Positions 1 to 64,000 of a DNA stretch of 64,000 bases are shown piece after piece. Each line of letters starts with the position of its first letter. Positions within the stretch are counted from its first letter, which is position 1. The notes beneath the pieces were generated by a model. The model had not been told where the DNA came from. It did not search any database and saw nothing but the letters and a program-made list of their open reading frames with translations. Source of the DNA: Erysipelotrichaceae bacterium. GTDB taxonomy: Bacteria > Bacillota_I > Bacilli_A > Erysipelotrichales > Erysipelotrichaceae. A program made the translations under genes and the position numbers. The stretch covers positions 1-64,000 of the forward strand of contig JAFTCJ010000006.1 of NCBI GenBank assembly GCA_017454765.1, written 5' to 3'.

Positions 1-209
1 TCGAAGAAGAAGACATCGTATACCACTTCGCTTACATCCTTGTTCAGATAATCAGCAAGTCTTTGGAAAACTTCAAACCGTGGAAGAATGCTTCTTTCCT
101 TTTCCAGATTTCTGTACTGGGAAAGAGAGATACCAAGAATGCTTGACATTTTAACCTGAGACAGTTTTTCGCTTTTGCGCACTTGATTGCAGTAACCTGA
201 AAATGACAT
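1..209 (-). CDS. XRE-family helix-turn-helix regulator (3' end outside window)
   Basis: The minus-strand reading frame opens with ATG at 207-209 and runs off the left edge, giving 69 visible residues. An AGAGGAAA ribosome site lies just upstream. The sequence has a Cro/C1-type helix-turn-helix, with SQVKMSSILGISLSQYRNLE as the two helices and the turn. It is divergent from an excisionase-like gene and an integrase, the usual layout of a repressor that controls an integrative element. What follows the HTH is unseen, so a larger protein is possible. The family call is firm; the repressor role is inferred from position. Confidence 0.75.
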   Translation of the reverse strand, partial: MSFSGYCNQVRKSEKLSQVKMSSILGISLSQYRNLEKERSILPRFEVFQRLADYLNKDVSEVVYDVFFF

Positions 210-228
210 ACTTTTTCCTCTGAATATA

Positions 229-257
229 ATTATATCAGCACATTTGCAGATAGTCAG
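229..257 (-). promoter_or_regulatory. Promoter of the XRE regulator
   Basis: Read on the minus strand, TATAAT (229-234) is preceded by TGA, making an extended -10, and CTGACT (252-257) lies exactly 17 bases upstream as a weak -35. It overlaps the inverted repeat at 247-263. Confidence 0.55.
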
Positions 258-263
258 TATCTG
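247..263. promoter_or_regulatory. Inverted repeat, candidate operator
   Basis: CAGATA and TATCTG form a perfect 6-bp inverted repeat around a 5-base centre. It covers the -35 of the leftward promoter and ends 5 bases before the -35 of the rightward promoter. This is where a repressor coordinating both promoters would be expected to bind; the XRE protein next door is the obvious candidate. The binding is inferred. Confidence 0.5.
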
Positions 264-267
264 TAAA

Positions 268-296
268 TTGACACAAACTAATCTAAATGAGATAAT
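268..296 (+). promoter_or_regulatory. Promoter of the excisionase-integrase operon
   Basis: TTGACA (268-273) and GATAAT (291-296) are separated by exactly 17 bases, close to the sigma-A consensus. It leaves a leader of about 125 bases before the ATG at 429. Confidence 0.75.
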
Positions 297-428
297 GAAC
301 ATGTTAATGATACAAAGATAAAAGAATGTAAAATTAACATAAGTTCTTTGAAAAATAGCCATAATGGCTTATAGCGGTAATTGCAGAATAATCAGATTAT
401 AAAGCAGTTTATAGAAAGGAATCATCAT

Positions 429-707
429 ATGAAAAAAGTAACCTGGGGTGAAAAAGTGGATATGCTTCTGGTATACCCTCATATCACCATAAGTCAGATC
501 AAGATACTTTTGGATGTAGGCCAGCCTTCCGCCATCGAGCTCAGGGACAAAGCCCGTGTGCTTGCGGAAAAGGAAGGAAGGTTTACCGGAAAAAGAGGGG
601 TACCCACGGATCTTGTGGTCAGAGTAGCCGGTCTTGATTTCGACTATTTTAGAAATATGGCGATGAAGGAATCTGTTGCGAAAAAGGGAACAGTCGCAAA
701 GGTGTGA
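429..707 (+). CDS. Excisionase-like / DUF3173-like DNA-binding protein
   Basis: A 92-residue basic protein. ATG 429 is chosen over an upstream TTG at 381 because AGAAAGGA sits 8 bases before it. The middle of the protein reads as a helix-turn-helix (ISQIKILLDVGQPSAIELRD) followed by a GVPTDLVVRVAGLDFDYF stretch. This resembles the small DUF3173-type proteins found beside integrases of Tn916-like and other integrative elements. Its stop is 3 bases before the integrase GTG, so the two are co-transcribed. A role in excision or in directing recombination is inferred from context. Confidence 0.6.
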   Translation: MKKVTWGEKVDMLLVYPHITISQIKILLDVGQPSAIELRDKARVLAEKEGRFTGKRGVPTDLVVRVAGLDFDYFRNMAMKESVAKKGTVAKV

Positions 708-710
708 CCT

Positions 711-2123
711 GTGTACAACAGAGTCATCTATGAACTGACTCAGAAAAAGAAAAAAGATTATAGCGACATAGATAAAAAGATTATAAAAGAGGAATTGGAC
801 CGATATCGAAGGATCGGCATACCGATATATCCTTACGTATATAAAAAGGAGATTTATTTCCGTATTGTGTATCAGAACAAATCGATCGTAGGGTTTAACA
901 TCTTTGAAAAAGCCGAGGAAGCGTATTATCGTCTTCTGAATGGCGAATCGAATGTCGATGAGCAGAAAGAGGAGATAAAGGAAGAGAAGCGGATTGCGAC
1001 TGTATCGCTGAACGACGGATTCGAAGTTCTTCTGAGAAAACACAGTGCAGCCTACAGGAATGGCGAGTTGAAATACAGCAGCTATTCCAAAAAGGATTCC
1101 ACGATCAGGATCCATATTCTGCCGTATTTTGATGGCAAACCGGTTGCTGAAATCACAAAAGGTGATATCGCCCGTTTTGTCTATCACATCAAGGCAGAGG
1201 AGATGTCAGCCAAAACGGACAAAGACGGCAAGAAGCGTCAGCTCTCCGTTGCAATGCAGCACGAAGTTCTGATGTATTTCAAGATGCTCTACAAGGAAAC
1301 GATAAGATGGTTTGATATCGAGACGGCTGTCGACATCGACAGGGAAGTTGAGATGCCCAGACTAACCAAATCCAGAAGACGGTACAGCAAGGAAGTCGGT
1401 CTGAAGATCAGCGGAGAATATGAGAACAATACGAAACTTATTCTCGAAGAGTTATCGAGGCTCAGTTATGGAATCTATCATCCGGCATTCGGTATCCAGC
1501 TTATGATCAGCTGCACAGGAATGAGGATTGACGAGGTGGTCGCTCTGAAACCGGAAAAGTTTGATTACGGAAACAGAACGCTTCTGATAGACCGGAGCAT
1601 TTCCTGGCATCCAGACAAGAAGAAGACGAAAAAATCCTATGTGGAGACTTCGACAAAGACGGATGCGGAAAGAACGATCCTTCTGCCGGATTCACTTGCA
1701 GCATACCTGAACGCCTTCATAGAAAGACTGAAGCAGCTGTCATTCTATTCGGACAGGATGTACATCTTTTCAAGATTAGGCCTAGCAAGAAGCGAAGACA
1801 TGATTCTTGATCCGTACAGCCTGAAATCGTTTGACAACAACCTGAGGTATGCATACAAGGCCTTGGGCATAGTGGACGAAGAGGGCAATGCTGATAAGGT
1901 AAGAAACCATCTGGCCAGACACGCATTCAATACGATGATGAAAAACAATCACGTCGAGGAATACGACCGGAAGCTGTACATGGGGCACTCTACAGGCATC
2001 AGCGTAAACGAACTGTACACCCACAGATCACTGGAAGAGGAGAGGAAGATCGTTGAAATCAGCGAAAGGTACTGCCGTTTCCTGACAGACTCCATACCTG
2101 AATTTCGGACACTGGTCAGATAG
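711..2123 (+). CDS. int: Tyrosine-family site-specific integrase
   Basis: A 470-residue phage or Tn916-type recombinase starting at GTG 711, with AAAGGTG just before it. The N-terminus (about 30-80) looks like an arm-type DNA-binding domain, about 100-215 is the SAM-like core-binding domain, and the catalytic domain follows. The full active-site set can be read: Arg272 (TGMR), Lys316, His400 and Arg403 (HLAR), His426 (MGHS) and nucleophile Tyr436 (LYTH). The enzyme should therefore be active. The gene is followed after 76 bases by the 3' end of a tRNA-Gln gene, a classic attachment site, so this is probably the right boundary of an integrated element extending off the left edge. Confidence 0.92.
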   Translation: MYNRVIYELTQKKKKDYSDIDKKIIKEELDRYRRIGIPIYPYVYKKEIYFRIVYQNKSIVGFNIFEKAEEAYYRLLNGESNVDEQKEEIKEEKRIATVSLNDGFEVLLRKHSAAYRNGELKYSSYSKKDSTIRIHILPYFDGKPVAEITKGDIARFVYHIKAEEMSAKTDKDGKKRQLSVAMQHEVLMYFKMLYKETIRWFDIETAVDIDREVEMPRLTKSRRRYSKEVGLKISGEYENNTKLILEELSRLSYGIYHPAFGIQLMISCTGMRIDEVVALKPEKFDYGNRTLLIDRSISWHPDKKKTKKSYVETSTKTDAERTILLPDSLAAYLNAFIERLKQLSFYSDRMYIFSRLGLARSEDMILDPYSLKSFDNNLRYAYKALGIVDEEGNADKVRNHLARHAFNTMMKNNHVEEYDRKLYMGHSTGISVNELYTHRSLEEERKIVEISERYCRFLTDSIPEFRTLVR

Positions 2124-2163
2124 CCAATCTTGCAGAAAAACGGTTTTTCGCCATTGAAAAATC

Positions 2164-2190
2164 AAAAAAAGCCTTTATTTAAAGGCTTTT
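2164..2190 (-). terminator. Intrinsic terminator of tRNA-Gln
   Basis: A 9-bp hairpin (AAAGCCTTT / AAAGGCTTT, 4-base loop). On the minus strand it is followed by seven T, fitting the tRNA transcript. On the plus strand it could also stop the integrase transcript, with only four T. Confidence 0.8.
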
Positions 2191-2199
2191 AGAGTTCAA

Positions 2200-2275
2200 T
2201 GGCTGCGGATGAAGGATTCGAACCTTCGAAATGGTGGATTCAGAGTCCACTGCCTTACCGCTTGGCTAATCCGCA
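2200..2275 (-). tRNA. tRNA-Gln (anticodon CTG)
   Basis: The minus strand folds into a full cloverleaf: acceptor TGCGGAT / ATCCGCA, anticodon stem GTGGA / TCCAC around CTCTGAA (anticodon CTG), T-arm GAAGG / CCTTC, and encoded CCA. A TATAAT box lies at 2288-2293, 12 bases upstream. Its 3' end faces the integrase gene, so the last part of this tRNA is the probable attB/attR core. Confidence 0.95.
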
Positions 2276-2363
2276 AGGTACTTTACTATTATATAATATA
2301 TTTGTCAGTTTTAGTAAAGAGAAAATTCAGTTTAAATTCACATTTTGAGGGTAATATTGACTT

Positions 2364-3029
2364 ATGGCAAAACTATTGATCGTTGATGATGAAGAAAAGA
2401 TCCGTGAGATGATCGGCAAGTATGCGGCTTATGAAGGTCATGAGACTGTTCTGGCAAATGACGGAAAGATGGCGGTAGATCTGTTCAGGAAACAGGATTT
2501 TGATCTGGTCGTGATGGATGTCATGATGCCGGAGATGGACGGCTATGAGGCTCTGAAAAAGATGAAGGAGATAAAGGATGTTCCCTGTATCTTCCTGACA
2601 GCTCTGGGACAGGAGTATGACCGTATCTACGGTTTTGATGTTGGTGCCGAGGATTATGTCACCAAGCCTTTTTCACTGAAGGAACTGATGATGCGCATCA
2701 AGGTCATCCTGAAAAGAGAAAACAAGTCTTCAAGCAAGATCATCGTCGATCAGCTGGTCGTCGACGAAGATGCCCATACAGTTACGATCGACGGGGAAAG
2801 AGTCGATATGGCCAACAAGGAATATGAGCTGCTGCTCTATCTTCTGAAAAACAGGGGCAACGCTCTGACAAGGCAGGCCATCATATCCAAGGTCTGGGGT
2901 TACGAATATGATTCGGATGACAGGACTCTGGATACGCATATGAAGTTATTGAGAAAAGACCTGAAGGAATACGGAAACTATATCACGACGATCAGAGGTG
3001 TAGGTTATCGTTTTGAAAAGGAAATTTAG
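2364..3029 (+). CDS. OmpR/PhoB-family response regulator
   Basis: A 221-residue two-domain response regulator. The receiver domain (1-120) carries the acidic pair Asp8/Asp9, the phospho-acceptor Asp52 (VMDVMMPEMDG), Thr79 and Lys101. The winged-helix DNA-binding domain occupies about 127-220 and ends TTIRGVGYRF. The next gene starts inside its 3' end and encodes the cognate kinase. No good Shine-Dalgarno lies near the ATG; a TAATAT box sits 6 bases before it, so a leaderless start is possible. The target genes cannot be told from sequence. Confidence 0.92.
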   Translation: MAKLLIVDDEEKIREMIGKYAAYEGHETVLANDGKMAVDLFRKQDFDLVVMDVMMPEMDGYEALKKMKEIKDVPCIFLTALGQEYDRIYGFDVGAEDYVTKPFSLKELMMRIKVILKRENKSSSKIIVDQLVVDEDAHTVTIDGERVDMANKEYELLLYLLKNRGNALTRQAIISKVWGYEYDSDDRTLDTHMKLLRKDLKEYGNYITTIRGVGYRFEKEI

Positions 3030-4413
3030 TTTAAGATCACAGCTTGTCTTCATCCTTCTGGCATTTGTCGTCGCAGTCATGGGACTGGTTTATTTCGTGC
3101 AGACGACGTTTCTGGATGATTTCTACAAAGCTAACAAGGCGAAATCGCTGCAGAGTGTGGGCACTTCGGTGTCCTCTTTGGTCGGTGAAAGTGATTTCGA
3201 GGAGATGATCGAACATCTTTCGATGTCCAATGAGGTCTGTGTGCGTGTGGTATCCAACAGGGAGGAACTGAATTATTCAGGTCCCTGTACGCTTCGCAGC
3301 ATCGACAATACGACCATCAACATGATCGCCGGTGAAGTCAATGAGACCGAAAAAAAGGAGAAGCTTTTTGATGACTTCCATTACCAGCGTCATTTCCTGG
3401 AGAAGCCGGAGGATGTCTATATCTTTGCGAAACTTCTGACATACAATGACGAGATGGTGCTGGTCATGGTGTCCTCGGGCATCACACCTCTGAACACAAC
3501 GATTTCGACGATCAAGTCACAGTATCTGCTGATCCTGGGCGTCATCATCGCTATGACGGTGATACTGGCCCTGATCCTTTCCCGCTACATCCTGAATCCG
3601 ATCAAACAGATCAACAGCGAATCCAGGAATCTTTCAAGAGGCGAGTATGATCCCGAAAAGGTCAGAACTGTTTCGAAAGAATTTGACGAACTCAATGAGA
3701 CGTTAGAAAATGCCAACGAGGATATCCTGATGGCGGAGAAGGCCAAGAAGGAATTATTGGGCAATGTCTCTCATGACTTAAGGACGCCTTTGACGATGAT
3801 CGTCGGCTACGGGGAGATGATCAGGGATCTGCCGGAAGAGAACACGGAAGAAAACATCAACGTGATCATCGATGAGGCAAAAAGGCTTTCGACACTGGTC
3901 GATGACCTGATCGATATCTCGAAGATGGATGCGATCAGGCTGGAACTCAATAAAGAAAAGGTCTCTCTGAACGAACTGCTGAACGATGTCTATAAGCAAT
4001 ACGAGAAATACTGTCAGAATCAGGGCATCGATCTGGAACTGAAACTTGATGAAGACATCGAAGTCGAGATCGACGTCAAGCGAATCAAACAGGTCCTCTA
4101 TAACTTTGTCAACAATGCCCTGAACTACAACAACAAGGAGAAACAGCTCATCCGTATCTCGAGCGAAAAGAAAGATGGGAATACATACAGGGTCACTGTC
4201 TATGACAACGGCGAAGGTATTGAGGAAAAGGATCTGAGCCGTATCTGGGACCGTTATTACAAGGTGGACAAGGAACACAAGAGACACCATATCGGATCGG
4301 GTATCGGATTGTCTCTGGCCAGGGAGTTATTGGAAGCTCACGGTCTGGAATACGGCGTGGAATCCAAGAAAGGGGAATATACGTCATTCTTCTTTGATGT
4401 GAATCAGGCATAA
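3013..4413 (+). CDS. Sensor histidine kinase
   Basis: A 466-residue membrane kinase starting at TTG 3013, inside the response-regulator gene (17-base overlap), with AGAGGTGTAGG a few bases upstream. Visible order: TM1 (about 9-29), extracellular sensor region (30-170), TM2 (172-190), HAMP linker, HisKA with phospho-acceptor His254 (SHDLRTP), then the ATPase domain with N-box NFVNNALNYN, G1 DNGEGI and G2 GSGIGLSLA. The rare start and the overlap suggest translational coupling that keeps the kinase below its regulator. The signal sensed is unknown. Confidence 0.92.
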   Translation: MKRKFSLRSQLVFILLAFVVAVMGLVYFVQTTFLDDFYKANKAKSLQSVGTSVSSLVGESDFEEMIEHLSMSNEVCVRVVSNREELNYSGPCTLRSIDNTTINMIAGEVNETEKKEKLFDDFHYQRHFLEKPEDVYIFAKLLTYNDEMVLVMVSSGITPLNTTISTIKSQYLLILGVIIAMTVILALILSRYILNPIKQINSESRNLSRGEYDPEKVRTVSKEFDELNETLENANEDILMAEKAKKELLGNVSHDLRTPLTMIVGYGEMIRDLPEENTEENINVIIDEAKRLSTLVDDLIDISKMDAIRLELNKEKVSLNELLNDVYKQYEKYCQNQGIDLELKLDEDIEVEIDVKRIKQVLYNFVNNALNYNNKEKQLIRISSEKKDGNTYRVTVYDNGEGIEEKDLSRIWDRYYKVDKEHKRHHIGSGIGLSLARELLEAHGLEYGVESKKGEYTSFFFDVNQA

Positions 4414-4440
4414 ACCTGCGTAAAACGCAGGTTTTATTTT
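4412..4440 (+). terminator. Intrinsic terminator after the two-component operon
   Basis: Hairpin AACCTGCG / CGCAGGTT with a 5-base loop, then TTTTATTTT. Confidence 0.85.
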
Positions 4441-4471
4441 ATAATAATGAATAGATATCAAGGAGATCGCT

Positions 4472-5563
4472 ATGAAGATCGTATTGGAACATCTGACTAA
4501 AAAATTCATCTCCAGGCACAATAAAAATGAGATCGTGACAGCTGTCAATGATTTTGATTTTGAAATACCGGACGGAAAGCTGATCGGTCTGCTGGGGCCT
4601 TCGGGCTGCGGCAAATCAACGACACTGAATCTGATCTGCGGACTGGAAACACCGACTTCGGGAAAGATCTATTTCGGAGATCTCGATGTGACCAATCTGC
4701 CGCCGGAAAACAGGGGCGTCGGCATGGTTTTCCAGAACTATGCGCTGTATCCGCATCTGAGTGTCAGGGCGAATATCTTGTTCCCTCTGGAGAATCTCAA
4801 GGGTGCCGACAGGCTCAGCAAGGAAGCCATGGAGGAAAAAGCCATGGAGGCGGCAAAGCTGGTCCAGATCGATGAGCTGATGGAGAGAAAGCCCAATGAG
4901 CTTTCCGGCGGACAGCAGCAGCGTGTGGCGATCGCCAGAGCTCTGGTGAAAACGCCCGGTGTTCTGCTTCTGGATGAGCCTTTGTCCAATCTGGACGCCA
5001 GGCTCAGGCTTCAGACCAGAGAACAGATCAGAAGGATCCAGAAGGAGACAGGGATCACGACGATCTTTGTCACCCATGACCAGGAAGAGGCGATGTCGAT
5101 CTCCGATCTGATCATCGTCATGAAAGCCGGTATCCTGCAGCAGATGGGACAGCCGCAGGAAGTCTACAATGATCCGGTGAATCTTTTTGTCGCCCAGTTT
5201 CTGGGTAATCCGGCGATCAATGTCTTTGACGGATCTGTCAGGGATCACAAAGTCTATATCGGTGAGGACTGTGTCGGGGAAAGAAATGTCGAAGATCAGG
5301 AAGTCAGTGTCGGTATCCGGCCTGAGGCCTTCATTCCGGATGAAAAGGGACCTTTCAGATGCGTCTTCGACCGTGTGGAAACGACCGGCAGGGATACCAG
5401 CATCGTCTGTCATAATGAACACTGTGTCTCCGATGAGGATGTCAGAGCCATCGTGGCCGCCGATGAAAAACTGAACAACAAGGACGGCATCATCCGTTTC
5501 TCCTTAAAACCGTACAAGGTCCATGTGTTCTCCAAGAAAGATGAAACGGTGATCCATGAATAA
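4472..5563 (+). CDS. Carbohydrate ABC importer ATPase (MalK/MsmK/UgpC type)
   Basis: A 363-residue CUT1-type ATPase: Walker A GPSGCGKST (42-50), Q-loop in FQNYALYPH, signature LSGGQ (144-148), Walker B LLLDEP (165-170), D-loop SNLD and switch His202. A regulatory TOBE-type domain follows from about residue 240. AAGGAG precedes the ATG. It is the first gene of an overlapping operon with two permeases and a binding protein, so it energises uptake of a sugar, polyol or glycerophosphate. Such ATPases are sometimes shared between importers. The exact substrate cannot be read. Confidence 0.9.
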   Translation: MKIVLEHLTKKFISRHNKNEIVTAVNDFDFEIPDGKLIGLLGPSGCGKSTTLNLICGLETPTSGKIYFGDLDVTNLPPENRGVGMVFQNYALYPHLSVRANILFPLENLKGADRLSKEAMEEKAMEAAKLVQIDELMERKPNELSGGQQQRVAIARALVKTPGVLLLDEPLSNLDARLRLQTREQIRRIQKETGITTIFVTHDQEEAMSISDLIIVMKAGILQQMGQPQEVYNDPVNLFVAQFLGNPAINVFDGSVRDHKVYIGEDCVGERNVEDQEVSVGIRPEAFIPDEKGPFRCVFDRVETTGRDTSIVCHNEHCVSDEDVRAIVAADEKLNNKDGIIRFSLKPYKVHVFSKKDETVIHE

Positions 5564-6452
5564 TAAAAACAATCTCAAAGGATGGCTTTATCTTCTGCCG
5601 GCAATGATCTTTATCGGCATTTTCATGGTATATCCGCTCTTTGATGTTTTTGTTTACTCGTTTGAAGAGGGCTACAACTTCGCATCCCAGACTTATCAGG
5701 GGATCGGTCTGTACAACTATTCCTATGTCCTGCATGATCCGTATTTCCTGCAGGCGATCAAAAATACCTTCATCCTTGTCATCATCACGGTTCCCTTGTC
5801 AACGACGGTCGCCTTGCTGATATCGCTGGCTCTGAACTCCATCAAGAAGCTGAAGGATCTGTTTCAGACGATCTTCTTCCTGCCTTATGTGACCAACACT
5901 CTGGCGGTAGGTCTTGTCTTCATGATCCTGTTCAAGAAGACGGCTTATTCGGAGGGCCTGGTGAACCTGCTGCTGAACAGCTTCGGCATCGCGTCTATCG
6001 ATTTCATCGAGGGTCCTTACTGGGCCAAGATGTTTGTCTTGTGTTTCTATACGATCTGGATCGTACTGCCGTTCAAGATTCTGATCCTGACTTCGGCTCT
6101 GGCTTCCGTCAACAAGGATTACTACAATGTTGCCAGAGTGGACGGTACCAGCAGGTGGCGCATCTTCTACAAGATCACGCTGCCGATGATATCGCCTTCT
6201 CTGTTTTATCTGGTGATCACAGGTTTTATCGGTGCCTTCAAGGCGTATTCGGACGTTGTCGCTTTGTTTGGCATCGATCTCAATGCCGCCGGCATGAACA
6301 CGATCGTCGGCTATGTCTATGATATGCTCTACGGCAACTCGGGAGGCTATCCTTCCTTTGCCTCGGCTGCCGCGCTGATATTGTTTGCGATCGTACTGAC
6401 GATCACCGTGATCAACCTGCTTGTGTCCAGGAAAAATGTCCATTACCAGTAA
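5556..6452 (+). CDS. Carbohydrate ABC importer permease 1 (UgpA/MalF-like)
   Basis: A 298-residue, six-helix inner-membrane permease of the BPD transporter family. The EAA loop that docks on the ATPase is visible as VARVDGTSRWRIFYKITLP. It overlaps the ATPase gene by 8 bases and is followed by the second permease, forming a heterodimeric channel. It lacks the long periplasmic insert of MalF and is closer in size to UgpA or MsmF. Confidence 0.9.
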   Translation: MNNKNNLKGWLYLLPAMIFIGIFMVYPLFDVFVYSFEEGYNFASQTYQGIGLYNYSYVLHDPYFLQAIKNTFILVIITVPLSTTVALLISLALNSIKKLKDLFQTIFFLPYVTNTLAVGLVFMILFKKTAYSEGLVNLLLNSFGIASIDFIEGPYWAKMFVLCFYTIWIVLPFKILILTSALASVNKDYYNVARVDGTSRWRIFYKITLPMISPSLFYLVITGFIGAFKAYSDVVALFGIDLNAAGMNTIVGYVYDMLYGNSGGYPSFASAAALILFAIVLTITVINLLVSRKNVHYQ

Positions 6453-7329
6453 TATGAGTGAAATAGAACAGATCAGACAGCTGGAACGCAAAAGCAAGAT
6501 GAGGAATGCCGTATGGACGACGGCAGTCTTTGTGCTGCTCATCCTGTGGGCGATCATCGTCCTGTTCCCGTTTTACTGGATGCTTCTGACATCCTTGAAG
6601 TCATACGGTTCCTACAACAGCGAATATGTTCCCAAATTCTATACGTTAAGTCTGACTATCGAGAACTACATCAAGGCTTTCACAGCCGTTCCGCTGGCCA
6701 GGTATTTTTCCAATACCATCATCTTCACCCTGATCACGACCGGACTGATGATGCTGGTGGTGGTCCTGTCGGCGTTTGCCTTCTCGAGACTGGAATTCAA
6801 AGGCAAGAATCTGGTGTTCACTTTGTTCCTGTCACTGATGATGATCCCCAATGAACTGGTGGTCATCACCAATTTCGTCACGATCACCAATGCGGGTCTG
6901 AGAAACTCTTTTGCCGGACTGATCCTGCCCAGTGTGACCAGCATCTTCTATATCTATCTGCTCAAGGAGAACTTTGAACAGATACCGGAGGAGTTATACA
7001 AGGCAGCCAAGGTGGACGGCACTTCCGATTTCAAGTATCTATGGAAGGTCATGATCCCGATCTGCCGGCCTACGATCGTCACCGTGCTGATCCTGAAGGT
7101 CATCGAATGCTGGAACGCCTATGTTTGGCCAAGGCTCATTACCGATGATGAGAACTATTTCCTGGTGTCCAACGGCATCCAGACGATCAGGGAGTCCGGC
7201 TTCGGCAGGGAGAATATTCCGGCAATGATGGCGGCTGTCGTGGTCATTTCTGTTCCGCTGATCATCATTTTCCTGATCTTCCACAAGAAGATCATGGAAG
7301 GCGTTTCCAGAGGAGGTACGAAGGGATGA
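6436..7329 (+). CDS. Carbohydrate ABC importer permease 2 (UgpE/MalG-like)
   Basis: About 297 residues, six predicted helices, with the EAA loop AAKVDGTSDFKYLWKVMIP. It pairs with the preceding permease. The start is uncertain: ATG 6436 follows AGGA (6429-6432) and overlaps the upstream gene by 17 bases, whereas ATG 6454 has no ribosome site; a TTG at 6421 is also in frame. It ends in an ATGA-type overlap with the binding-protein gene, so the four genes are translated as one coupled unit. Confidence 0.88.
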   Translation: MSITSNMSEIEQIRQLERKSKMRNAVWTTAVFVLLILWAIIVLFPFYWMLLTSLKSYGSYNSEYVPKFYTLSLTIENYIKAFTAVPLARYFSNTIIFTLITTGLMMLVVVLSAFAFSRLEFKGKNLVFTLFLSLMMIPNELVVITNFVTITNAGLRNSFAGLILPSVTSIFYIYLLKENFEQIPEELYKAAKVDGTSDFKYLWKVMIPICRPTIVTVLILKVIECWNAYVWPRLITDDENYFLVSNGIQTIRESGFGRENIPAMMAAVVVISVPLIIIFLIFHKKIMEGVSRGGTKG

Positions 7330-8900
7330 GAAAGATACTGCTGTCATTCGTATCGCTTCTGATTGTTCTGTCTCTGTTCGGCTGTCACGGTTCCAGGGGC
7401 AGCGCTGCTTTTGAGATACCGGAAGACTTTGATGAAACAAGATCTTACGAGATCACTTTCTGGGCGAAGAACGATACCAACATCAATCAGGTCAATGTCT
7501 ACAAGAAGGCGATCTCTGATTTTGAAGACATCTATCCCAACATCAGGGTCTCTCTGAAGCTGTATACCGATTATTCGCGCATCTACAACGACGTCATCAC
7601 CAATATATCGACCAACACGACACCCAATGTCTGTATCACATATCCCGATCATATCGCAACTTATCTGACCGGAAACAATACGGTCGTCTGTCTCAACGAT
7701 CTGCTGGAGGATGAGAAATACGGACTTGGCGGCAGTGAAGTGCGTTTCGATGCACCGAAGAAGGATGAAGTGGTGAAAGAATTCCTGCAGGAAGGCATGA
7801 TCGCAGGAGATTATTATGCCTTGCCGTTCATGCGCTCTTCGGAAGCTTTATATGTCAATAAGACCTATGTCGAGAAACTGGGCTATGAACTTGAGGATAT
7901 CATCAGCTGGGACAAGATCTTTGAGATCTCGGAAGCCGCACTGGCGAAGGATGGGGATGACAATTATCTGGTGAACGGCCAGAAGGTCATGATACCCTTC
8001 ATCTACAAGTCGACGGACAATATGATGATCTCAATGCTGAAGCAGCTGGGCGCGCCGTATTCCGATGATGAAGGCAATATCCTGATCTTCAATGATATGA
8101 CCAGAGACATCCTTTATGAGATCGCAGGCCACGCCAGATCACAGGCTTTCTCTACCTTCAAGATCTCTTCCTATCCGGCTAATTTCCTCAATGCCGGCCA
8201 GTGTATCTTTGCGATCGATTCGACCGCCGGAGCGACCTGGATGGGATCCAAGGCACCCTTGCTGGATATTCCGGAAGACCAGCTGGTCGATTTTGAGACG
8301 ATCGTCATGCCGATACCCCAGTACGATGAGAATAATCTGCAGATGATCTCCCAGGGTCCGTCTTTATGCATCTTCAACAAGGCTGATCCGCAGGAAGTGC
8401 TGGCTTCCTGGCTCTTTGCCCAATATCTGATTTCTAATGACGTACAGATCGCCTATAGCAAGACCGAAGGCTATGTTCCTGTCACTTACAAGGCACAAAG
8501 CGATCCCGTATATCAGGATTATCTGAATGCGGATTACGATGAAAAGGAACACTATCAGGTCAAGATCGAGGCTTCAAAACTGCTGATCGATCATATTTCC
8601 GATACCTTTGTCACTTCGGTGTTCAACGGTTCCGCTTCCCTGAGGGATGCAGCCGGTTCGCTGATCGAGAATACCTGCAAGTCCGCGAGAAGGGGCGAGA
8701 GTATCGATGACGCTTTCTTCGATGCGCTGTATGAGAAGGTGACATCGCTCTATCATCTGGATCAGAGCTCCGCCGTATCGGCCGACAGGGATCTGGGTCC
8801 TTTGCCTGTCACTTCAAAAGCGCTGCTTTCCGTACTTGCGTTTGCCTGGATCTGTATCGCTTTCTACTATTTCCGCAGTATCCGAAAGGACAGCAGATAG
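7326..8900 (+). CDS. ABC importer solute-binding lipoprotein with a C-terminal membrane helix
   Basis: A 524-residue family-1 extracellular solute-binding protein. A lipoprotein signal peptide ends at Cys20 (LSLFGC), and AGGAGG precedes the ATG. The body contains the usual N-lobe opening (YEITFWAKNDT) typical of sugar or glycerol-3-phosphate binders. Unusually, it ends with a second hydrophobic stretch (about 499-516, ALLSVLAFAWICIAFYYF) followed by a basic RSIRKDSR tail, so it looks anchored at both ends. It overlaps the permease gene by 4 bases. Ligand unknown. Confidence 0.85.
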   Translation: MRKILLSFVSLLIVLSLFGCHGSRGSAAFEIPEDFDETRSYEITFWAKNDTNINQVNVYKKAISDFEDIYPNIRVSLKLYTDYSRIYNDVITNISTNTTPNVCITYPDHIATYLTGNNTVVCLNDLLEDEKYGLGGSEVRFDAPKKDEVVKEFLQEGMIAGDYYALPFMRSSEALYVNKTYVEKLGYELEDIISWDKIFEISEAALAKDGDDNYLVNGQKVMIPFIYKSTDNMMISMLKQLGAPYSDDEGNILIFNDMTRDILYEIAGHARSQAFSTFKISSYPANFLNAGQCIFAIDSTAGATWMGSKAPLLDIPEDQLVDFETIVMPIPQYDENNLQMISQGPSLCIFNKADPQEVLASWLFAQYLISNDVQIAYSKTEGYVPVTYKAQSDPVYQDYLNADYDEKEHYQVKIEASKLLIDHISDTFVTSVFNGSASLRDAAGSLIENTCKSARRGESIDDAFFDALYEKVTSLYHLDQSSAVSADRDLGPLPVTSKALLSVLAFAWICIAFYYFRSIRKDSR

Positions 8901-8966
8901 TGTCCTGCAAAAATAACTGTGTTATCATAATATTGTCGTGAAGAATGTATCTTCAGGAGGAATGAA

Positions 8967-9779
8967 ATGAAAAAACTACTTACTGTTTTGTTTGCTGTGT
9001 GCATGATCCTGTCTCTTGCAGGCTGCGCAAAGAAAGAAGAACCGGCTCCGGCTGAAGTATTTGATCCCAGTGCAAAGTCTGAAGGTGTCATGACTTATGC
9101 CGAGTATGCGGCTGCAGCTTTAGGTGATGAGGTCGTCGTTGAAGGTTTCGTTCAGGCTGCTCAGTCATACTGGAACGGTGCCAAGCTTTATCTGCAGGAT
9201 CCGGACGGCGCTTACTTCGTCTATTGCGACGGAAAGGGTGAGGATGTCGATATTTCCGAAGATGATTTCGCGAAGGTCGTCGTTTCCACTGATTATTCCG
9301 ATGGCTGGGTAGGCCAGGGCACAGGTGCCAAGGTCCAGGTCAAGGGCGTCAAGTCCGAGTGGTCCGGTGAAGTCGAGATCGCTGATGCAACGGTAACGGT
9401 CCTGGATTCCGAGACATGGCTTGCAGAAGCTGAGGATGTCACTGCTTTATTAGGCAAGGATGAACTGGCTGACAAGATGAACAGATTCGTCAAGTTCTCC
9501 AACATGACGGTTGAGGCTTCCAAGGATGCCGACGGCAACGATGTCGCTTTCCTGTACAACTGGGACGGTTCCGGTACTCCGGGTTCCGATCTGTACTTCA
9601 ATGTCAGCGACGGCAACGCGACTTACAACTTTGTTGTCGAGTCTTATCTGTGCTATGACGGAAGCGAAGTTTACGATGCTGTCGAAGCTCTGAATATCGG
9701 TGATGTTGTCGATCTGACGGGTTACCTGTACTGGTATAACGGAGCCAATCCGCATATTACCGGAATCAGCAAAAAATAA
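8967..9779 (+). CDS. Lipoprotein with two OB-fold-like domains, function unknown
   Basis: A 270-residue secreted lipoprotein with a lipobox ending at Cys20 (LSLAGC) and a CAGGAGG site before the ATG. After a short linker, two similar beta-rich segments can be seen, each with a stretch like EVVVEGFVQAA...LYLQDPDGAYFVY or NVSDGNATYNFVVESY...GDVVDLTGYLYWY. This is the pattern of OB-fold (tRNA_anti/BOF-like) domains. It is separated from the importer operon by its own gap and has its own terminator. It may bind an extracellular ligand; I do not recognise a specific function. Confidence 0.65.
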   Translation: MKKLLTVLFAVCMILSLAGCAKKEEPAPAEVFDPSAKSEGVMTYAEYAAAALGDEVVVEGFVQAAQSYWNGAKLYLQDPDGAYFVYCDGKGEDVDISEDDFAKVVVSTDYSDGWVGQGTGAKVQVKGVKSEWSGEVEIADATVTVLDSETWLAEAEDVTALLGKDELADKMNRFVKFSNMTVEASKDADGNDVAFLYNWDGSGTPGSDLYFNVSDGNATYNFVVESYLCYDGSEVYDAVEALNIGDVVDLTGYLYWYNGANPHITGISKK

Positions 9780-9799
9780 GCTGTCTGAATGAAGAAAAA

Positions 9800-9824
9800 G
9801 AAGGATCGGATATCCTTCTTTTTT
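9800..9824 (+). terminator. Intrinsic terminator
   Basis: GAAGGAT / ATCCTTC hairpin with a 5-base loop followed by six T. Confidence 0.85.
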
Positions 9825-9869
9825 GGTCCTTTTTATAGCGATTCTTATACAAATTTAGCGGAAAAACCT

Positions 9870-9875
9870 TATAAT
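9870..9875 (+). promoter_or_regulatory. -10 box of gap
   Basis: TATAAT, with no convincing -35. It gives a leader of about 30 bases that contains AGGAGG (9895-9900) before the ATG at 9913. Confidence 0.6.
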
Positions 9876-9912
9876 ATAGATGTAGTCATAAAATAGGAGG
9901 AAAAATTTAATT

Positions 9913-10983
9913 ATGGCAGTAAAAGTTGCGATTAATGGCTTCGGACGTATCGGAAGACTTGCTTTCCGTCAGATGTTTGATGCTGAAGGTTATGAGATCG
10001 TTGCGATCAACGACTTAACCAGTCCGAAAATGTTGGCTCATTTGCTGAAGTATGACTCTGCACAGGGCGGATACTGCGGCAAAATCGGCGAAAATCTTCA
10101 CACTGTTTCTTCAAAGGAACCCGAACTGGAAGAAGACGGCAAGACCGTAAAGGCTCCCGGTTCCATCACTGTTGACGGCAAGGAAATTACAATCTATGCA
10201 AAACCGAATGCTGCTGATCTTCCTTGGGCTGAACTTGACGTAGATGTTGTCCTGGAATGCACAGGTTTCTATACTTCAAAGGCAAAGGCACAGGCTCACA
10301 TCGATGCCGGTGCTAAGAAAGTCGTTATCTCTGCTCCTGCAGGAAATGACCTTCCGACAATTGTTTACAATGTCAACCACAAGAACCTGACAAAGGATGA
10401 CAAGATCATCTCTGCTGCATCCTGCACAACTAACTGTCTGGCACCTATGACTCAGGCACTCAACGATTATGCTCCGATCCAGTCCGGTATCATGACGACT
10501 GTTCATGCTTATACAGGCGACCAGATGATCCTCGACGGACCGCACAGAAAAGGCGACCTGCAGAGAGCAAGAGCCGGTGCTGCCAACATCGTTCCGAACT
10601 CAACCGGTGCTGCAAAGGCTATCGGTCTGGTTATTCCTGAGCTCAACGGCAAGCTGATCGGTGCTGCACAGAGAGTTCCGACCGTAACCGGTTCTACAAC
10701 AATCCTGCACGCTGTTGTCAAGGGTGAGAACGTTACTGTTGAGGGTATCAACGAAGCTATGAAGGCTCATGCAAACGAATCATTTGGCTACACGACTGAA
10801 AAACTCGTTTCTTCCGATGTTATCGGTATGAGATTCGGTTCTCTGTTCGATGCAAACCAGACAATGGTTGCTGACATGGGCAATGGCTCTTACCTGGTAC
10901 AGGTTGTTTCCTGGTACGACAATGAGAACTCTTACACATCTCAGATGGTAAGAACGATCAAGTACTTCGCTGAACTGGGCTAA
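9913..10983 (+). CDS. gap: Glyceraldehyde-3-phosphate dehydrogenase, type I
   Basis: Catalyses NAD-dependent oxidation and phosphorylation of glyceraldehyde 3-phosphate in glycolysis. The Rossmann start INGFGRIGR, catalytic Cys171 in SAASCTTNC, and His198 in [10 protein letters not shown] are present. At 356 residues it is about 20 longer than most bacterial forms, and the catalytic Cys is displaced from its usual position near 150. The extra residues lie around 60-92 (lysine and glutamate rich). Strong AGGAGG site and its own promoter and terminator; it is not in the pgk-tpiA-eno operon at 56208-59501. Confidence 0.96.
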
Positions 10984-11010
10984 AGAGTAAAAAAGCTTAC
11001 AAAAGCAATG

Positions 11011-11042
11011 AAACGGACGGATCATATCTGTCCGTTTTCTTT
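11011..11042 (+). terminator. Intrinsic terminator of gap
   Basis: AAACGGAC / GTCCGTTT hairpin, extended inside by GAT / ATC, then TTTTCTTTT. A TATAAT for the next gene begins right after the T-tract. Confidence 0.85.
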
Positions 11043-11067
11043 TATAATGAAGATACAGGTGAACGGT

Positions 11068-11700
11068 ATGGATCAGAAAGAATACTGGAACAGTGTATCG
11101 GAAACAAAAACTTTTACGCTTCCTTTTAACAGCGAGAGCTTTTCAAAGTATGTGAATAAGGATGCTGTGATCGTCGATATCGGCTGCGGATACGGCAGAG
11201 TCTTAAGGATCCTGAAAGATGAAGGATATACGGATCTGACGGGATTTGATTTTTCCGATCTGATGATCTCACGGGCGAAAAGGGAATGCCCTGAGATCCG
11301 TTTTGAGACGATGGAGGAAGGAAAGATCCCGCTGGAAGATGAAAGTACCGATACGGTGATCTTGTTTGCGGTGCTCACCTGCATCGTTTCCGATGAGAAA
11401 CAGGAAGAACTGATAAAGGAGATCAGAAGGATCCTGAAACCGGGAGGTATCCTCTATGTCAACGATTATCTGCTCAATCCCGATGACAGGAATCAGGAAC
11501 GCTACCGGAAATACGAGAAGGAACTGGGCGTTTTCGGAGCCTTTGTATTGCCGGAAGGAGCGATCTGCAGACACCATACGGAGGAACACATTGAAGAACT
11601 GTTCAGGGATTTTGAAACCAGGGAATATGATCACATCGTCTATACGACGATGAACGGACATCAGTCTCCAGGATTCACCTATATCGGAAAGAAGAAATAA
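11068..11700 (+). CDS. Class I SAM-dependent methyltransferase
   Basis: A 210-residue methyltransferase. Motif I is VDIGCGYG (36-43), and the typical GGILYVNDY strand follows. ATG 11068 is preferred because AGGTGAACG precedes it; upstream in-frame ATGs lie inside the gap terminator or the TATAAT box. The substrate is not evident; the closest general class is the Methyltransf_11/UbiE-like cytosolic enzymes. Convergent with the next gene across a shared terminator. Confidence 0.82.
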   Translation: MDQKEYWNSVSETKTFTLPFNSESFSKYVNKDAVIVDIGCGYGRVLRILKDEGYTDLTGFDFSDLMISRAKRECPEIRFETMEEGKIPLEDESTDTVILFAVLTCIVSDEKQEELIKEIRRILKPGGILYVNDYLLNPDDRNQERYRKYEKELGVFGAFVLPEGAICRHHTEEHIEELFRDFETREYDHIVYTTMNGHQSPGFTYIGKKK

Positions 11701-11703
11701 AAA

Positions 11704-11733
11704 AGAAGGCAGGATTGTTTCCTGCCTTCTTTA
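11704..11733. terminator. Bidirectional terminator between convergent genes
   Basis: A 10-bp stem AGAAGGCAGG / CCTGCCTTCT with a 7-base loop. T-rich on the plus side, and a run of A upstream gives T on the minus side. Confidence 0.85.
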
Positions 11734-11739
11734 TGAATA

Positions 11740-12252
11740 TCAGAATCTGACGATCTGTCTGACGTCGTAGCCCTGTTTGACGAAGTCCGTATCATACATC
11801 TCATAGACTTCCGGGACGACTCTGACGACGGCCACTTCGACTTTGGCTGCTTTCACTGCATCATAGGGTATGCCTTTGAATGCCAGCAGCTGTTTCAGTT
11901 CGTCGCTGTCACGGTCGTATAAGACAGCTTTGCCCATGACCTGCAGGCCGTGGGAATCTCTCACATCGCCGTAGTATTCAAAGATTGCTAAGGCGACATT
12001 CTTGTTTTTCTCCAAGCCGATGAACTTGCTTCCGCCTTCCGATACGAACCAGAATTCGTCGTTCATGAAGGTATATTCGATCGGTGTGCATCTGACATAG
12101 TCTCCGGTCCCGGTCGCAAAACCGCAGGTATTATGATTCCTGATGAAGTTTCTGATGTGTTCCAGTGCCTGTTCTCTGTCCATATGTACGGCATTTTTCT
12201 GCTGCTCGATCCAGAAATTCTGGAAGTGCTCATAATTGATTTGATTGTTCAT
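11740..12252 (-). CDS. Pyridoxamine 5'-phosphate oxidase-like (split-barrel) flavoprotein
   Basis: A 170-residue protein of the FMN-binding split-barrel superfamily. Visible features are the CGFATGTGDYVRCTPIEYTF strand pair and EKNKNVALAIFEY, which match the flavin-binding core. A GAAAGGGG ribosome site precedes the ATG. Members include general stress proteins, heme-utilisation proteins and flavin reductases. The true PdxH signature is not seen, so pyridoxal synthesis is unlikely. Exact role unknown. Confidence 0.72.
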   Translation of the reverse strand: MNNQINYEHFQNFWIEQQKNAVHMDREQALEHIRNFIRNHNTCGFATGTGDYVRCTPIEYTFMNDEFWFVSEGGSKFIGLEKNKNVALAIFEYYGDVRDSHGLQVMGKAVLYDRDSDELKQLLAFKGIPYDAVKAAKVEVAVVRVVPEVYEMYDTDFVKQGYDVRQIVRF

Positions 12253-12347
12253 GATATGCCCCTTTCAGACAGTTTAATCATAACAGATAATGACTCGTCC
12301 TGGTAAACGGAAACAGTTTTGAAGACCGGCAGAATCATCAAGTGAGG

Positions 12348-12353
12348 TATAAT
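12348..12353 (+). promoter_or_regulatory. -10 box, leaderless-type promoter
   Basis: TATAAT followed by exactly 6 bases and then ATG 12360, so transcription would begin at the start codon. No clear -35. A GTGAGG just before it could be a coincidental ribosome site. Confidence 0.6.
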
Positions 12354-12359
12354 AGAACT

Positions 12360-13598
12360 ATGAAGTTAAAAAGCCGTTTTGTGATGATCATCCTTCTTTC
12401 AACCATGCTGGGACTGACCTTGCTTGGCGCTTTGACATTGGACAGGGAAAAGAAAGAGGAGGAAGTCATTGTCGTACCGGATAATGTACCTGATGACAGG
12501 AAGATCCCTTCTTCTTTCAAGGGCAGCATCAAAGATGATTTCGGTGTGCCCGAGGAAGTGATGAATGTCATCGTTTCTTATATGGACGCTTATTACCGCA
12601 GTCTCTATACGCTGCAGAAGCAGGACACAGATGCGCTGTTTGATAACGAGGTCATGGCTGCCGTATCTGACAGAGCTGTTTCCTTGCAGATCGGATCACG
12701 GAAGAACCGCGGTTTTGACTTCACCATGAACAAGGCTCATTATGACCTGAGGGTCACTGATTACTATACGGAAAACGGCCTGTATCATGTGGATGTCCTG
12801 GAAGATGACTACATGAGTTTTGCTTTCCTGGGCGGCATCGAATCGCAGTCGTTTGATATCGAGAATTACTTTGTGATCTCAAAAACGGATGAGGGCTGCA
12901 AGATCAGGGACCTGGAGAAGATACAGGGTTACTATATGACCTTCTATGATGACAGCGATTCTGTTGAGGATGCCGATCAGATCTACGCGTATTATTCAAA
13001 GCAGCTCAAAGATCTGGATGCCTACAATGAGGAAGTACTCAGAGTAAAGGCCGAAGAAAAGCCTTACATCCCTTCGAAGACTTATACAAAGGAATACGAC
13101 AGGAACAAGGCAGTAGCTTATGCCGATCAGTGGTATCATGAGCGCAACCCGAAATGGTACAACTTCTCCGATGAGGGCGGAAACTGTCAGAACTACGCCT
13201 CCCAGTGCATGCTGGAAGGGGGCATCGAGATGGATTACAGCGGCGAGGAGCAGTGGAAGTGCTATGTGGAAGATCCGGAGTACGAACCGGACATCAACGA
13301 AGAGGAGACGCAGGAGGGGCGTACCCGTTCCTGGGTCAATGTCGGATATTTTGAAAACTATGCGAGGTACAACGAAGGAAAGGGTCTGGTCGCGGATGTC
13401 AACGCCAATCTGTATTATGCGCAGCCGGGAGATCTGATCCTGGTCGGAAACAACGGACTGTCCCATACGGTCATTGTTTCCAAGGTGGTGGATGGCCATA
13501 TCCTGGTGAATTCCAACAGTATCGACATGAAAGATTATCCAATCGAGGCATATACCTATACAGGTATCATGCTGATCAGAATACTCGGATGTAAGTAG
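12360..13598 (+). CDS. Secreted amidase-domain protein (Amidase_6-like)
   Basis: A 412-residue exported protein with an N-terminal signal anchor (about 5-25). The middle (about 30-240) is a helical and beta region without a recognised domain. The C-terminal 170 residues match the Amidase_6 pattern: YDRNKAVAYADQWYHERNP, then GGNCQNYASQCM with the probable catalytic Cys, and LSHTVIVSK with a catalytic His. This suggests a wall-associated cysteine peptidase or amidase. The start is ATG 12360 rather than GTG 12342. A weak hairpin (AGACG / CGTCT) follows the stop. Confidence 0.78.
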   Translation: MKLKSRFVMIILLSTMLGLTLLGALTLDREKKEEEVIVVPDNVPDDRKIPSSFKGSIKDDFGVPEEVMNVIVSYMDAYYRSLYTLQKQDTDALFDNEVMAAVSDRAVSLQIGSRKNRGFDFTMNKAHYDLRVTDYYTENGLYHVDVLEDDYMSFAFLGGIESQSFDIENYFVISKTDEGCKIRDLEKIQGYYMTFYDDSDSVEDADQIYAYYSKQLKDLDAYNEEVLRVKAEEKPYIPSKTYTKEYDRNKAVAYADQWYHERNPKWYNFSDEGGNCQNYASQCMLEGGIEMDYSGEEQWKCYVEDPEYEPDINEEETQEGRTRSWVNVGYFENYARYNEGKGLVADVNANLYYAQPGDLILVGNNGLSHTVIVSKVVDGHILVNSNSIDMKDYPIEAYTYTGIMLIRILGCK

Positions 13599-13644
13599 AC
13601 GGAGCGATACGTCTTTTAATTGAGTGATAAAGTACTGCTAATGT

Positions 13645-13671
13645 TTAGCACTCTTATTGACTGAGTGCTAT
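13645..13671 (+). promoter_or_regulatory. CIRCE element (HrcA operator)
   Basis: TTAGCACTC, 9 bases, GAGTGCTAT: one mismatch from the consensus TTAGCACTC-N9-GAGTGCTAA. It covers the -35 of the groESL promoter, so HrcA bound here would block transcription. hrcA itself is not in the window. Confidence 0.95.
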
Positions 13672-13684
13672 AAATGGTTATAAT
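13657..13684 (+). promoter_or_regulatory. groESL promoter
   Basis: TTGACT (13657-13662) lies within the 9-base centre of the CIRCE element, and TATAAT (13679-13684) follows after 16 bases. AAGGAGGAG at 13695-13703 is the ribosome site for groES. Confidence 0.85.
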
Positions 13685-13710
13685 TAAGTAGTGTAAGGAG
13701 GAGTTTTAAG

Positions 13711-15625
<1,915 letters not shown>

Positions 15626-15646
15626 TCAGAAAACCATCATTACAGA

Positions 15647-15678
15647 AACTCCCGATGTGATATCACGTCGGGAGTTTT
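15647..15678 (+). terminator. Intrinsic terminator of groESL
   Basis: AACTCCCGA / TCGGGAGTT stem, inner TGTGATATCACG extending the hairpin, then four T. Confidence 0.85.
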
Positions 15679-15712
15679 ATGTTATACTTTTTTAAAAATG
15701 GAGGAATAAGGT

Positions 15713-17557
15713 ATGCCAAGATACGGAGGAATGGGTCCGAGAGGATTTCTGACAGATGACGAGAAACAGAATGCGCCGAAGATGACAAAGGAGCTGATAT
15801 TCAGGATCCTGAAATATCTTCTGCCGTACTGGTTCCAGCTTTCCATCGTTTTTGCGATCATCATCCTGTCTTCAGTCCTGGGTCTGCTTCCTTCTCTGAT
15901 CACCGCCAGGATCATCGATGATGCGATCCTGGGAAAGGATCTGAAACTGCTGATTCAGCTTGTCATTCTGGCGATCATCACGCTGGCGGTCTCCAATATC
16001 GTCGGTGTGCTGGAATCCTACATCAACAGCTGGGTATCGCAGCGTATCGTCTTTGACATGAAGAATCAGATGTTCTCACATCTGCAGACCATGCCGCATT
16101 CTTTCTTTACTTCCGAAAAGCAGGGCGACATCATCACCAGGATGAATTCCGATATCTCCGGTGTGGCTACAGTCATTTCCGGCATTCTGACCAACATCAT
16201 TTCCAATGTCTGTACGGTCATCACGACGATCGTCGCTCTGTTCAGGATCGATGTCAAACTTTCGCTGATCGGCATCCTGGTCATTCCTTTGCTGGTGCTG
16301 CCGACCAAGTCTGCCGGCAAGAACAGATGGCAGCTGCTGTCGCAATCCAGGGAAAAGGACGATGAGCTCAACGATGTCGTCAATGAATCGCTGTCTGTTT
16401 CCGGTTCTTTGCTGATCAAACTGTTCACACAGGAAGAAGCGATCAATAAGAAGTTTGAGTCCATCAACAAGGAAGTCATCGATCTTTCCGTGAAGGAGTC
16501 CCGTGCCGGTTCCTGGTTTAGGGTCATCATGGGCATCTTCACCAATCTGGGACCCTTGCTGATCTATCTGGCAGGCGGCTATCTGATCATCAGACTCAAC
16601 GATACAGCCATTTCCGTCGGTACGATCACGGCCACCGTCAACATGATCAACAGACTTTACAGACCGGTGGAATCACTGCTGAATGTCTCTGTCGATCTGA
16701 CCAGATCCATGGCGCTGTTTACCAGGATCTTCACTTATCTGGATATGGATCCGGAAGTCAAGAATGCCAAGATCGTGCTCAAACCTTCGTTTGCGAAAAA
16801 GACGGATATCTCCTATGAGAATGTCGAATTCTATTATTCCAAGGATGTGCCTCTGATCAAGGATCTTTCCTTCTTCGTGCCATCCGGAAAGATGTATGCG
16901 ATCGTCGGACCTTCCGGTTCGGGCAAGTCGACAGTCGTCAACCTGCTGCCCCGTCTCTATGATGTCAAGGGCGGTGCCGTCAGGATCAACGGCGAAGATG
17001 TCAGGAATATCGATCTGAAGTATCTGCGTTCCAATATCGGTATGGTGACCCAGGAAGCCTACATGTTCAACGGAACGATCAGGGAGAATCTTCTGTTTGC
17101 GAAAGCAGATGCGAGCCAGGAAGAGCTTGAGAACGCCTGCAGGATCGCCAATATCCATGATTTCATCCTTTCCCAGCCTGACGGCTATGATACACAGGTC
17201 GGCAACAGAGGCCTGAAACTTTCCGGCGGTGAGAAACAGAGGCTTTCGATCGCCCGCGTCATCCTCAAGGATCCAAGGATCCTCATACTGGATGAGGCGA
17301 CTTCCGCTCTGGATTCGATCTCCGAGAGTTCCATTCAGAAGGCTCTGGATGTGCTGATGAAGGGCAGGACCTCGATCGTCATCGCCCACAGGCTTTCAAC
17401 CATCCTGCAGGCTGACAAGATCCTTGTCATCTCTGACGGAAGGATCGTGGAAGAGGGCGGACATGAGGAACTGATCGCCATGAACGGCGTCTATAAACAG
17501 CTTTACGAGACACAGTTCCGTAAGGTGATCGAAATGGAAAACGCGAAAGAACAGTAA
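15713..17557 (+). CDS. ABC exporter half-transporter (membrane domain plus ATPase)
   Basis: A 614-residue type IV exporter. Six membrane helices lie in about 35-340. Then the ATPase domain: Walker A GPSGSGKST (399-407), signature LSGGEKQR (about 503), Walker B ILILDEATSALD, H-loop VIAHRLST. GGAGGAATAAGG precedes the ATG. The N-terminal MPRYGGMGPRGF is glycine and arginine rich and precedes the first helix. It stands alone, so it would act as a homodimer, probably for lipid, drug or peptide export. A second, unrelated-position exporter lies at 59589. Confidence 0.88.
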   Translation: MPRYGGMGPRGFLTDDEKQNAPKMTKELIFRILKYLLPYWFQLSIVFAIIILSSVLGLLPSLITARIIDDAILGKDLKLLIQLVILAIITLAVSNIVGVLESYINSWVSQRIVFDMKNQMFSHLQTMPHSFFTSEKQGDIITRMNSDISGVATVISGILTNIISNVCTVITTIVALFRIDVKLSLIGILVIPLLVLPTKSAGKNRWQLLSQSREKDDELNDVVNESLSVSGSLLIKLFTQEEAINKKFESINKEVIDLSVKESRAGSWFRVIMGIFTNLGPLLIYLAGGYLIIRLNDTAISVGTITATVNMINRLYRPVESLLNVSVDLTRSMALFTRIFTYLDMDPEVKNAKIVLKPSFAKKTDISYENVEFYYSKDVPLIKDLSFFVPSGKMYAIVGPSGSGKSTVVNLLPRLYDVKGGAVRINGEDVRNIDLKYLRSNIGMVTQEAYMFNGTIRENLLFAKADASQEELENACRIANIHDFILSQPDGYDTQVGNRGLKLSGGEKQRLSIARVILKDPRILILDEATSALDSISESSIQKALDVLMKGRTSIVIAHRLSTILQADKILVISDGRIVEEGGHEELIAMNGVYKQLYETQFRKVIEMENAKEQ

Positions 17558-17570
17558 AAAATGAAATAGT

Positions 17571-17629
17571 TTTCATGAAAAATAACAGGAATTTTCATGA
17601 AATGTAATATATTTCACAAAAATTTCACA
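17571..17629. repeat. Paired palindromes and direct repeats in an AT-rich gap
   Basis: TTTCATGAAA occurs at 17571-17580 and again at 17593-17602, so the centres are 22 bases apart (two helical turns). It is followed by ATTTCACA at 17611-17618 and 17622-17629, spaced 11 bases. These are organised like binding sites for a dimeric regulator and for an OmpR-type regulator. They lie 111 bases upstream of a tRNA gene and 13 bases after the exporter stop. No function is known. Confidence 0.45.
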
Positions 17630-17691
17630 TTCGTTTTATATAGTATGAGTGTAAAAAGTTTTTCATTTTTAAATCCTTTAGAAAAAAAGAG

Positions 17692-17716
17692 AATAGGACA
17701 GGGTCCTATTTTCTTT
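17692..17716 (+). terminator. Intrinsic terminator upstream of tRNA-Arg
   Basis: AATAGGAC / GTCCTATT, 3-base loop, then TTCTTTTG. It would end the exporter transcript, leaving a 3' tail of about 135 bases, or any short RNA started within that tail. Confidence 0.75.
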
Positions 17717-17740
17717 TGTTTTATGTATAATAATGTATGT

Positions 17741-17815
17741 GGCCCCATAGTCTAATGGATCAAACAATCCCCTCCTAAGGGATAGTTACAGGTTCGATTC
17801 CTGTTGGGGCCGCCA
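17741..17815 (+). tRNA. tRNA-Arg (anticodon CCT)
   Basis: Acceptor GGCCCCA / TGGGGCC, anticodon stem ATCCC / GGGAT around CTCCTAA (anticodon CCT), T-arm ACAGG / CCTGT, encoded GCCA end. The D-stem GTCT / AAAC has one mismatch. A TATAAT lies about 10 bases upstream. Confidence 0.93.
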
Positions 17816-17823
17816 TTTTTCGG

Positions 17824-17842
17824 AAGGACGATAGTCCTTTTT
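17824..17842 (+). terminator. Intrinsic terminator of tRNA-Arg
   Basis: AAGGAC / GTCCTT hairpin with a 4-base loop and a T-rich tail (TTTTCTTTTG). The next gene's TATAAT begins 10 bases later. Confidence 0.75.
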
Positions 17843-17851
17843 CTTTTGTAC

Positions 17852-17857
17852 TATAAT
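17852..17857 (+). promoter_or_regulatory. -10 box, leaderless-type promoter
   Basis: TATAAT, then 6 bases (GGATTT), then ATG 17864. No ribosome site of normal spacing and no clear -35. Confidence 0.6.
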
Positions 17858-17863
17858 GGATTT

Positions 17864-19363
17864 ATGAAGAAGAGCAGCCGCAATCTGTATCTTGAAAAGC
17901 TGAAAGGCGGTCTCGATCAGGAGGATCAGGATCGTATCGACGTCTTTTTTCATGAACTGTCCGATCAGATCGACATGCCTATATTGAGCAGAGATCTTCT
18001 GGTCCATCATTTTGTGGATGCTTTTTCTTATTATCTGGAACAGGGAAAGAGTACTGAAGAGATCTGTGAACTGATGGATTACCGCTTCTTAGGAGATTTC
18101 TATCAGGGAGATCACAGGAGATCCTTCTCACTGGACAACGCAGCCATCGTCTATCCTTTGGGCATGAAATACGGTCAGATGCCGATGTTCCGCATGGCAG
18201 CTGAACTGAAAGAGGATGTACAACCGGTACTGCTGCAGCTGGCGGTGGATTTCACCATCAAGCGTTTTCCGAGTTTTTCGGCAGTCACCAAGAACGGCTT
18301 CTTCTGGCATTATCTGGAAACGGTCAACCATGTCTCACTGATCGAAGAAGAAAAAGACATTCCCTGCAAGCCTATTTCCATCCTTTTGAGAGGCTTCCGT
18401 TCTTTCAGAGTTCTGTACTGCGGAAAACGTATCTCAGTCGAAGTCTTCCACGCGATCACGGACGGCAGCGGAGCCATGGTTTTTCTCAAGACACTTGTGA
18501 AGGAATATCTGCGATTAAAGGAGATCGATGCAAAAGATGATCCGGAAATACCGGATATCAACAGCCCGGTCGATGAAAGGGAACTGGTCAATGAATTCAA
18601 TGAGGCAAAAGAGAATGCAAGCCTTTCAACATTTGTAGATAAGCGTTCTATACAGCTTAAGGGAAAGATCTCGCGTCTGAATCTGACGAAGATCACTCAT
18701 TTCGAGATGGATGCCGGCAGGCTGCATGATACAGCCAGGTCTTACGGCGGAACGATCACAGCGTATCTGCTGGCACTGCTGCTGATCGCATCAAAGGATT
18801 GCGTGAATCAGAAAGAAGGCGTCTTCAATGTGCAGGTGCCTGTCAATATGCGCAAGTTCAACGGCAGCAGGACACTCAGAAATTATTCAATGTATTTCAA
18901 TGTCACGGAAGATCTTTCCAAGCTGCCTGATAAAAAGGAACTGGTCGGCGATGTTTCCAGACAGATCGCAGAAAAGGGAAGTGAGAAGATGATGAACCAG
19001 ATGATGATGACGACCAAAAAGGTCATCCGTTCTCTTTGTCTGGTGCCGTTATTCCTGAAGATCCCGCTCATGCAGCTGGTCTATGCCTATCTGGGCAATT
19101 CCATCATCGCTTTCACATTCTCCAATCTGGGTGTTGTTAAGCTGCCCGAAGGAATGAAGGAAGCTGTCAGGAAACTGTATTTCGTCTTCGTACCGGGTCC
19201 GCCCAACAGGATCGCGACTTCGCTGGTCACTGCCAACGGGATCTCCGTCTTTTCCATCATGCGCAACAGCAATGATCCGACTTTTGAACAGCGTATGTAT
19301 GAACTGCTGGAAGAAGATGGTCTGATCGAGAATACGGAAGGGAGCGTGGAATATGAATCCTAA
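17864..19363 (+). CDS. CoA-dependent acyltransferase-like protein (AATase/condensation fold)
   Basis: A 499-residue cytosolic protein with the HxxxDG catalytic motif, HAITDG at 196-201, typical of the chloramphenicol acetyltransferase superfamily that includes alcohol acetyltransferases and wax-ester synthases. A second half with VNMRKFNGSRTLRNYSMYFN fits the C-terminal lobe. It overlaps by 11 bases with a small membrane protein. The start is ATG 17864, preceded by a leaderless-type -10; further upstream in frame the reading enters the tRNA. Substrate unknown; ester formation on a lipid or alcohol is a reasonable inference. Confidence 0.75.
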   Translation: MKKSSRNLYLEKLKGGLDQEDQDRIDVFFHELSDQIDMPILSRDLLVHHFVDAFSYYLEQGKSTEEICELMDYRFLGDFYQGDHRRSFSLDNAAIVYPLGMKYGQMPMFRMAAELKEDVQPVLLQLAVDFTIKRFPSFSAVTKNGFFWHYLETVNHVSLIEEEKDIPCKPISILLRGFRSFRVLYCGKRISVEVFHAITDGSGAMVFLKTLVKEYLRLKEIDAKDDPEIPDINSPVDERELVNEFNEAKENASLSTFVDKRSIQLKGKISRLNLTKITHFEMDAGRLHDTARSYGGTITAYLLALLLIASKDCVNQKEGVFNVQVPVNMRKFNGSRTLRNYSMYFNVTEDLSKLPDKKELVGDVSRQIAEKGSEKMMNQMMMTTKKVIRSLCLVPLFLKIPLMQLVYAYLGNSIIAFTFSNLGVVKLPEGMKEAVRKLYFVFVPGPPNRIATSLVTANGISVFSIMRNSNDPTFEQRMYELLEEDGLIENTEGSVEYES

Positions 19364-19931
19364 GATCATTTATCCGATCCCCGAACGTCAGAGGATGTTT
19401 TTCCGCCGCCTGAGGGAGATCGTGCGCATCGTCTTCATCTGTGCTTCTTTGATCTGTCTGCTGGTCAACTTTCTGGTCAAAGGGAAATTCTGGAGCATCA
19501 TCGTCGTCTGGTCGCTGTTTTCTCTGTGGCGTCTGATCTTCTCACTGCGTCTGGTGGAGTTTTCCGTCTATTCCCATGCGGTGAGAGTGACGCTCCATAC
19601 AATCATCCTGCTGTTTCTGATCGATCATTTCCTGGCTCCGGGCTGGGCGCAGACCGTCATTCCGATCGTCTTTTTCGCAGACCTGCTGCTGATGTTTGTG
19701 ATCTACTATGTCACATATGATCGAAGACACCGGCATCTGGTCTCGATCCTGACGCTGGGACTGATCAATCTCATCAGCATCCCTTATTCCATCCGCTCCT
19801 GGCCGATCGATAACTGGATCGCTTTCGCTTTCCAGGCGGCTTCGCTGCTGCTGTTTGTAGTGCTGATCATCATCAGCCGAAAGGATCTGATCTACGAACT
19901 GAAGGTGCGTTTCATGACCGGTACAAAATAG
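19353..19931 (+). CDS. Polytopic membrane protein paired with the acyltransferase (DUF6320-like)
   Basis: A 192-residue protein with about five hydrophobic segments (around 25-47, 48-66, 78-98, 104-125, 130-148, 155-175). Its start lies inside the acyltransferase gene, so the pair is translationally coupled. In other Bacillota a DUF6320-type membrane protein often follows an acyltransferase of this class. Here the N-terminal zinc-ribbon of that family is not evident. I infer a membrane platform or transporter for the acyltransferase product. Confidence 0.6.
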   Translation: MNPKIIYPIPERQRMFFRRLREIVRIVFICASLICLLVNFLVKGKFWSIIVVWSLFSLWRLIFSLRLVEFSVYSHAVRVTLHTIILLFLIDHFLAPGWAQTVIPIVFFADLLLMFVIYYVTYDRRHRHLVSILTLGLINLISIPYSIRSWPIDNWIAFAFQAASLLLFVVLIIISRKDLIYELKVRFMTGTK

Positions 19932-19996
19932 GGCATTGCGTTTTACTTTGCGGTGTTAAGATAATATACTTAAATTAGAAAAACGGAGGAAAAATC

Positions 19997-20536
19997 ATGA
20001 GTAACAAATACGCCGGAACACAGACCGAAAAGAATCTGGAAGCTGCTTTCGCCGGAGAATCCCAGGCAAGAAACAAGTACACTTATTTCGCTTCCAAGGC
20101 AAAGAAAGAGGGATTTGAACAGATCGCTGCCTTGTTCTTAAAGACCGCTGAGAATGAAAAAGAACACGCCAAGATGTGGTTCAAGGAACTGGAAGGTATC
20201 GGTTCGACTGCCGACAATCTGAAGGCTGCAGCAGAAGGCGAGAATTATGAATGGACCGACATGTATGAAGGCTTTGCGAAAACGGCAGAAGAGGAAGGTT
20301 TCCCTGAACTGGCTGCAAAATTCAGACTGGTCGCTGCGATTGAGAAGCACCACGAGGAAAGATACAGAGCACTCTTATACAACGTGGAAAACAAGGAAGT
20401 ATTCGAGAAGTCCGAGGTCAAGATCTGGGAATGCCGCAACTGCGGTCACATCGTGATCGGCACGGCTGCTCCGGAGGTCTGCCCCACCTGCAACCATCCG
20501 CAGTCTTACTTCGAAGTCAACGCTGAGAATTATTAA
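19997..20536 (+). CDS. rbr: Rubrerythrin
   Basis: A 179-residue peroxide-detoxifying protein. The ferritin-like diiron domain has [27 protein letters not shown] and EKHHEERY ligands. The C-terminal rubredoxin-type iron site has the CRNCGHI and CPTCNHP cysteine pairs. It reduces hydrogen peroxide using electrons from a reductase, in the cytosol of anaerobes. Strong GGAGGA site; monocistronic with its own terminator. Confidence 0.96.
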
Positions 20537-20540
20537 AAAG

Positions 20541-20565
20541 AAAAGCCAATTCAATTGGCTTTTTT
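20541..20565. terminator. Bidirectional terminator between rbr and murI
   Basis: AAAAGCCAAT / ATTGGCTTTT with a 3-base loop and T-tracts on both strands. The murI stop codon is the loop. Confidence 0.85.
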
Positions 20566-21345
20566 GATTTCAATATCGTTGATCAGAAGCGAAGCCATCC
20601 TGGTGAACCGTTTTGGATCAGAGGTGACCAGATAGATGCGTTTCGCTTTTTGTGTGCGGCTCAGTTTCTTTTGCTGCTTCAGATACTGTTTCAGATCTTC
20701 GATCACACAGCGGGAGGAAGATACGATATTCACTCCCGGCAGTATTTCACTCACCATGTCTCTCATAATGTCGTAGTGTGTGCAGCCTAAGATCAGGGTA
20801 TCGATGTCTTTTTCTTTCAGGGGTTCAAGATATTCCAAGAGCACTTTTTTCATCTGCCCGGGGTCGTCGATAAAGACGCCCGTTTCGATCATCGGCACCA
20901 GTTTCGGGCAGGGAACGGAAAAGATCTCAGAGTCCCTGCTGCATGAGCAGATCTCTTCTTCATATTTTCCCGAAGCGACGGTGGAATCCGTTGCCAGGAT
21001 GCCGATACGGTGATTTTCACTTGTTTCTGCCGCTTTTTTCGCTGCCGGAGCGATCACAGCGAAGACAGGGATGTTCGGATATTTTCTGCGTACGGATTCA
21101 GAGGCGTTGCAGTCGGCGGTATTGCAGGCGATGATCAGGGCCTTGAGATCATATGCGCTGAGCTTTTCCATGTTATCCATGGTGAGAGCGATGATCTCTT
21201 CACGGCTTTTTGAAGAACCGTAGGGGATATTGGCGGTATCGCCCAAAAAGACGATGTTTTCACCGGGAAGCTGTCTGATGATCTCGGAAACAGTGGTAAG
21301 TCCGCCCAGTCCCGAATCAAATACACCGATATATTTCTTTCTCAT
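20551..21345 (-). CDS. murI: Glutamate racemase
   Basis: Makes D-glutamate for peptidoglycan. The 264-residue protein has GVFDSGLGGLTTV, the first catalytic Cys in IIACNTADCNA, and the second in LILGCTHYDI. It lies directly downstream of murD with a 4-base ATGA overlap, so D-Glu supply and its ligation are encoded together. The last codon is in the loop of a shared terminator. Confidence 0.94.
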   Translation of the reverse strand: MRKKYIGVFDSGLGGLTTVSEIIRQLPGENIVFLGDTANIPYGSSKSREEIIALTMDNMEKLSAYDLKALIIACNTADCNASESVRRKYPNIPVFAVIAPAAKKAAETSENHRIGILATDSTVASGKYEEEICSCSRDSEIFSVPCPKLVPMIETGVFIDDPGQMKKVLLEYLEPLKEKDIDTLILGCTHYDIMRDMVSEILPGVNIVSSSRCVIEDLKQYLKQQKKLSRTQKAKRIYLVTSDPKRFTRMASLLINDIEIKKAN

Positions 21346-22679
21346 AGCGAGCTGACGATCTCCTTGAAATGACGTCCTCTTTCCTCGTATCCGGAATACT
21401 GATCGAAACTGGATGTGGTCGGAGAAAGAAGGATGATGTCGCCCGGTTTTGCGATCTTTCTTGCTTCAGAAACCGCTTCAGTCAGATCGCTGACGACGAT
21501 GGGATCTTCGACAAGATCATGGGCGATACGGGGGCCGGATGCGCCGAAACCAATGATCTGTTTCACACAGGATAGATGTTTTCTCATTTCACTCATATCC
21601 AGGCCTTTCTCATAGCCGCCTACCAGCAGAATGACGCCTGTTTCAAAGGAATCCAGGGCCGTGATCGTCGCGTCGGTATTGGTCCCTTTGGAGTCGTTGT
21701 AGTATTTTACGCCGTCCAGTTCCCTGACGAATTCGATGCGGTGTTCGACGCCTTTGAATGTACTGATCGTTTCAATGATGTCTTCGTCGGAAATGCCCAG
21801 TTCTTTCGCTGCCATGACAGCGATCATGATGTTCTGCAGGTTGTGCTTTCCGACCAGGGTGATACAGCTCAAGGGAAGGACTTTCTGTTTTTTGATCCAG
21901 ATACAGCCATCTCTGATAAAGGCAGAGGTATCCTGTCTTTCCAGTGAAAAGTCTTCGATGCGGCAGCGGATCGGATATTTTTCGGCGTATTCTTTTAATA
22001 CCGCATCATCCGCGTTGAACAGGAAAAGATCATTTTCCTTCATGTTGCGGTAGACTTCTGTCTTGGATTTATAGTAGGCATCCAGAGAACCCATGGTCTC
22101 CAGATGGTCGGGCGTCAGATTGATGATCGTCGCGATCTGCGGACGGAACCTGTCGATGTCCACCAGCTGGTGGTTGGATATCTCCAGAGAGATGTAATAG
22201 CCTTCTTCATTCATGAGGTCATGTTCAAGGACCAGTTCACATAAGGGCGTGCCGATATTGCCGCCGACAAGAGCCTTTTCTTTGAAGGCTTTTTTCAGCA
22301 GTTCGTAGACGATCGTTGTCGTGGTCGTCTTGCCGTTGGTGCCGGTGATGGCGATATAGTGCTGGGGTCTTGATACATCAAAGGCCAGTTCGATCTCGGT
22401 GATGATAGGGATCTTTCTTTCGTGAAGCCTTGAGACGATAGGCGAGACAGGAGGGACACCGGGGTTCTTGATGACCAGATCGAAGTCTTTTTCAAAAACC
22501 GACATATCCTGATCGTATATCGTGACGTTCATTGCTTCCAGCTGTTTTTTCTCTTCGTCAGAAGGGTCTTTGCGCTCTGAAAGAAAGAGCTGTGCACCCA
22601 GCTGATATAAGACACGCAAAGCGGCCATTCCCGACCTGGCAAGGCCGATGACCAGTACTTTTCTGTTGCGGTATTCCAT
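21342..22679 (-). CDS. murD: UDP-N-acetylmuramoyl-L-alanine--D-glutamate ligase
   Basis: Adds D-Glu to UDP-MurNAc-L-Ala in the cytosol. A 445-residue Mur ligase with ATP loop GTNGKTTT (113-120), an N-terminal Rossmann-like domain (VLVIGLARSGMAA), and a C-terminal domain with the YNDSKGTNTDATITAL segment. ATG 22679 is chosen because a TAGAAT box lies 8 bases before it and the family normally begins close to KVLVIGLA; ATG 22697 is in frame but lies upstream of that box. Coupled with murI. Confidence 0.93.
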   Translation of the reverse strand: MEYRNRKVLVIGLARSGMAALRVLYQLGAQLFLSERKDPSDEEKKQLEAMNVTIYDQDMSVFEKDFDLVIKNPGVPPVSPIVSRLHERKIPIITEIELAFDVSRPQHYIAITGTNGKTTTTTIVYELLKKAFKEKALVGGNIGTPLCELVLEHDLMNEEGYYISLEISNHQLVDIDRFRPQIATIINLTPDHLETMGSLDAYYKSKTEVYRNMKENDLFLFNADDAVLKEYAEKYPIRCRIEDFSLERQDTSAFIRDGCIWIKKQKVLPLSCITLVGKHNLQNIMIAVMAAKELGISDEDIIETISTFKGVEHRIEFVRELDGVKYYNDSKGTNTDATITALDSFETGVILLVGGYEKGLDMSEMRKHLSCVKQIIGFGASGPRIAHDLVEDPIVVSDLTEAVSEARKIAKPGDIILLSPTTSSFDQYSGYEERGRHFKEIVSSL

Positions 22680-22687
22680 ACGACTAA

Positions 22688-22693
22688 ATTCTA
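22688..22693 (-). promoter_or_regulatory. -10 box of murD-murI
   Basis: TAGAAT on the minus strand, 8 bases before ATG 22679. A TTTCAT lies 17 bases upstream as a weak -35. No ribosome site. Confidence 0.5.
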
Positions 22694-22703
22694 TCATTAA
22701 TTA

Positions 22704-22731
22704 TTGACATATGAAAACGATTGTATAAAAT
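22704..22731 (+). promoter_or_regulatory. Promoter with consensus -35, leaderless-type
   Basis: TTGACA (22704-22709), 16 bases, TAAAAT (22726-22731), then 8 bases to ATG 22740. Transcription would start one or two bases before the codon. It overlaps the divergent murD promoter. Confidence 0.7.
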
Positions 22732-22739
22732 GGTTATTA

Positions 22740-23078
22740 ATGAAAGCTACTGTATCACTCACTCATCCAGCAAGCGGGTACTTCGATGAAGTATTGGTCG
22801 AGGATATTCAGGACAGGAACTGTTTTTCGTATACCGATCACGAAGGTTCTTTATGTGAGATGTGTATCTATGAAGACGGTCTCTGTTTTTTCAGGCAGGA
22901 TGAGGATCATCTGCTGGAGCTGCATCTGAAGTCCAATCTCTATGCGAAGATCACGACGGCAGAGGGAATTGTCAAATTTGATGTGAAAATAGTTGACTTC
23001 CAGTGCAATGGTGATATATTAGTTATGCATTACCTTGTCGATGACGAGGAAAGAATTATTCAAATAAAGTATTGCTAG
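22740..23078 (+). CDS. DUF1934 / YwiB-like small beta-barrel protein
   Basis: A 112-residue protein rich in alternating beta pattern (SYTDHEGSLCEMCIYEDGLCFF). It resembles YwiB (DUF1934), a lipocalin-like family in Bacillota often near rpoE. That is the next gene here, 15 bases downstream. The start is ATG 22740; a TTG at 22704 is really the promoter -35. No ribosome site. Function unknown. Confidence 0.65.
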   Translation: MKATVSLTHPASGYFDEVLVEDIQDRNCFSYTDHEGSLCEMCIYEDGLCFFRQDEDHLLELHLKSNLYAKITTAEGIVKFDVKIVDFQCNGDILVMHYLVDDEERIIQIKYC

Positions 23079-23093
23079 GAGTAAAGTAGTAAA

Positions 23094-23408
23094 ATGGCCA
23101 GTGCTAAATCTATGACGGACATTGCTTATGATGTCATTTCAAAGAAAAAGCGTGCAGTGCAGTTCGGAAAGCTCTGGGAAGAGGTTTCCAAGCTGTATGG
23201 GGCTTCCAATGAGAAGGTAGCCCAGTTCTATTCCGATCTGACGTTTGATTCAAGATTCACTTCCCTGAAGGACAACAAGTGGGATCTGATCGAACGCAGG
23301 AAGTTTGCGGAATCTCATGTCGATCTCTCACAGATCGAACTGGATGAGGATGAGCCCGAGGAGGGTGAAGAAGATCCCGATATTACCATAGACAGCGATG
23401 AATATTAA
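23094..23408 (+). CDS. rpoE: RNA polymerase delta subunit
   Basis: A 104-residue protein with an N-terminal HARE-HTH domain (MTDIAYDVISKKKRAVQFG, and FTSLKDNKWDL) and a strongly acidic C-terminus (ELDEDEPEEGEEDPDITID), the hallmark of the Bacillota delta subunit. It promotes RNA polymerase recycling and tunes initiation. At 104 residues it is shorter than the usual 170, mostly in the acidic tail. TAGGAG precedes the ATG. Its presence supports assignment to Bacillota. Confidence 0.9.
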   Translation: MASAKSMTDIAYDVISKKKRAVQFGKLWEEVSKLYGASNEKVAQFYSDLTFDSRFTSLKDNKWDLIERRKFAESHVDLSQIELDEDEPEEGEEDPDITIDSDEY

Positions 23409-23431
23409 AGACTCTTCAGGAGTCTTTTTTT
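23407..23431 (+). terminator. Intrinsic terminator of rpoE
   Basis: AAAGACTC / GAGTCTTT, 5-base loop, then T-run. The stop codon is at the base of the stem, and the next TATAAT begins at 23433. Confidence 0.8.
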
Positions 23432-23432
23432 G

Positions 23433-23438
23433 TATAAT
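23433..23438 (+). promoter_or_regulatory. -10 box, leaderless-type promoter
   Basis: TATAAT, 6 bases (GGAGCC), ATG 23445. It directly abuts the rpoE terminator T-tract. Confidence 0.6.
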
Positions 23439-23444
23439 GGAGCC

Positions 23445-24071
23445 ATGAAGTATGTGATCTATGATTTCAACGGAACGATACTGGATGATGTAGAAGTCTG
23501 TCTGAAGGCCGAGAATTACACGATAAAGCATTTCGGCTTAGACAGGGAGCCGATCACTCTGGATGAGTATCTGCATATCTTCACGTTTCCGGTCCAGAAA
23601 TATTACGAAAATGTCGGCTTTGACTGGTCGAAGAATTCCTACGAGGAAGTGGGACGCTACTGGTTTGACTGGTACAGGGCTCTGAGAGATGAATATAAGG
23701 TCTTTGACGGCGTAAAAGAGATCCTGGAGAAGAATCGCGAAAAAGGCAATCTCAATATCCTTTTAAGCGCTTCGAGCCTTGTGGAGCTTGAAAAACAGCT
23801 TGAGGAGCTTGGAATTGCGGAATATTTTGATGAAGTGCTGGGGATCGACAATATCTATGCCGGTTCCAAGGTGGATATCGCCCTGAAGTGGATCGCAGAC
23901 AAGGACCCGAAGGACTGCATGATGATCGGCGATTCCCTGCATGATCTGGAAACGGCCAAAGCCATGGGCGTCGACTGTGTGCTGGTAGCCAAAGGCCATC
24001 AGGCCAAGGACGTGCTGTTAAAGTCGTATGATAAAGTTGTGGATGATATCAGAGAGGTTGAGTTGATATGA
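23445..24071 (+). CDS. HAD-superfamily hydrolase with DFNGT active site
   Basis: A 209-residue HAD protein of the phosphoglycolate phosphatase-like class: cap domain at about 20-85, SASS motif II (LLSASS), and MIGDSLHDLETA motif IV. Motif I reads YDFNGT, so the nucleophile Asp7 is present but the usual general acid Asp at position 9 is Asn. This could lower or alter phosphatase activity. It overlaps ispF by 4 bases, so the two are coupled. Substrate unknown. Confidence 0.82.
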   Translation: MKYVIYDFNGTILDDVEVCLKAENYTIKHFGLDREPITLDEYLHIFTFPVQKYYENVGFDWSKNSYEEVGRYWFDWYRALRDEYKVFDGVKEILEKNREKGNLNILLSASSLVELEKQLEELGIAEYFDEVLGIDNIYAGSKVDIALKWIADKDPKDCMMIGDSLHDLETAKAMGVDCVLVAKGHQAKDVLLKSYDKVVDDIREVELI

Positions 24072-24544
24072 GAATAGGACAGTCAAAAGATGTACACCGT
24101 CTGGTGGAAGGAAGAGATCTGATCATCGGCGGTGTGAAGATCCCTTATGAAAAAGGCCTGCTGGGGCATTCGGACGCGGATGTGCTCTTGCATGCGATCA
24201 TTGAATCACTGATCGGTGCCATGGGCTTGAAGGACATCGGCACGCATTTTTCGGATAAGAGCGATGAGTTCAAGGGTATTTCATCGCTGATCCTGCTGGA
24301 TCGGACCTATGAAATGATGAAGGAAAGAGGATATGAGGTCGGCAACATCGATTCCCTCATCGTGATCGAAAAGCCGAAGATGGCTCCCTACATCGATGAA
24401 ATGAGAAAAAACATCGCTGAGCATCTGCATTGCGACGTTTCAAGAATCAATGTCAAGGCGACCTGCGGGGAAGGCATGGGCTTTATCGGAAACGGTGAAG
24501 GAGCATTGGCGGAGGCTGTCTGCCTGATCGAAGAAACATGCTGA
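24068..24544 (+). CDS. ispF: 2-C-methyl-D-erythritol 2,4-cyclodiphosphate synthase
   Basis: A 158-residue enzyme of the non-mevalonate isoprenoid pathway, a trimer with zinc at the active site. Metal ligands are visible: Asp8 and His10 in KDVHRL, and His in LLGHSDADVLLHAI. The typical FGxD before the DVHR is GQSKD here, a substitution of the usual GYD/GFD. The C-terminal VSRINVKATCGEGMGF and GNGEGALAEAV match the family. It overlaps the HAD gene and the acetyltransferase gene on either side, giving a tight operon. Confidence 0.93.
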   Translation: MRIGQSKDVHRLVEGRDLIIGGVKIPYEKGLLGHSDADVLLHAIIESLIGAMGLKDIGTHFSDKSDEFKGISSLILLDRTYEMMKERGYEVGNIDSLIVIEKPKMAPYIDEMRKNIAEHLHCDVSRINVKATCGEGMGFIGNGEGALAEAVCLIEETC

Positions 24545-24987
24545 AGATATCGGAGGAAAAACTGGACGATGAGATCCTGGATGAACTGATCCGGATGTCT
24601 GAGGAATGGGAAGCGGAAGACAGCTGCTGGGGCTATCGTCATAATACGAAAGAAGACATTGAGAATGAAAGGATCTTCTTAGCAAGGGAAGACGATGAGA
24701 TCCTCGGCTATCTCTTCGGCCATGAACATATCCAGGAGGAACATTCCTCCGTGATCAGGGACAAGGCAAAGTCCTTTGAGATCATGGAGATCTATGTCAG
24801 GCCCGAATATCGCAGCAAAGGGATCGGAAAGAAGCTGTTTGCGTATCTGGAGCAGCAGCTGACGGATACCGATTATCTGACTTTAAGTACGGCAACCAAG
24901 AACTGGAAAGCCATCCTTCATTTCTATATCGAAGAGACGGGGATGGCGTTCCACAGTGCCAGACTGTTCAAGGAAATACAAAAATAA
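24538..24987 (+). CDS. GNAT-family N-acetyltransferase
   Basis: A 149-residue acetyltransferase with the acetyl-CoA motif VRPEYRSKGIGKKLF and a preceding MEIY strand. It starts 7 bases inside ispF and so is translated in the same operon. Substrate unknown. A hairpin follows. Confidence 0.8.
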   Translation: MLKISEEKLDDEILDELIRMSEEWEAEDSCWGYRHNTKEDIENERIFLAREDDEILGYLFGHEHIQEEHSSVIRDKAKSFEIMEIYVRPEYRSKGIGKKLFAYLEQQLTDTDYLTLSTATKNWKAILHFYIEETGMAFHSARLFKEIQK

Positions 24988-25010
24988 AACGGTGCAGCTG
25001 ATGCTGCACC
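24980..25010 (-). terminator. Terminator of fba
   Basis: GGTGCAGC / GCTGCACC stem with a 4-base loop. On the minus strand it is followed by GTTTTATTTTTG, so it mainly serves fba; on the plus strand the tail GCTATTATTT is weaker. Confidence 0.8.
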
Positions 25011-25025
25011 GCTATTATTTACAGA

Positions 25026-25991
25026 TTAGATCTTATTGTCGCAGCCTAAGACATCAATGATCTTGTGTTTGACAAGCTGTTTGATGTTTTCTCTTGCCGG
25101 CTTGAGATATTCTCTCGGGTCGAATTTCTCCGGATGATCGTTGAAGAACTTACGGATCGTTCCGGTCATAGCAAGACGCAGGTCTGAGTCGATGTTGATC
25201 TTGCATACGGCAAGTCTTGCAGCTTCTCTGAGCTGATCCTCAGGAACACCGACTGCATCCGGCATGTTGCCGCCGTTTTCGTTGATCATCTTGACATATT
25301 CCTGTGGAACGGAAGATGAACCGTGTAATACGATCGGGAAGCCCGGGAGTCTTCTGGAGACGTCTTCAAGGATGTCGAATCTCAGAGGTGGCGGAACCAG
25401 GATGCCTTCTTCGTTTCTGGTGCACTGTTCTGGTTTGAACTTGTAGGCACCGTGAGAAGTACCGATGGCGATCGCTAATGAATCGCAGCCGGTTCTCTTG
25501 ACGAATTCTTCGACATCTTCCGGTTTCGTGTAGGATGAATCTTCTGCGGATACAGATACTTCATCTTCAACGCCGGCCAGCGTGCCAAGCTCTGCTTCAA
25601 CGACAACGCCGTGGGCATGAGCATACTCAACGACCTGTTTCGTGATGGCGATGTTCTCTTCGAAAGGTTTTGAAGAAGCATCGATCATGACGGAAGTGAA
25701 GCCGTCGTCAATGCAGGACTTGCAGGTCTCGAAGCTGTCACCGTGGTCCAGATGCAGGACGATCGGCAGACCGGTTTCAATGCAGGCTGCTTCTACCAGC
25801 TTGACCAGATAGGTTCTGTTGGCATAAGCTCTTGCGCCTTTGGATACCTGCAGGATGACCGGAGCGTTGCATTCTTTTGCTGCTTCGGTAATGCCCTGGA
25901 TGATCTCCATGTTGTTGACATTGAAAGCACCGATTGCATAGCCGCCCTTATATGCTTTCTCAAACATTTCTTTGGATGTAACTAATGGCAT
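25026..25991 (-). CDS. fba: Class II fructose-bisphosphate aldolase
   Basis: Glycolytic zinc aldolase, 321 residues. GAFNVNNMEIIQGI near the N-terminus, the zinc-ligand region LHLDHGDSFE, and ELGTLAGVED are all readable. ATG 25991 is chosen because AAAGGAG precedes it; an upstream ATG at 26030 would put the ribosome site inside the gene. TATAAT at 26019-26024 gives a leader of about 20 bases. It supplies the triose phosphates for gap, tpiA and pgk. Confidence 0.95.
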   Translation of the reverse strand: MPLVTSKEMFEKAYKGGYAIGAFNVNNMEIIQGITEAAKECNAPVILQVSKGARAYANRTYLVKLVEAACIETGLPIVLHLDHGDSFETCKSCIDDGFTSVMIDASSKPFEENIAITKQVVEYAHAHGVVVEAELGTLAGVEDEVSVSAEDSSYTKPEDVEEFVKRTGCDSLAIAIGTSHGAYKFKPEQCTRNEEGILVPPPLRFDILEDVSRRLPGFPIVLHGSSSVPQEYVKMINENGGNMPDAVGVPEDQLREAARLAVCKINIDSDLRLAMTGTIRKFFNDHPEKFDPREYLKPARENIKQLVKHKIIDVLGCDNKI

Positions 25992-26018
25992 AAAATCTAT
26001 TCTCCTTTTTCTAACATC

Positions 26019-26024
26019 ATTATA
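26019..26024 (-). promoter_or_regulatory. -10 box of fba
   Basis: TATAAT on the minus strand; no strong -35. It lies 28 bases from the divergent -10 at 26052, so the two promoters share the same DNA. Confidence 0.55.
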
Positions 26025-26051
26025 ACGCAAAAAAGCAGCGTATAAGTGTTA

Positions 26052-26057
26052 TATAAT
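26052..26057 (+). promoter_or_regulatory. -10 box, leaderless-type promoter
   Basis: TATAAT, 6 bases (TGATTT), ATG 26064; no ribosome site. Confidence 0.6.
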
Positions 26058-26063
26058 TGATTT

Positions 26064-26456
26064 ATGAACCTGAAAGAATCATTATTGAAAAACGATTATT
26101 CGATCGTCGCATCCAACGGTTATTTTTCTTTTGAGACAGGGATCAGGCCGATCCTGCTGGCAATGAAAGACGATATTTCCTTTTTTGAAGGAACAGCCGT
26201 CGCCGACAAGATCATCGGCAAGGCTTCGGCCATGCTTCTGACACTGTCGGGTGTGAAGGAGGTCTATACGCCGGTGCTTTCCAAGGCAGGCCGGCAGATC
26301 TTTGAAAAATATGGCGTAAAATATGCGTACGATGAGCTTGCCGAATATATCATCAACAGAAAAGGGGACGGCATGTGCCCGATGGAGATGACGGTAAAGG
26401 ATATCAATGACCTGAATGAAGCTTATGATGCTTTAAGGAGAAAACTTGCACTGTGA
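26064..26456 (+). CDS. DUF1893 protein
   Basis: A 130-residue cytosolic protein. The segments FFEGTAVADKIIGKASAMLL and VYTPVLSKAGRQIFEKYG match the DUF1893 (TM1506-like) family, which has a cytidine-deaminase-like fold. No catalytic assignment is established. Leaderless-type start at ATG 26064. The stop codon lies within the terminator loop. Confidence 0.75.
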   Translation: MNLKESLLKNDYSIVASNGYFSFETGIRPILLAMKDDISFFEGTAVADKIIGKASAMLLTLSGVKEVYTPVLSKAGRQIFEKYGVKYAYDELAEYIINRKGDGMCPMEMTVKDINDLNEAYDALRRKLAL

Positions 26457-26470
26457 AGCAGTGTTTTTTC
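26448..26470 (+). terminator. Intrinsic terminator of the DUF1893 gene
   Basis: CACTG / CAGTG stem, 5-base loop containing the TGA stop, then six T. Confidence 0.75.
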
Positions 26471-26482
26471 TTTTTTCTATTG

Positions 26483-26488
26483 TATAAT
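26483..26488 (+). promoter_or_regulatory. -10 box of the ECF operon
   Basis: TATAAT, 8 bases (containing GGG), ATG 26497. Very short or no leader. Confidence 0.55.
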
Positions 26489-26496
26489 CAAAGGGT

Positions 26497-27321
26497 ATGA
26501 GTCTGATTGAATTAAAAAACGTATCTTATTCCTACAACGACAGCACCAAGGCAGTCGATGATGTGAGTTTTTCTGTCAGAAAAGGAGACTATGTCACGAT
26601 CATCGGCCATAACGGTTCGGGCAAGTCGACGCTGGCCAAACTGATCGCCGGACTGCTGCCTGTGAAGGAGGGATCGATCACAGTCGATTCTCTGGAGGTC
26701 AACGAGGAAAACATACCGCAGATCCGCAAGCGGCTGGGCATCGTTTTCCAGAATCCGGACAATCAGTTCATCGGATCGACTGTCAGGGATGACATTGCCT
26801 TCGGTCTGGAAAACAAGCAGGTCCCTTCCGATGAGATGGAAGCGATCGTGGAAGAATATGCAAAGAAGGTCGGACTGACTGAATATCTGAACTATGAACC
26901 GCAGAATCTTTCCGGCGGTCAGAAGCAGAGAGTGGCGATCGCCGGTATACTGGCCATGAGCCCGGACATCATCATTTTCGATGAGGCGACTTCGATGCTG
27001 GACCCGAAGGGCAAGAAGGAGATCAAACAGCTGATGTATGATCTGGCCGGCGGAGACGATATCACGATCATTTCGATCACCCACGATATCGAGGAAGTGC
27101 TGCAGTCGGATGACTGTGTCGTTTTGAGCAAGGGAAAGCTTTTCATGCACGATGTACCGGAAAAGGTGTTTGCCAACGCCGAGAAACTGAGACAGATCGA
27201 TCTGGATGTACCGTTTATCGAGAATGTCAGAGAGACATTCGGAAAATATAAAATCAAGCTGAAAGCGAATGATCTGAAAGGAATGGTGGAAGAATTATGC
27301 CGATCAGGTTCAAAGCGCTGA
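26497..27321 (+). CDS. ecfA1: ECF transporter ATPase EcfA1
   Basis: A 274-residue CbiO-type ATPase. Walker A GHNGSGKST (37-45), Q-loop FQNPDNQFIGSTV, LSGGQKQR and IIFDEATSMLD are present. It forms a heterodimer with EcfA2, which with EcfT drives vitamin-specific S components such as the QueT-like protein at 41740. It overlaps ecfA2 by 25 bases. Confidence 0.94.
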   Translation: MSLIELKNVSYSYNDSTKAVDDVSFSVRKGDYVTIIGHNGSGKSTLAKLIAGLLPVKEGSITVDSLEVNEENIPQIRKRLGIVFQNPDNQFIGSTVRDDIAFGLENKQVPSDEMEAIVEEYAKKVGLTEYLNYEPQNLSGGQKQRVAIAGILAMSPDIIIFDEATSMLDPKGKKEIKQLMYDLAGGDDITIISITHDIEEVLQSDDCVVLSKGKLFMHDVPEKVFANAEKLRQIDLDVPFIENVRETFGKYKIKLKANDLKGMVEELCRSGSKR

Positions 27322-28151
27322 GTTATATCTATAACAAGGACATGCCTTATGCCCACAAGGCACTTGACAGTGTCGATCTGGACATCAGGGAAGGCATCAT
27401 CACCGCCATCATCGGCGAGACCGGTTCGGGCAAGTCGACGCTGGTTGAGCATCTGAATGCCCTGCTGTTGCCGAGTGAGGGATCTCTGGAAGTCCTTGAC
27501 TACAATATCGTTGCCGGTCAGAAACAGAAGTTTCTGAAACCGTTGAGAAAAGATGTGGGGCTGGTGTTCCAGTTTTCGGAGTACCAGCTGTTTGAGGAGA
27601 CCGTCATCAAGGACGTCGCTTTCGGTCCGATGAATTTCGGTCTGTCCCAGCAGGATGCCTTGAAACAGGCTGCTGCCGCCCTGAAGCTGGTCAAGATCGA
27701 CGAGAGTCTTTTCAATGTCTCTCCGCTGGAGCTTTCCGGCGGTCAGAAAAGAAGAGTGGCGATCGCCGGCATCATTGCCTGTGATCCCAGGATCATCGTT
27801 CTGGATGAACCGACTGCCGGTCTGGATCCCAAGGGTGCCAGAGAGATCATTGATCTGTTTGTTTCTCTCAACAGGCAGCTTTCCAAGACGATCATCATCG
27901 TCTCTCACGACAACGAGATGGTATACAACTATTGCGATGAGACAGTCGTCTTATCCCACGGAAAGGTCGTCTATCACGGTCCGACGATGGAACTGTTTGA
28001 CGACAAGAAGAAACTGAAGGAATTCGACATGCTGGAACCGCAGATCGTAAGTTTCCGCAATGAGCTGATCGAAAAGGGCTTCAAACTTTCAAAGGATGCA
28101 CGCACATTGAAGGTGATCGCCAGAGAGATCGCAGGGCAGGTGAAACGATGA
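27297..28151 (+). CDS. ecfA2: ECF transporter ATPase EcfA2
   Basis: A 284-residue partner of EcfA1. Walker A GETGSGKST (40-48), FQFSEYQLFEETV Q-loop typical of EcfA2, LSGGQKRR and VLDEPTAGLD. It starts well inside ecfA1 and overlaps ecfT by 4 bases, so the subunits are produced together. Confidence 0.94.
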   Translation: MPIRFKALSYIYNKDMPYAHKALDSVDLDIREGIITAIIGETGSGKSTLVEHLNALLLPSEGSLEVLDYNIVAGQKQKFLKPLRKDVGLVFQFSEYQLFEETVIKDVAFGPMNFGLSQQDALKQAAAALKLVKIDESLFNVSPLELSGGQKRRVAIAGIIACDPRIIVLDEPTAGLDPKGAREIIDLFVSLNRQLSKTIIIVSHDNEMVYNYCDETVVLSHGKVVYHGPTMELFDDKKKLKEFDMLEPQIVSFRNELIEKGFKLSKDARTLKVIAREIAGQVKR

Positions 28152-28948
28152 ATAACCTGGTTTTCGGCAAATATATCCCGATTGATTCTTTTATGCACAG
28201 ACTCGATCCGCGTGCGAAACTGATCGGGCTTTTCCTGATGATCGCAGCTGTCTTCGTACCGAAGAGCTGGTGGGTCTTCCTGGTGATCGGCCTGATGCTG
28301 GCACTGGCTCTGCTGATGGCGAAGATCGGCATCAAGATGATCGTTCAGTCATTCAAGCCGATGGTCATGATGATGATCTTCCTGATGGTGATCAATGCCC
28401 TGACGGTCAAGACAGGGGATGTTCTGTTTACTGTGGGACCGGTACAGGTCTATTCCGACGCTGTGTTCAATACATTGTTTGTCATTGTGAGACTGCTTCT
28501 GATGATCTCGATCACGACGCTTCTGACAGCGACGACCAATCCTCTGGATCTGACGCTGGGTATCGAATGGATCCTGAAACCTCTAGAAGTGATCCATTTC
28601 CCGACTCATGAAGTTGCGATGATGGTATCGATCGCACTGCGTTTCATTCCGACGATCATCGAGGAGACGATCCGCATCATGAATGCCCAGAAGTCCCGCG
28701 GTGTCGATTTTGAAAACGGAAGGCTTGCCGAAAAGATCTCGGCCATCCTTTCCCTGATCGTTCCTTTGTTCTCCGTGGCTTTTGAAAGAGCCTATGAACT
28801 GGCGGATGCCATGGAGGCGAGAGGTTATGTACCGGGTGCCAAGCGCAGCCGTTACCATGTCCTGAAGTTCAGATTCGTCGATTATCTTTTCATTCTGATC
28901 TGTGTCGGCGCTTTAAGCTTCTCGATCCTTTCCAGGTTTTATCTATGA
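28148..28948 (+). CDS. ecfT: ECF transporter transmembrane subunit EcfT
   Basis: A 266-residue membrane protein with about five or six helices. Its two coupling motifs are ALRFIPTIIEETIRIMNAQKS and AMEARGY near the C-terminus, which contact the ATPases. It begins SFMHRLDPRAKL, the family signature. Overlaps ecfA2 and truA by 4 bases each. Confidence 0.93.
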   Translation: MNNLVFGKYIPIDSFMHRLDPRAKLIGLFLMIAAVFVPKSWWVFLVIGLMLALALLMAKIGIKMIVQSFKPMVMMMIFLMVINALTVKTGDVLFTVGPVQVYSDAVFNTLFVIVRLLLMISITTLLTATTNPLDLTLGIEWILKPLEVIHFPTHEVAMMVSIALRFIPTIIEETIRIMNAQKSRGVDFENGRLAEKISAILSLIVPLFSVAFERAYELADAMEARGYVPGAKRSRYHVLKFRFVDYLFILICVGALSFSILSRFYL

Positions 28949-29676
28949 GATATAAAGTCACGATCGCCTATGACGGTGTCAATTATGCGGGTTTCCAGTC
29001 CCAGACCAATGCCGTAGCGATACAGGATATCATTGAAACAGCGATCGAAAAGATCTTTTCCGAAAAGATCCGCATCGTCATGTCTTCCAGGACCGATGCC
29101 GGCGTGCACGCCTACGGCCAGGTCTTTCATTTTGATTCCGATCAGATCAAGGAAGAATGGAAACTGAAGTATTCCCTGAATTCGCTGCTGCCGGATGACA
29201 TCCATGTGAGCGAAGTGAAACAGGTCTCAAAAGATTTTCATGCCCGTTATTCGGTCAGGAAGAAGACCTATGAGTATCTGATCAACATCGGTGAATACGA
29301 TGTGTTTTTAAGAGGCAGGGCCTATCAGTGTTTCTACAAGCTGGATGTCGATCTGATGAAACAGGGCGCTGCTCTGTTTCTGGGCGAACATGATTTCACT
29401 TCCTTCAACACGTCCAGCCTGAAGGATTATCCCAATCAGGTCCGTACGATCTCCGAATTCTCCATCACCAGAAAGAAGGACATCCTTACGATCAGGGTCA
29501 CTTCCAGCGGTTTCTTGAGGAATATGGTCCGCATCATGGTCGGAACGCTGATCGATCTGGGCAGGGGAAAGAAGTCCCTGCAGGACATCCGGGATATGCT
29601 GGACCACCCAAGCAAGGGTACCAGACGCTACAACGCCGATCCCAACGGGCTTTATTTAGTGAAGATTTTCTATTAG
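28945..29676 (+). CDS. truA: tRNA pseudouridine(38-40) synthase
   Basis: A 243-residue modification enzyme with catalytic Asp51 in SSRTDAGVHA and the RNMVRIMVGTL motif. The ecfA1-ecfA2-ecfT-truA order is conserved in Bacillota, though the usual rplM-rpsI does not follow here. Confidence 0.95.
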   Translation: MRYKVTIAYDGVNYAGFQSQTNAVAIQDIIETAIEKIFSEKIRIVMSSRTDAGVHAYGQVFHFDSDQIKEEWKLKYSLNSLLPDDIHVSEVKQVSKDFHARYSVRKKTYEYLINIGEYDVFLRGRAYQCFYKLDVDLMKQGAALFLGEHDFTSFNTSSLKDYPNQVRTISEFSITRKKDILTIRVTSSGFLRNMVRIMVGTLIDLGRGKKSLQDIRDMLDHPSKGTRRYNADPNGLYLVKIFY

Positions 29677-29679
29677 AAT
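29674..29679 (+). promoter_or_regulatory. -10 box, leaderless-type promoter
   Basis: TAGAAT, of which the first three bases are the truA stop codon, then 6 bases and ATG 29686. The match may be partly coincidental. Confidence 0.4.
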
Positions 29680-29685
29680 TGAACT

Positions 29686-30093
29686 ATGAACAAAAAGGTT
29701 GCCGGATTCATCTCTGTTGCCCAGCTGGTCATTGCCGTGATCATGTATTTTGCGGTGGCTTACCAGTTTGACAACGATCCCGAGATCATGAAGATACTGC
29801 CGCATACGGATTTTGAAGCGACGCTGCTGCGTCTCTCGATCTACATCATCCCCGGCATCAACATCATTTCCGGAATCTTCGGCATCACATTCAATACCAA
29901 GGGCATACTCTGTTTTGCCGGTCTGCTGGAGATCCTCAGTGCCTATCTGACGCTTTATTTCAGCGGAGAGAGCAGTCTGATGAATACCATGGGCATCATC
30001 ATGCTGGTGTTCGGGATCGTGTTCATCATCCTCGTACTGACTCTGCGGGGTCCCAAAAAAGAAAAAAAGAGAAAAAGAAAATCCCGTCGCTGA
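29686..30093 (+). CDS. Small membrane protein with a basic tail
   Basis: A 135-residue protein with four hydrophobic segments (about 5-25, 46-67, 72-92 and 100-121). It ends in a strongly basic tail (KKEKKRKRKSRR) probably in the cytosol. No recognised family. It starts 9 bases after truA without a ribosome site. Stop inside a terminator. Confidence 0.6.
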   Translation: MNKKVAGFISVAQLVIAVIMYFAVAYQFDNDPEIMKILPHTDFEATLLRLSIYIIPGINIISGIFGITFNTKGILCFAGLLEILSAYLTLYFSGESSLMNTMGIIMLVFGIVFIILVLTLRGPKKEKKRKRKSRR

Positions 30094-30106
30094 CGGGATT
30101 TATTTT
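30079..30106 (+). terminator. Intrinsic terminator
   Basis: AAATCCCGTC / GACGGGATTT, loop containing the first base of the TGA stop, tail ATTTT. Confidence 0.8.
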
Positions 30107-30111
30107 GCACA

Positions 30112-30187
30112 TGGTGCCGACTATAGGACTTGAACCTACCACCTACGCGTTACGAGTGCGTTGCTCTACCGGATGAGCTAAGTCGGC
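30112..30187 (-). tRNA. tRNA-Thr (anticodon CGT)
   Basis: Acceptor GCCGACT / AGTCGGC, D-arm GCTC / GAGC, anticodon loop CTCGTAA (anticodon CGT), T-arm GTAGG / CCTAT, encoded ACCA. The closing pair of the anticodon stem is A.C, a mismatch. It begins one base after the stop of a FemAB-like gene on the same strand, so it is probably processed from that mRNA. Confidence 0.94.
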
Positions 30188-30188
30188 A

Positions 30189-31181
30189 TCAGATCTTCAC
30201 GGTATATCTGCCGAGCAGTTTCTTTTCGCTGCAGTAGGCAAACGGATCCGTAGAATCGACTTTTATGATACCACGATTTTTGCAATCTGCACAGACTTGA
30301 TCGACGATTTCTTTTTCTGCGTTGAAAAGGTTCTCCTGATCCAGGTTCGTCTTGAACATGATGGTATAGCGGTCGGAGAAATCGGAAATGCACATTGCCG
30401 CAATGTCGGGATCTTCTCCCAGAGAACGTTCATACTTGTTGATGGTATTGAAGACCTTCTTCAGCTGTTTTGCTTCATTCTCTTTTTCGGAAAGTGCCTC
30501 GGTGTATTTATAGTCATCCTTGTGGACTCTGATGAACTGTTCACAGGCGGCGACGCTCTGTTCCAGGGCGCGCTTGCTCTTGAAACAGTCAAGCTGGGCA
30601 GCATAGCACAGTCCGTGCTGTTTCAGGTTTTCAAAGATCTTCAGTTTGTCGCTCTCTTTTCTGTCTTTGATCAGTTTTCTGAATACCGAATCATCTTCGA
30701 TGCATCTGATCTTAAGCACGACATTGGGATCGCTGAGGGCGTTTTCATGCGTACCGACATGTTCCTCATAGATACTGAGATCTTCCTCTTTTTCATATCC
30801 CAGGGCGATCAGCGTCCTGTTGACGGAATAATCGCCATAGGCGACCTGCGGTTCGATGATCAGCCTGCTGACTTTTTCCTGAAGCAGATATCCGCTCAGC
30901 ATGTCATGGAACTGTCTGAGCAATACTTCATCGTAGTAGTTGATCAGGAAACCGAACGGAGCATAGGCAACGTATTTTCCGGAAACGAAGGATTCTTTCT
31001 TCAGAAGAAGCATGCATAAAGCGATGCAGATGTCATTGTCATCCACTGCTTTTAAGAATATCGCCCTGTATCCTTTCGCCACCATCTGGTCGGCCCAGAA
31101 TGAGGTCTGATAGATCGTGGCATCCGGTTCTGCGGATACAAGCTGGTTGAATGTTTCGATATCGGTTTCGTGCAGTTTCAT
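30189..31181 (-). CDS. FemAB-family peptidyl-transferase-like ligase
   Basis: A 330-residue protein related to FemA, FemX and MurM, which add amino acids from aminoacyl-tRNA to the peptidoglycan bridge. Visible: YQTSFWADQMVAKGYRAIFL, YAPFGFLINYYDEV and a C-terminal charged helical hairpin (about 225-270, ALSEKENEAKQLKKV). It is somewhat short; most members are about 400. The gene stops one base before tRNA-Thr (CGT). Leaderless-type -10 upstream. Donor amino acid unknown; threonine is a testable option. Confidence 0.75.
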   Translation of the reverse strand: MKLHETDIETFNQLVSAEPDATIYQTSFWADQMVAKGYRAIFLKAVDDNDICIALCMLLLKKESFVSGKYVAYAPFGFLINYYDEVLLRQFHDMLSGYLLQEKVSRLIIEPQVAYGDYSVNRTLIALGYEKEEDLSIYEEHVGTHENALSDPNVVLKIRCIEDDSVFRKLIKDRKESDKLKIFENLKQHGLCYAAQLDCFKSKRALEQSVAACEQFIRVHKDDYKYTEALSEKENEAKQLKKVFNTINKYERSLGEDPDIAAMCISDFSDRYTIMFKTNLDQENLFNAEKEIVDQVCADCKNRGIIKVDSTDPFAYCSEKKLLGRYTVKI

Positions 31182-31187
31182 AAGTTC

Positions 31188-31193
31188 ATTATA
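31188..31193 (-). promoter_or_regulatory. -10 box, leaderless-type promoter
   Basis: TATAAT on the minus strand, 6 bases (GAACTT), ATG 31181. Confidence 0.6.
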
Positions 31194-31314
31194 ATATATT
31201 TTCGTTTTCTCAGTGAAGCGGAAGAGAAAGTATTGCCAGTTTTGTCAATGAAAAGGCTTAAATTGTGAAAATATGCATAAAATACGCTCTTTGTGAACTT
31301 TTTTGTGCATTCTA

Positions 31315-31323
31315 TGATAGAAT
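31315..31323 (+). promoter_or_regulatory. Extended -10 promoter of pnp
   Basis: TGA followed by TAGAAT. It gives a leader of about 33 bases before ATG 31363; no convincing -35. Confidence 0.5.
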
Positions 31324-31362
31324 TATAGCGTTTGAAATTAAGAAAGAAGAGAAAGAAGAAGA

Positions 31363-33603
31363 ATGAAAGAAGTATTCGATTATGATTTCTACGGTCGTAA
31401 GTTAAGCATCGAGACCGGTGAAATCGCAAAGCAGGCCGGAGGGTCTGTACTGGTGAGGTACGGTGACACTGTAACACTGTCGACAGCCTGTGCCTCCACT
31501 GTCGCCAAAGACAGTGATTTTTTCCCGCTGACAGTATCTTTTGAAGAAAAGCTTTATTCCGTAGGCAAGATCCCGGGCGGATTCTTGAGAAGAGAAGGAA
31601 GACCTTCCGAGCACGCAACGCTGACGGCAAGACTGATCGACAGACCGATCCGTCCGCTGTTCGCTGAAGGTTTCCGTAATGAAGTGCAGGTCGTCAACAC
31701 TGTCTTATCGACAGACAATGACTGTTCACCTGAAATGTCAGCCATGCTGGGTGCATCTCTGGCCATCTGCATTTCCAATATTCCGTTTGACGGTCCGATC
31801 GCCGGTGTCAAGGTTGCCTATGTTGACGGCCAGTTCGTCGTCAATCCGACTGTGGAACAGCTGTCCAGATCCCTGATCGATCTGACTGTTGCCGGTACGA
31901 AGGAAGCGCTGAACATGGTGGAAGCCGGAGCTCATGAGGTGAGCGAAGAGCTGATGCTGGATGCGCTGATGTTCGGCCATGAGAAGGTCAGAGAACTCTG
32001 TGAGATCGAGGAACAGATCATTGCCAAGGTCGGCAAGGAAAAGATGGAAGTCGTTCTTTATGAGATCGACGAGAGAGTCAAGGACTATGTCAATGAAAAC
32101 GGCAAGAAGAGACTGGAAGAAGCTGTTTCGATCCATGACAAGCTGGAGTCCTATGCCGCTCAGGAAAACATCACCAATGAGATGAAAGAACATTTCGCAA
32201 ACGACAGCGAGCTGAGTGAAAAAGAAGCAGACAAGCTGGTCAAGCAGACCGGTGAATATTGCACACAGATCATCGCCGATGAAGTCAGAAGACTGATCTC
32301 CGATGAAAAGATCAGACCTGACGGAAGAGCGCTTGACGAGATCAGACCGCTTGATTCGCAAGTTGATCTGCTGCCCAGAGTACATGGTTCAGCCATGTTT
32401 ACCCGCGGACAGACACAGGTCATTTCCGTTACGACATTAGGTCCTCTGGGTGATAATCAGATCATCGATGATCTGACGGATGTCGAAGAGAAGAGATTCA
32501 TGCATCACTACAACTTCCCGCCTTACTGTGTCGGTGAAGTCGGCAGAATGGGTACACCGGGCAGAAGAGAGATCGGTCACGGTGCGCTGGGCGAAAGAGC
32601 TCTGCTGCAGGTCCTTCCGAGTGAGGAAGAGTTCCCGTATGCGATCAGAACAGTCGCTGAAGTCCTGGAATCCAACGGTTCCAGCTCACAGGCTTCGATC
32701 TGTGCCGGTTCCATGTCTCTGATGGCAGCCGGTGTTCCGATCAAGGCTCCTGTTGCCGGTGTGGCAATGGGCCTGATCACGACAGGTGAGAACTATTCGA
32801 TCCTGACAGATATCCAGGGTATGGAAGACCACTACGGCGATATGGATTTCAAGGTCGCCGGAACAAGAGAAGGCATCACTGCCTTACAGATGGATATCAA
32901 GTGCAAGGGTATCACCAGAGAGATCTTCGAAGAAGCACTCGCACAGGCTCACAAGGGCAGGATGGAGATCCTGGACAACATGGCAACAGCGATCGCTGAA
33001 CCGAGAAGCGAAGTCAGCAAGTATGCTCCGAAGATGGTCACCTTCATGATCCCGACAGACAAGATCAGAGAAGTCATCGGTACCGGTGGTAAGGTGATCA
33101 ACGATATCATTGAGAAATGCGATGATGTCAAGATCGATATCGATGATGACGGCAAAGTCGTTATCTACCATACTTCCAAGGAAGCCATTGAAAAGGCCAA
33201 GGGCATGATCGATGAAATCACAAGAGAAGCGAAGATCGGTGAGATCTACGACGCAACTGTTGTCAGACTTGAGAAGTTCGGTGCTTTCGTTGAACTGTTC
33301 AAGGGCCAGGATGCGCTCTTACACGTCTCCAAGATCTCTCATGAGAGAGTCGACAAGCCGGAGAGCGTTCTGAAGATCGGTGACAAGATCAGAGTCAAGG
33401 TCATGGAGATCGATGAGAAGGGCAGAGTCAATGTTTCCGCAAAGGAACTGCTGCCTAAACCTGAAAAACAGCAGAACAGCAACAAGAAAGAAAAAGAAAA
33501 CAAGAAAGAAAAAGAAGATAAGAAAGAAGAAAAGGTCGAAACGGAAGAGAAAGAAAAGAAAAAGCCTCTCGGTGAGATCAGATTCTTCGGCAAAAAGGAT
33601 TAA
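31363..33603 (+). CDS. pnp: Polyribonucleotide nucleotidyltransferase
   Basis: A 746-residue 3'-to-5' phosphorolytic exoribonuclease. Two RNase PH domains (about 1-225 and 315-545), KH domain with [13 protein letters not shown]1 domain from about 622 ([20 protein letters not shown]). After the S1 domain there is a 50-residue Lys/Glu-rich tail ([18 protein letters not shown] repeats) ending in FFGKKD. It would act in RNA decay and processing, with the tail possibly binding partners or RNA. Leader ribosome site is purine-rich rather than canonical. Confidence 0.96.
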
Positions 33604-33610
33604 TGAATGA

Positions 33611-33642
33611 AAATACCGGTTCCCAGGAACCGGTATTTTTTC
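33611..33642. terminator. Bidirectional terminator between pnp and the M24 peptidase
   Basis: AAATACCGGTTC / GAACCGGTATTT, 4-base loop, T-tracts both ways. Confidence 0.88.
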
Positions 33643-34713
33643 TTATATGATTTCGATATCGTGAGGATAGCGGTTGAGGATCTCACAGCCGTCTTCAGTC
33701 ACGATGACCAGATCTTCGATGCGGCAGCCGAGTGTTTGCGGATCGTAGATGCCCGGTTCGATCGAGAAGACATTGCCGGGAACAGTCAGATCCTTGAAGG
33801 AAGCAGACACGTCGCCGTACTCATGATCTTCAATGCCGATGAAGTGACCCAGGCGGTGGGTGAAGTATTTCCCGTAGCCGCCGTTTTCGATCACGTCTCT
33901 GGCCGTCTTGTCGATATCACAGAGTCTGACACCGGCTTTCACATACTTTTCGGCATCCTCATTGGCTTTTCTGACCAGATCATAGACTGTTTTCTGAATT
34001 TCACTTGGCCCTTGTTCAAAGAAGAAGGTCCTGGTCATATCGGAGCAGTAGGAATGATAGACGCAGCCCACATCGAACAGTACGGCATCCCCTTTTTTCA
34101 GTCTGGTGTCATCCGGCATGTGATGGGGATCGGCGGCGTTTTTTCCGAACGCGACGATCGGTTCAAATGAATAGCCTTCCGCTCCCAGTTCCAGATAGAT
34201 GTCCAGCATCTGATCGGCGATCTGTTTTTCACTGACACCTTCATAGACGAGTTTTTTAAAGCGTCCCATCGCCTCATCGTTGATCTGCGATGCTTTGCGT
34301 AAAAGGTCGAGTTCTTCCTCGTCTTTGACTGCTCTGGTATGATCAACGGCGAAAGAGCCGTTCAGGAAGCCTTTTGCGATCTTTCTTTCCTGCATCGGCA
34401 GCAGGAATCTGGCTGTCAGGCATTTGTCGACGCCGAGAATGATGCCTGGATCGATATGTTCAGACAGGATCTGAAACAGATCATCACTGTCGGAATAGGA
34501 GACGATCTCTATATCATCGCTCTTATCGATCGGGAACAGTGTGTTCAGAAAGAGTTTTGTTTTCTTTCCTTTCTGCAAAAGCAGTCCCAGGAAGCGTTCT
34601 CCCGGGTAGATCTTCCTGCCGATCAGATAATAGATCGCATTGGGATCGCTCACAAGCAGTGCATCCGCATTTTCCAGTTTCTGAAGCACTCGGTCGGTTC
34701 TTGTCTGTTTCAT
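33643..34713 (-). CDS. M24-family Xaa-Pro peptidase
   Basis: A 356-residue metallopeptidase. N-terminal creatinase-like domain; catalytic pita-bread domain with metal ligands in LFDVGCVYHSYCSDMTRTFF, HRLGHFIG, SIEPGIYDPQ and RIEDLVIV. It removes or cleaves N-terminal residues next to proline in cytosolic peptides. GGAG lies 9 bases before ATG 34713. Whether it is an aminopeptidase P or a prolidase cannot be told. Confidence 0.9.
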   Translation of the reverse strand: MKQTRTDRVLQKLENADALLVSDPNAIYYLIGRKIYPGERFLGLLLQKGKKTKLFLNTLFPIDKSDDIEIVSYSDSDDLFQILSEHIDPGIILGVDKCLTARFLLPMQERKIAKGFLNGSFAVDHTRAVKDEEELDLLRKASQINDEAMGRFKKLVYEGVSEKQIADQMLDIYLELGAEGYSFEPIVAFGKNAADPHHMPDDTRLKKGDAVLFDVGCVYHSYCSDMTRTFFFEQGPSEIQKTVYDLVRKANEDAEKYVKAGVRLCDIDKTARDVIENGGYGKYFTHRLGHFIGIEDHEYGDVSASFKDLTVPGNVFSIEPGIYDPQTLGCRIEDLVIVTEDGCEILNRYPHDIEII

Positions 34714-34773
34714 AGGATATTCTCCGTTCTTCTACAATGGTATTATAGCCGATATTATGGGGAGTATTTAGGT

Positions 34774-34779
34774 TATAAT
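34774..34779 (+). promoter_or_regulatory. -10 box, leaderless-type promoter
   Basis: TATAAT, 6 bases (TGAAGA), ATG 34786. A second in-frame ATG at 34801 has GAAGGTG before it, so the true start is open. Confidence 0.5.
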
Positions 34780-34785
34780 TGAAGA

Positions 34786-36630
34786 ATGAAGGTGAATGTT
34801 ATGAAAAAGTTATTAGTATTACTGATGATTCTTCTGCTTCTGACTTCCTGTGCAGGTAAGAAATCTTCCAAAAACGATCCTGTTTCACAGGACGGAAAAT
34901 ATTATATTCAGAAGATAAAGGAGTATGAGGTCAGAAAGAAGAATACGGCCAATACCACGGATAACAAGGAGTTCGATGCTTTCCTGGACAAGGTCTTTGT
35001 GGAAGCCATGGAAGCCGATTACATGACCATGCATTTCAATGTCATCGACTACAAGAGCTACGGCATCGATAAGCCGCCGGTGGATCTGGGTGAGCTGTCT
35101 TATTCTTTTGATGAAGAAAACTTCAATTATATGAAAGATCAGCTGGAGGAGCTGCAGGGTTTTGATTTCGATTCCCTGTCTTACCGCCAGCAGTACGACT
35201 ATGAGGCTCTGGAGTATTCCCTGTATGAGACACTGGCAGATTACTGCTACTACAGATATAATTTCCTGGTCTCCACCGGAAGCTGTCTTCCGGAGAACCT
35301 GATCTCCAATTTTACCGATTATACGTTCTATGATGCGGAGTCAGTCGATGATTATCTGACTTGTCTGAAAGATATCGACCGTTATCTGGATGATATGCTG
35401 ACTTATACTCAAGCACAGGCCAAGGATAAGCTGGGACCTCTGGATTCCTGGATCGACTATACTCAAGATGCCTGCAAGGGCGTTCTCAACAAGACTGAGG
35501 ACAATGAACTCATCGTTTCTTTCGACAAGCGTCTGGCGCAGCTCGACTGGCTCAGTGATTCCCAGAAGGAAGCTTACAGCAAGGAAAACAGGGAAACTGT
35601 CCTGAACGAAGTCCTTCCGGCTTATCAGAAGGTTCTCGATGAAATCGAAAAGTACAGAGGAAAGAAAAAGACCAACGACTATGCGCTGTATAAACTGGAT
35701 AAGGATTACGCGGAACTGGTCTATATCCTCAGGGGAAGCAACAACAAGGATCTGGAGACTGTTTTCCAGGAACTCAAGGACAATCTGTCCCTTTTGGAAG
35801 CAGAATATGTTTCCTGTTTCTATGATTCCGATGCCTATGAGAAGTATCAGGAAGCCATGGATGGGAAAGGTGCCGTGTCTTTGGTCGGAAAGGACTGTCT
35901 GGAATATCTTCGTCTGAATCTGGTCACTTACTTCCCTGATCTGGGCGATGTGGAATATACCGTCGAGGAACTCGATCCGGATACGGCACCTTCGACCGTG
36001 ATCGCTTACTACTGGCCCTCACCGATCGATAACCACAACCAGAATATCATCCGTACCAATCCGAACAACATGTCTCCCGGTTATGAGACTTACGGAACGC
36101 TTGCGCATGAGGGCTTCCCGGGCCATCTGTACCAGCATGTTTATTATTACAAAACCAATCCGCACAATTTCCGCAGTGCGATCGGCTTTATCGGCTATAC
36201 CGAAGGCTGGGCCGTCAATTCGCAGTACTATGCCTTCCAGTTTGCGGATATCGGAAGTGCATATGCTGCAGCAGCCGTTTCCTTCGAGGATGCCTACTAC
36301 TTCATCCTGTATTCGATCATCGATATGGGCGTCAACTATTTCGGATGGACAGCCAAGGATATCAGCAAGTCTTTTGAAGAGGAATCCATGCTGTTCAACT
36401 TCTCGGAGTCCGATGCGAATTACTTCCGTAATTTCCTGATCGAGATGCCGGGCACTTACTGCTCCTACGGTATCGGTTCTTCCAATTTCATGACTCTGTG
36501 TCAGGAGACCCAGAACAAGATGGGCGACCGATTTGACTTTGTTTCATATCATGACGCTCTGCTGAAAAACGGACCGTTGCCTTTCAATATCCTGGAAGGT
36601 GCAGTGGAAGAGTATATTTCAGCTCACTGA
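34786..36630 (+). CDS. DUF885 metallopeptidase-like lipoprotein
   Basis: A 614-residue exported lipoprotein with lipobox ending at Cys22 (LLLTSC). The DUF885 signature HEGFPGH (residues 441-447) is a HExxxGH-like zinc site, so a peptidase role outside the cell is likely. Two candidate starts: ATG 34786 (leaderless position) and ATG 34801 (with GAAGGTG). The 3' end overlaps by 7 bases the stop of the convergent DUF285 gene, with no terminator between them. Confidence 0.85.
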   Translation: MKVNVMKKLLVLLMILLLLTSCAGKKSSKNDPVSQDGKYYIQKIKEYEVRKKNTANTTDNKEFDAFLDKVFVEAMEADYMTMHFNVIDYKSYGIDKPPVDLGELSYSFDEENFNYMKDQLEELQGFDFDSLSYRQQYDYEALEYSLYETLADYCYYRYNFLVSTGSCLPENLISNFTDYTFYDAESVDDYLTCLKDIDRYLDDMLTYTQAQAKDKLGPLDSWIDYTQDACKGVLNKTEDNELIVSFDKRLAQLDWLSDSQKEAYSKENRETVLNEVLPAYQKVLDEIEKYRGKKKTNDYALYKLDKDYAELVYILRGSNNKDLETVFQELKDNLSLLEAEYVSCFYDSDAYEKYQEAMDGKGAVSLVGKDCLEYLRLNLVTYFPDLGDVEYTVEELDPDTAPSTVIAYYWPSPIDNHNQNIIRTNPNNMSPGYETYGTLAHEGFPGHLYQHVYYYKTNPHNFRSAIGFIGYTEGWAVNSQYYAFQFADIGSAYAAAAVSFEDAYYFILYSIIDMGVNYFGWTAKDISKSFEEESMLFNFSESDANYFRNFLIEMPGTYCSYGIGSSNFMTLCQETQNKMGDRFDFVSYHDALLKNGPLPFNILEGAVEEYISAH

Positions 36631-38315
36631 TACCAGTCGGGGACCGGGCTTGAGATCAGAGATCCCGCATTGTCTCCGAATGTTTCCGTCATATTCAAGA
36701 CACTGGACACGTTCCAGTGTTTTAATTTGTCAATGTCAAAGCGGTAAGTCCCGTAGAAGGCATAGGAGATATCTTCAAGAGAATCTGTATTCCAGGCAGA
36801 CAGATCACAGCTGAGATACTGGTTTTCATAGAAGATGTATGAAATGTCTTTCAAAGATGAAGTATCCAGGGAACCGATGCCGATGATATCCGTAAGAGGA
36901 GATAGTCTTCCGGTCTCAGTGAAACGAAACATCGAGGATGCGCTGATGAGATTTCCGCTGTCCCAGCCGCTGATATCTAAAACGGTCAGTGTATAGGAGT
37001 TTTCAAACATGTGGGACATGTCTCTTACACTGCTGACATCCCAGCCGTCAAGATCAAGTACAGAAGGAAGGGCGGATGCACTGTTCTGGAACATGTAGGA
37101 CAGATCTTCACAGGCATCAGAGACTTCCCAGAGGGAGATATCGCCGCAGGAAACAAGTTCCGCTGTATTGGAAAACATGTAGGCAAAGCTGTTGACGTTT
37201 TCAACGTTCCAGCCGGAGAGGTCACCGACCGATGAAAGTTTGGAACAGTTGCGGAAGAGTTTCGACATGTCTGTGACATCATCGGTCTGCCAAAGGGAAA
37301 GATCGCCGATGTTTCTGAGCTTGCTGCAGGAGTCGAAGAGACCGGAAAGATCTTCACATTCTGACAGATCCCAGCCATCGAGATTTCCTGTGCTCGTGAG
37401 TGAAGCACAGCCCGCAAACATGTCTTTGAAGCTTTCAACGGATGAAACATCCCACGAAGTAAGCGAGAGGGTCTTCAGTCTGAAACAGAAAGCAAACATG
37501 GAACGCATGTCCGTGACCGATGAAGTATCCCAATTACTGATCCTGATCGTTGTGATATCAAGGCAGTTGCTGAAAAGATAACTCATATCACTGATGTTTT
37601 GCGTATCCATATCTTCCAGATCACCGATCACGGACAGAAGATGGTTATCGGAAAACATTCCGCTGATATTGCGGCATTGTGAGAAGTCGACACAGTCAAG
37701 ATCGCTGATCGAAGTCAGTGATGAAAGACCTGAAAAAGCCCCGGACATGTTTTCATTGGCGATCATCGGTTCACTCCTGCTATTGGAAATGATCACATCA
37801 CCTCCGTCGATATAAAGTAAGATCGAATCATCCTGGGCTAAAGAAACGTCATAAGATGCATTGAAACTGACCATGTCATTGGAAAAGGTGATGCTTTGAG
37901 GATCGATATCCGAAAGGATCTGATTGAGCTGTGTTCCGGGGATCAGGACATTGGACGGGTAATGGTGTTCCAGACCGATCGTGACCATCAGATCGCAGCT
38001 CCAGTCTCCTGCCGGGAGTTCTGTCGTATGGATCGTGACCGTTCTTGACGATTCATCTCCGGCTTCATAGCTGATGTGGTTTCCCGAAAGAGTACCGCTG
38101 ATATCGTCTCTGCCGTGAGAATCACTCAGTGAAAAAGAATCAGGCAGATCGATGTAAAGCGTCTCATCGGGATCGAGATTGTTTTCCGTCACGATGATCT
38201 GAAAAGACTGTGTCTCATTCAGGTCCACAGACTGCGGTATCTGTATCACATAGGAATCGTCACAGGGGGCCGTGAGAGATAATATCAGAACAATGCCAGA
38301 AAAAGATTTAAACAT
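36624..38315 (-). CDS. DUF285 (BspA-like) repeat surface protein
   Basis: A 563-residue secreted protein. ATG 38315 is preceded by AGGGGGT. A short signal peptide is followed by a beta-rich domain (about 20-110) with DSYVIQIPQSVDL and LPAGDWSCDLMVTIGLE, which resembles the small secreted protein encoded upstream at 38605. From about 185 there are 14 DUF285-type repeats with the motif xMF (MSGAFSG, MSYLFSN, MRSMFAF, FKDMFAG and others). No LPXTG or TM anchor. It is most likely an adhesin or tip protein; the role is inferred. Confidence 0.72.
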   Translation of the reverse strand: MFKSFSGIVLILSLTAPCDDSYVIQIPQSVDLNETQSFQIIVTENNLDPDETLYIDLPDSFSLSDSHGRDDISGTLSGNHISYEAGDESSRTVTIHTTELPAGDWSCDLMVTIGLEHHYPSNVLIPGTQLNQILSDIDPQSITFSNDMVSFNASYDVSLAQDDSILLYIDGGDVIISNSRSEPMIANENMSGAFSGLSSLTSISDLDCVDFSQCRNISGMFSDNHLLSVIGDLEDMDTQNISDMSYLFSNCLDITTIRISNWDTSSVTDMRSMFAFCFRLKTLSLTSWDVSSVESFKDMFAGCASLTSTGNLDGWDLSECEDLSGLFDSCSKLRNIGDLSLWQTDDVTDMSKLFRNCSKLSSVGDLSGWNVENVNSFAYMFSNTAELVSCGDISLWEVSDACEDLSYMFQNSASALPSVLDLDGWDVSSVRDMSHMFENSYTLTVLDISGWDSGNLISASSMFRFTETGRLSPLTDIIGIGSLDTSSLKDISYIFYENQYLSCDLSAWNTDSLEDISYAFYGTYRFDIDKLKHWNVSSVLNMTETFGDNAGSLISSPVPDWYQ

Positions 38316-38559
38316 AAGCGACCCCCTGTGAAGCAATAGGAAGAACCGGACACCGGTGTGAAAAAAACAAATATGGTGTGTATGAGCAGAAAGGTTGTGG
38401 AGAATCCGATAAATCGGTGCCCGGCAATATATCAGACCGGATCATAAGACATGTTCCGGAATGTTTCGTGTGTTTTGTTTTTTCTTGATCATAAGCCTGC
38501 AGAGTGAAAGGGGAAGACGTCAGGCTTATGATGAAGAAGACAAAGATCATCTTTTTCAT
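38308..38559 (-). CDS. Small secreted protein, possibly degenerate
   Basis: An 83-residue frame with a good AAGGAG site and a clear signal peptide (MKKMIFVFFIISLTSSPFTLQA). The mature part (about 61 residues) has three cysteines and no recognisable domain, and it overlaps the next gene by 8 bases. It could be a short secreted peptide of the locus, or the remnant of a larger frame-shifted surface gene. No homologous region is obvious by eye. Confidence 0.45.
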   Translation of the reverse strand: MKKMIFVFFIISLTSSPFTLQAYDQEKTKHTKHSGTCLMIRSDILPGTDLSDSPQPFCSYTPYLFFSHRCPVLPIASQGVAYV

Positions 38560-38572
38560 CTTTTCTCCTTGT

Positions 38573-38593
38573 ATCAGGGATGCAGGCCCTGAT
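38573..38593 (-). promoter_or_regulatory. Intercistronic hairpin without T-tract
   Basis: ATCAGGG / CCCTGAT, 7-base loop, in the 45-base gap between the small secreted gene and the downstream genes. No T-run follows, so it looks like a processing or stabilising element that would raise the level of the upstream message over the downstream one. Confidence 0.5.
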
Positions 38594-38604
38594 GTGTTTT
38601 TGAT

Positions 38605-39075
38605 TTAGTCCGCCGGGATATTTTCCAAAGCGATCACGATCGGCAGATTGTAGCTGTAGTTGCCGGCAGCCAGTGCAGCATGGGTGACAGTGAAGACTGA
38701 CTTGATGCTGTCGCTGTAGTTTGCTTCCAGAGTGTCGGCTGCGAAGGTTCCGCCTGAGACATTGAGCGTCAGAGCGTAGCTTCTGTTACTTCCGTTGATG
38801 GTATCGGCCAGGGTATGGGTTCCGCTTCCGACACTGACAGAGAGCTGTTTGTCGGCAGCGATAGAGCCTTTGGCGAATACGTTGAACGTTGTTGAAGTCG
38901 CTGATACGTCGACTCTCAAAGGCAGTTTGACGGTGTATTGGGATGCGACTGCCGCATAGAGTTCGACGGTCGCTGATTCACCGGTAACTTCATTGTCGTT
39001 CTGATCGGCGAATACCGTAGAAGGCATCGCGATCATCAGCATTGATACGAATAATAGTGTTAAGATCTTTTTCAT
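38605..39075 (-). CDS. Small secreted beta-sandwich-like protein
   Basis: A 156-residue protein with a signal peptide ending STVFA and an AAGGAG site. The mature part has SQYTVKLPLRVDVSATSTTF, AKGSIAADKQLSV, and LAAGNYSYNLPIVIALE, a beta-rich layout I associate with small surface subunits in gut Bacillota. The N-terminal domain of the DUF285 protein at 36624 carries a similar pattern. Likely the abundant component of a surface structure; inferred. Confidence 0.6.
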   Translation of the reverse strand: MKKILTLLFVSMLMIAMPSTVFADQNDNEVTGESATVELYAAVASQYTVKLPLRVDVSATSTTFNVFAKGSIAADKQLSVSVGSGTHTLADTINGSNRSYALTLNVSGGTFAADTLEANYSDSIKSVFTVTHAALAAGNYSYNLPIVIALENIPAD

Positions 39076-39084
39076 GTTTGCTCC

Positions 39085-39573
39085 TTACTTTCTGATCAGG
39101 ACATCCTGTTTCTGCTGTACGCCGGACCATAAGAGGGCTTTGCTGTCCATGTCATAGGAAGAGATCGAATAGGTCAGCGTATGTTCACCTGCATTTAAAC
39201 AGCTGAAGGCATCGAAGTCTTCCATCTTGCCCGGTGCGATGAGATCGCTGCTGAAGAGGACTTCATCGTCATAAAGCACATCGAAACTGAGGAATACCTG
39301 ATTTTCTGATGGATTGATCAGATAAATGAAGGGTTCGTTTTTATCCAGAGTCAGACATCCGAATCCCATCAGTTCCGTATATGCCTCTTCCTGTTTTTCT
39401 TTATCTGTCGGCAGGACGATGTCTTTCTGATTTTCCGAGACTTTGAGGTCGCATGAGACCTGTGTCTTTTTCAATGTCTTCACAACGAAGAAACTGCCGA
39501 ATCCGATGACCAGGATCAGTACGCAGATGAGTACGAGGATCAGGTCCTGTTTTGACTGTCTTTTTTCTTTCAT
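39085..39573 (-). CDS. Membrane-anchored beta-rich protein of the surface locus
   Basis: A 162-residue protein with one N-terminal membrane helix (about 11-33) and an extracellular domain with NPSENQVFLSFDVLYDDEV and LNAGEHTLTYSISSYD. AAGGAG precedes the ATG. It is the first gene of the four-gene minus-strand set, 9 bases before the small secreted gene. It may anchor or help assemble the secreted partners. Not a recognised named family. Confidence 0.55.
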   Translation of the reverse strand: MKEKRQSKQDLILVLICVLILVIGFGSFFVVKTLKKTQVSCDLKVSENQKDIVLPTDKEKQEEAYTELMGFGCLTLDKNEPFIYLINPSENQVFLSFDVLYDDEVLFSSDLIAPGKMEDFDAFSCLNAGEHTLTYSISSYDMDSKALLWSGVQQKQDVLIRK

Positions 39574-39611
39574 AAAATTTCTCCTTCATATCTTTATTCG
39601 CCGGAAAAAGG

Positions 39612-39641
39612 GCAAAATCCTAATTATTTCTTCGATTTTGC
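39612..39641. repeat. Inverted repeat upstream of the surface locus
   Basis: GCAAAATC and GATTTTGC, perfect 8-bp arms around 14 bases, about 38 bases upstream of ATG 39573. On the minus strand a weak TTGCCC-17-GATATG promoter starts just downstream of this repeat. It may be a regulator site. Confidence 0.4.
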
Positions 39642-39643
39642 AT

Positions 39644-39670
39644 AAAAAAAGTCATATTTCTATGACTTTT
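39644..39670 (-). terminator. Intrinsic terminator of alr
   Basis: AAAAGTCATA / TATGACTTTT, 4-base loop, followed on the minus strand by seven T. Confidence 0.85.
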
Positions 39671-39694
39671 GCGTGTTTTATATCTGTTTTCGGC

Positions 39695-40771
39695 TTAAAA
39701 ACGGGGATCGATCCTGGCGATGACCTGGTGATCCTTGAGATAGTAGCGGGTCAGACGATCCGATAAAGAGGTAAAGAGTTCATATGTGATCGTTCCGAGC
39801 TGTCCGGCTCTTTCTTCGACATCGATATGTCCTCCCAGCAGTTCGACCTTGCATCCGACCGGGTGGTATGAATCGGTCAGGATCATCATCTGGTCCATGC
39901 AGATGCTGCCGACGATCGTGCCGTATTCGTTTTCACAATAGGCTTTCATGCCGGTATTGCTGCGGTAAAAACCGTCTGCGTAACCGATCGGGACAGTCAG
40001 CAGCCAGCCGTTTCCGTCGCTGGTGTAATGTCTGCCGTAGGATACGGTCTCTCCTGCCTGCAGTTTTTTGACCATGCTGACTTCGGAGCAGAGCTTCATG
40101 CAGGGCTTCAGCTCGCTTTCATGTGCACTGTAGCCCAGCAATCCCAGTCCGATGCGCTGGGCATTGCAGATATCATCATCGATCAATAAGGAAGCATCGG
40201 TCGCTGACATATGGATGTAACGGAAATCATAATTCAGGCCAAGGATGCATTCTTTAAAGGAAGCGTACTGTTTTCTGGAGTATTCCTCATCAAAATCGGC
40301 AGAAGAGAAATGCGACATGACGCCTTCGACAAGAGCGCCTTTTTCGATCAGCAGATCCAGGATTTGTTTTGCTTCTTCGATCTCGATGCCGATCCGGTTC
40401 ATGCCGGTATCGATCTTGAGGTGGACTTTCACGTCTTTGAGATCTGTCTTTTCGACGAATTCTCTGCTCAGGGTGACGATCGAGATATCGTTTTCCCTGA
40501 TGAGATCCATCACCGAAGAAGGAACGCATCCCAGGACCAGGATTTTGTCATCGATCCCGTTGTGACGCAGGTTAAGTGCTTCGTCCAGGGAAGATACGGC
40601 AAAGAAAGATACGCCGGCTTCTTTCAGTGTTTTTACTTCGGCAAGTGCACCGATTCCGTAGCCGTTTGCTTTGACGACACCGATCAGCTGTTTGCCGTTA
40701 CGCTCCATGAAATACCTCGCATTGGCTTTCAGAGCATCCAGATCAACTTCGATATATGAATTTCTGTACAT
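39695..40771 (-). CDS. alr: Alanine racemase
   Basis: A 358-residue PLP enzyme that makes D-alanine for the cell wall. Lysine 34 in GVVKANGYGIGA binds PLP; the MSHFSSADF and VPIGYADGFYR segments match the family. A -10 box lies 6 bases before ATG 40771 and no ribosome site is seen. Confidence 0.94.
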   Translation of the reverse strand: MYRNSYIEVDLDALKANARYFMERNGKQLIGVVKANGYGIGALAEVKTLKEAGVSFFAVSSLDEALNLRHNGIDDKILVLGCVPSSVMDLIRENDISIVTLSREFVEKTDLKDVKVHLKIDTGMNRIGIEIEEAKQILDLLIEKGALVEGVMSHFSSADFDEEYSRKQYASFKECILGLNYDFRYIHMSATDASLLIDDDICNAQRIGLGLLGYSAHESELKPCMKLCSEVSMVKKLQAGETVSYGRHYTSDGNGWLLTVPIGYADGFYRSNTGMKAYCENEYGTIVGSICMDQMMILTDSYHPVGCKVELLGGHIDVEERAGQLGTITYELFTSLSDRLTRYYLKDHQVIARIDPRF

Positions 40772-40777
40772 ACATTC

Positions 40778-40783
40778 ATTTTA
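40778..40783 (-). promoter_or_regulatory. -10 box, leaderless-type promoter
   Basis: TAAAAT on the minus strand, 6 bases (GAATGT), ATG 40771. Confidence 0.58.
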
Positions 40784-40826
40784 ACTCATTATTCCTGCGC
40801 CGAAAGAAAAAAAGAGAAAAGGGATG

Positions 40827-40832
40827 TATAAT
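40827..40832 (+). promoter_or_regulatory. -10 box of the zinc-ribbon gene
   Basis: TATAAT giving a leader of about 42 bases that contains CAGGAGGT before ATG 40881. Confidence 0.55.
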
Positions 40833-40880
40833 GAAAATGTAATTTCTTGTTTCAATAATGAATCATCAGGAGGTACATTC

Positions 40881-41711
40881 ATGGGTTTATTCGATAAAAA
40901 ATACTGTGATATCTGCGGCAAAGAGATCAAACTGCTCGGAAACAGAAAGCTGGATGACGGAAACATGTGCAAGGACTGTGCATCCAAACTCTCTCCCTGG
41001 TTCTCCGGCAGAAGACACACCAGCGTGGCAGCGATCAAGGAACAGCTGGAATACCGCAAACAGAACGAAGCGAAGCTTTCCGGCTTTACGCCGAGCAAGA
41101 TCATCGGCAAGAGATATAAAGTCTATATCGATGAAAACAGAAAACAGTTTCTGGTCTCCGCTTCTTCCAACTGGAGGAACAACAATCCCGATCTGATCAG
41201 CATTTCCGATGTCAGAGACATCAAGATCACAGTCGACGAGGACAGAGACGAGGTCTATACCGAAGATGGCGAAGGAAAGAAGGTCAGCTATGATCCTCCT
41301 AGATATGAGTATGAATACAAGTTCGATGTCGATATCGATGTCAAGAACAAGTTCTTCGATGATCTGAAATTCGAACTGACATCCGACCGTCCCGATTCAC
41401 CGGACAGTGAATCGTATGCCGAATATGTGGCGATGGCCGACGAGATCATGAGGAGCCTTCTGGGAAGAGGTTTTGCCGAAGACCGCAGCAAGTTCAAATA
41501 TTCTTATACTTCTTCCGCTAACCGTTATGAATCCGGTACGGATGAATGGTTCTGTCCGAAATGCGGCAGTAAGAACAACGGTGCATTCTGCACCAAGTGC
41601 GGAACAGCCAGACCGGCGATCTTCACGCCGTTCTACTGCGGAAAGTGCGGAGAAAAGATCAGCGATCCTGAGACGGTATACTGCCCCAAGTGCGGCAACA
41701 AAGTCAGATAA
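40881..41711 (+). CDS. DUF4428 zinc-ribbon protein
   Basis: A 276-residue protein with an N-terminal CDICG-n-CKDC zinc ribbon (DUF4428-like) and two C-terminal ribbons (CPKCGSKNNGAFCTKCG and CGKCG...CPKCG). Between them is an alpha-beta region (about 75-190) with KIIGKRYKVYIDENRKQFLV. ATG 40881 follows CAGGAGGT. Often called a double zinc-ribbon or stress-associated protein; function not known. Confidence 0.75.
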   Translation: MGLFDKKYCDICGKEIKLLGNRKLDDGNMCKDCASKLSPWFSGRRHTSVAAIKEQLEYRKQNEAKLSGFTPSKIIGKRYKVYIDENRKQFLVSASSNWRNNNPDLISISDVRDIKITVDEDRDEVYTEDGEGKKVSYDPPRYEYEYKFDVDIDVKNKFFDDLKFELTSDRPDSPDSESYAEYVAMADEIMRSLLGRGFAEDRSKFKYSYTSSANRYESGTDEWFCPKCGSKNNGAFCTKCGTARPAIFTPFYCGKCGEKISDPETVYCPKCGNKVR

Positions 41712-41717
41712 AAAAAC

Positions 41718-41738
41718 AAGCCCCGTCAGGGGGCTTTT
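41718..41738. terminator. Bidirectional terminator
   Basis: AAGCCCC / GGGGCTT with a 5-base loop, T-tracts on both strands between convergent genes. Confidence 0.8.
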
Positions 41739-41739
41739 C

Positions 41740-42246
41740 TTATGAATGGAAACGGCTTGCGATGAGTTTCGCAAGCTTTTTATATACCGGAAGACCGATA
41801 AACAGGACGACAGCTTCGCCGATCCCCACTTCCAGCATATATAAAGGGATCAGATTCTGTGTTTTCAGGATGATCCCAAGCTCGGTGCCCACGATCAGTG
41901 CATTGGCAAGGATGATCATGAAGACGCTGAGGATCGGATATCCTTTGAATCTTCTGTTGCGGAAAAGATATGCGAGCGTACAGCCGATGACCGTGGCTGA
42001 AGTGCCGAATATCATGTCAATGATACCCAGCCCGCCGAAGAAGGTATTGGCCAGAAAACAGCCGATGCATACACCCAGAAACGCCCATCTGAAATCGATC
42101 GCTAAAAGACTCAGCATTTCCGAGAAACGGAACTGTATCGGACCGAAACTGATCGGCTGCAGGATGTAACATAAAGCAACATAGATCGCCGCTGTCAGTG
42201 CGATCAGACTGATTTGAAAAAGCTTGTTCTTATCGTTTTTCCGCAT
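41740..42246 (-). CDS. queT: QueT-like ECF substrate-binding membrane protein
   Basis: A 168-residue membrane protein of the QueT (DUF988) family, an S component thought to import a queuosine precursor. Helices from about 9 to 160 with FGPIQFRFSEML and GTSATVIGCTLAYL. It would use the EcfA1-EcfA2-EcfT module at 26497. A TAAAAT box is 7 bases before ATG 42246, and there is no leader long enough for a preQ1 riboswitch. Confidence 0.82.
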   Translation of the reverse strand: MRKNDKNKLFQISLIALTAAIYVALCYILQPISFGPIQFRFSEMLSLLAIDFRWAFLGVCIGCFLANTFFGGLGIIDMIFGTSATVIGCTLAYLFRNRRFKGYPILSVFMIILANALIVGTELGIILKTQNLIPLYMLEVGIGEAVVLFIGLPVYKKLAKLIASRFHS

Positions 42247-42253
42247 GTAGAAT

Positions 42254-42259
42254 ATTTTA
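42254..42259 (-). promoter_or_regulatory. -10 box, leaderless-type promoter
   Basis: TAAAAT on the minus strand, 7 bases, ATG 42246. Confidence 0.55.
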
Positions 42260-42312
42260 TAATACGCAACCGGGAATGTCCTTTATTTTCCTGAACTTTA
42301 ACAGAAAAAAGA

Positions 42313-42342
42313 TTGAATTTTAAAAACGATGTATGTTAGAAT
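42313..42342 (+). promoter_or_regulatory. Promoter of the tRNA-Val/tRNA-Thr pair
   Basis: TTGAAT (42313-42318), 18 bases, TAGAAT (42337-42342) with an extended TGT before it. Transcription would start about 10 bases before the tRNA-Val. Confidence 0.65.
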
Positions 42343-42359
42343 AATTAAGCATCAAATTT

Positions 42360-42435
42360 GGAGACTTAGCTCAGTTGGGAGAGCACCTGCCTTACAAGCA
42401 GGGGGTCACAGGTTCGAGCCCTGTAGTCTCCACCA
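42360..42435 (+). tRNA. tRNA-Val (anticodon TAC)
   Basis: Acceptor GGAGACT / AGTCTCC, anticodon stem CCTGC / GCAGG around CTTACAA (anticodon TAC), T-arm ACAGG / CCTGT, encoded ACCA. Confidence 0.96.
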
Positions 42436-42441
42436 GCGGAT

Positions 42442-42517
42442 GCCAACTTAGCGCAATAGGTAGAGCAACTGATTTGTAATCAGTAGGTTACGGGTTCGAT
42501 TCCTGTAGTTGGCACCA
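42442..42517 (+). tRNA. tRNA-Thr (anticodon TGT)
   Basis: Acceptor GCCAACT / AGTTGGC, anticodon stem ACTGA / TCAGT around TTTGTAA (anticodon TGT), T-arm ACGGG / TCTGT-like CCTGT, encoded ACCA. Co-transcribed with tRNA-Val, 6 bases apart. Confidence 0.95.
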
Positions 42518-42527
42518 GTTAAGAATG

Positions 42528-42555
42528 AAGCCATGGAAACATGGCTTTTCTTTTT
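42528..42555 (+). terminator. Intrinsic terminator of the tRNA pair
   Basis: AAGCCATG / CATGGCTT with a GAAA loop and TTCTTTTTC tail. Confidence 0.85.
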
Positions 42556-42612
42556 CTTATCACATATTCTGATTTAAAATATAAATAACAGATATGATAA
42601 GGAGAACAAATA

Positions 42613-43425
42613 ATGACCATTCAGGAAATCATCGACAAGATTCTTGCCTATCATCCGGATATCGGCGACCGCCGCACCTGTGATGTCATCGTCGGCGCAG
42701 ATCCCAACCGTGAGTGTACAGGAATACTGATCTCCATCGCTCCGACCGTACCCATCATCAGGAAAGCGATCGAGATCGGTGCAAACTTCGTCTTCGTACA
42801 TGAACCGACTTTCTTCAGCGGCTATGATGATGAATGCGAGTGGCTGGAAGGAAACGATGTATACGAAGAGAAACTGGCACTGCTTTTAGATAACGGTATC
42901 ACCGTATACCGTGATCATGACCACATCCACATGCATCGTCCGGACGGTATTTTCCACTATATGATGAAACATCTGGGCTGGCTGGAGTATCTCAAACCGC
43001 AGGAAAGAGGGTGGGAAGTCGTCCTTCCGCCGACACGTTTAGGAGATCTGGTCGCTCATGTGAAAGAGAAAATGGGTCTGGAGCATATCCGCTATATCGG
43101 CGATCCGGATGCGATCGTTTCGACCGTCGGTTTCTGCGGCCATCTTCTTCCGGGTGCAGACAGCAACTGGAGCAACAATGCCCAGGTGGCTGCCAGCTGG
43201 AAATATGATGTCGTCATACCGGGAGAGACGGTTGACTGGACATTGCCTCTGTACATCCGCGATGCAGCGGATCTGGGCAAGGCGAAGGGAATGATCGTAC
43301 CCGGTCACTTCGTTCAGGAAGAAGCAGGCATGCGTCTGGCAGAGGAATGGCTGAGGCCGGTCATCGGTGATGATGATCTGCCGATCTCTTTCTTCCCTGC
43401 AGGGGACATGTGGAAATACGACTGA
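42613..43425 (+). CDS. Nif3-like dinuclear metal-centre protein
   Basis: A 270-residue member of the NIF3/YbgI family. VHEPTFFSGYDDE and DHDHIHMHRPDGI hold the histidine ligands of the metal site; VGFCGHLLPGADSNW and PGHFVQEEAGMRLAEEWL match the C-terminal half. AAGGAGAAC precedes the ATG. Family members are thought to act in GTP cyclohydrolase-like or DNA metabolism, but activity is not settled. Confidence 0.88.
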   Translation: MTIQEIIDKILAYHPDIGDRRTCDVIVGADPNRECTGILISIAPTVPIIRKAIEIGANFVFVHEPTFFSGYDDECEWLEGNDVYEEKLALLLDNGITVYRDHDHIHMHRPDGIFHYMMKHLGWLEYLKPQERGWEVVLPPTRLGDLVAHVKEKMGLEHIRYIGDPDAIVSTVGFCGHLLPGADSNWSNNAQVAASWKYDVVIPGETVDWTLPLYIRDAADLGKAKGMIVPGHFVQEEAGMRLAEEWLRPVIGDDDLPISFFPAGDMWKYD

Positions 43426-43454
43426 CCGATCCGCAACTTCATATCTCAGAAAGG

Positions 43455-43484
43455 ATCCTCTCTGCATTGAGAGGATTTTCTTTT
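43455..43484 (+). terminator. Intrinsic terminator of the Nif3 gene
   Basis: ATCCTCTC / GAGAGGAT, 6-base loop, then TTTCTTTT. Confidence 0.82.
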
Positions 43485-43528
43485 GGCATGGGATCATTCC
43501 CTTGCTTACAATTATGATGATTAAATCA

Positions 43529-43534
43529 TATAAT
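43529..43534 (+). promoter_or_regulatory. -10 box, leaderless-type promoter before a GTG
   Basis: TATAAT with TTACAA 17 bases upstream as a -35; 6 bases downstream is an in-frame GTG at 43541. This predicts a leaderless GTG start. Confidence 0.5.
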
Positions 43535-43540
43535 GAAGAC

Positions 43541-44023
43541 GTGGATAATTGGCTGGAAACAAAACAATTCCCTCTCAGTATGATCTCGGCTGCCGGGTTC
43601 GTCTTTAAAGACGGAAAGATCCTGATGGTCAGACATCACAAAAGAGGATGGAGCTTTCCCGGGGGAGTGGCAGAACAGGGTGAAGCAGTCCTGGATTGTC
43701 TGAAAAGGGAAATACTGGAAGAAAGCGGGATCACGGCAGAGCCTGAACATCTTGTGGGTGTCTATCAGAGACTCAGGGCCAAAGCAGGATACGGTCCGCT
43801 GGAGGGAAGCGAACTTCCGCCGGTGATCGTCCTGACATTCATCTGTGATTACTCCAGAGGAGAAGAGATCGTTTCGGAAGAATGTACTGATGTTGCCTGG
43901 TTCACGCTTGAGCAGGCAGCGGAAGCGATCACAGACACAAATACGAAAAGAATGTTTGAAGATATGTTCAGATATGAAGGAAATGTCATCTTTGACGTTT
44001 TCGGAAATGAAAAAGATAAGTGA
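43541..44023 (+). CDS. Nudix hydrolase
   Basis: A 160-residue protein with the Nudix box GGVAEQGEAVLDCLKREILEES in the form GxxxxxEx7REUxEExG. It would hydrolyse a nucleotide or nucleotide-sugar diphosphate. The start is uncertain: GTG 43541 fits the local 6-base promoter spacing; ATG 43514 and 43517 are also in frame but lie upstream of that promoter. The stop overlaps the start region of the TudS-like gene. Confidence 0.8.
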   Translation: MDNWLETKQFPLSMISAAGFVFKDGKILMVRHHKRGWSFPGGVAEQGEAVLDCLKREILEESGITAEPEHLVGVYQRLRAKAGYGPLEGSELPPVIVLTFICDYSRGEEIVSEECTDVAWFTLEQAAEAITDTNTKRMFEDMFRYEGNVIFDVFGNEKDK

Positions 44024-44034
44024 TGGAGGATCCC

Positions 44035-44589
44035 ATGAAAAAGATCATATTCGTATCCCATTGTATTCTCAATACCGCATCCAAAGTCGTCCTCTATGAC
44101 AAAGAAGAGATCGAAGCAGAGGAAGATATCCGTCTTCGTTTTGTGAGCGAAGCGGTGAAAGCAGGCATTCAGCTGATTCAGCTTCCCTGTCCGGAATTCA
44201 CTTTATACGGTTCCAGAAGATGGGGACATGTCTCCGATCAGTTTGATAATCCCTTTTTCAGGAATCACTGCCGGAAGATACTGGAACCGTTTATTCTTCA
44301 GCTGAAAGAGTATCTGAACAATGATTCTTTTGAAGTTCTGGGGATCGTAGGCATCGACGGTTCGCCTTCCTGCGGTGTGGATTATACCTGCAAAGGGGAA
44401 TGGTTCGGTTCCTTTGAAGCCAGAACAGATCTTGATCAGACGCTGAACAGCGCGAAGATGACATCCGGCAACGGTGTCTTCATTGACGAACTGAAGAGGA
44501 TGCTGAAGGAAGAAGGTCTCCTGGATAAAATAAAGATCACTTCTTTATACGCAAAAGAACCGGAAAAGTGCCTGGATCTGATCAGATAG
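44035..44589 (+). CDS. TudS-related desulfidase (DUF523-like)
   Basis: A 184-residue protein. Cysteines in VSHCILNTASK, LPCPEF and GSPSCGVD match the TudS (2-thiouracil desulfurase) family that holds a [4Fe-4S] cluster. GGAGG precedes ATG 44035; an upstream ATG at 44020 is less likely. It follows the Nudix gene closely, so the two may share a transcript. The natural substrate is unknown. Confidence 0.7.
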   Translation: MKKIIFVSHCILNTASKVVLYDKEEIEAEEDIRLRFVSEAVKAGIQLIQLPCPEFTLYGSRRWGHVSDQFDNPFFRNHCRKILEPFILQLKEYLNNDSFEVLGIVGIDGSPSCGVDYTCKGEWFGSFEARTDLDQTLNSAKMTSGNGVFIDELKRMLKEEGLLDKIKITSLYAKEPEKCLDLIR

Positions 44590-44594
44590 AAATG

Positions 44595-44617
44595 AAGCCA
44601 TGTAAAATGGCTTTTTT
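44595..44617 (+). terminator. Intrinsic terminator
   Basis: AAGCCAT / ATGGCTT, 5-base loop, then T-run. Confidence 0.8.
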
Positions 44618-44648
44618 GATAGTTTTGAAGGATAATAGTATCAAGATT

Positions 44649-45401
44649 ATGGAAGAGAAGAAACCATCGGATATGATCGTTGACGGAGTCCTGAACTACG
44701 GTGTGGAAGTAGGCAGGTTTTTGTTTGAAGAAGAACGTACGACCGTGTATGTCATTTCCGATTTTCCTCATATCGGTGCTTCCGACGCATTTATGGTCTA
44801 CCAGATCTCGAAAGAGGATTATGACAGATTGCTGGCGATGTCTTGTCAAAACAGAATGCCGGATCTTCCTGTGAGTGCAGATGTGACGGATGCCTGCCAC
44901 AGGGAATTCCTCTGCGGTGAATCGGCTTACTGTTTACGGAACAGATGCACATTGAAAGATGTTGATCTGTCTTTGGCAGAGACTGATGAAAACGGAAGAA
45001 AAACCGGCTGTAAAGAAGAAGAATACTTTGTGAACCACTTTGTGAAGAAAAACAGACGGGAACGTCTCCTGTTTGAACTGAGCCGACCGGATAAAAGATT
45101 CAGAGGCCTCAGCCGATTCTGCCATCAGGCGAAAGAACTGCTGGATCCGGAAAGGATCCTCATGAAAGGGGACGATCTGGAGTGCAGAGATGATTTTCAG
45201 AGATTTATGGAAAAATATGATGAACTCTGTTTTGTGATGTCCCCCGATCCGTATATTGACAAAGTATATCATTCCTTGAAAGAAGCAGTTATTCAGGCAC
45301 TGTCAGGAACGGATGCGGTCATCATCATCGGAAACGGTTTTGCGCTTGTGATTTCGGAAGCGATGAAAAGAAGAGAGAAATATCTGCTTTCGGCGGAATA
45401 A
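44649..45401 (+). CDS. Unrecognised 250-residue protein with a cysteine cluster
   Basis: No family is recognised. The sequence has a cysteine-rich stretch in the middle (DACHREFLCGESAYCLRNRC, a C-x5-C-x5-C-x4-C pattern) that may hold a metal or Fe-S centre, a charged region, and a C-terminal region with DAVIIIGNGFALVISEAMK. No signal or membrane helix. It stands between the TudS-like gene and a nucleoside hydrolase. No clear ribosome site; TAGTAT lies 7 bases before the ATG. Confidence 0.6.
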   Translation: MEEKKPSDMIVDGVLNYGVEVGRFLFEEERTTVYVISDFPHIGASDAFMVYQISKEDYDRLLAMSCQNRMPDLPVSADVTDACHREFLCGESAYCLRNRCTLKDVDLSLAETDENGRKTGCKEEEYFVNHFVKKNRRERLLFELSRPDKRFRGLSRFCHQAKELLDPERILMKGDDLECRDDFQRFMEKYDELCFVMSPDPYIDKVYHSLKEAVIQALSGTDAVIIIGNGFALVISEAMKRREKYLLSAE

Positions 45402-45422
45402 AAACAAGGGGGTAATCGAACC

Positions 45423-45623
45423 ATAAAAACATTATTCAGAAACAGGATGATTTACGATCGAAGCTGTGAAAAGCCATGCCGGAGCGATATCCTGATCGAG
45501 GACGACAGGATCGTTGAAGTCGCAAAGAAGACCGACAGTCCTGCCGATGAGATCGTCAAAAGACTGATGGAAGATGGTCTTTCCGTCTTCATGACCGATG
45601 AAGTGGTACTGCATTTAACATAA
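45423..45623 (+). pseudogene. Remnant of a metal-dependent amidohydrolase
   Basis: AAGGGGG is followed, 9 bases on, by ATA AAA ACA TTA, in frame with TLFRNRMIYDRS and DILIEDDRIVEV, the N-terminal pattern of amidohydrolases (dihydroorotase/D-aminoacylase type). The start codon appears mutated (ATA), and after about 35 residues the sequence jumps to an unrelated-looking 25-residue end with stop at 45623. ATG 45447 would allow a 58-residue product. The next gene starts one base later. Confidence 0.6.
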
Positions 45624-45624
45624 A

Positions 45625-46560
45625 ATGAGTGATAAAAGAAAACTGATCATAGACACTGACTGCGGCAGCGATGATGCCATGGCGATCGCCATGGCTTTAA
45701 GAGATGAGGATTATGAGATCCTGATGTTTTCGGCTGTTTCAGGCAATGTCAGAGTGAAGCAGGCTGCCTATAATGTCCTGACGACGATAAAGCTGGCCGG
45801 TACCTATGCTCCGCCGGTTTACATCGGCAGCAACGAGATGCTGAAACGGGATTTTGTCGGTGCCTATGATACCCATGGATTAGACGGCATGGGGGATCTA
45901 AACCTGGTGGATTATTCCAGGGAAGCGAATGAAGGCGACGGAGTCGATATGATCATCAAGACATTAAAAGATCATGAAGACAAAAGCATCGATCTGATCA
46001 CGTTGGGTCCTTTGACCAATATCGCAAAAGCTGTGATGAAAGATCCTGAAACGATGAGAAGAATCAGAAGAGTCGTATCGATGGCCGGAGCGGATGGAGT
46101 CGGCGGTAATGTGACAGAACATGCGGAATTCAATATCTGGCAGGATGCGGAGGCTTTCAAGATCGTTCTGGATTTCGGTTTTGAAGATATCGTATTCGTG
46201 ACCTGGGATGCCTCGCTGGGTGATTGCGTACTGGAAGAAGAGGATATTGAAAGGATCAGGAACCTTTCGCCTCTGGGCCGTTTCTGCATCGACAGCAATG
46301 TCACGCTGCTGCAGCTGAATCAGAGAAGGTTCCACAGGGATATCCTGGATATGGCCGATCCGGCTGCGATGTGTGCGGCCTTATACCCCGAAAGCATCGC
46401 TTCCTGCGAGCTGTGTCATCTGGATGTGGATCTGGATGAGGGAGAATACTACGGCCATCTGTCGATCGACCGGACAGGAAACAGCCTTCCCAATGCCGGA
46501 CTGTGCACAAAACTGAATGCCGATCTCTACAAGCAGTATGTACTGGATCATCTGAAATAA
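45625..46560 (+). CDS. Inosine-uridine-preferring nucleoside hydrolase
   Basis: A 311-residue enzyme that cleaves ribonucleosides to base and ribose. The calcium-binding DTDCGSDDA (10-18) and MAGADGVGGNVTEHAEFN are present. It follows the amidohydrolase remnant by one base, so it was probably the second gene of that operon. No ribosome site of its own can be seen. Substrate range not predictable. Confidence 0.9.
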   Translation: MSDKRKLIIDTDCGSDDAMAIAMALRDEDYEILMFSAVSGNVRVKQAAYNVLTTIKLAGTYAPPVYIGSNEMLKRDFVGAYDTHGLDGMGDLNLVDYSREANEGDGVDMIIKTLKDHEDKSIDLITLGPLTNIAKAVMKDPETMRRIRRVVSMAGADGVGGNVTEHAEFNIWQDAEAFKIVLDFGFEDIVFVTWDASLGDCVLEEEDIERIRNLSPLGRFCIDSNVTLLQLNQRRFHRDILDMADPAAMCAALYPESIASCELCHLDVDLDEGEYYGHLSIDRTGNSLPNAGLCTKLNADLYKQYVLDHLK

Positions 46561-46587
46561 AAAAAGAGCCGCTTTACAGCGACTCTA
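46558..46587 (-). terminator. Terminator between the nucleoside hydrolase and TraB genes
   Basis: AGAGCCGCT / AGCGACTCT stem with one mismatch and a 4-base loop. On the minus strand it is followed by seven T. The TraB stop lies in the loop. Confidence 0.72.
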
Positions 46588-47737
46588 TGAATTTCTTGAC
46601 GATATCGATTCCTGATACGAAGGTCCCGATACTGGAGAAGAGATTGGCGAAGATGACGACCATGAATGTCCTGGTGACTCTGTTTTTCCAAAAGCCTTTC
46701 ACGGTGGAGACATCTTCATTGAGATCTTCAAAGTCTCTGACCTTCGGTTTGCGGATCATGGCTTCAACGATGCCTGCAAACCAGCCTGAGGCCAGAAGCG
46801 GATTGAGTGAAGTGATCGGCGACATGACAAAGGCCGTCAGGATCGAAAGGGGATGTCCCAGAGCACAGAGTACACCCAGTGCACTGAGGCCGCCGTTCCA
46901 TAAGACCCAGGAGTGGATCTGCGACAGGCCGAGATCCCTGTTCTTGATGATCGTGGCGATGATCAGCAGGATGATGGCTGCCGGGACCATGTATTTGATA
47001 TAGGACGAGAGTCCTTTTTTCTTTTCGACTTTTTCCAGTTCTTCCAGATCGAAATCCTGATCGATGTATCTGCTGATACCCAGGGAGTGGGCGGCACCGA
47101 TGATGGCTACGATCTTCTTTCCCGGTGCTGTCTTGATCTTCTGTGTCAGATACTGGTCTCTTTCATCGACCAGCACTTCCTTGACCGTCGGGAACTCCTT
47201 GGCGATCTCGGAGATGGCCGCTTCCAGAGCATCTGCTTCCTTGAGCTTGGCGAGATCTTCTTCAGTGATATCCTCGTCTTCAAAAAGTGAACCGATGATT
47301 CCTGTCAGCATCTTGACTCTTTCCGATGTGGAAAGCTTGTTCCAGATGCGGGAGAAGGTCTGCTTGATCGGTCTGTCGGCCAGGATCAGAGGGATGTTCC
47401 TTTCCTTGGCCTGGGCAATGCCTTCGCTCATCTCGCCGCCGGTCTTGCTTCCAAGGGATTTGGCGATCTTTCTCTGGAAGGAAGAAAGGATGAGATTGAC
47501 CATCAGAAAACCGACCTGTTTCTGCTTGATAATCTCGATGATATCGGTATTGCGCCATTTGTCGGGATCTTCCAAAGAAGCGTAGCGCTGTTCATCCAGC
47601 TCAATGCATATGGCATCCGGCTGTATTTCCTCGATGCAGCTTCTGACGTCTTCGACCGATGTTTTTGACACATGAGCGGTCTTGACCAGATAGATCTCTT
47701 TATCCTGATATTCAAGTTTGACGATATTTTCGGACAT
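46574..47737 (-). CDS. TraB/PrgY-family membrane protein
   Basis: A 387-residue protein with an N-terminal TraB/GumN domain (YLVKTAHVSKTSVEDVRSCI, AICIELDEQRY, AIIGAAHSLGI) and a C-terminal part with about four membrane helices from 245 on. Enterococcal PrgY/TraB shuts down peptide pheromone; most chromosomal homologues have unknown roles. The leaderless-type -10 is shared with a divergent one at 47763. Confidence 0.8.
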   Translation of the reverse strand: MSENIVKLEYQDKEIYLVKTAHVSKTSVEDVRSCIEEIQPDAICIELDEQRYASLEDPDKWRNTDIIEIIKQKQVGFLMVNLILSSFQRKIAKSLGSKTGGEMSEGIAQAKERNIPLILADRPIKQTFSRIWNKLSTSERVKMLTGIIGSLFEDEDITEEDLAKLKEADALEAAISEIAKEFPTVKEVLVDERDQYLTQKIKTAPGKKIVAIIGAAHSLGISRYIDQDFDLEELEKVEKKKGLSSYIKYMVPAAIILLIIATIIKNRDLGLSQIHSWVLWNGGLSALGVLCALGHPLSILTAFVMSPITSLNPLLASGWFAGIVEAMIRKPKVRDFEDLNEDVSTVKGFWKNRVTRTFMVVIFANLFSSIGTFVSGIDIVKKFIESL

Positions 47738-47743
47738 AAAACC

Positions 47744-47749
47744 ATTATA
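47744..47749 (-). promoter_or_regulatory. -10 box, leaderless-type promoter
   Basis: TATAAT on the minus strand with TGC before it (extended -10), 6 bases (GGTTTT), ATG 47737. Confidence 0.62.
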
Positions 47750-47762
47750 GCATCACGTATTG

Positions 47763-47768
47763 TATAAT
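47763..47768 (+). promoter_or_regulatory. -10 box, leaderless-type promoter
   Basis: TATAAT, 6 bases (GGAGAG), GTG at 47775; an ATG follows at 47781 with GGAGAGGTGAAA before it. Confidence 0.52.
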
Positions 47769-47774
47769 GGAGAG

Positions 47775-48239
47775 GTGAAAATGACAGGGGAAGAAGAAAA
47801 GCAGTTCGATTCTTATCTTGAGAAATATCTGAAGGATCCGCATGTCTTAAAGATGGATGAGTACAAGGCACACGGAAAAAACAGTGTCCTTTCTCATTCC
47901 GTCGATGTGGCAAAGACAGCGTACTGTCTCAACCGTGATCTGCATATGCATGCGGATCTGGATACGCTGCTGACGGGAGCGATCCTGCATGATTTCTATC
48001 TTTACGACTGGCATGACGCCAGGCTTTTTGTCAATATCTTCAAGATGCACGGCTATACCCATCCGGCAAAGGCCTGTGAGAATGCTGTGACTTATTTCGG
48101 TGTGAACGATGATGTACAGGAAGTCATACGCTGCCATATGTGGCCGCTGACGCTGCGCTCATTTCCGAAAAGCAGGGAAGCGATACTTGTGTGCATGGCC
48201 GACAAGCTCTGTGCAATCAGGGAGACGTTTGACAGATGA
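47775..48239 (+). CDS. HD-domain phosphohydrolase
   Basis: A 154-residue metal-dependent phosphohydrolase of the HD superfamily. His and Asp ligands in LSHSVDVAKTA and ILHDFYLYDWHDA, with HPAKACENAVTYF and IRCHMWP further on. The start may be GTG 47775 (leaderless spacing) or ATG 47781. It overlaps the CmpB-like gene by 4 bases. The substrate is not known. Confidence 0.8.
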   Translation: MKMTGEEEKQFDSYLEKYLKDPHVLKMDEYKAHGKNSVLSHSVDVAKTAYCLNRDLHMHADLDTLLTGAILHDFYLYDWHDARLFVNIFKMHGYTHPAKACENAVTYFGVNDDVQEVIRCHMWPLTLRSFPKSREAILVCMADKLCAIRETFDR

Positions 48240-49042
48240 TCTGCCGCTGCATGATATACTTTTCGATCTTTTCCGTGATCGGCTATTTCTATGAGAGTCT
48301 GGCAATGACGATATGGGCCGGCAAATGGGACAACCGCGGTTTTCTCTACGGACCGGCCATACCCATCTACGGCGCCGGTGCACTGCTTGGGACGATATTG
48401 TTTGAGTATTTCTATACGGATTACACGCCGATGAGCGTATTCCTCATAAGCATGTTTGTATCAGCTCTCATGGAGTATGTGGTACACTATGTGCTGGAAC
48501 AGATATTCCATGCATACTGGTGGGATTATTCCAAAGCGCCTCTCAACATCAACGGACGCATCTGTCTGCCGGCCAGTATCGGTTTCGGTATAGCGGGACT
48601 GATCATCATCTATGTGTTCAATCCGATCCTGCTTCCTGTGATACAGGGGATCGATCAGACGGTCTGTGAACTCCTGGCGTTATTGTTGTGTGCCCTGTTT
48701 GCGGCGGATACGACAGTGACGGTATGCGTCATCTCGAGTTTCATCAGAAGAGTCGAGCGTTTCGACAATTCGATCAACGAACATATGGATTCTTTCTTCA
48801 GCAATTTCCTGGATGAATCCAAGGGCATCAACAACAAGTTTTATTCCGCAGTCGACAAGATCGAAGACAGAAGGAAGAGATTCATCGATTCCAGGATTGA
48901 AAGAGCCATCGATTCGATGGATGATGTATATAAGGGGATCTTATCAAGGATCAAGGGTTTCAGAGGCAATATGCATTCCGTCAGACTGAACGAGGTGCTT
49001 TCTAAAGTCAGAAACAGGATCAAGAGAAAAAAAGATGAATGA
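48236..49042 (+). CDS. CmpB-like membrane protein (putative ABC-transporter type IV)
   Basis: A 268-residue protein with four or five helices and the signature WDNRGFLYGPAIPIYGAGAL of the PF06541 family. A cytosolic, charged tail from about residue 175 contains heptad-like helices (SINEHMDSFFSNFL). It overlaps uvrA by 8 bases. Function unknown in spite of the family name. Confidence 0.72.
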   Translation: MICRCMIYFSIFSVIGYFYESLAMTIWAGKWDNRGFLYGPAIPIYGAGALLGTILFEYFYTDYTPMSVFLISMFVSALMEYVVHYVLEQIFHAYWWDYSKAPLNINGRICLPASIGFGIAGLIIIYVFNPILLPVIQGIDQTVCELLALLLCALFAADTTVTVCVISSFIRRVERFDNSINEHMDSFFSNFLDESKGINNKFYSAVDKIEDRRKRFIDSRIERAIDSMDDVYKGILSRIKGFRGNMHSVRLNEVLSKVRNRIKRKKDE

Positions 49043-51863
49043 TAAAATCATAATCCGCGGTGCCAGAGTCAATAATCTAAAGAATATCTCTCTGGATCTG
49101 CCGCGAAACAAGATGATCGTAATGACAGGTCTTTCCGGTTCCGGCAAGACTTCTTTGGCGTTCGACACCATCTATGCCGAAGGGCAGAGACGCTATGTGG
49201 AATCACTGTCAAGCTATGCCAGACAGTTTCTGGGCGGCGTGGACAAGCCGGATGTCGATGTGATCGAAGGCCTTTCGCCGGCGATCGCGATCGATCAGAA
49301 GACCACTTCCAACAATCCCCGTTCGACGGTGGCGACGATCACTGAGATCTATGACTATCTGCGTCTTCTGTATGCCCGCTGCGGTATTGCCTACTGTCCC
49401 AATCACAATGAGCCGATCGAGGCGATGACGGTCTCCGGCATGGTGAGGAACATCATGACCTATGAAAACGGCGAGAGGATGGAGATCCTGGCTAATGTCG
49501 TCAGCAATAAAAAGGGTACTTTCAAGGATTATTTCGAAAAACTGAAAAAAGACGGTTTCCTGAGACTTTATGTCGATGATGTGCTTTATGACATCGATGA
49601 AGTCCCGGAACTGGACAAGAATAAGAGACACAATATCGAAGTCGTCGTCGACCGTATCGTCAAGAAAGAGGGCATCGAGACAAGGCTCAATGACTCTCTG
49701 GAGATCGCTTTGAGACTGGCGGATGGGACCTGTGTCGTGAAACACGGAGACAGAAAAGATCTGTTTTCTTCCCATCAGGCCTGTCCCAAGTGCGGTTTCA
49801 CGGTCCCGAGACTGGAACCGCGTCTGTTTTCCTTCAACTCGCCTTTAGGTGCCTGCGATGAATGCAAGGGCTTAGGCGTGACGATGTCGGTCGATCTGGA
49901 CTATCTGATGCCCGATCGCAGCAAGTCCATATCGGAAGGCGGCGTCCGCTACTACAAGAACATCTACGGAAGCAACAATCTGGAATGGCAGAATTTTGCG
50001 ACTTTGCTGGAACATTACGGGATCTCCGAAGACAAACCTTTGAACAAGATGACGGAAAAGGAGATGAACATCATCCTTTACGGTTCCACGGAGGAGATCA
50101 GATATACGGTGACTTCCACCGGCGGTACGACCTACAACAAGTTCGGCTATATCGAAGGCGTCAAGAGCCTGATCGAAAGAAGATTCGAAGAGACGCAGTC
50201 GAAATTCGGTAAAGAATACTACGGTTCTTTCATGACCGAATCGGAATGCAAGAAGTGTCACGGAGCCAGACTCAATGATAAAGTACTGGCTGTCAGAGTC
50301 GGCGGTCTCAATATCAATGAATTCACCCGCATGTCGATCATCCAGGCCTATGATTTCATCGATCATCTGGAACTTGACACCATGAGGGCGGAGATCGCCA
50401 GGACATTGCTGAACGAACTGAAATCGAGACTGCGTTTCCTCAAGGATGTCGGTCTGGATTATCTGACGCTGGACCGTGTCGCCGGTTCCTTATCGGGCGG
50501 TGAAGCCCAGCGTATCCGTCTGGCGACCCAGATCGGTTCGGCGCTGACGGGCGTGCTCTATGTCCTGGATGAACCTTCCATCGGATTGCATCAGAAGGAT
50601 AATGCCAAACTGATCGAGACTCTGAAGAAGATGAGGGATCTTGACAATACCGTCATCGTCGTCGAACATGATGCCGAGACCATGTTGTCTTCGGACTATA
50701 TTGTCGATATCGGTCCCGGTGCCGGCAAGGAAGGCGGAGAAGTCGTCTTTACGGGCACGCCGGAAGAAATACTGAAGGATCAGAAGTCGATCACCGGCCA
50801 GTATCTGTCATTCAGAAAGCAGATCCCGATCCCCGAAAAGAGAAGAAAGGGCAACGGCAGATATCTCAAGATCATCGGTGCGCAGGAAAACAACCTGAAG
50901 AATATCGATGTTTCCATACCTCTGGGCAAGTTTACCTGTGTGACCGGCGTTTCCGGTTCAGGCAAATCTTCGCTGATCATCGAGACGATGACCAAGGCGA
51001 TCATGAAGTCTCTGGACAGAGTCAGGATCAGACCGGGCAAAGCCAGAGAGATCAAAGGCCTCGAGAATATCGACAAGATCGTCTACATCACTCAGGATCC
51101 GATCGGACGTACGCCGCGTTCCAATCCGGCGACATATACCGGTGTCTTTGATGACATCAGGGATCTTTATGCGATGACGCCCGATTCCAAGGAGAGAGGA
51201 TATACCAAGTCCCGTTATTCCTTCAATGTACCGGGCGGACGCTGTGAAGCCTGCTATGGCGACGGTGTGAAGCGGATCTCGATGCTGTTCATACCGGATG
51301 TCTATGTCGAATGTGAGGAGTGTCACGGCAAGCGCTACAATGCCGAGACGCTGGAAGTGAGATATAAAGGCAAGAATATTTATGATGTCTTAAAGATGAG
51401 CGTTAAGGAAGCGCTTGATTTCTTCAAAAATCACAAGCGGATCAAAGACAAGCTGCAGGTCCTGTATGATGTGGGCCTGGGTTATATCGAACTGGGCCAG
51501 TCGGCAACGACCTTATCGGGCGGTGAAGCCCAGAGAGTCAAACTGGCTTCCGAGCTGCAGAAGAAGCCTACCGGCAAGACGATGTTTGTGCTGGATGAAC
51601 CGACGACCGGACTGCACATGGACGATGTGCTCAAACTGATACGGATCATCGACAGGATCGTCGATAACGGCGATTCCGTGGTCGTGATCGAACATAATCT
51701 CGATGTGATCAAATGTGCCGACCAAATCATCGACCTGGGTCCCGACGGCGGAGACAACGGCGGCGAAGTCATCGCGGAGGGAACTCCGGAAGAAGTGGCG
51801 GAAATGGATCATTCCTATACCGGTCAGTATCTGAAGAAAGTGTTAGGTGATAAACATGGCTAA
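49035..51863 (+). CDS. uvrA: Excinuclease ABC subunit A
   Basis: A 942-residue nucleotide-excision repair ATPase that finds DNA damage with UvrB. Two ABC modules (GLSGSGKTS and GVSGSGKSS Walker A; two LSGGEAQR signatures; LDEPSIGLHQ and LDEPTTGLHM) and two zinc modules (CPKCGF...CDECKG, CEACYGDG...CEECHG). uvrB is not next to it here. hprK starts 8 bases inside its 3' end. Confidence 0.97.
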   Translation: MNDKIIIRGARVNNLKNISLDLPRNKMIVMTGLSGSGKTSLAFDTIYAEGQRRYVESLSSYARQFLGGVDKPDVDVIEGLSPAIAIDQKTTSNNPRSTVATITEIYDYLRLLYARCGIAYCPNHNEPIEAMTVSGMVRNIMTYENGERMEILANVVSNKKGTFKDYFEKLKKDGFLRLYVDDVLYDIDEVPELDKNKRHNIEVVVDRIVKKEGIETRLNDSLEIALRLADGTCVVKHGDRKDLFSSHQACPKCGFTVPRLEPRLFSFNSPLGACDECKGLGVTMSVDLDYLMPDRSKSISEGGVRYYKNIYGSNNLEWQNFATLLEHYGISEDKPLNKMTEKEMNIILYGSTEEIRYTVTSTGGTTYNKFGYIEGVKSLIERRFEETQSKFGKEYYGSFMTESECKKCHGARLNDKVLAVRVGGLNINEFTRMSIIQAYDFIDHLELDTMRAEIARTLLNELKSRLRFLKDVGLDYLTLDRVAGSLSGGEAQRIRLATQIGSALTGVLYVLDEPSIGLHQKDNAKLIETLKKMRDLDNTVIVVEHDAETMLSSDYIVDIGPGAGKEGGEVVFTGTPEEILKDQKSITGQYLSFRKQIPIPEKRRKGNGRYLKIIGAQENNLKNIDVSIPLGKFTCVTGVSGSGKSSLIIETMTKAIMKSLDRVRIRPGKAREIKGLENIDKIVYITQDPIGRTPRSNPATYTGVFDDIRDLYAMTPDSKERGYTKSRYSFNVPGGRCEACYGDGVKRISMLFIPDVYVECEECHGKRYNAETLEVRYKGKNIYDVLKMSVKEALDFFKNHKRIKDKLQVLYDVGLGYIELGQSATTLSGGEAQRVKLASELQKKPTGKTMFVLDEPTTGLHMDDVLKLIRIIDRIVDNGDSVVVIEHNLDVIKCADQIIDLGPDGGDNGGEVIAEGTPEEVAEMDHSYTGQYLKKVLGDKHG

Positions 51864-52806
51864 TGAAGAACTCAACAAACGTGTCTATGTCAGACAGATC
51901 AAGGAACAGCTGAATCTGGAACAGCTCTCCGGAAACGATGAGTCGCTCAACCGCTGGGCGATCGCTCCGGATATCAACAGACCGGGTCTGGAACTCTCCG
52001 GTTATCTGGAGTCCAATGACTTAAAAAGAGTCGTCATCCTGGGCACGAAGGAATATGAATACATGTCCAAGTTCGACTATGATACCCAGCGTGCGCGTTT
52101 CGAGATCATCACAGACTCCTTTACACCGTGCATCATCATGTCCGGAGAGTTTTCTGCTATGAATTCTCTGCTGGATCTGGCGAATCAGAAGAACTTCCCG
52201 GTCTTCCGCTATGAAGGGCCGACTTATCAGCTGATCGTCGATCTGGTGTCTTTTCTCTCCGAGATGCTGGCACCCTCAGACAACCTCTATGGCGTCATGA
52301 TGAACATCTACGGCAAGGGCATCATGATCACAGGTAAATCCGGCATAGGTAAATCCGAACTTGCACTGGATCTGATCAACAGGGGGCACATGCTGGTGGC
52401 GGACGACCGTGTCGATGTCACCCGCGTCCACAAGAGTCTGCTGTGCACAGCTCCGAAGATCCTGAAGCGGATGCTGGAGATCCGCGGTGTCGGCATCGTC
52501 GATGTCACCAGGATGTTCGGCGCCAACGCCTATCTCAACCGCTGCCAGCTGGATTTCGTGATCAAGCTGGTCAAATATGACGAAAGCATGGAGAACGACC
52601 GCCTCAATCCGATCAATGAGACTTTCAATGTCCTGGGACTGGAAGTACCGATGCTGATCATTCCGATCACCGAAGGTAAATCACTGTCCGTCATCATCGA
52701 AGCAGCCGTTTCCAATTATCTTTTATCCAAACTCGGCTTCAATTCCAACGAGGATTTCAAGAACAGATACCGTCAGGAACTGGAGATGAAAGGAGCGAAT
52801 CAATGA
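51856..52806 (+). CDS. hprK: HPr kinase/phosphorylase
   Basis: A 316-residue sensor of glycolytic state that phosphorylates HPr on Ser46 and can reverse this, forming pyrophosphate. Walker A GKSGIGKS (160-167), VADDRVDVTR, and the signature LEIRGVGIVDVTRMFG are present. ATG 51856 has AGGTGA before it. It overlaps the Lgt-HAD fusion by 4 bases. It controls carbon catabolite repression through CcpA, which is not in this window. Confidence 0.96.
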   Translation: MANEELNKRVYVRQIKEQLNLEQLSGNDESLNRWAIAPDINRPGLELSGYLESNDLKRVVILGTKEYEYMSKFDYDTQRARFEIITDSFTPCIIMSGEFSAMNSLLDLANQKNFPVFRYEGPTYQLIVDLVSFLSEMLAPSDNLYGVMMNIYGKGIMITGKSGIGKSELALDLINRGHMLVADDRVDVTRVHKSLLCTAPKILKRMLEIRGVGIVDVTRMFGANAYLNRCQLDFVIKLVKYDESMENDRLNPINETFNVLGLEVPMLIIPITEGKSLSVIIEAAVSNYLLSKLGFNSNEDFKNRYRQELEMKGANQ

Positions 52807-54266
52807 TAAAGTTTTTTCCCAATGATCAGACATTTGTGATGTTCTCTCTTTTAGGATTCACCTTCGATATCAGATGGTATGCCGTTCTGATCCTGACAGG
52901 TGCAGTCAGTGCATTCCTGATCGCCAGAAAAGAAGTCCGCAGGGCAAAGTTCATCTCTGATGATTTCTTTGATTCTTTATTCATCTATACGCTGTGGATA
53001 GGGATCCTTGGCGCCAGACTCTGGTACTGTATCTTCTATAATTTCAGGTATTATCTCACTTTCCCGATGGAGATCATCCGCATCTGGGACGGCGGTCTGG
53101 CGATACAGGGCGGCATCGTTGCCGGTGCACTGTTCGCCTGGTGCTTCTGCAGATATCACCGTTATCCTTTCCTGAAGATCCTGGACTATGTCATGCCCAA
53201 TGTCATGCTGGGACAGGCGATCGGCAGATGGGGAAACTTTGTCAACCGGGAATGTCACGGCGGCGAAGTTGCGGAATCCTATTTCGACGGCATCCTTTCC
53301 TTCCTGAAAGAGGGGATGCACATCAACGGCCATTATTACGAACCGCTCTTTTTCTATGAATCGGTGCTTTGTTTTACCGGCTGGCTGCTGATCTGGTTTG
53401 TGCTCAAAAGATATCAGAAGAAGAGAGGCTGGCTGGCTTATGCCTACCTGATCTGGTACGGTGTGATCCGTTTCTTCATTGAAGGAAGAAGGACCGATTC
53501 TCTCTATCTGGGCAATCTGAAGATGGCGCAGGTGACTTCGATCGTCTTCTGCATCATCGGTATCCTGGGTTTTCTGGGTTTCTTTGAGCGTTTCTTCAGA
53601 AAAGAGAAGCCGACACTGATCTTTGACTTTGACGGCACTCTGATGGACACCAAAGACGCCATCTTTGAAGGCTATCGTGAACTCTTCCGCCGCTTTTCCG
53701 ATGAGAGTCTGTTTACCGATGAAGTGAAGGACGAAGTGATCGGTCCGGCGCTGCGGGATGTCTTCCCGAAGTACTTCCCGGATGTCGATTATGACACGCT
53801 TTCCGATATCTATCACAAGAGGCAGGCCGAAGTTGCCAAAGACGTCTATCATCCGATACCGCATGCCGATGAGCTGTTGAGGTATCTGCATGAGCAGGGT
53901 TACCGTATCGGCATCATCTCCACCAGATCAAAGGAAGGGATCGAAGGCATCCTGAATGATTTCTCTCTGAGAGAATGTGTTGATGACATCTGCGGATGGA
54001 CAGATGTGAAGAATCTCAAACCGGATCCGGAAGGGATCTTCCAGCTGGTCAGAAACAACAGATGGAACAGTGAAGTCATCATGATCGGTGACTCTTTGAT
54101 GGATATCGAGTGCGGAAGGAATTACGGTGCCTATACGGTCGCTTATCTGGATGATCCCAATCGCGCCGAAGAATTAAGCAAGGCTGCCAACGCTGCGATC
54201 AGCGATATGGAAGAACTGAAAGAGATCGTGAAACGGAACATTTCCTTCACATATGATGAAAAATAG
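52803..54266 (+). CDS. lgt: Prolipoprotein diacylglyceryl transferase fused to a PpaX-like HAD phosphatase
   Basis: A continuous 487-residue frame. Residues 1-262 are Lgt: seven helices, IWDGGLAIQGG, the signature GRWGNFVNRECHGG and EGRRTDSL. After FFRKEKP there is a complete HAD domain: nucleophile DFDGT (275-279), ISTRS motif II, MIGDSLMDIECG motif IV. In Bacillota the separate hprK-lgt-ppaX order is common, where PpaX removes the pyrophosphate made by HprK. Here lgt and the phosphatase are one protein. Would act at the membrane with the phosphatase in the cytosol. Confidence 0.92.
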   Translation: MIKFFPNDQTFVMFSLLGFTFDIRWYAVLILTGAVSAFLIARKEVRRAKFISDDFFDSLFIYTLWIGILGARLWYCIFYNFRYYLTFPMEIIRIWDGGLAIQGGIVAGALFAWCFCRYHRYPFLKILDYVMPNVMLGQAIGRWGNFVNRECHGGEVAESYFDGILSFLKEGMHINGHYYEPLFFYESVLCFTGWLLIWFVLKRYQKKRGWLAYAYLIWYGVIRFFIEGRRTDSLYLGNLKMAQVTSIVFCIIGILGFLGFFERFFRKEKPTLIFDFDGTLMDTKDAIFEGYRELFRRFSDESLFTDEVKDEVIGPALRDVFPKYFPDVDYDTLSDIYHKRQAEVAKDVYHPIPHADELLRYLHEQGYRIGIISTRSKEGIEGILNDFSLRECVDDICGWTDVKNLKPDPEGIFQLVRNNRWNSEVIMIGDSLMDIECGRNYGAYTVAYLDDPNRAEELSKAANAAISDMEELKEIVKRNISFTYDEK

Positions 54267-54288
54267 AGAATTATTTCTCTGTTTTTTA
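54265..54288 (+). terminator. Intrinsic terminator after the uvrA-hprK-lgt operon
   Basis: AGAGAA / TTCTCT with a 4-base loop and six T. The stem overlaps the TAG stop. Confidence 0.72.
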
Positions 54289-54350
54289 TTTCCGGGTTTC
54301 ATTATTCTGATATTTGGTTATAATAAAAAAAGAATAACAGGAGGTTATTT

Positions 54351-54971
54351 ATGGTTACAGTAATCGATCATCCGCTGATCACACACAAACTGACTATCAT
54401 GCGCAATGAGGAGACAGGTCATAAGGATTTCAGGGAGAATCTCGATGAGATCGCATCTCTGATGGCATATGAAGTGCTCAGAGACCTGCCTTTGAAAGAT
54501 ATCCATATCACGACACCGATGGGTCCCTGTGACACGAAGGAACTGGCTACCGAAGTCATCCTGGTCCCGATCTTAAGAGCCGGCATGGGTCTTGTGAACG
54601 GTATCATGGACCTGATCCCGACGGCGAAGGTAGGTTTCATCGGTCTCTACAGAGACGAAGAAACACTGGAACCGGTTGAATATTTCGCCAAATTCCCCAA
54701 GGAACTGACGGAAGGTGTCGTTCTGGTGCTGGATCCGATGCTGGCAACAGGCGGAAGCGCCATTGCCGCTGTCGACATGATCAAGGCCAGAGGCGCCAAG
54801 AATATCAGGATGGTCTGCCTGGTCGGAGCTCCCGAAGGCGTCAAGGCTTTCACGGAACATCATCCGGATGTCGATCTGTATATGGCTGCTTTGGATGATC
54901 ATCTCAATGAGATCGGCTACATCGTTCCGGGCCTGGGCGATGCCGGAGACAGAATATACGGTACAAAATAA
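54351..54971 (+). CDS. upp: Uracil phosphoribosyltransferase
   Basis: A 206-residue pyrimidine-salvage enzyme. The PRPP-binding loop [14 protein letters not shown] and uracil-binding [10 protein letters not shown] are present, together with [15 protein letters not shown] precedes the ATG. TATAAT about 30 bases upstream. Stands alone with its own terminator. Confidence 0.96.
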
Positions 54972-54977
54972 AAAAAG

Positions 54978-55004
54978 AAGCCACGCATGTGGCTTTTATT
55001 TTTT
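54978..55004. terminator. Bidirectional terminator
   Basis: AAGCCAC / GTGGCTT, 4-base loop, T-tracts on both strands. Confidence 0.82.
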
Positions 55005-55347
55005 ATATATGGATCTTTGTAAATGAAGTGGTATGCCTCATGAAGGCTTTCCGGAAGGATTTTGAAAGAGATTTCTCACTCTTGGCATATTTGAATGTCT
55101 CTTTGATGATCACGAAGACCGCCAGCAGGGAGAGGAAGAATTTATAGCTGTCTTTACTTTCCCTGATCGCTGAGAGCTTTTCATTCGTCTGATCGATATG
55201 CACAGAGATGGAAGAAGCACCCTGCGCCGTATCGGATATATTCCTGACAGTCTTCATCAGAGACTTCAGAAAAGCGATCAGCGCTGCGATCAGTGCCATG
55301 ATCAGGATGATATAGACATATTTCATGTAGGGATTGATGATCTTCAT
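55003..55347 (-). CDS. Small membrane protein, unknown
   Basis: A 114-residue protein with two hydrophobic segments (about 9-27, VYIILIMALIAALIAFL, and 68-84, KFFLSLLAVFVIIKET) and a basic C-terminus. It starts 4 bases after the yigZ stop on the same strand, with no ribosome site. No known family. Confidence 0.5.
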   Translation of the reverse strand: MKIINPYMKYVYIILIMALIAALIAFLKSLMKTVRNISDTAQGASSISVHIDQTNEKLSAIRESKDSYKFFLSLLAVFVIIKETFKYAKSEKSLSKSFRKAFMRHTTSFTKIHI

Positions 55348-55351
55348 AACT

Positions 55352-55948
55352 CTATTTTACTACTTTCTGCACGCTTTCTTCACCGATCTTTTCCGGAAGA
55401 ATGCCTTTGGTGTATTCCTTGATCGTTTCCAGTTTTTTCTCATCATCCAGGGCGAAGATATAGGTGACATCGCTGTCATAGAGGGTATCTGAAAGGATCG
55501 CGTTGTTTCGCAGATAATGATCGATCCTGTTGGCAGCCTCATAGCTTAGTTTCAGCTGGTATTTCGGATAGATCTCATCGATGACTTTAACTCCTTTTTT
55601 CAGGCATTCGCTGACGGATGAGGAATAGGCTCTGATCAGTCCGCCGGCACCCAGTTTGATGCCGCCGAAATAGCGTACGACCAGGGCACAGGTCTCATCC
55701 ATGTCGTTTTTGTCCAGAACATTCAGGATCGGCGCACCGGCAGTTCCGGATGGTTCACCGTCATCGGATGAGCGTCTGATATTGTGACAGATCAGAGCGG
55801 AACAGACATGGGTCGCATCGTGATATCTTTTTCTGATCTCATTGAGGTATTCCCGGTATTCTTCCTCGCTTTTCACATGTCTGATGAAGCAGATGAAACG
55901 GGACTTTTCGATGACCAGTGTATTTTCTGTTTCTTCTTTCAAATACAT
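55352..55948 (-). CDS. YigZ/IMPACT-family protein
   Basis: A 198-residue member of the UPF0029 family. RHVKSEEEYREYLN, SSDDGEPSGTAGAPILNVL and VVRYFGGIKLGAGGLIRAYS are the family hallmarks. Role unknown, possibly linked to translation or ribosome maintenance. TAAAAT lies 6 bases before ATG 55948. Confidence 0.9.
   Translation of the reverse strand: MYLKEETENTLVIEKSRFICFIRHVKSEEEYREYLNEIRKRYHDATHVCSALICHNIRRSSDDGEPSGTAGAPILNVLDKNDMDETCALVVRYFGGIKLGAGGLIRAYSSSVSECLKKGVKVIDEIYPKYQLKLSYEAANRIDHYLRNNAILSDTLYDSDVTYIFALDDEKKLETIKEYTKGILPEKIGEESVQKVVK
55354..55359 (-). promoter_or_regulatory. -10-like box before the small membrane gene
   Basis: TAAAAT on the minus strand, overlapping the last codons and stop of yigZ, 6 bases before ATG 55347. 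It may be coincidental. Confidence 0.35.
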
Positions 55949-55954
55949 AATTCT

Positions 55955-55960
55955 ATTTTA
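55955..55960 (-). promoter_or_regulatory. -10 box, leaderless-type promoter
   Basis: TAAAAT on the minus strand, 6 bases (AGAATT), ATG 55948. Confidence 0.55.
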
Positions 55961-55999
55961 GAAAATTTGTGTTAGAATTGGAAATGTTGTGAGGTGTAT

Positions 56000-56137
56000 A
56001 TGAGAAGTTTAGAAGAAATTTTGCACGAACTCAACGCTGCCGAAAAGGAATATGCAAGAAAATGCAGGGAATACGGCATCGAGGAAAAAGGCAAAAAGAA
56101 AAAGGCGGATGAAATTCCGGTAAATGAAGGCAAGTAG
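56000..56137 (+). CDS. 45-residue charged protein
   Basis: A short frame starting ATG 56000 with GTGAGGTG before it and a TAGAAT box at 55973-55978. It is highly charged (MRSLEEILHELNAAEKEYAR, then GKKKKADE) and looks helical. Stop is within a clear terminator. Real by its signals; function unknown. Confidence 0.65.
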   Translation: MRSLEEILHELNAAEKEYARKCREYGIEEKGKKKKADEIPVNEGK

Positions 56138-56160
56138 GTCATAAATGACCTACTTTTTTT
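56132..56160 (+). terminator. Intrinsic terminator of the 45-residue gene
   Basis: AAGTAGGTCA / TGACCTACTT with a 4-base loop and a T-run. The TAG stop lies in the stem. Confidence 0.85.
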
Positions 56161-56207
56161 ATGACCTTCAATGTTATAATAAGGATGAATTTAGGAGGAG
56201 TTTTGTT

Positions 56208-57428
56208 ATGGCTAAAAAGCTGGTTACAGATTTGGACGTAGCGGGCAAAAAAGTCATCGTCAGAGTTGACTTCAACGTTCCGCACAAGGGTGATGTGATT
56301 ACAGATGACAACAGAATCGTTGCTGCATTGCCGACAATCAGATATCTGCTCGAGAACAATGCAAAGGTCATCCTGCTCTCTCATTTAGGCAAGGTTGACT
56401 ACAAGAAGACCGAGGAAGAGATCGAAGCGGCAAAGAAGAAAAACAATATGGCTATTGTTGCTGCAAAACTGCAGGAATATCTGCCTGACAACAAGGTCAT
56501 CTTCGTCGATGCGACAAGAGGCGAAGATCTTGAAAAGGCAGTCGCAGACATGAAGGAAGGCGAAGTCGTCCTGATGCAGAACACGAGATATGAAAAGGGC
56601 GAATCCAAGAACGAAGAGACCCTGGGTCGGTACTGGGCATCATTGGGTGATCTGTTTGTTGAGGATGCATTCGGTTCCGTTCACAGAGCTCACGCTTCCA
56701 CCGTCGGTATTCCGACTGTACTTCGTTCCGCAGCCGGTTTCCTGGTCGAGAAGGAACTGAAGTTCCTGGGCGATGCGGTCGAGAATCCTGTCAGACCCTT
56801 TGTCGGAATCTTAGGCGGTGCCAAGGTTGCTGACAAGCTCAAGGTCATCAACAATCTGCTCGAAAAATGTGACACGCTGATCATCGGCGGTGGCATGGCT
56901 TATACATTCCTGAAGGCTCAGGGCAAAGAGATCGGCGGCTCGCTGGTCGATGACGAAAAGCTCGAATACTGCAAGGAGATGCTGGACAAGGCTGCAGCCT
57001 TAGGCAAGGAACTGCTGCTTCCGATCGATACTGTCGTTGCGGATGCTTTCCCTGATCCGATCGATGCCGAGATCGAGACGGAAATCGTCGATGTTGACAG
57101 TATCCCGGCTGACAAGCAGGGTCTGGATATCGGTCCCAAGACAGCTGAACTGTTTGCCGAGAAGGTAAAGGCAGCCAAGACAGTCGTCTGGAACGGTCCG
57201 ATGGGCGTGTTTGAGAATCCGGTGCTGGCTAAGGGCACCAATGCAGTCGCCAAGGCTCTGGCAGAGTGCGAGGGCACAACGATCATCGGCGGCGGTGATT
57301 CCGCAGCAGCGATCAAACAGCTCGGTTATGCCGACAAAGTTTCTCACGTATCAACAGGCGGCGGTGCTTCCCTGGAATTCCTGGAGGGCAACGGCTTACC
57401 TGGTGTCGATATCTTGGACGAAAAATAA
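56208..57428 (+). CDS. pgk: Phosphoglycerate kinase
   Basis: Makes ATP and 3-phosphoglycerate in glycolysis. A 406-residue protein: [40 protein letters not shown], and the ATP-binding [16 protein letters not shown] 56208 has TTAGGAGGAG before it; an in-frame upstream ATG lies in the preceding terminator. First gene of pgk-tpiA-eno; no phosphoglycerate mutase between tpiA and eno. Confidence 0.97.
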
Positions 57429-57440
57429 AAAGGAGCTGAA

Positions 57441-58190
57441 ATGAGAAAACCTATTATCGTTGGTAACTGGAAGATGAACAAGACTCCTTCGGAAGCTCTG
57501 GAATTCATGAAGGGCATCGAAGAAGTCCTGACCGGAGAAGAGGGTGCTGATTACGGTGTCGGTGCACCGTATGTCGACCTCGATGTCTGTGTCAAGAATG
57601 CGAAGAATCTGATCATTGCCGCAGAAAACTGCAATGAGAAGGATTCCGGTGCTTATACCGGTGAAGTATCTGTTCCGATGCTCAAGGAAGTCGGAATCAC
57701 ATACTGTATCATCGGCCACTCCGAGAGAAGAACTTACTACAACGAAACAGATGCTGCCTGCGCTGCAAAGTGCAAGCGTCTGTTTGCGGACGATATCATC
57801 CCGATCCTGTGCATCGGTGAGACGGAAGCGGAATATGACGAAGGCAAGACAGCCGATGTCATCAAGTCCCAGCTGGCCGGTTCGCTGGCAGGTCTGGATG
57901 CCGATGAAGTCGCCAGAATGGTCATCGCTTATGAACCGATCTGGGCGATCGGTACCGGCAAATCTGCGACCAAGGAGATCGCAGAAGACTGCTGCAAACT
58001 GGTCAGAGACACTGTCAAAGCTCTCTATGACGAGGCGACAGGCGAGGCTGTCAGAGTGCAGTACGGCGGTTCGGTAAAACCGACCAACATTAAGGAATAT
58101 ATGGCTTGTGAAGATATCGATGGTGCTTTGATCGGTGGCGCTTCACTCAAAGTCGATTCATTTAAAGAAATAATTGACGCTACGAAATAG
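57441..58190 (+). CDS. tpiA: Triose-phosphate isomerase
   Basis: A 249-residue glycolytic enzyme. Asn-Lys near the N-terminus (GNWKMNK), catalytic His in GHSERR, and catalytic Glu in AYEPIWAIGTG. 12 bases after pgk with its own AGGAG site. Confidence 0.97.
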   Translation: MRKPIIVGNWKMNKTPSEALEFMKGIEEVLTGEEGADYGVGAPYVDLDVCVKNAKNLIIAAENCNEKDSGAYTGEVSVPMLKEVGITYCIIGHSERRTYYNETDAACAAKCKRLFADDIIPILCIGETEAEYDEGKTADVIKSQLAGSLAGLDADEVARMVIAYEPIWAIGTGKSATKEIAEDCCKLVRDTVKALYDEATGEAVRVQYGGSVKPTNIKEYMACEDIDGALIGGASLKVDSFKEIIDATK

Positions 58191-59501
<1,311 letters not shown>

Positions 59502-59520
59502 GATTTATCGCTTATTGCTG

Positions 59521-59548
59521 AAAGCTCACTGCAAAGTGAGCTTTTTTT
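59521..59548 (+). terminator. Intrinsic terminator of the glycolytic operon
   Basis: AAAGCTCACT / AGTGAGCTTT, GCAA loop, seven T. Confidence 0.9.
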
Positions 59549-59574
59549 GTGCCTGAATTCAAGCTGATCTGTGA

Positions 59575-59580
59575 TAGAAT
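59575..59580 (+). promoter_or_regulatory. -10 box of the ABC exporter
   Basis: TAGAAT, 8 bases before ATG 59589 and 2 before ATG 59583. No ribosome site. Confidence 0.5.
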
Positions 59581-59588
59581 GCATGTAT

Positions 59589-61346
59589 ATGCTGAAGCGA
59601 TTCTGTTCCTATTACCGCCCTTATCTGAAGACCTTTGCACTGGATATGTTCTGTGCTTTGGGCAATTCCGTGATTGGTATCTTCTATCCGATCATCACCA
59701 GATATATGCTGAACGATCTGATCCCCAACCGGAAATTTGAAAAGATCATCTTTTTCGGTTCCATGCTCTTACTGGCATATGTGATCAAGATGATCATGAA
59801 GTTCTGTGTGGATTATTACGGACACATGGTAGGAACGAATCTGCAGGCGGATATGAGAAGACAGCTGTTCGACAAGCTGGAGAAGCTGCCGTTCTCATTC
59901 TTTGATAACAACGAGACAGGCAAGATCATGTCAAGGATCACCAATGACGTCCAGGAGATCTCCGAGCTTGCCCATCACGGTCCGGAAATGCTGGTGATGA
60001 CAACGTTCTCACTGGTCTTCTCCCTGATCTATCTTTCAGGGATCAATGTCACATTGGCCCTGATCATATTCTCCTGTTCACCGCTGCTGTTCATCATCAC
60101 TTTCATCGTCAGGAAAAAACACCTGGAATCATCCCGCAGGGCAAGGCGTTCACTGGCTCAGATCAACGGCGATGTCAATTCTTCCGTTTCCGGTATCCGT
60201 ATCACAAAGGCATTCAACAACGCCGACAAGGAAATGGAGAAATTCGAAGCAGGGAACAAAGCTTTTGTGGAAGCAAAGAAGGGCCAGTTTTTCACGATGG
60301 CCATTCAGCATGCCACAACGGTTTTTGTGACTGACATCTTCAATGTCGTCTGTCTGATTTCTGGCGGCATCTTCCTATATAACGGAGCGATCACTTTCGG
60401 CGATTATTCGACGTTTATCGTATCCGTCTCTTTCTTCACATCGCCCATCCTGCAGCTGGTGCAGTGGATGGAACAGTTCGATGAAGGCATCACCGGCTTT
60501 GAACGTTTCTGTGAGATCATCGATCTGCCGGTAGAGGAAGACAGGGAAGGCGCAAAGGATTATAAAGATCTGAAAGGTGACATCAGCTTCGACCATGTCA
60601 GTTTCTCGTATGACGTCGATGAACACAGGGAAGTGCTCGATGATATCAGTTTCACAGTGAAACAGGGCAATACAGTCGCCCTGGTCGGACCTTCGGGCGG
60701 CGGCAAGACGACGATCTGCCATCTGCTTGAAAAGTTCTACCATCCGGAAAAGGGAGTGATCTGTATCGGCGATATCGATATCGAAGATATCACGATGCGC
60801 TGCCTGCGCGATCATATCGGCATCGTTCAGCAGGATGTCTTCCTGTTCTCCGGATCTTTTGCGGAGAATATCGCGTATGGAAAGAAAAACGCAGATGAGG
60901 AAGAGATCATCTCTGCGGCCAGAAAGGCCAATATCTATGATTACATCATGTCTCTGCCGGATGGCTTTGATACACAGATTGGTGAAAGAGGCATCCGTCT
61001 TTCGGGCGGTCAGAAGCAGAGACTGTCCATTGCCAGAGTCTTTCTGAAGAATCCGGAGATCCTCATACTGGATGAGGCGACGAGCTCTCTGGACAATGCT
61101 ACGGAAGCACTGATCCAGGAAGCCTTGAATTCACTGAAACAGGGAAGAACGACGATCGTCGTCGCCCACCGTCTTTCCACGATCCGCAATGCCAGCGAGA
61201 TCCTGGTAGTGTCCAACGGAAAGATCATTGAAAGCGGAACGCATGAAAAGCTGCTGAAAAAGAGAAGCGGCGTCTATAAGAAACTGTATGAATCACAGTT
61301 CAGGGAAGCCAATTACGGTATCGATGAAAAAATAATGATGTCCTAG
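59589..61346 (+). CDS. ABC exporter half-transporter
   Basis: A 585-residue type IV exporter with six helices in the first 310 residues and an ATPase domain: Walker A GPSGGGKTT (367-375), LSGGQKQRLSIARVF, ILILDEATSSLD, VVAHRLST. Likely homodimer for lipid or drug export. Start chosen by the -10 spacing; ATG 59583 and 59571-region codons are alternatives. Paralogue of the exporter at 15713. Confidence 0.88.
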   Translation: MLKRFCSYYRPYLKTFALDMFCALGNSVIGIFYPIITRYMLNDLIPNRKFEKIIFFGSMLLLAYVIKMIMKFCVDYYGHMVGTNLQADMRRQLFDKLEKLPFSFFDNNETGKIMSRITNDVQEISELAHHGPEMLVMTTFSLVFSLIYLSGINVTLALIIFSCSPLLFIITFIVRKKHLESSRRARRSLAQINGDVNSSVSGIRITKAFNNADKEMEKFEAGNKAFVEAKKGQFFTMAIQHATTVFVTDIFNVVCLISGGIFLYNGAITFGDYSTFIVSVSFFTSPILQLVQWMEQFDEGITGFERFCEIIDLPVEEDREGAKDYKDLKGDISFDHVSFSYDVDEHREVLDDISFTVKQGNTVALVGPSGGGKTTICHLLEKFYHPEKGVICIGDIDIEDITMRCLRDHIGIVQQDVFLFSGSFAENIAYGKKNADEEEIISAARKANIYDYIMSLPDGFDTQIGERGIRLSGGQKQRLSIARVFLKNPEILILDEATSSLDNATEALIQEALNSLKQGRTTIVVAHRLSTIRNASEILVVSNGKIIESGTHEKLLKKRSGVYKKLYESQFREANYGIDEKIMMS

Positions 61347-61362
61347 GACATCATTATTTTTG
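61331..61362. terminator. Bidirectional terminator with the exporter stop codon in its loop
   Basis: AATAATGATGTCC / GGACATCATTATT, then TTTTTG. Separates two convergent genes and contains the TAG of the exporter. Confidence 0.85.
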
Positions 61363-62364
61363 TTCGTTTGCAGATCTGTTTTTGATCATGTCGATCAGCC
61401 ACTGGCCTGATGTTGAGAAATCATCATATTCGAAGCCACTGGTCTTCAGCACGCTTCCCTTGATTGCGGCAGAAGATTCGGATACCTTGGAGAAGTTCCA
61501 CATGACATGAGAGATCCCGTTTTCTTCCAGGAATTCGATCCAGAGATCGGCTTCGTCGATATCGTACGGGAAGTTTCCTGTGGATGCCGTGATGCCGTAT
61601 TCGCTCACGAAGATCGGAAGACCTTTATCGATGGCCCGTTTGACATTATCCCTTGACTCCTGCTTGTGTGAAGCGGAATAGAAGTGCAGGGCATAAAGCA
61701 GATTGGGATAATCCAGAGGATCATCGGCAGCGATATCGACCCGTGAGGACCAGTCAGGAGTTCCTACGATGATCACGGAATCCGGGTCGTTGTTTCGGAT
61801 GATGGAGATGATGACATCGGCATAGGCTTTGACATCATTCCATTCGACATTGTTCGGTTCGTTGCAGATCTCATAGATCACGTTTTTCTTATCTGCACAT
61901 TGCTTGGATGCTTTGTCGAAGAAGTCTTTCGCATCTTCGATGTAGTGATTGGGATCGCCGTCAGAGAGGATATGCCAGTCCAGGATGATATACATGTCGT
62001 TCTTTTCACCGTATTCGACGCCGTCCATCATCAGCTGATACAGTTTTTCTTTATCGCCGCCGGTGCAGTAACCGAAGGAACCCATGCCGTAGGTATACAT
62101 CGCCATACGGAAGACATTGACACCCATGACCTGGGCAAGATCGTGGAAGGTCTCATCTGTGATATACCGTTCGGAAACGGAGACGCCATATCCGGAGATA
62201 CCTCTGAGGATGACGGGGTTTCCGTCTGCTCCGCACAGCTGGCTGTCAATGACCTGCAGGGCACCGCGGGAAGAAGGACGGTCTTTTCCGTCGAATGATT
62301 TTTTGGCTGAGGCACAGGAACTTAACAGTAAGCCTACAATCAGAATCATCAGCAGTTTTTTCAT
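61354..62364 (-). CDS. Glycoside hydrolase family 5 lipoprotein
   Basis: A 336-residue exported lipoprotein (Cys17 in LLLSSC). GH5 retaining endoglucanase fold: GVNVFRMAMYTYGMG, IILDWHILSDGDP, the acid-base Glu169 in EICNEPNN, and the nucleophile Glu255 in FVSEYGIT. It probably cuts a beta-glucan or mannan at the cell surface. The gene follows a GH94-type phosphorylase by a 4-base overlap. Confidence 0.9.
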   Translation of the reverse strand: MKKLLMILIVGLLLSSCASAKKSFDGKDRPSSRGALQVIDSQLCGADGNPVILRGISGYGVSVSERYITDETFHDLAQVMGVNVFRMAMYTYGMGSFGYCTGGDKEKLYQLMMDGVEYGEKNDMYIILDWHILSDGDPNHYIEDAKDFFDKASKQCADKKNVIYEICNEPNNVEWNDVKAYADVIISIIRNNDPDSVIIVGTPDWSSRVDIAADDPLDYPNLLYALHFYSASHKQESRDNVKRAIDKGLPIFVSEYGITASTGNFPYDIDEADLWIEFLEENGISHVMWNFSKVSESSAAIKGSVLKTSGFEYDDFSTSGQWLIDMIKNRSANEQK

Positions 62365-64000
62365 AATAATACCTCCAGTGTATGTGTTTTCATGTCGTCA
62401 GGGATCCTGATCTCGCGACTTGTTTCTTTACCGTCATAGAGATATACGGTATCAGGATTTGTTCTGTAATCGTTGTGTTTCCGGATCGTGATATCGATCG
62501 GCGTATCGTTGATGCGAAGTGTATAGGCAAATGAATCGCCGTCAATGATCGGATCGATCACAATTGTGTTTCCGTTGAAGTGCAGACCCATGATCTCATA
62601 ATATGCAAGCGTCAGCCAGGAAGCGGTTCCGGAAAGGATCGGACCGATGCCTTCTCCTGTCTCGGAATTGTTGTACTGGGTGCAGAAACGCGGATTTCCT
62701 TTTAAGACATAGGGATTTTCCAGTGTCTTGTAGGGAAGCGTCTTGCCGATCATGAAGAAGGCCAGGTCTTTGAGACGCCCGGATAATTCTTTGTCTTTGA
62801 CTGTCTTGGCTTTCTGCAGACAGGCGACCGTGCACATCATGGCTGCGTGTTTGAAGACACCGCCGTTTTCCCTGTCTCCGGGGAAGTAGAAGGAAGATCC
62901 GGTGACGATGCCGAGTTTGTCGTAATCGACAGGAGTCACCAGTTTGAGACCGGCATCCGTTTTGAGATAGCGCTCTATGACATTCAACATCGTTTCGATC
63001 TGCTTCTCATCGGCGATATCTGCCAGCAGAGGCCAGGAGAAACCGTTGAGATAGTAGGTGCCGTCGATCGTTTCATCTAAGGATAATCCGTCGCCGGCAG
63101 ATCCGAGATATTCATAGCCTCTGCCGTCATTGATGAGGCATCTGGCGTAGAAGTCTTTCTTCCAGGCATTGTTTCTGACAGATTCTCTTACTGAGGATGA
63201 TACTTCTTCACAGAGTTCAGCCAGATCATTGAGAGCAAGCTTCTGTGCCATTTGCTTTAGTTCATCGGCAGCAATCTTCAGCAGGCAGGCATTCATGACG
63301 GATTCGCTCTGCAGATTGTCCAAAGGAACACCGAATTCCTGTTTCTTTTCTTCCAGCTGTCTGTAATAGGCTTTCTCTTTCTGGGGACCGTCCATAATAT
63401 CATGGTCGAGTCTCAGGCAGTCGTTCCAGTCCGCCTTGTCTAAAAGAGGCAGACCGTGTTTTCCGATTGAGATCTTCCCGGAATAGATGATGATACTTTC
63501 AAGGGTCTTGTATAAGGGCCTCGTTTCATCACTTCCGGCAATTCTGATCTCCTGTTTCAGGAAATCCAGGTCATTGCTCAGCATGACATATCTGTAGACG
63601 GCCTGCACCAGCCACAGCTGGTCATCGGAGCACATGCCGGGTTCTTTGCCTCTGCTTGTGAAATTATGATAGGCATAGCCAAAATGAAAGACGTTTTCCG
63701 CCCAGGAAAGGATCAGTCTCCTGATGAGCTCATCCTGATGATTGGCATGCATATAGTACATGGAAGCGAAGATATCCTGTATCTCCCTGAATCCGGTCTC
63801 TCTGTAGGATTTCTGCGTCCAGGCAAAGGATCTGGATACATAGGTCTGATACAGGACCTGGAAGGGCAGATTTGCGGACAGATAGGAATCAAGGAGCGTA
63901 TCGCTGTTTCTGCTTTCTATGAAAGAGAAGTAATGTTCTTTATCTGCGATCATCCTGTGATAGGTCTCTTCCAGCTTCTGATGATCCCTGTATTTCTCAT
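62361..64000 (-). CDS. GH94-type beta-glucan/oligosaccharide phosphorylase (5' end outside window)
   Basis: The frame stays open to the right edge, giving about 546 C-terminal residues. Visible are FRDQ-like TGFREIQDIFASMYYMH, the SDDQLWLVQAVYRY segment, and the general acid Asp in LDKADWNDCLRL, all typical of GH94 and inverting phosphorylases. It would split a beta-linked glucose oligosaccharide with phosphate in the cytosol. Overlaps the GH5 gene by 4 bases. Bond specificity (cellobiose, laminaribiose, sophorose) cannot be assigned. Confidence 0.82.
   Translation of the reverse strand, partial: EKYRDHQKLEETYHRMIADKEHYFSFIESRNSDTLLDSYLSANLPFQVLYQTYVSRSFAWTQKSYRETGFREIQDIFASMYYMHANHQDELIRRLILSWAENVFHFGYAYHNFTSRGKEPGMCSDDQLWLVQAVYRYVMLSNDLDFLKQEIRIAGSDETRPLYKTLESIIIYSGKISIGKHGLPLLDKADWNDCLRLDHDIMDGPQKEKAYYRQLEEKKQEFGVPLDNLQSESVMNACLLKIAADELKQMAQKLALNDLAELCEEVSSSVRESVRNNAWKKDFYARCLINDGRGYEYLGSAGDGLSLDETIDGTYYLNGFSWPLLADIADEKQIETMLNVIERYLKTDAGLKLVTPVDYDKLGIVTGSSFYFPGDRENGGVFKHAAMMCTVACLQKAKTVKDKELSGRLKDLAFFMIGKTLPYKTLENPYVLKGNPRFCTQYNNSETGEGIGPILSGTASWLTLAYYEIMGLHFNGNTIVIDPIIDGDSFAYTLRINDTPIDITIRKHNDYRTNPDTVYLYDGKETSREIRIPDDMKTHTLEVLL

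Follow-up and report, generated by a model that had tools for sequence, protein, structure and literature searches.

How can a single transcript supply the anchor, bulk subunit and tip that surface organelles and adhesin complexes need in unequal amounts? The question is raised by an operon in the genome of a gut Erysipelotrichaceae genus, found on the minus strand of the window (the whole stretch of 64,000 nucleotides that was analysed, positions 1 to 64,000 of contig JAFTCJ010000006.1). What kind of complex it encodes, and whether its message carries signals of its own, are considered in turn.

Gene content and distribution of the operon

The four minus-strand frames listed by the initial annotation are present among the open reading frames of the window. 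TM (39085..39573) encodes a protein of 162 amino acids, predicted to have a single helix at the N-terminus and, outside the cell, a beta domain that is Ig/FnIII-like. SMALL1 (38605..39075) encodes a secreted protein of 156 amino acids, with a signal peptide and one domain predicted to be all-beta. It is followed by FRAG (38308..38559), a frame of 83 amino acids with a good Shine-Dalgarno sequence and a stop just past the ATG of TIP, and by TIP itself (36624..38315), which encodes a secreted protein of 563 amino acids made of a SMALL-like N-terminal domain (about 37944-38258) and 14 PARCEL/DUF285 repeats. The Shine-Dalgarno sequence of SMALL1 overlaps the stop codon of TM (TAAGGAG), and the two abut in most loci. 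Upstream of TM lie alr and a terminator-like hairpin that is found again in most relatives; downstream of TIP stands a convergent gene, which we take to be DUF885-like.

A search for the gene set in other genomes had been proposed as a check, and co-occurrence was indeed found: the TM/SMALL1/TIP operon recurs in part of one genus, with relatives of TM in 15 of 36 genus genomes, and of SMALL1 or TM in about 16. Among 395 genomes drawn from the class, 3 contain a TM relative, including the window's own genome, and a scan of viral contigs gave none. The typical order is alr-TM-SMALL1-(SMALL2)-TIP-<DUF885; at one locus (L035), the module sits at another site, without alr. The comparative base is one genus, with 13 to 14 distinct loci, mostly from draft genomes. 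TM relatives also adjoin SMALL-domain genes in other contexts (L037, L038, L040 and L062), where the SMALL-domain proteins are of other kinds. Because TM relatives have SMALL-domain neighbours in these contexts too, TM probably works together with the SMALL domain.

Two of these contexts have features of their own. In the Erysipelotrichales genome G039 (L040:4864-5589), the gene after the TM relative encodes a secreted fusion of a ubiquitin domain, which is clear (Pfam ubiquitin, E 1.1e-22), with a SMALL-type domain. At L062:568-6902, it stands beside a 1938-amino-acid surface protein with a C-terminal SMALL-like domain, recognized by eye (YIVEIPKEVTI...KAGTYTGKLTF). In addition, genome G035 has two such loci (entries L030, L031 and L042), one of which looks identical to the locus of G013 in gene lengths and protein sequences; this may point to a MAG of mixed origin or to a recent transfer.

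An intact 140-amino-acid paralogue of SMALL1, SMALL2, lies between SMALL1 and TIP in eight loci, of which two are near-identical. SMALL2 is absent from the window's own clade, where FRAG occupies its place. FRAG begins much as SMALL2 does, with a Shine-Dalgarno sequence and a signal peptide, but its body has no similarity to SMALL2, its DNA is not convincingly similar either, and a sister genome (L024) has homologous DNA without an ATG and with frameshifts. The short secreted frame of the initial annotation is therefore not conserved, and we reject it as a genuine small gene. It is probably a remnant or a replacement sequence at the SMALL2 position, perhaps retained as a coupling frame, its stop lying at the TIP start. 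At another locus (L025), a different frame of 62 amino acids also ends at the TIP start, with an ATGA overlap.

Protein relationships and likeness to WxL clusters

SMALL1 and the N-terminal domain of TIP are homologous (HHalign 96.3%, E 2e-9), and the SMALL profile recovers the TIP domain when the genome is searched in six frames (E 6e-10), so that the resemblance proposed for these two proteins is upheld as a profile match. Its extension to TM, through the segment LNAGEHTLTYSI, was not confirmed: against these two, HHalign gives probabilities of 5% and 2%, that is, no detectable relation. What is conserved in the TM stretch encoding LNAGEHTLTYSI is its synonymous positions, which mark it as an RNA element. 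Because the genes co-occur and SMALL1 and TIP have a homologous domain, the products are likely to belong to one surface assembly headed by the PARCEL array.

The 14 repeats of TIP, as first counted, are PARCEL/DUF285 units by eye, and the tandem 25-residue repeats match Pfam DUF285 (260 bits, E 1.9e-78) and TIGR02167 (85 bits). The array belongs to the family of PARCEL/DUF285 surface proteins (PMC2996958), but differs in being fused to a SMALL-type domain and in sharing its operon with genes for an anchor and for a small partner protein. No DUF285 protein other than TIP was found in the genome. Near its C-terminus (window 36690-36740, and relatives), the codons for KHWNVSS are unusually conserved synonymously (O/E 1.84), and this stretch looks like a PARCEL-type palindrome.

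Structure prediction had also been proposed initially. From alignments of two to three sequences, the TM model has one helix and an Ig-like domain (pLDDT 56), whereas the AF2 model of SMALL (pLDDT 43) is too poor to use. At this pLDDT of 56, WxLIP ranks top in a Foldseek search with the TM model (E 0.012), but VIA gives only generic Ig/FnIII matches (Z up to 7.5). Profile searches for solved structural relatives found none.

WxL clusters encode a WxLIP with DUF916/DUF3324, a small WxL protein and a large WxL protein (PMC10599100). The present operon likewise combines a putative membrane anchor, in its case with a predicted Ig-like domain, a small single-domain secreted protein and a large adhesin that shares this domain, and it does so without a sortase signal: as first noted, LPXTG-type sorting signals, such as those of a sortase-assembled pilus, are absent from TM, SMALL1 and TIP. 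The likeness has its limits, however. SMALL1 and TIP have no Pfam or NCBIfam match to a WxL domain (the window's SMALL1 has no Trp), TM has none to DUF916/DUF3324, and PF11797 is found in 0 of the 36 genus genomes. Moreover, TM is predicted to have a single Ig-like domain after its N-terminal helix, and the common domain is N-terminal in TIP, whereas it is C-terminal in WxL proteins. The arrangement of anchor protein, small protein and large adhesin would thus be analogous to a WxL cluster.

The initial annotation had suggested a possible fibre, in which SMALL1 would polymerize, TIP would cap the polymer via its homologous domain and TM would anchor it. The homology itself, a segment preceding the SMALL1 domain that could donate a strand, and the presence of a second subunit gene, SMALL2, in eight loci all speak for such a scheme. 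However, we found no evidence for a polymer, the SMALL model is unusable in this respect, no sequence match to solved pilins was obtained and TM is not detectably related to its presumed partners. In addition, a WxL-type complex accounts for the identical gene set without a polymer, and WxL clusters have no demonstrated fibre. We therefore consider a fibre rather unlikely.

Conserved hairpins in the message

Three hairpins were found along the operon. HP1 (38573..38593, minus strand; ATCAGGG-CCTGCAT-CCCTGAT) lies directly 3' of the SMALL1 stop in each of 14 loci. Its loop, CCUGCAU, is invariant, and changes in its stem are compensated (ATCAGGG/CCCTGAT, GTCGGGG/CCCCGAT, ACCAAGG/CCTTGGT). Some loci have one or two additional loop bases 5' of CCTGCAT; with these left out of the alignment, covariation is 0.259 versus 0.135 in shuffled alignments, with 1 of 500 shuffles as high and four pairs changed on both sides; slid controls are lower. 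Sequence comparison thus strongly supports HP1 as a conserved RNA structure. The initial annotation had described a hairpin without T-tract after the small gene, as would suit a product made in excess; it is present, the transcribed strand has no T-tract, and its conservation and restriction to the operon fit gene-specific expression control. A Rfam scan of window positions 36000-40000 gave nothing above the gathering score.

Two other roles of HP1 were considered and rejected. A terminator on the operon strand is excluded by the absent T-tract, and a genome-wide repeat by the strict pattern, which occurs once in the window's genome; 20 inspected sites of a looser pattern are mostly in open frames, without a long matched stem. 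As a separate observation, in many genus genomes, operon-less ones included, the pattern GGN{0,3}CCTGCATCC clearly outnumbers its reversed control, and the sites that were read are mostly inside open frames.

HP0 (39182..39201, minus strand; TGTTTA-AATGCAGG-TGAACA) lies within the TM coding sequence, with the loop bases ATGCAGG at 39188-39194. The loop reads (A/G)AUGCAGG in 13 loci, and AUGCAGG is the exact complement of the HP1 loop, so that the two hairpins have a 7-nucleotide complement in 13 of 13 loci. Wherever TM is complete (13 loci), ATGCAGG lies in the codons for [N/D]-A-G, and no other 7-mer of the aligned TM, SMALL1 and TIP genes is invariant. Its Ala codon is GCA in 13 of 13 loci, whereas none of the 16 other Ala columns that are fully conserved (in alr, DUF885, SMALL1 and TIP) uses a single codon throughout. 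Among 3000 random 7-mers, none had an equally conserved complement. Given the amino acids and the codon usage, the chance of the loop is about 0.09-0.23 per locus; because the loci are related, the product of these chances is meaningless as a p-value.

The stem of HP0 also covaries (0.351 versus 0.228, 0 of 500 shuffles as high), with compensated changes, and RNAalifold finds HP0 unaided, with five double-change pairs across the whole fold. HP0 alone is not more stable than expected from synonymous-codon resampling in most loci, and L027 and L028 have a weak or displaced HP0 stem. The TM relatives without HP1 (L037 and L038) also have no ATGCAGG in TM. Two other explanations of the motif were discarded: a DNA inversion between the ATGCAGG/CCTGCAT inverted repeats, because SMALL1 has one orientation in all loci, and an internal Shine-Dalgarno role of GCAGGTGA in TM, for which the relatives have no consistent start codon.

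Taken together, these sequences point to a probable kissing contact between HP0 and HP1, bracketing SMALL1; the energy of the isolated duplex is -10 to -16 kcal/mol. As the bases that would kiss are the same in every locus, there is no compensatory change between the loops, and covariation does not prove the contact. For the same reason, the loops might instead be separate sites for a protein, an RNase or a trans-acting RNA, not paired with each other, as invariant loops on covarying stems would also fit protein sites. Yet two independent sites would have no need to match each other as exact reverse complements, and the complement is unique among the 7-mers of the aligned coding sequence in being invariant; we hold this explanation to be improbable. 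Least likely is that HP1 is an ordinary stabilizing hairpin and the complementarity in TM a product of chance and codon constraint: intercistronic hairpins are common and close relatives share codons, but the chance is 1 in 16384 for a given 7-mer, the invariance of HP1 extends beyond the stem to the loop, and in the SMALL genes the codons of the homologous Ala-Gly pair vary without restriction.

The third hairpin, HP2, concerns TIP. Its 5' arm (38320..38331, minus strand; TCACAGGGGGTC) includes the Shine-Dalgarno sequence of TIP, and its 3' arm (38260..38271, minus strand; GGCCCCCTGTGA) consists of the TIP codons for the last part of the signal peptide, so that the ribosome-binding site pairs with the coding sequence, over 12 bp in the window. 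When each genome keeps its own arms, the energies total -316 kcal/mol, versus a mean of -225 (sd 15.5) when arms are swapped between genomes, and 0 of 100,000 permutations were as low (p<1e-5). At L035, the pairing is retained with a wholly different sequence, AAGTTGAGGCA/TGCCTCAACTT. This pairing is therefore conserved by covariation, and HP2 is strongly supported as an RNA structure in comparisons of this kind.

Translational coupling is known to arise when a ribosome-binding site is paired with coding sequence and upstream translation opens the pairing (PMC6728339). The stop of SMALL2 overlaps or abuts the TIP start in 7 of 7 SMALL2 genomes compared, which is consistent with such coupling. 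HP2 is also kept in five relatives without SMALL2 (L024, L025, L027, L028 and L035). In three of them (L024, L027 and L035), no upstream frame that begins with ATG runs to the TIP start, so that coupling can be only part of the explanation.

Among known cases, the gnd ribosome-binding site has an internal complementary sequence, according to the citation in PMC6728339, and HP2 pairs in like manner. The infC-rpmI-rplT pseudoknot is a long-range RNA contact between cistrons (PMC10931766), and the HP0-HP1 contact would similarly reach an upstream coding region. It would differ from these long-range operon pairings in being loop-loop, in bracketing a whole cistron, in covering no start site and in having no known regulator protein. 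The 5' stem-loop of the papA pilin mRNA (Bricker and Belasco 1999, as cited in PMC3997798) offers a parallel to the logic proposed here, an RNA structure that lengthens the life of the message of one surface subunit. The structures, their position and the organism are different.

A proposed surface complex with its own stoichiometry control

We favour, with a probability of about 0.6, the reading that the products of the operon form an adhesin complex, anchored in the membrane at the cell surface, and that the mRNA itself controls their stoichiometry. TM would be the anchor, with its Ig-like domain outside the cell, SMALL1 the single-domain secreted partner, and TIP would display the PARCEL repeat array via a domain of the SMALL kind. 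On the message, the loops of HP0 and HP1 would kiss and close off a segment of roughly 600 nucleotides containing SMALL1, so that the message of the most abundant part would be protected or set apart; the effect would most simply be an altered lifetime. HP2 would hide the ribosome-binding site of TIP in its pairing with the signal-peptide codons, until a ribosome finishing SMALL2, or a substitute short frame, within HP2 opens the stem. TIP would then be made in proportion to upstream translation.

The more specific proposal, that a kissing loop with one half in an upstream coding sequence ring-fences one cistron and, together with a gated start, sets the anchor:subunit:adhesin ratios of an undescribed WxL-like complex, is put forward tentatively, at somewhat less than even odds. 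Three conserved hairpins in one mRNA could in this way set the amount of each part. The operon would be a compact and evolutionarily documented case, with one RNA structure written into the codons of another gene, and it points to a surface module of Erysipelotrichales, made of TM and the SMALL domain, that is unnamed in the protein libraries searched.
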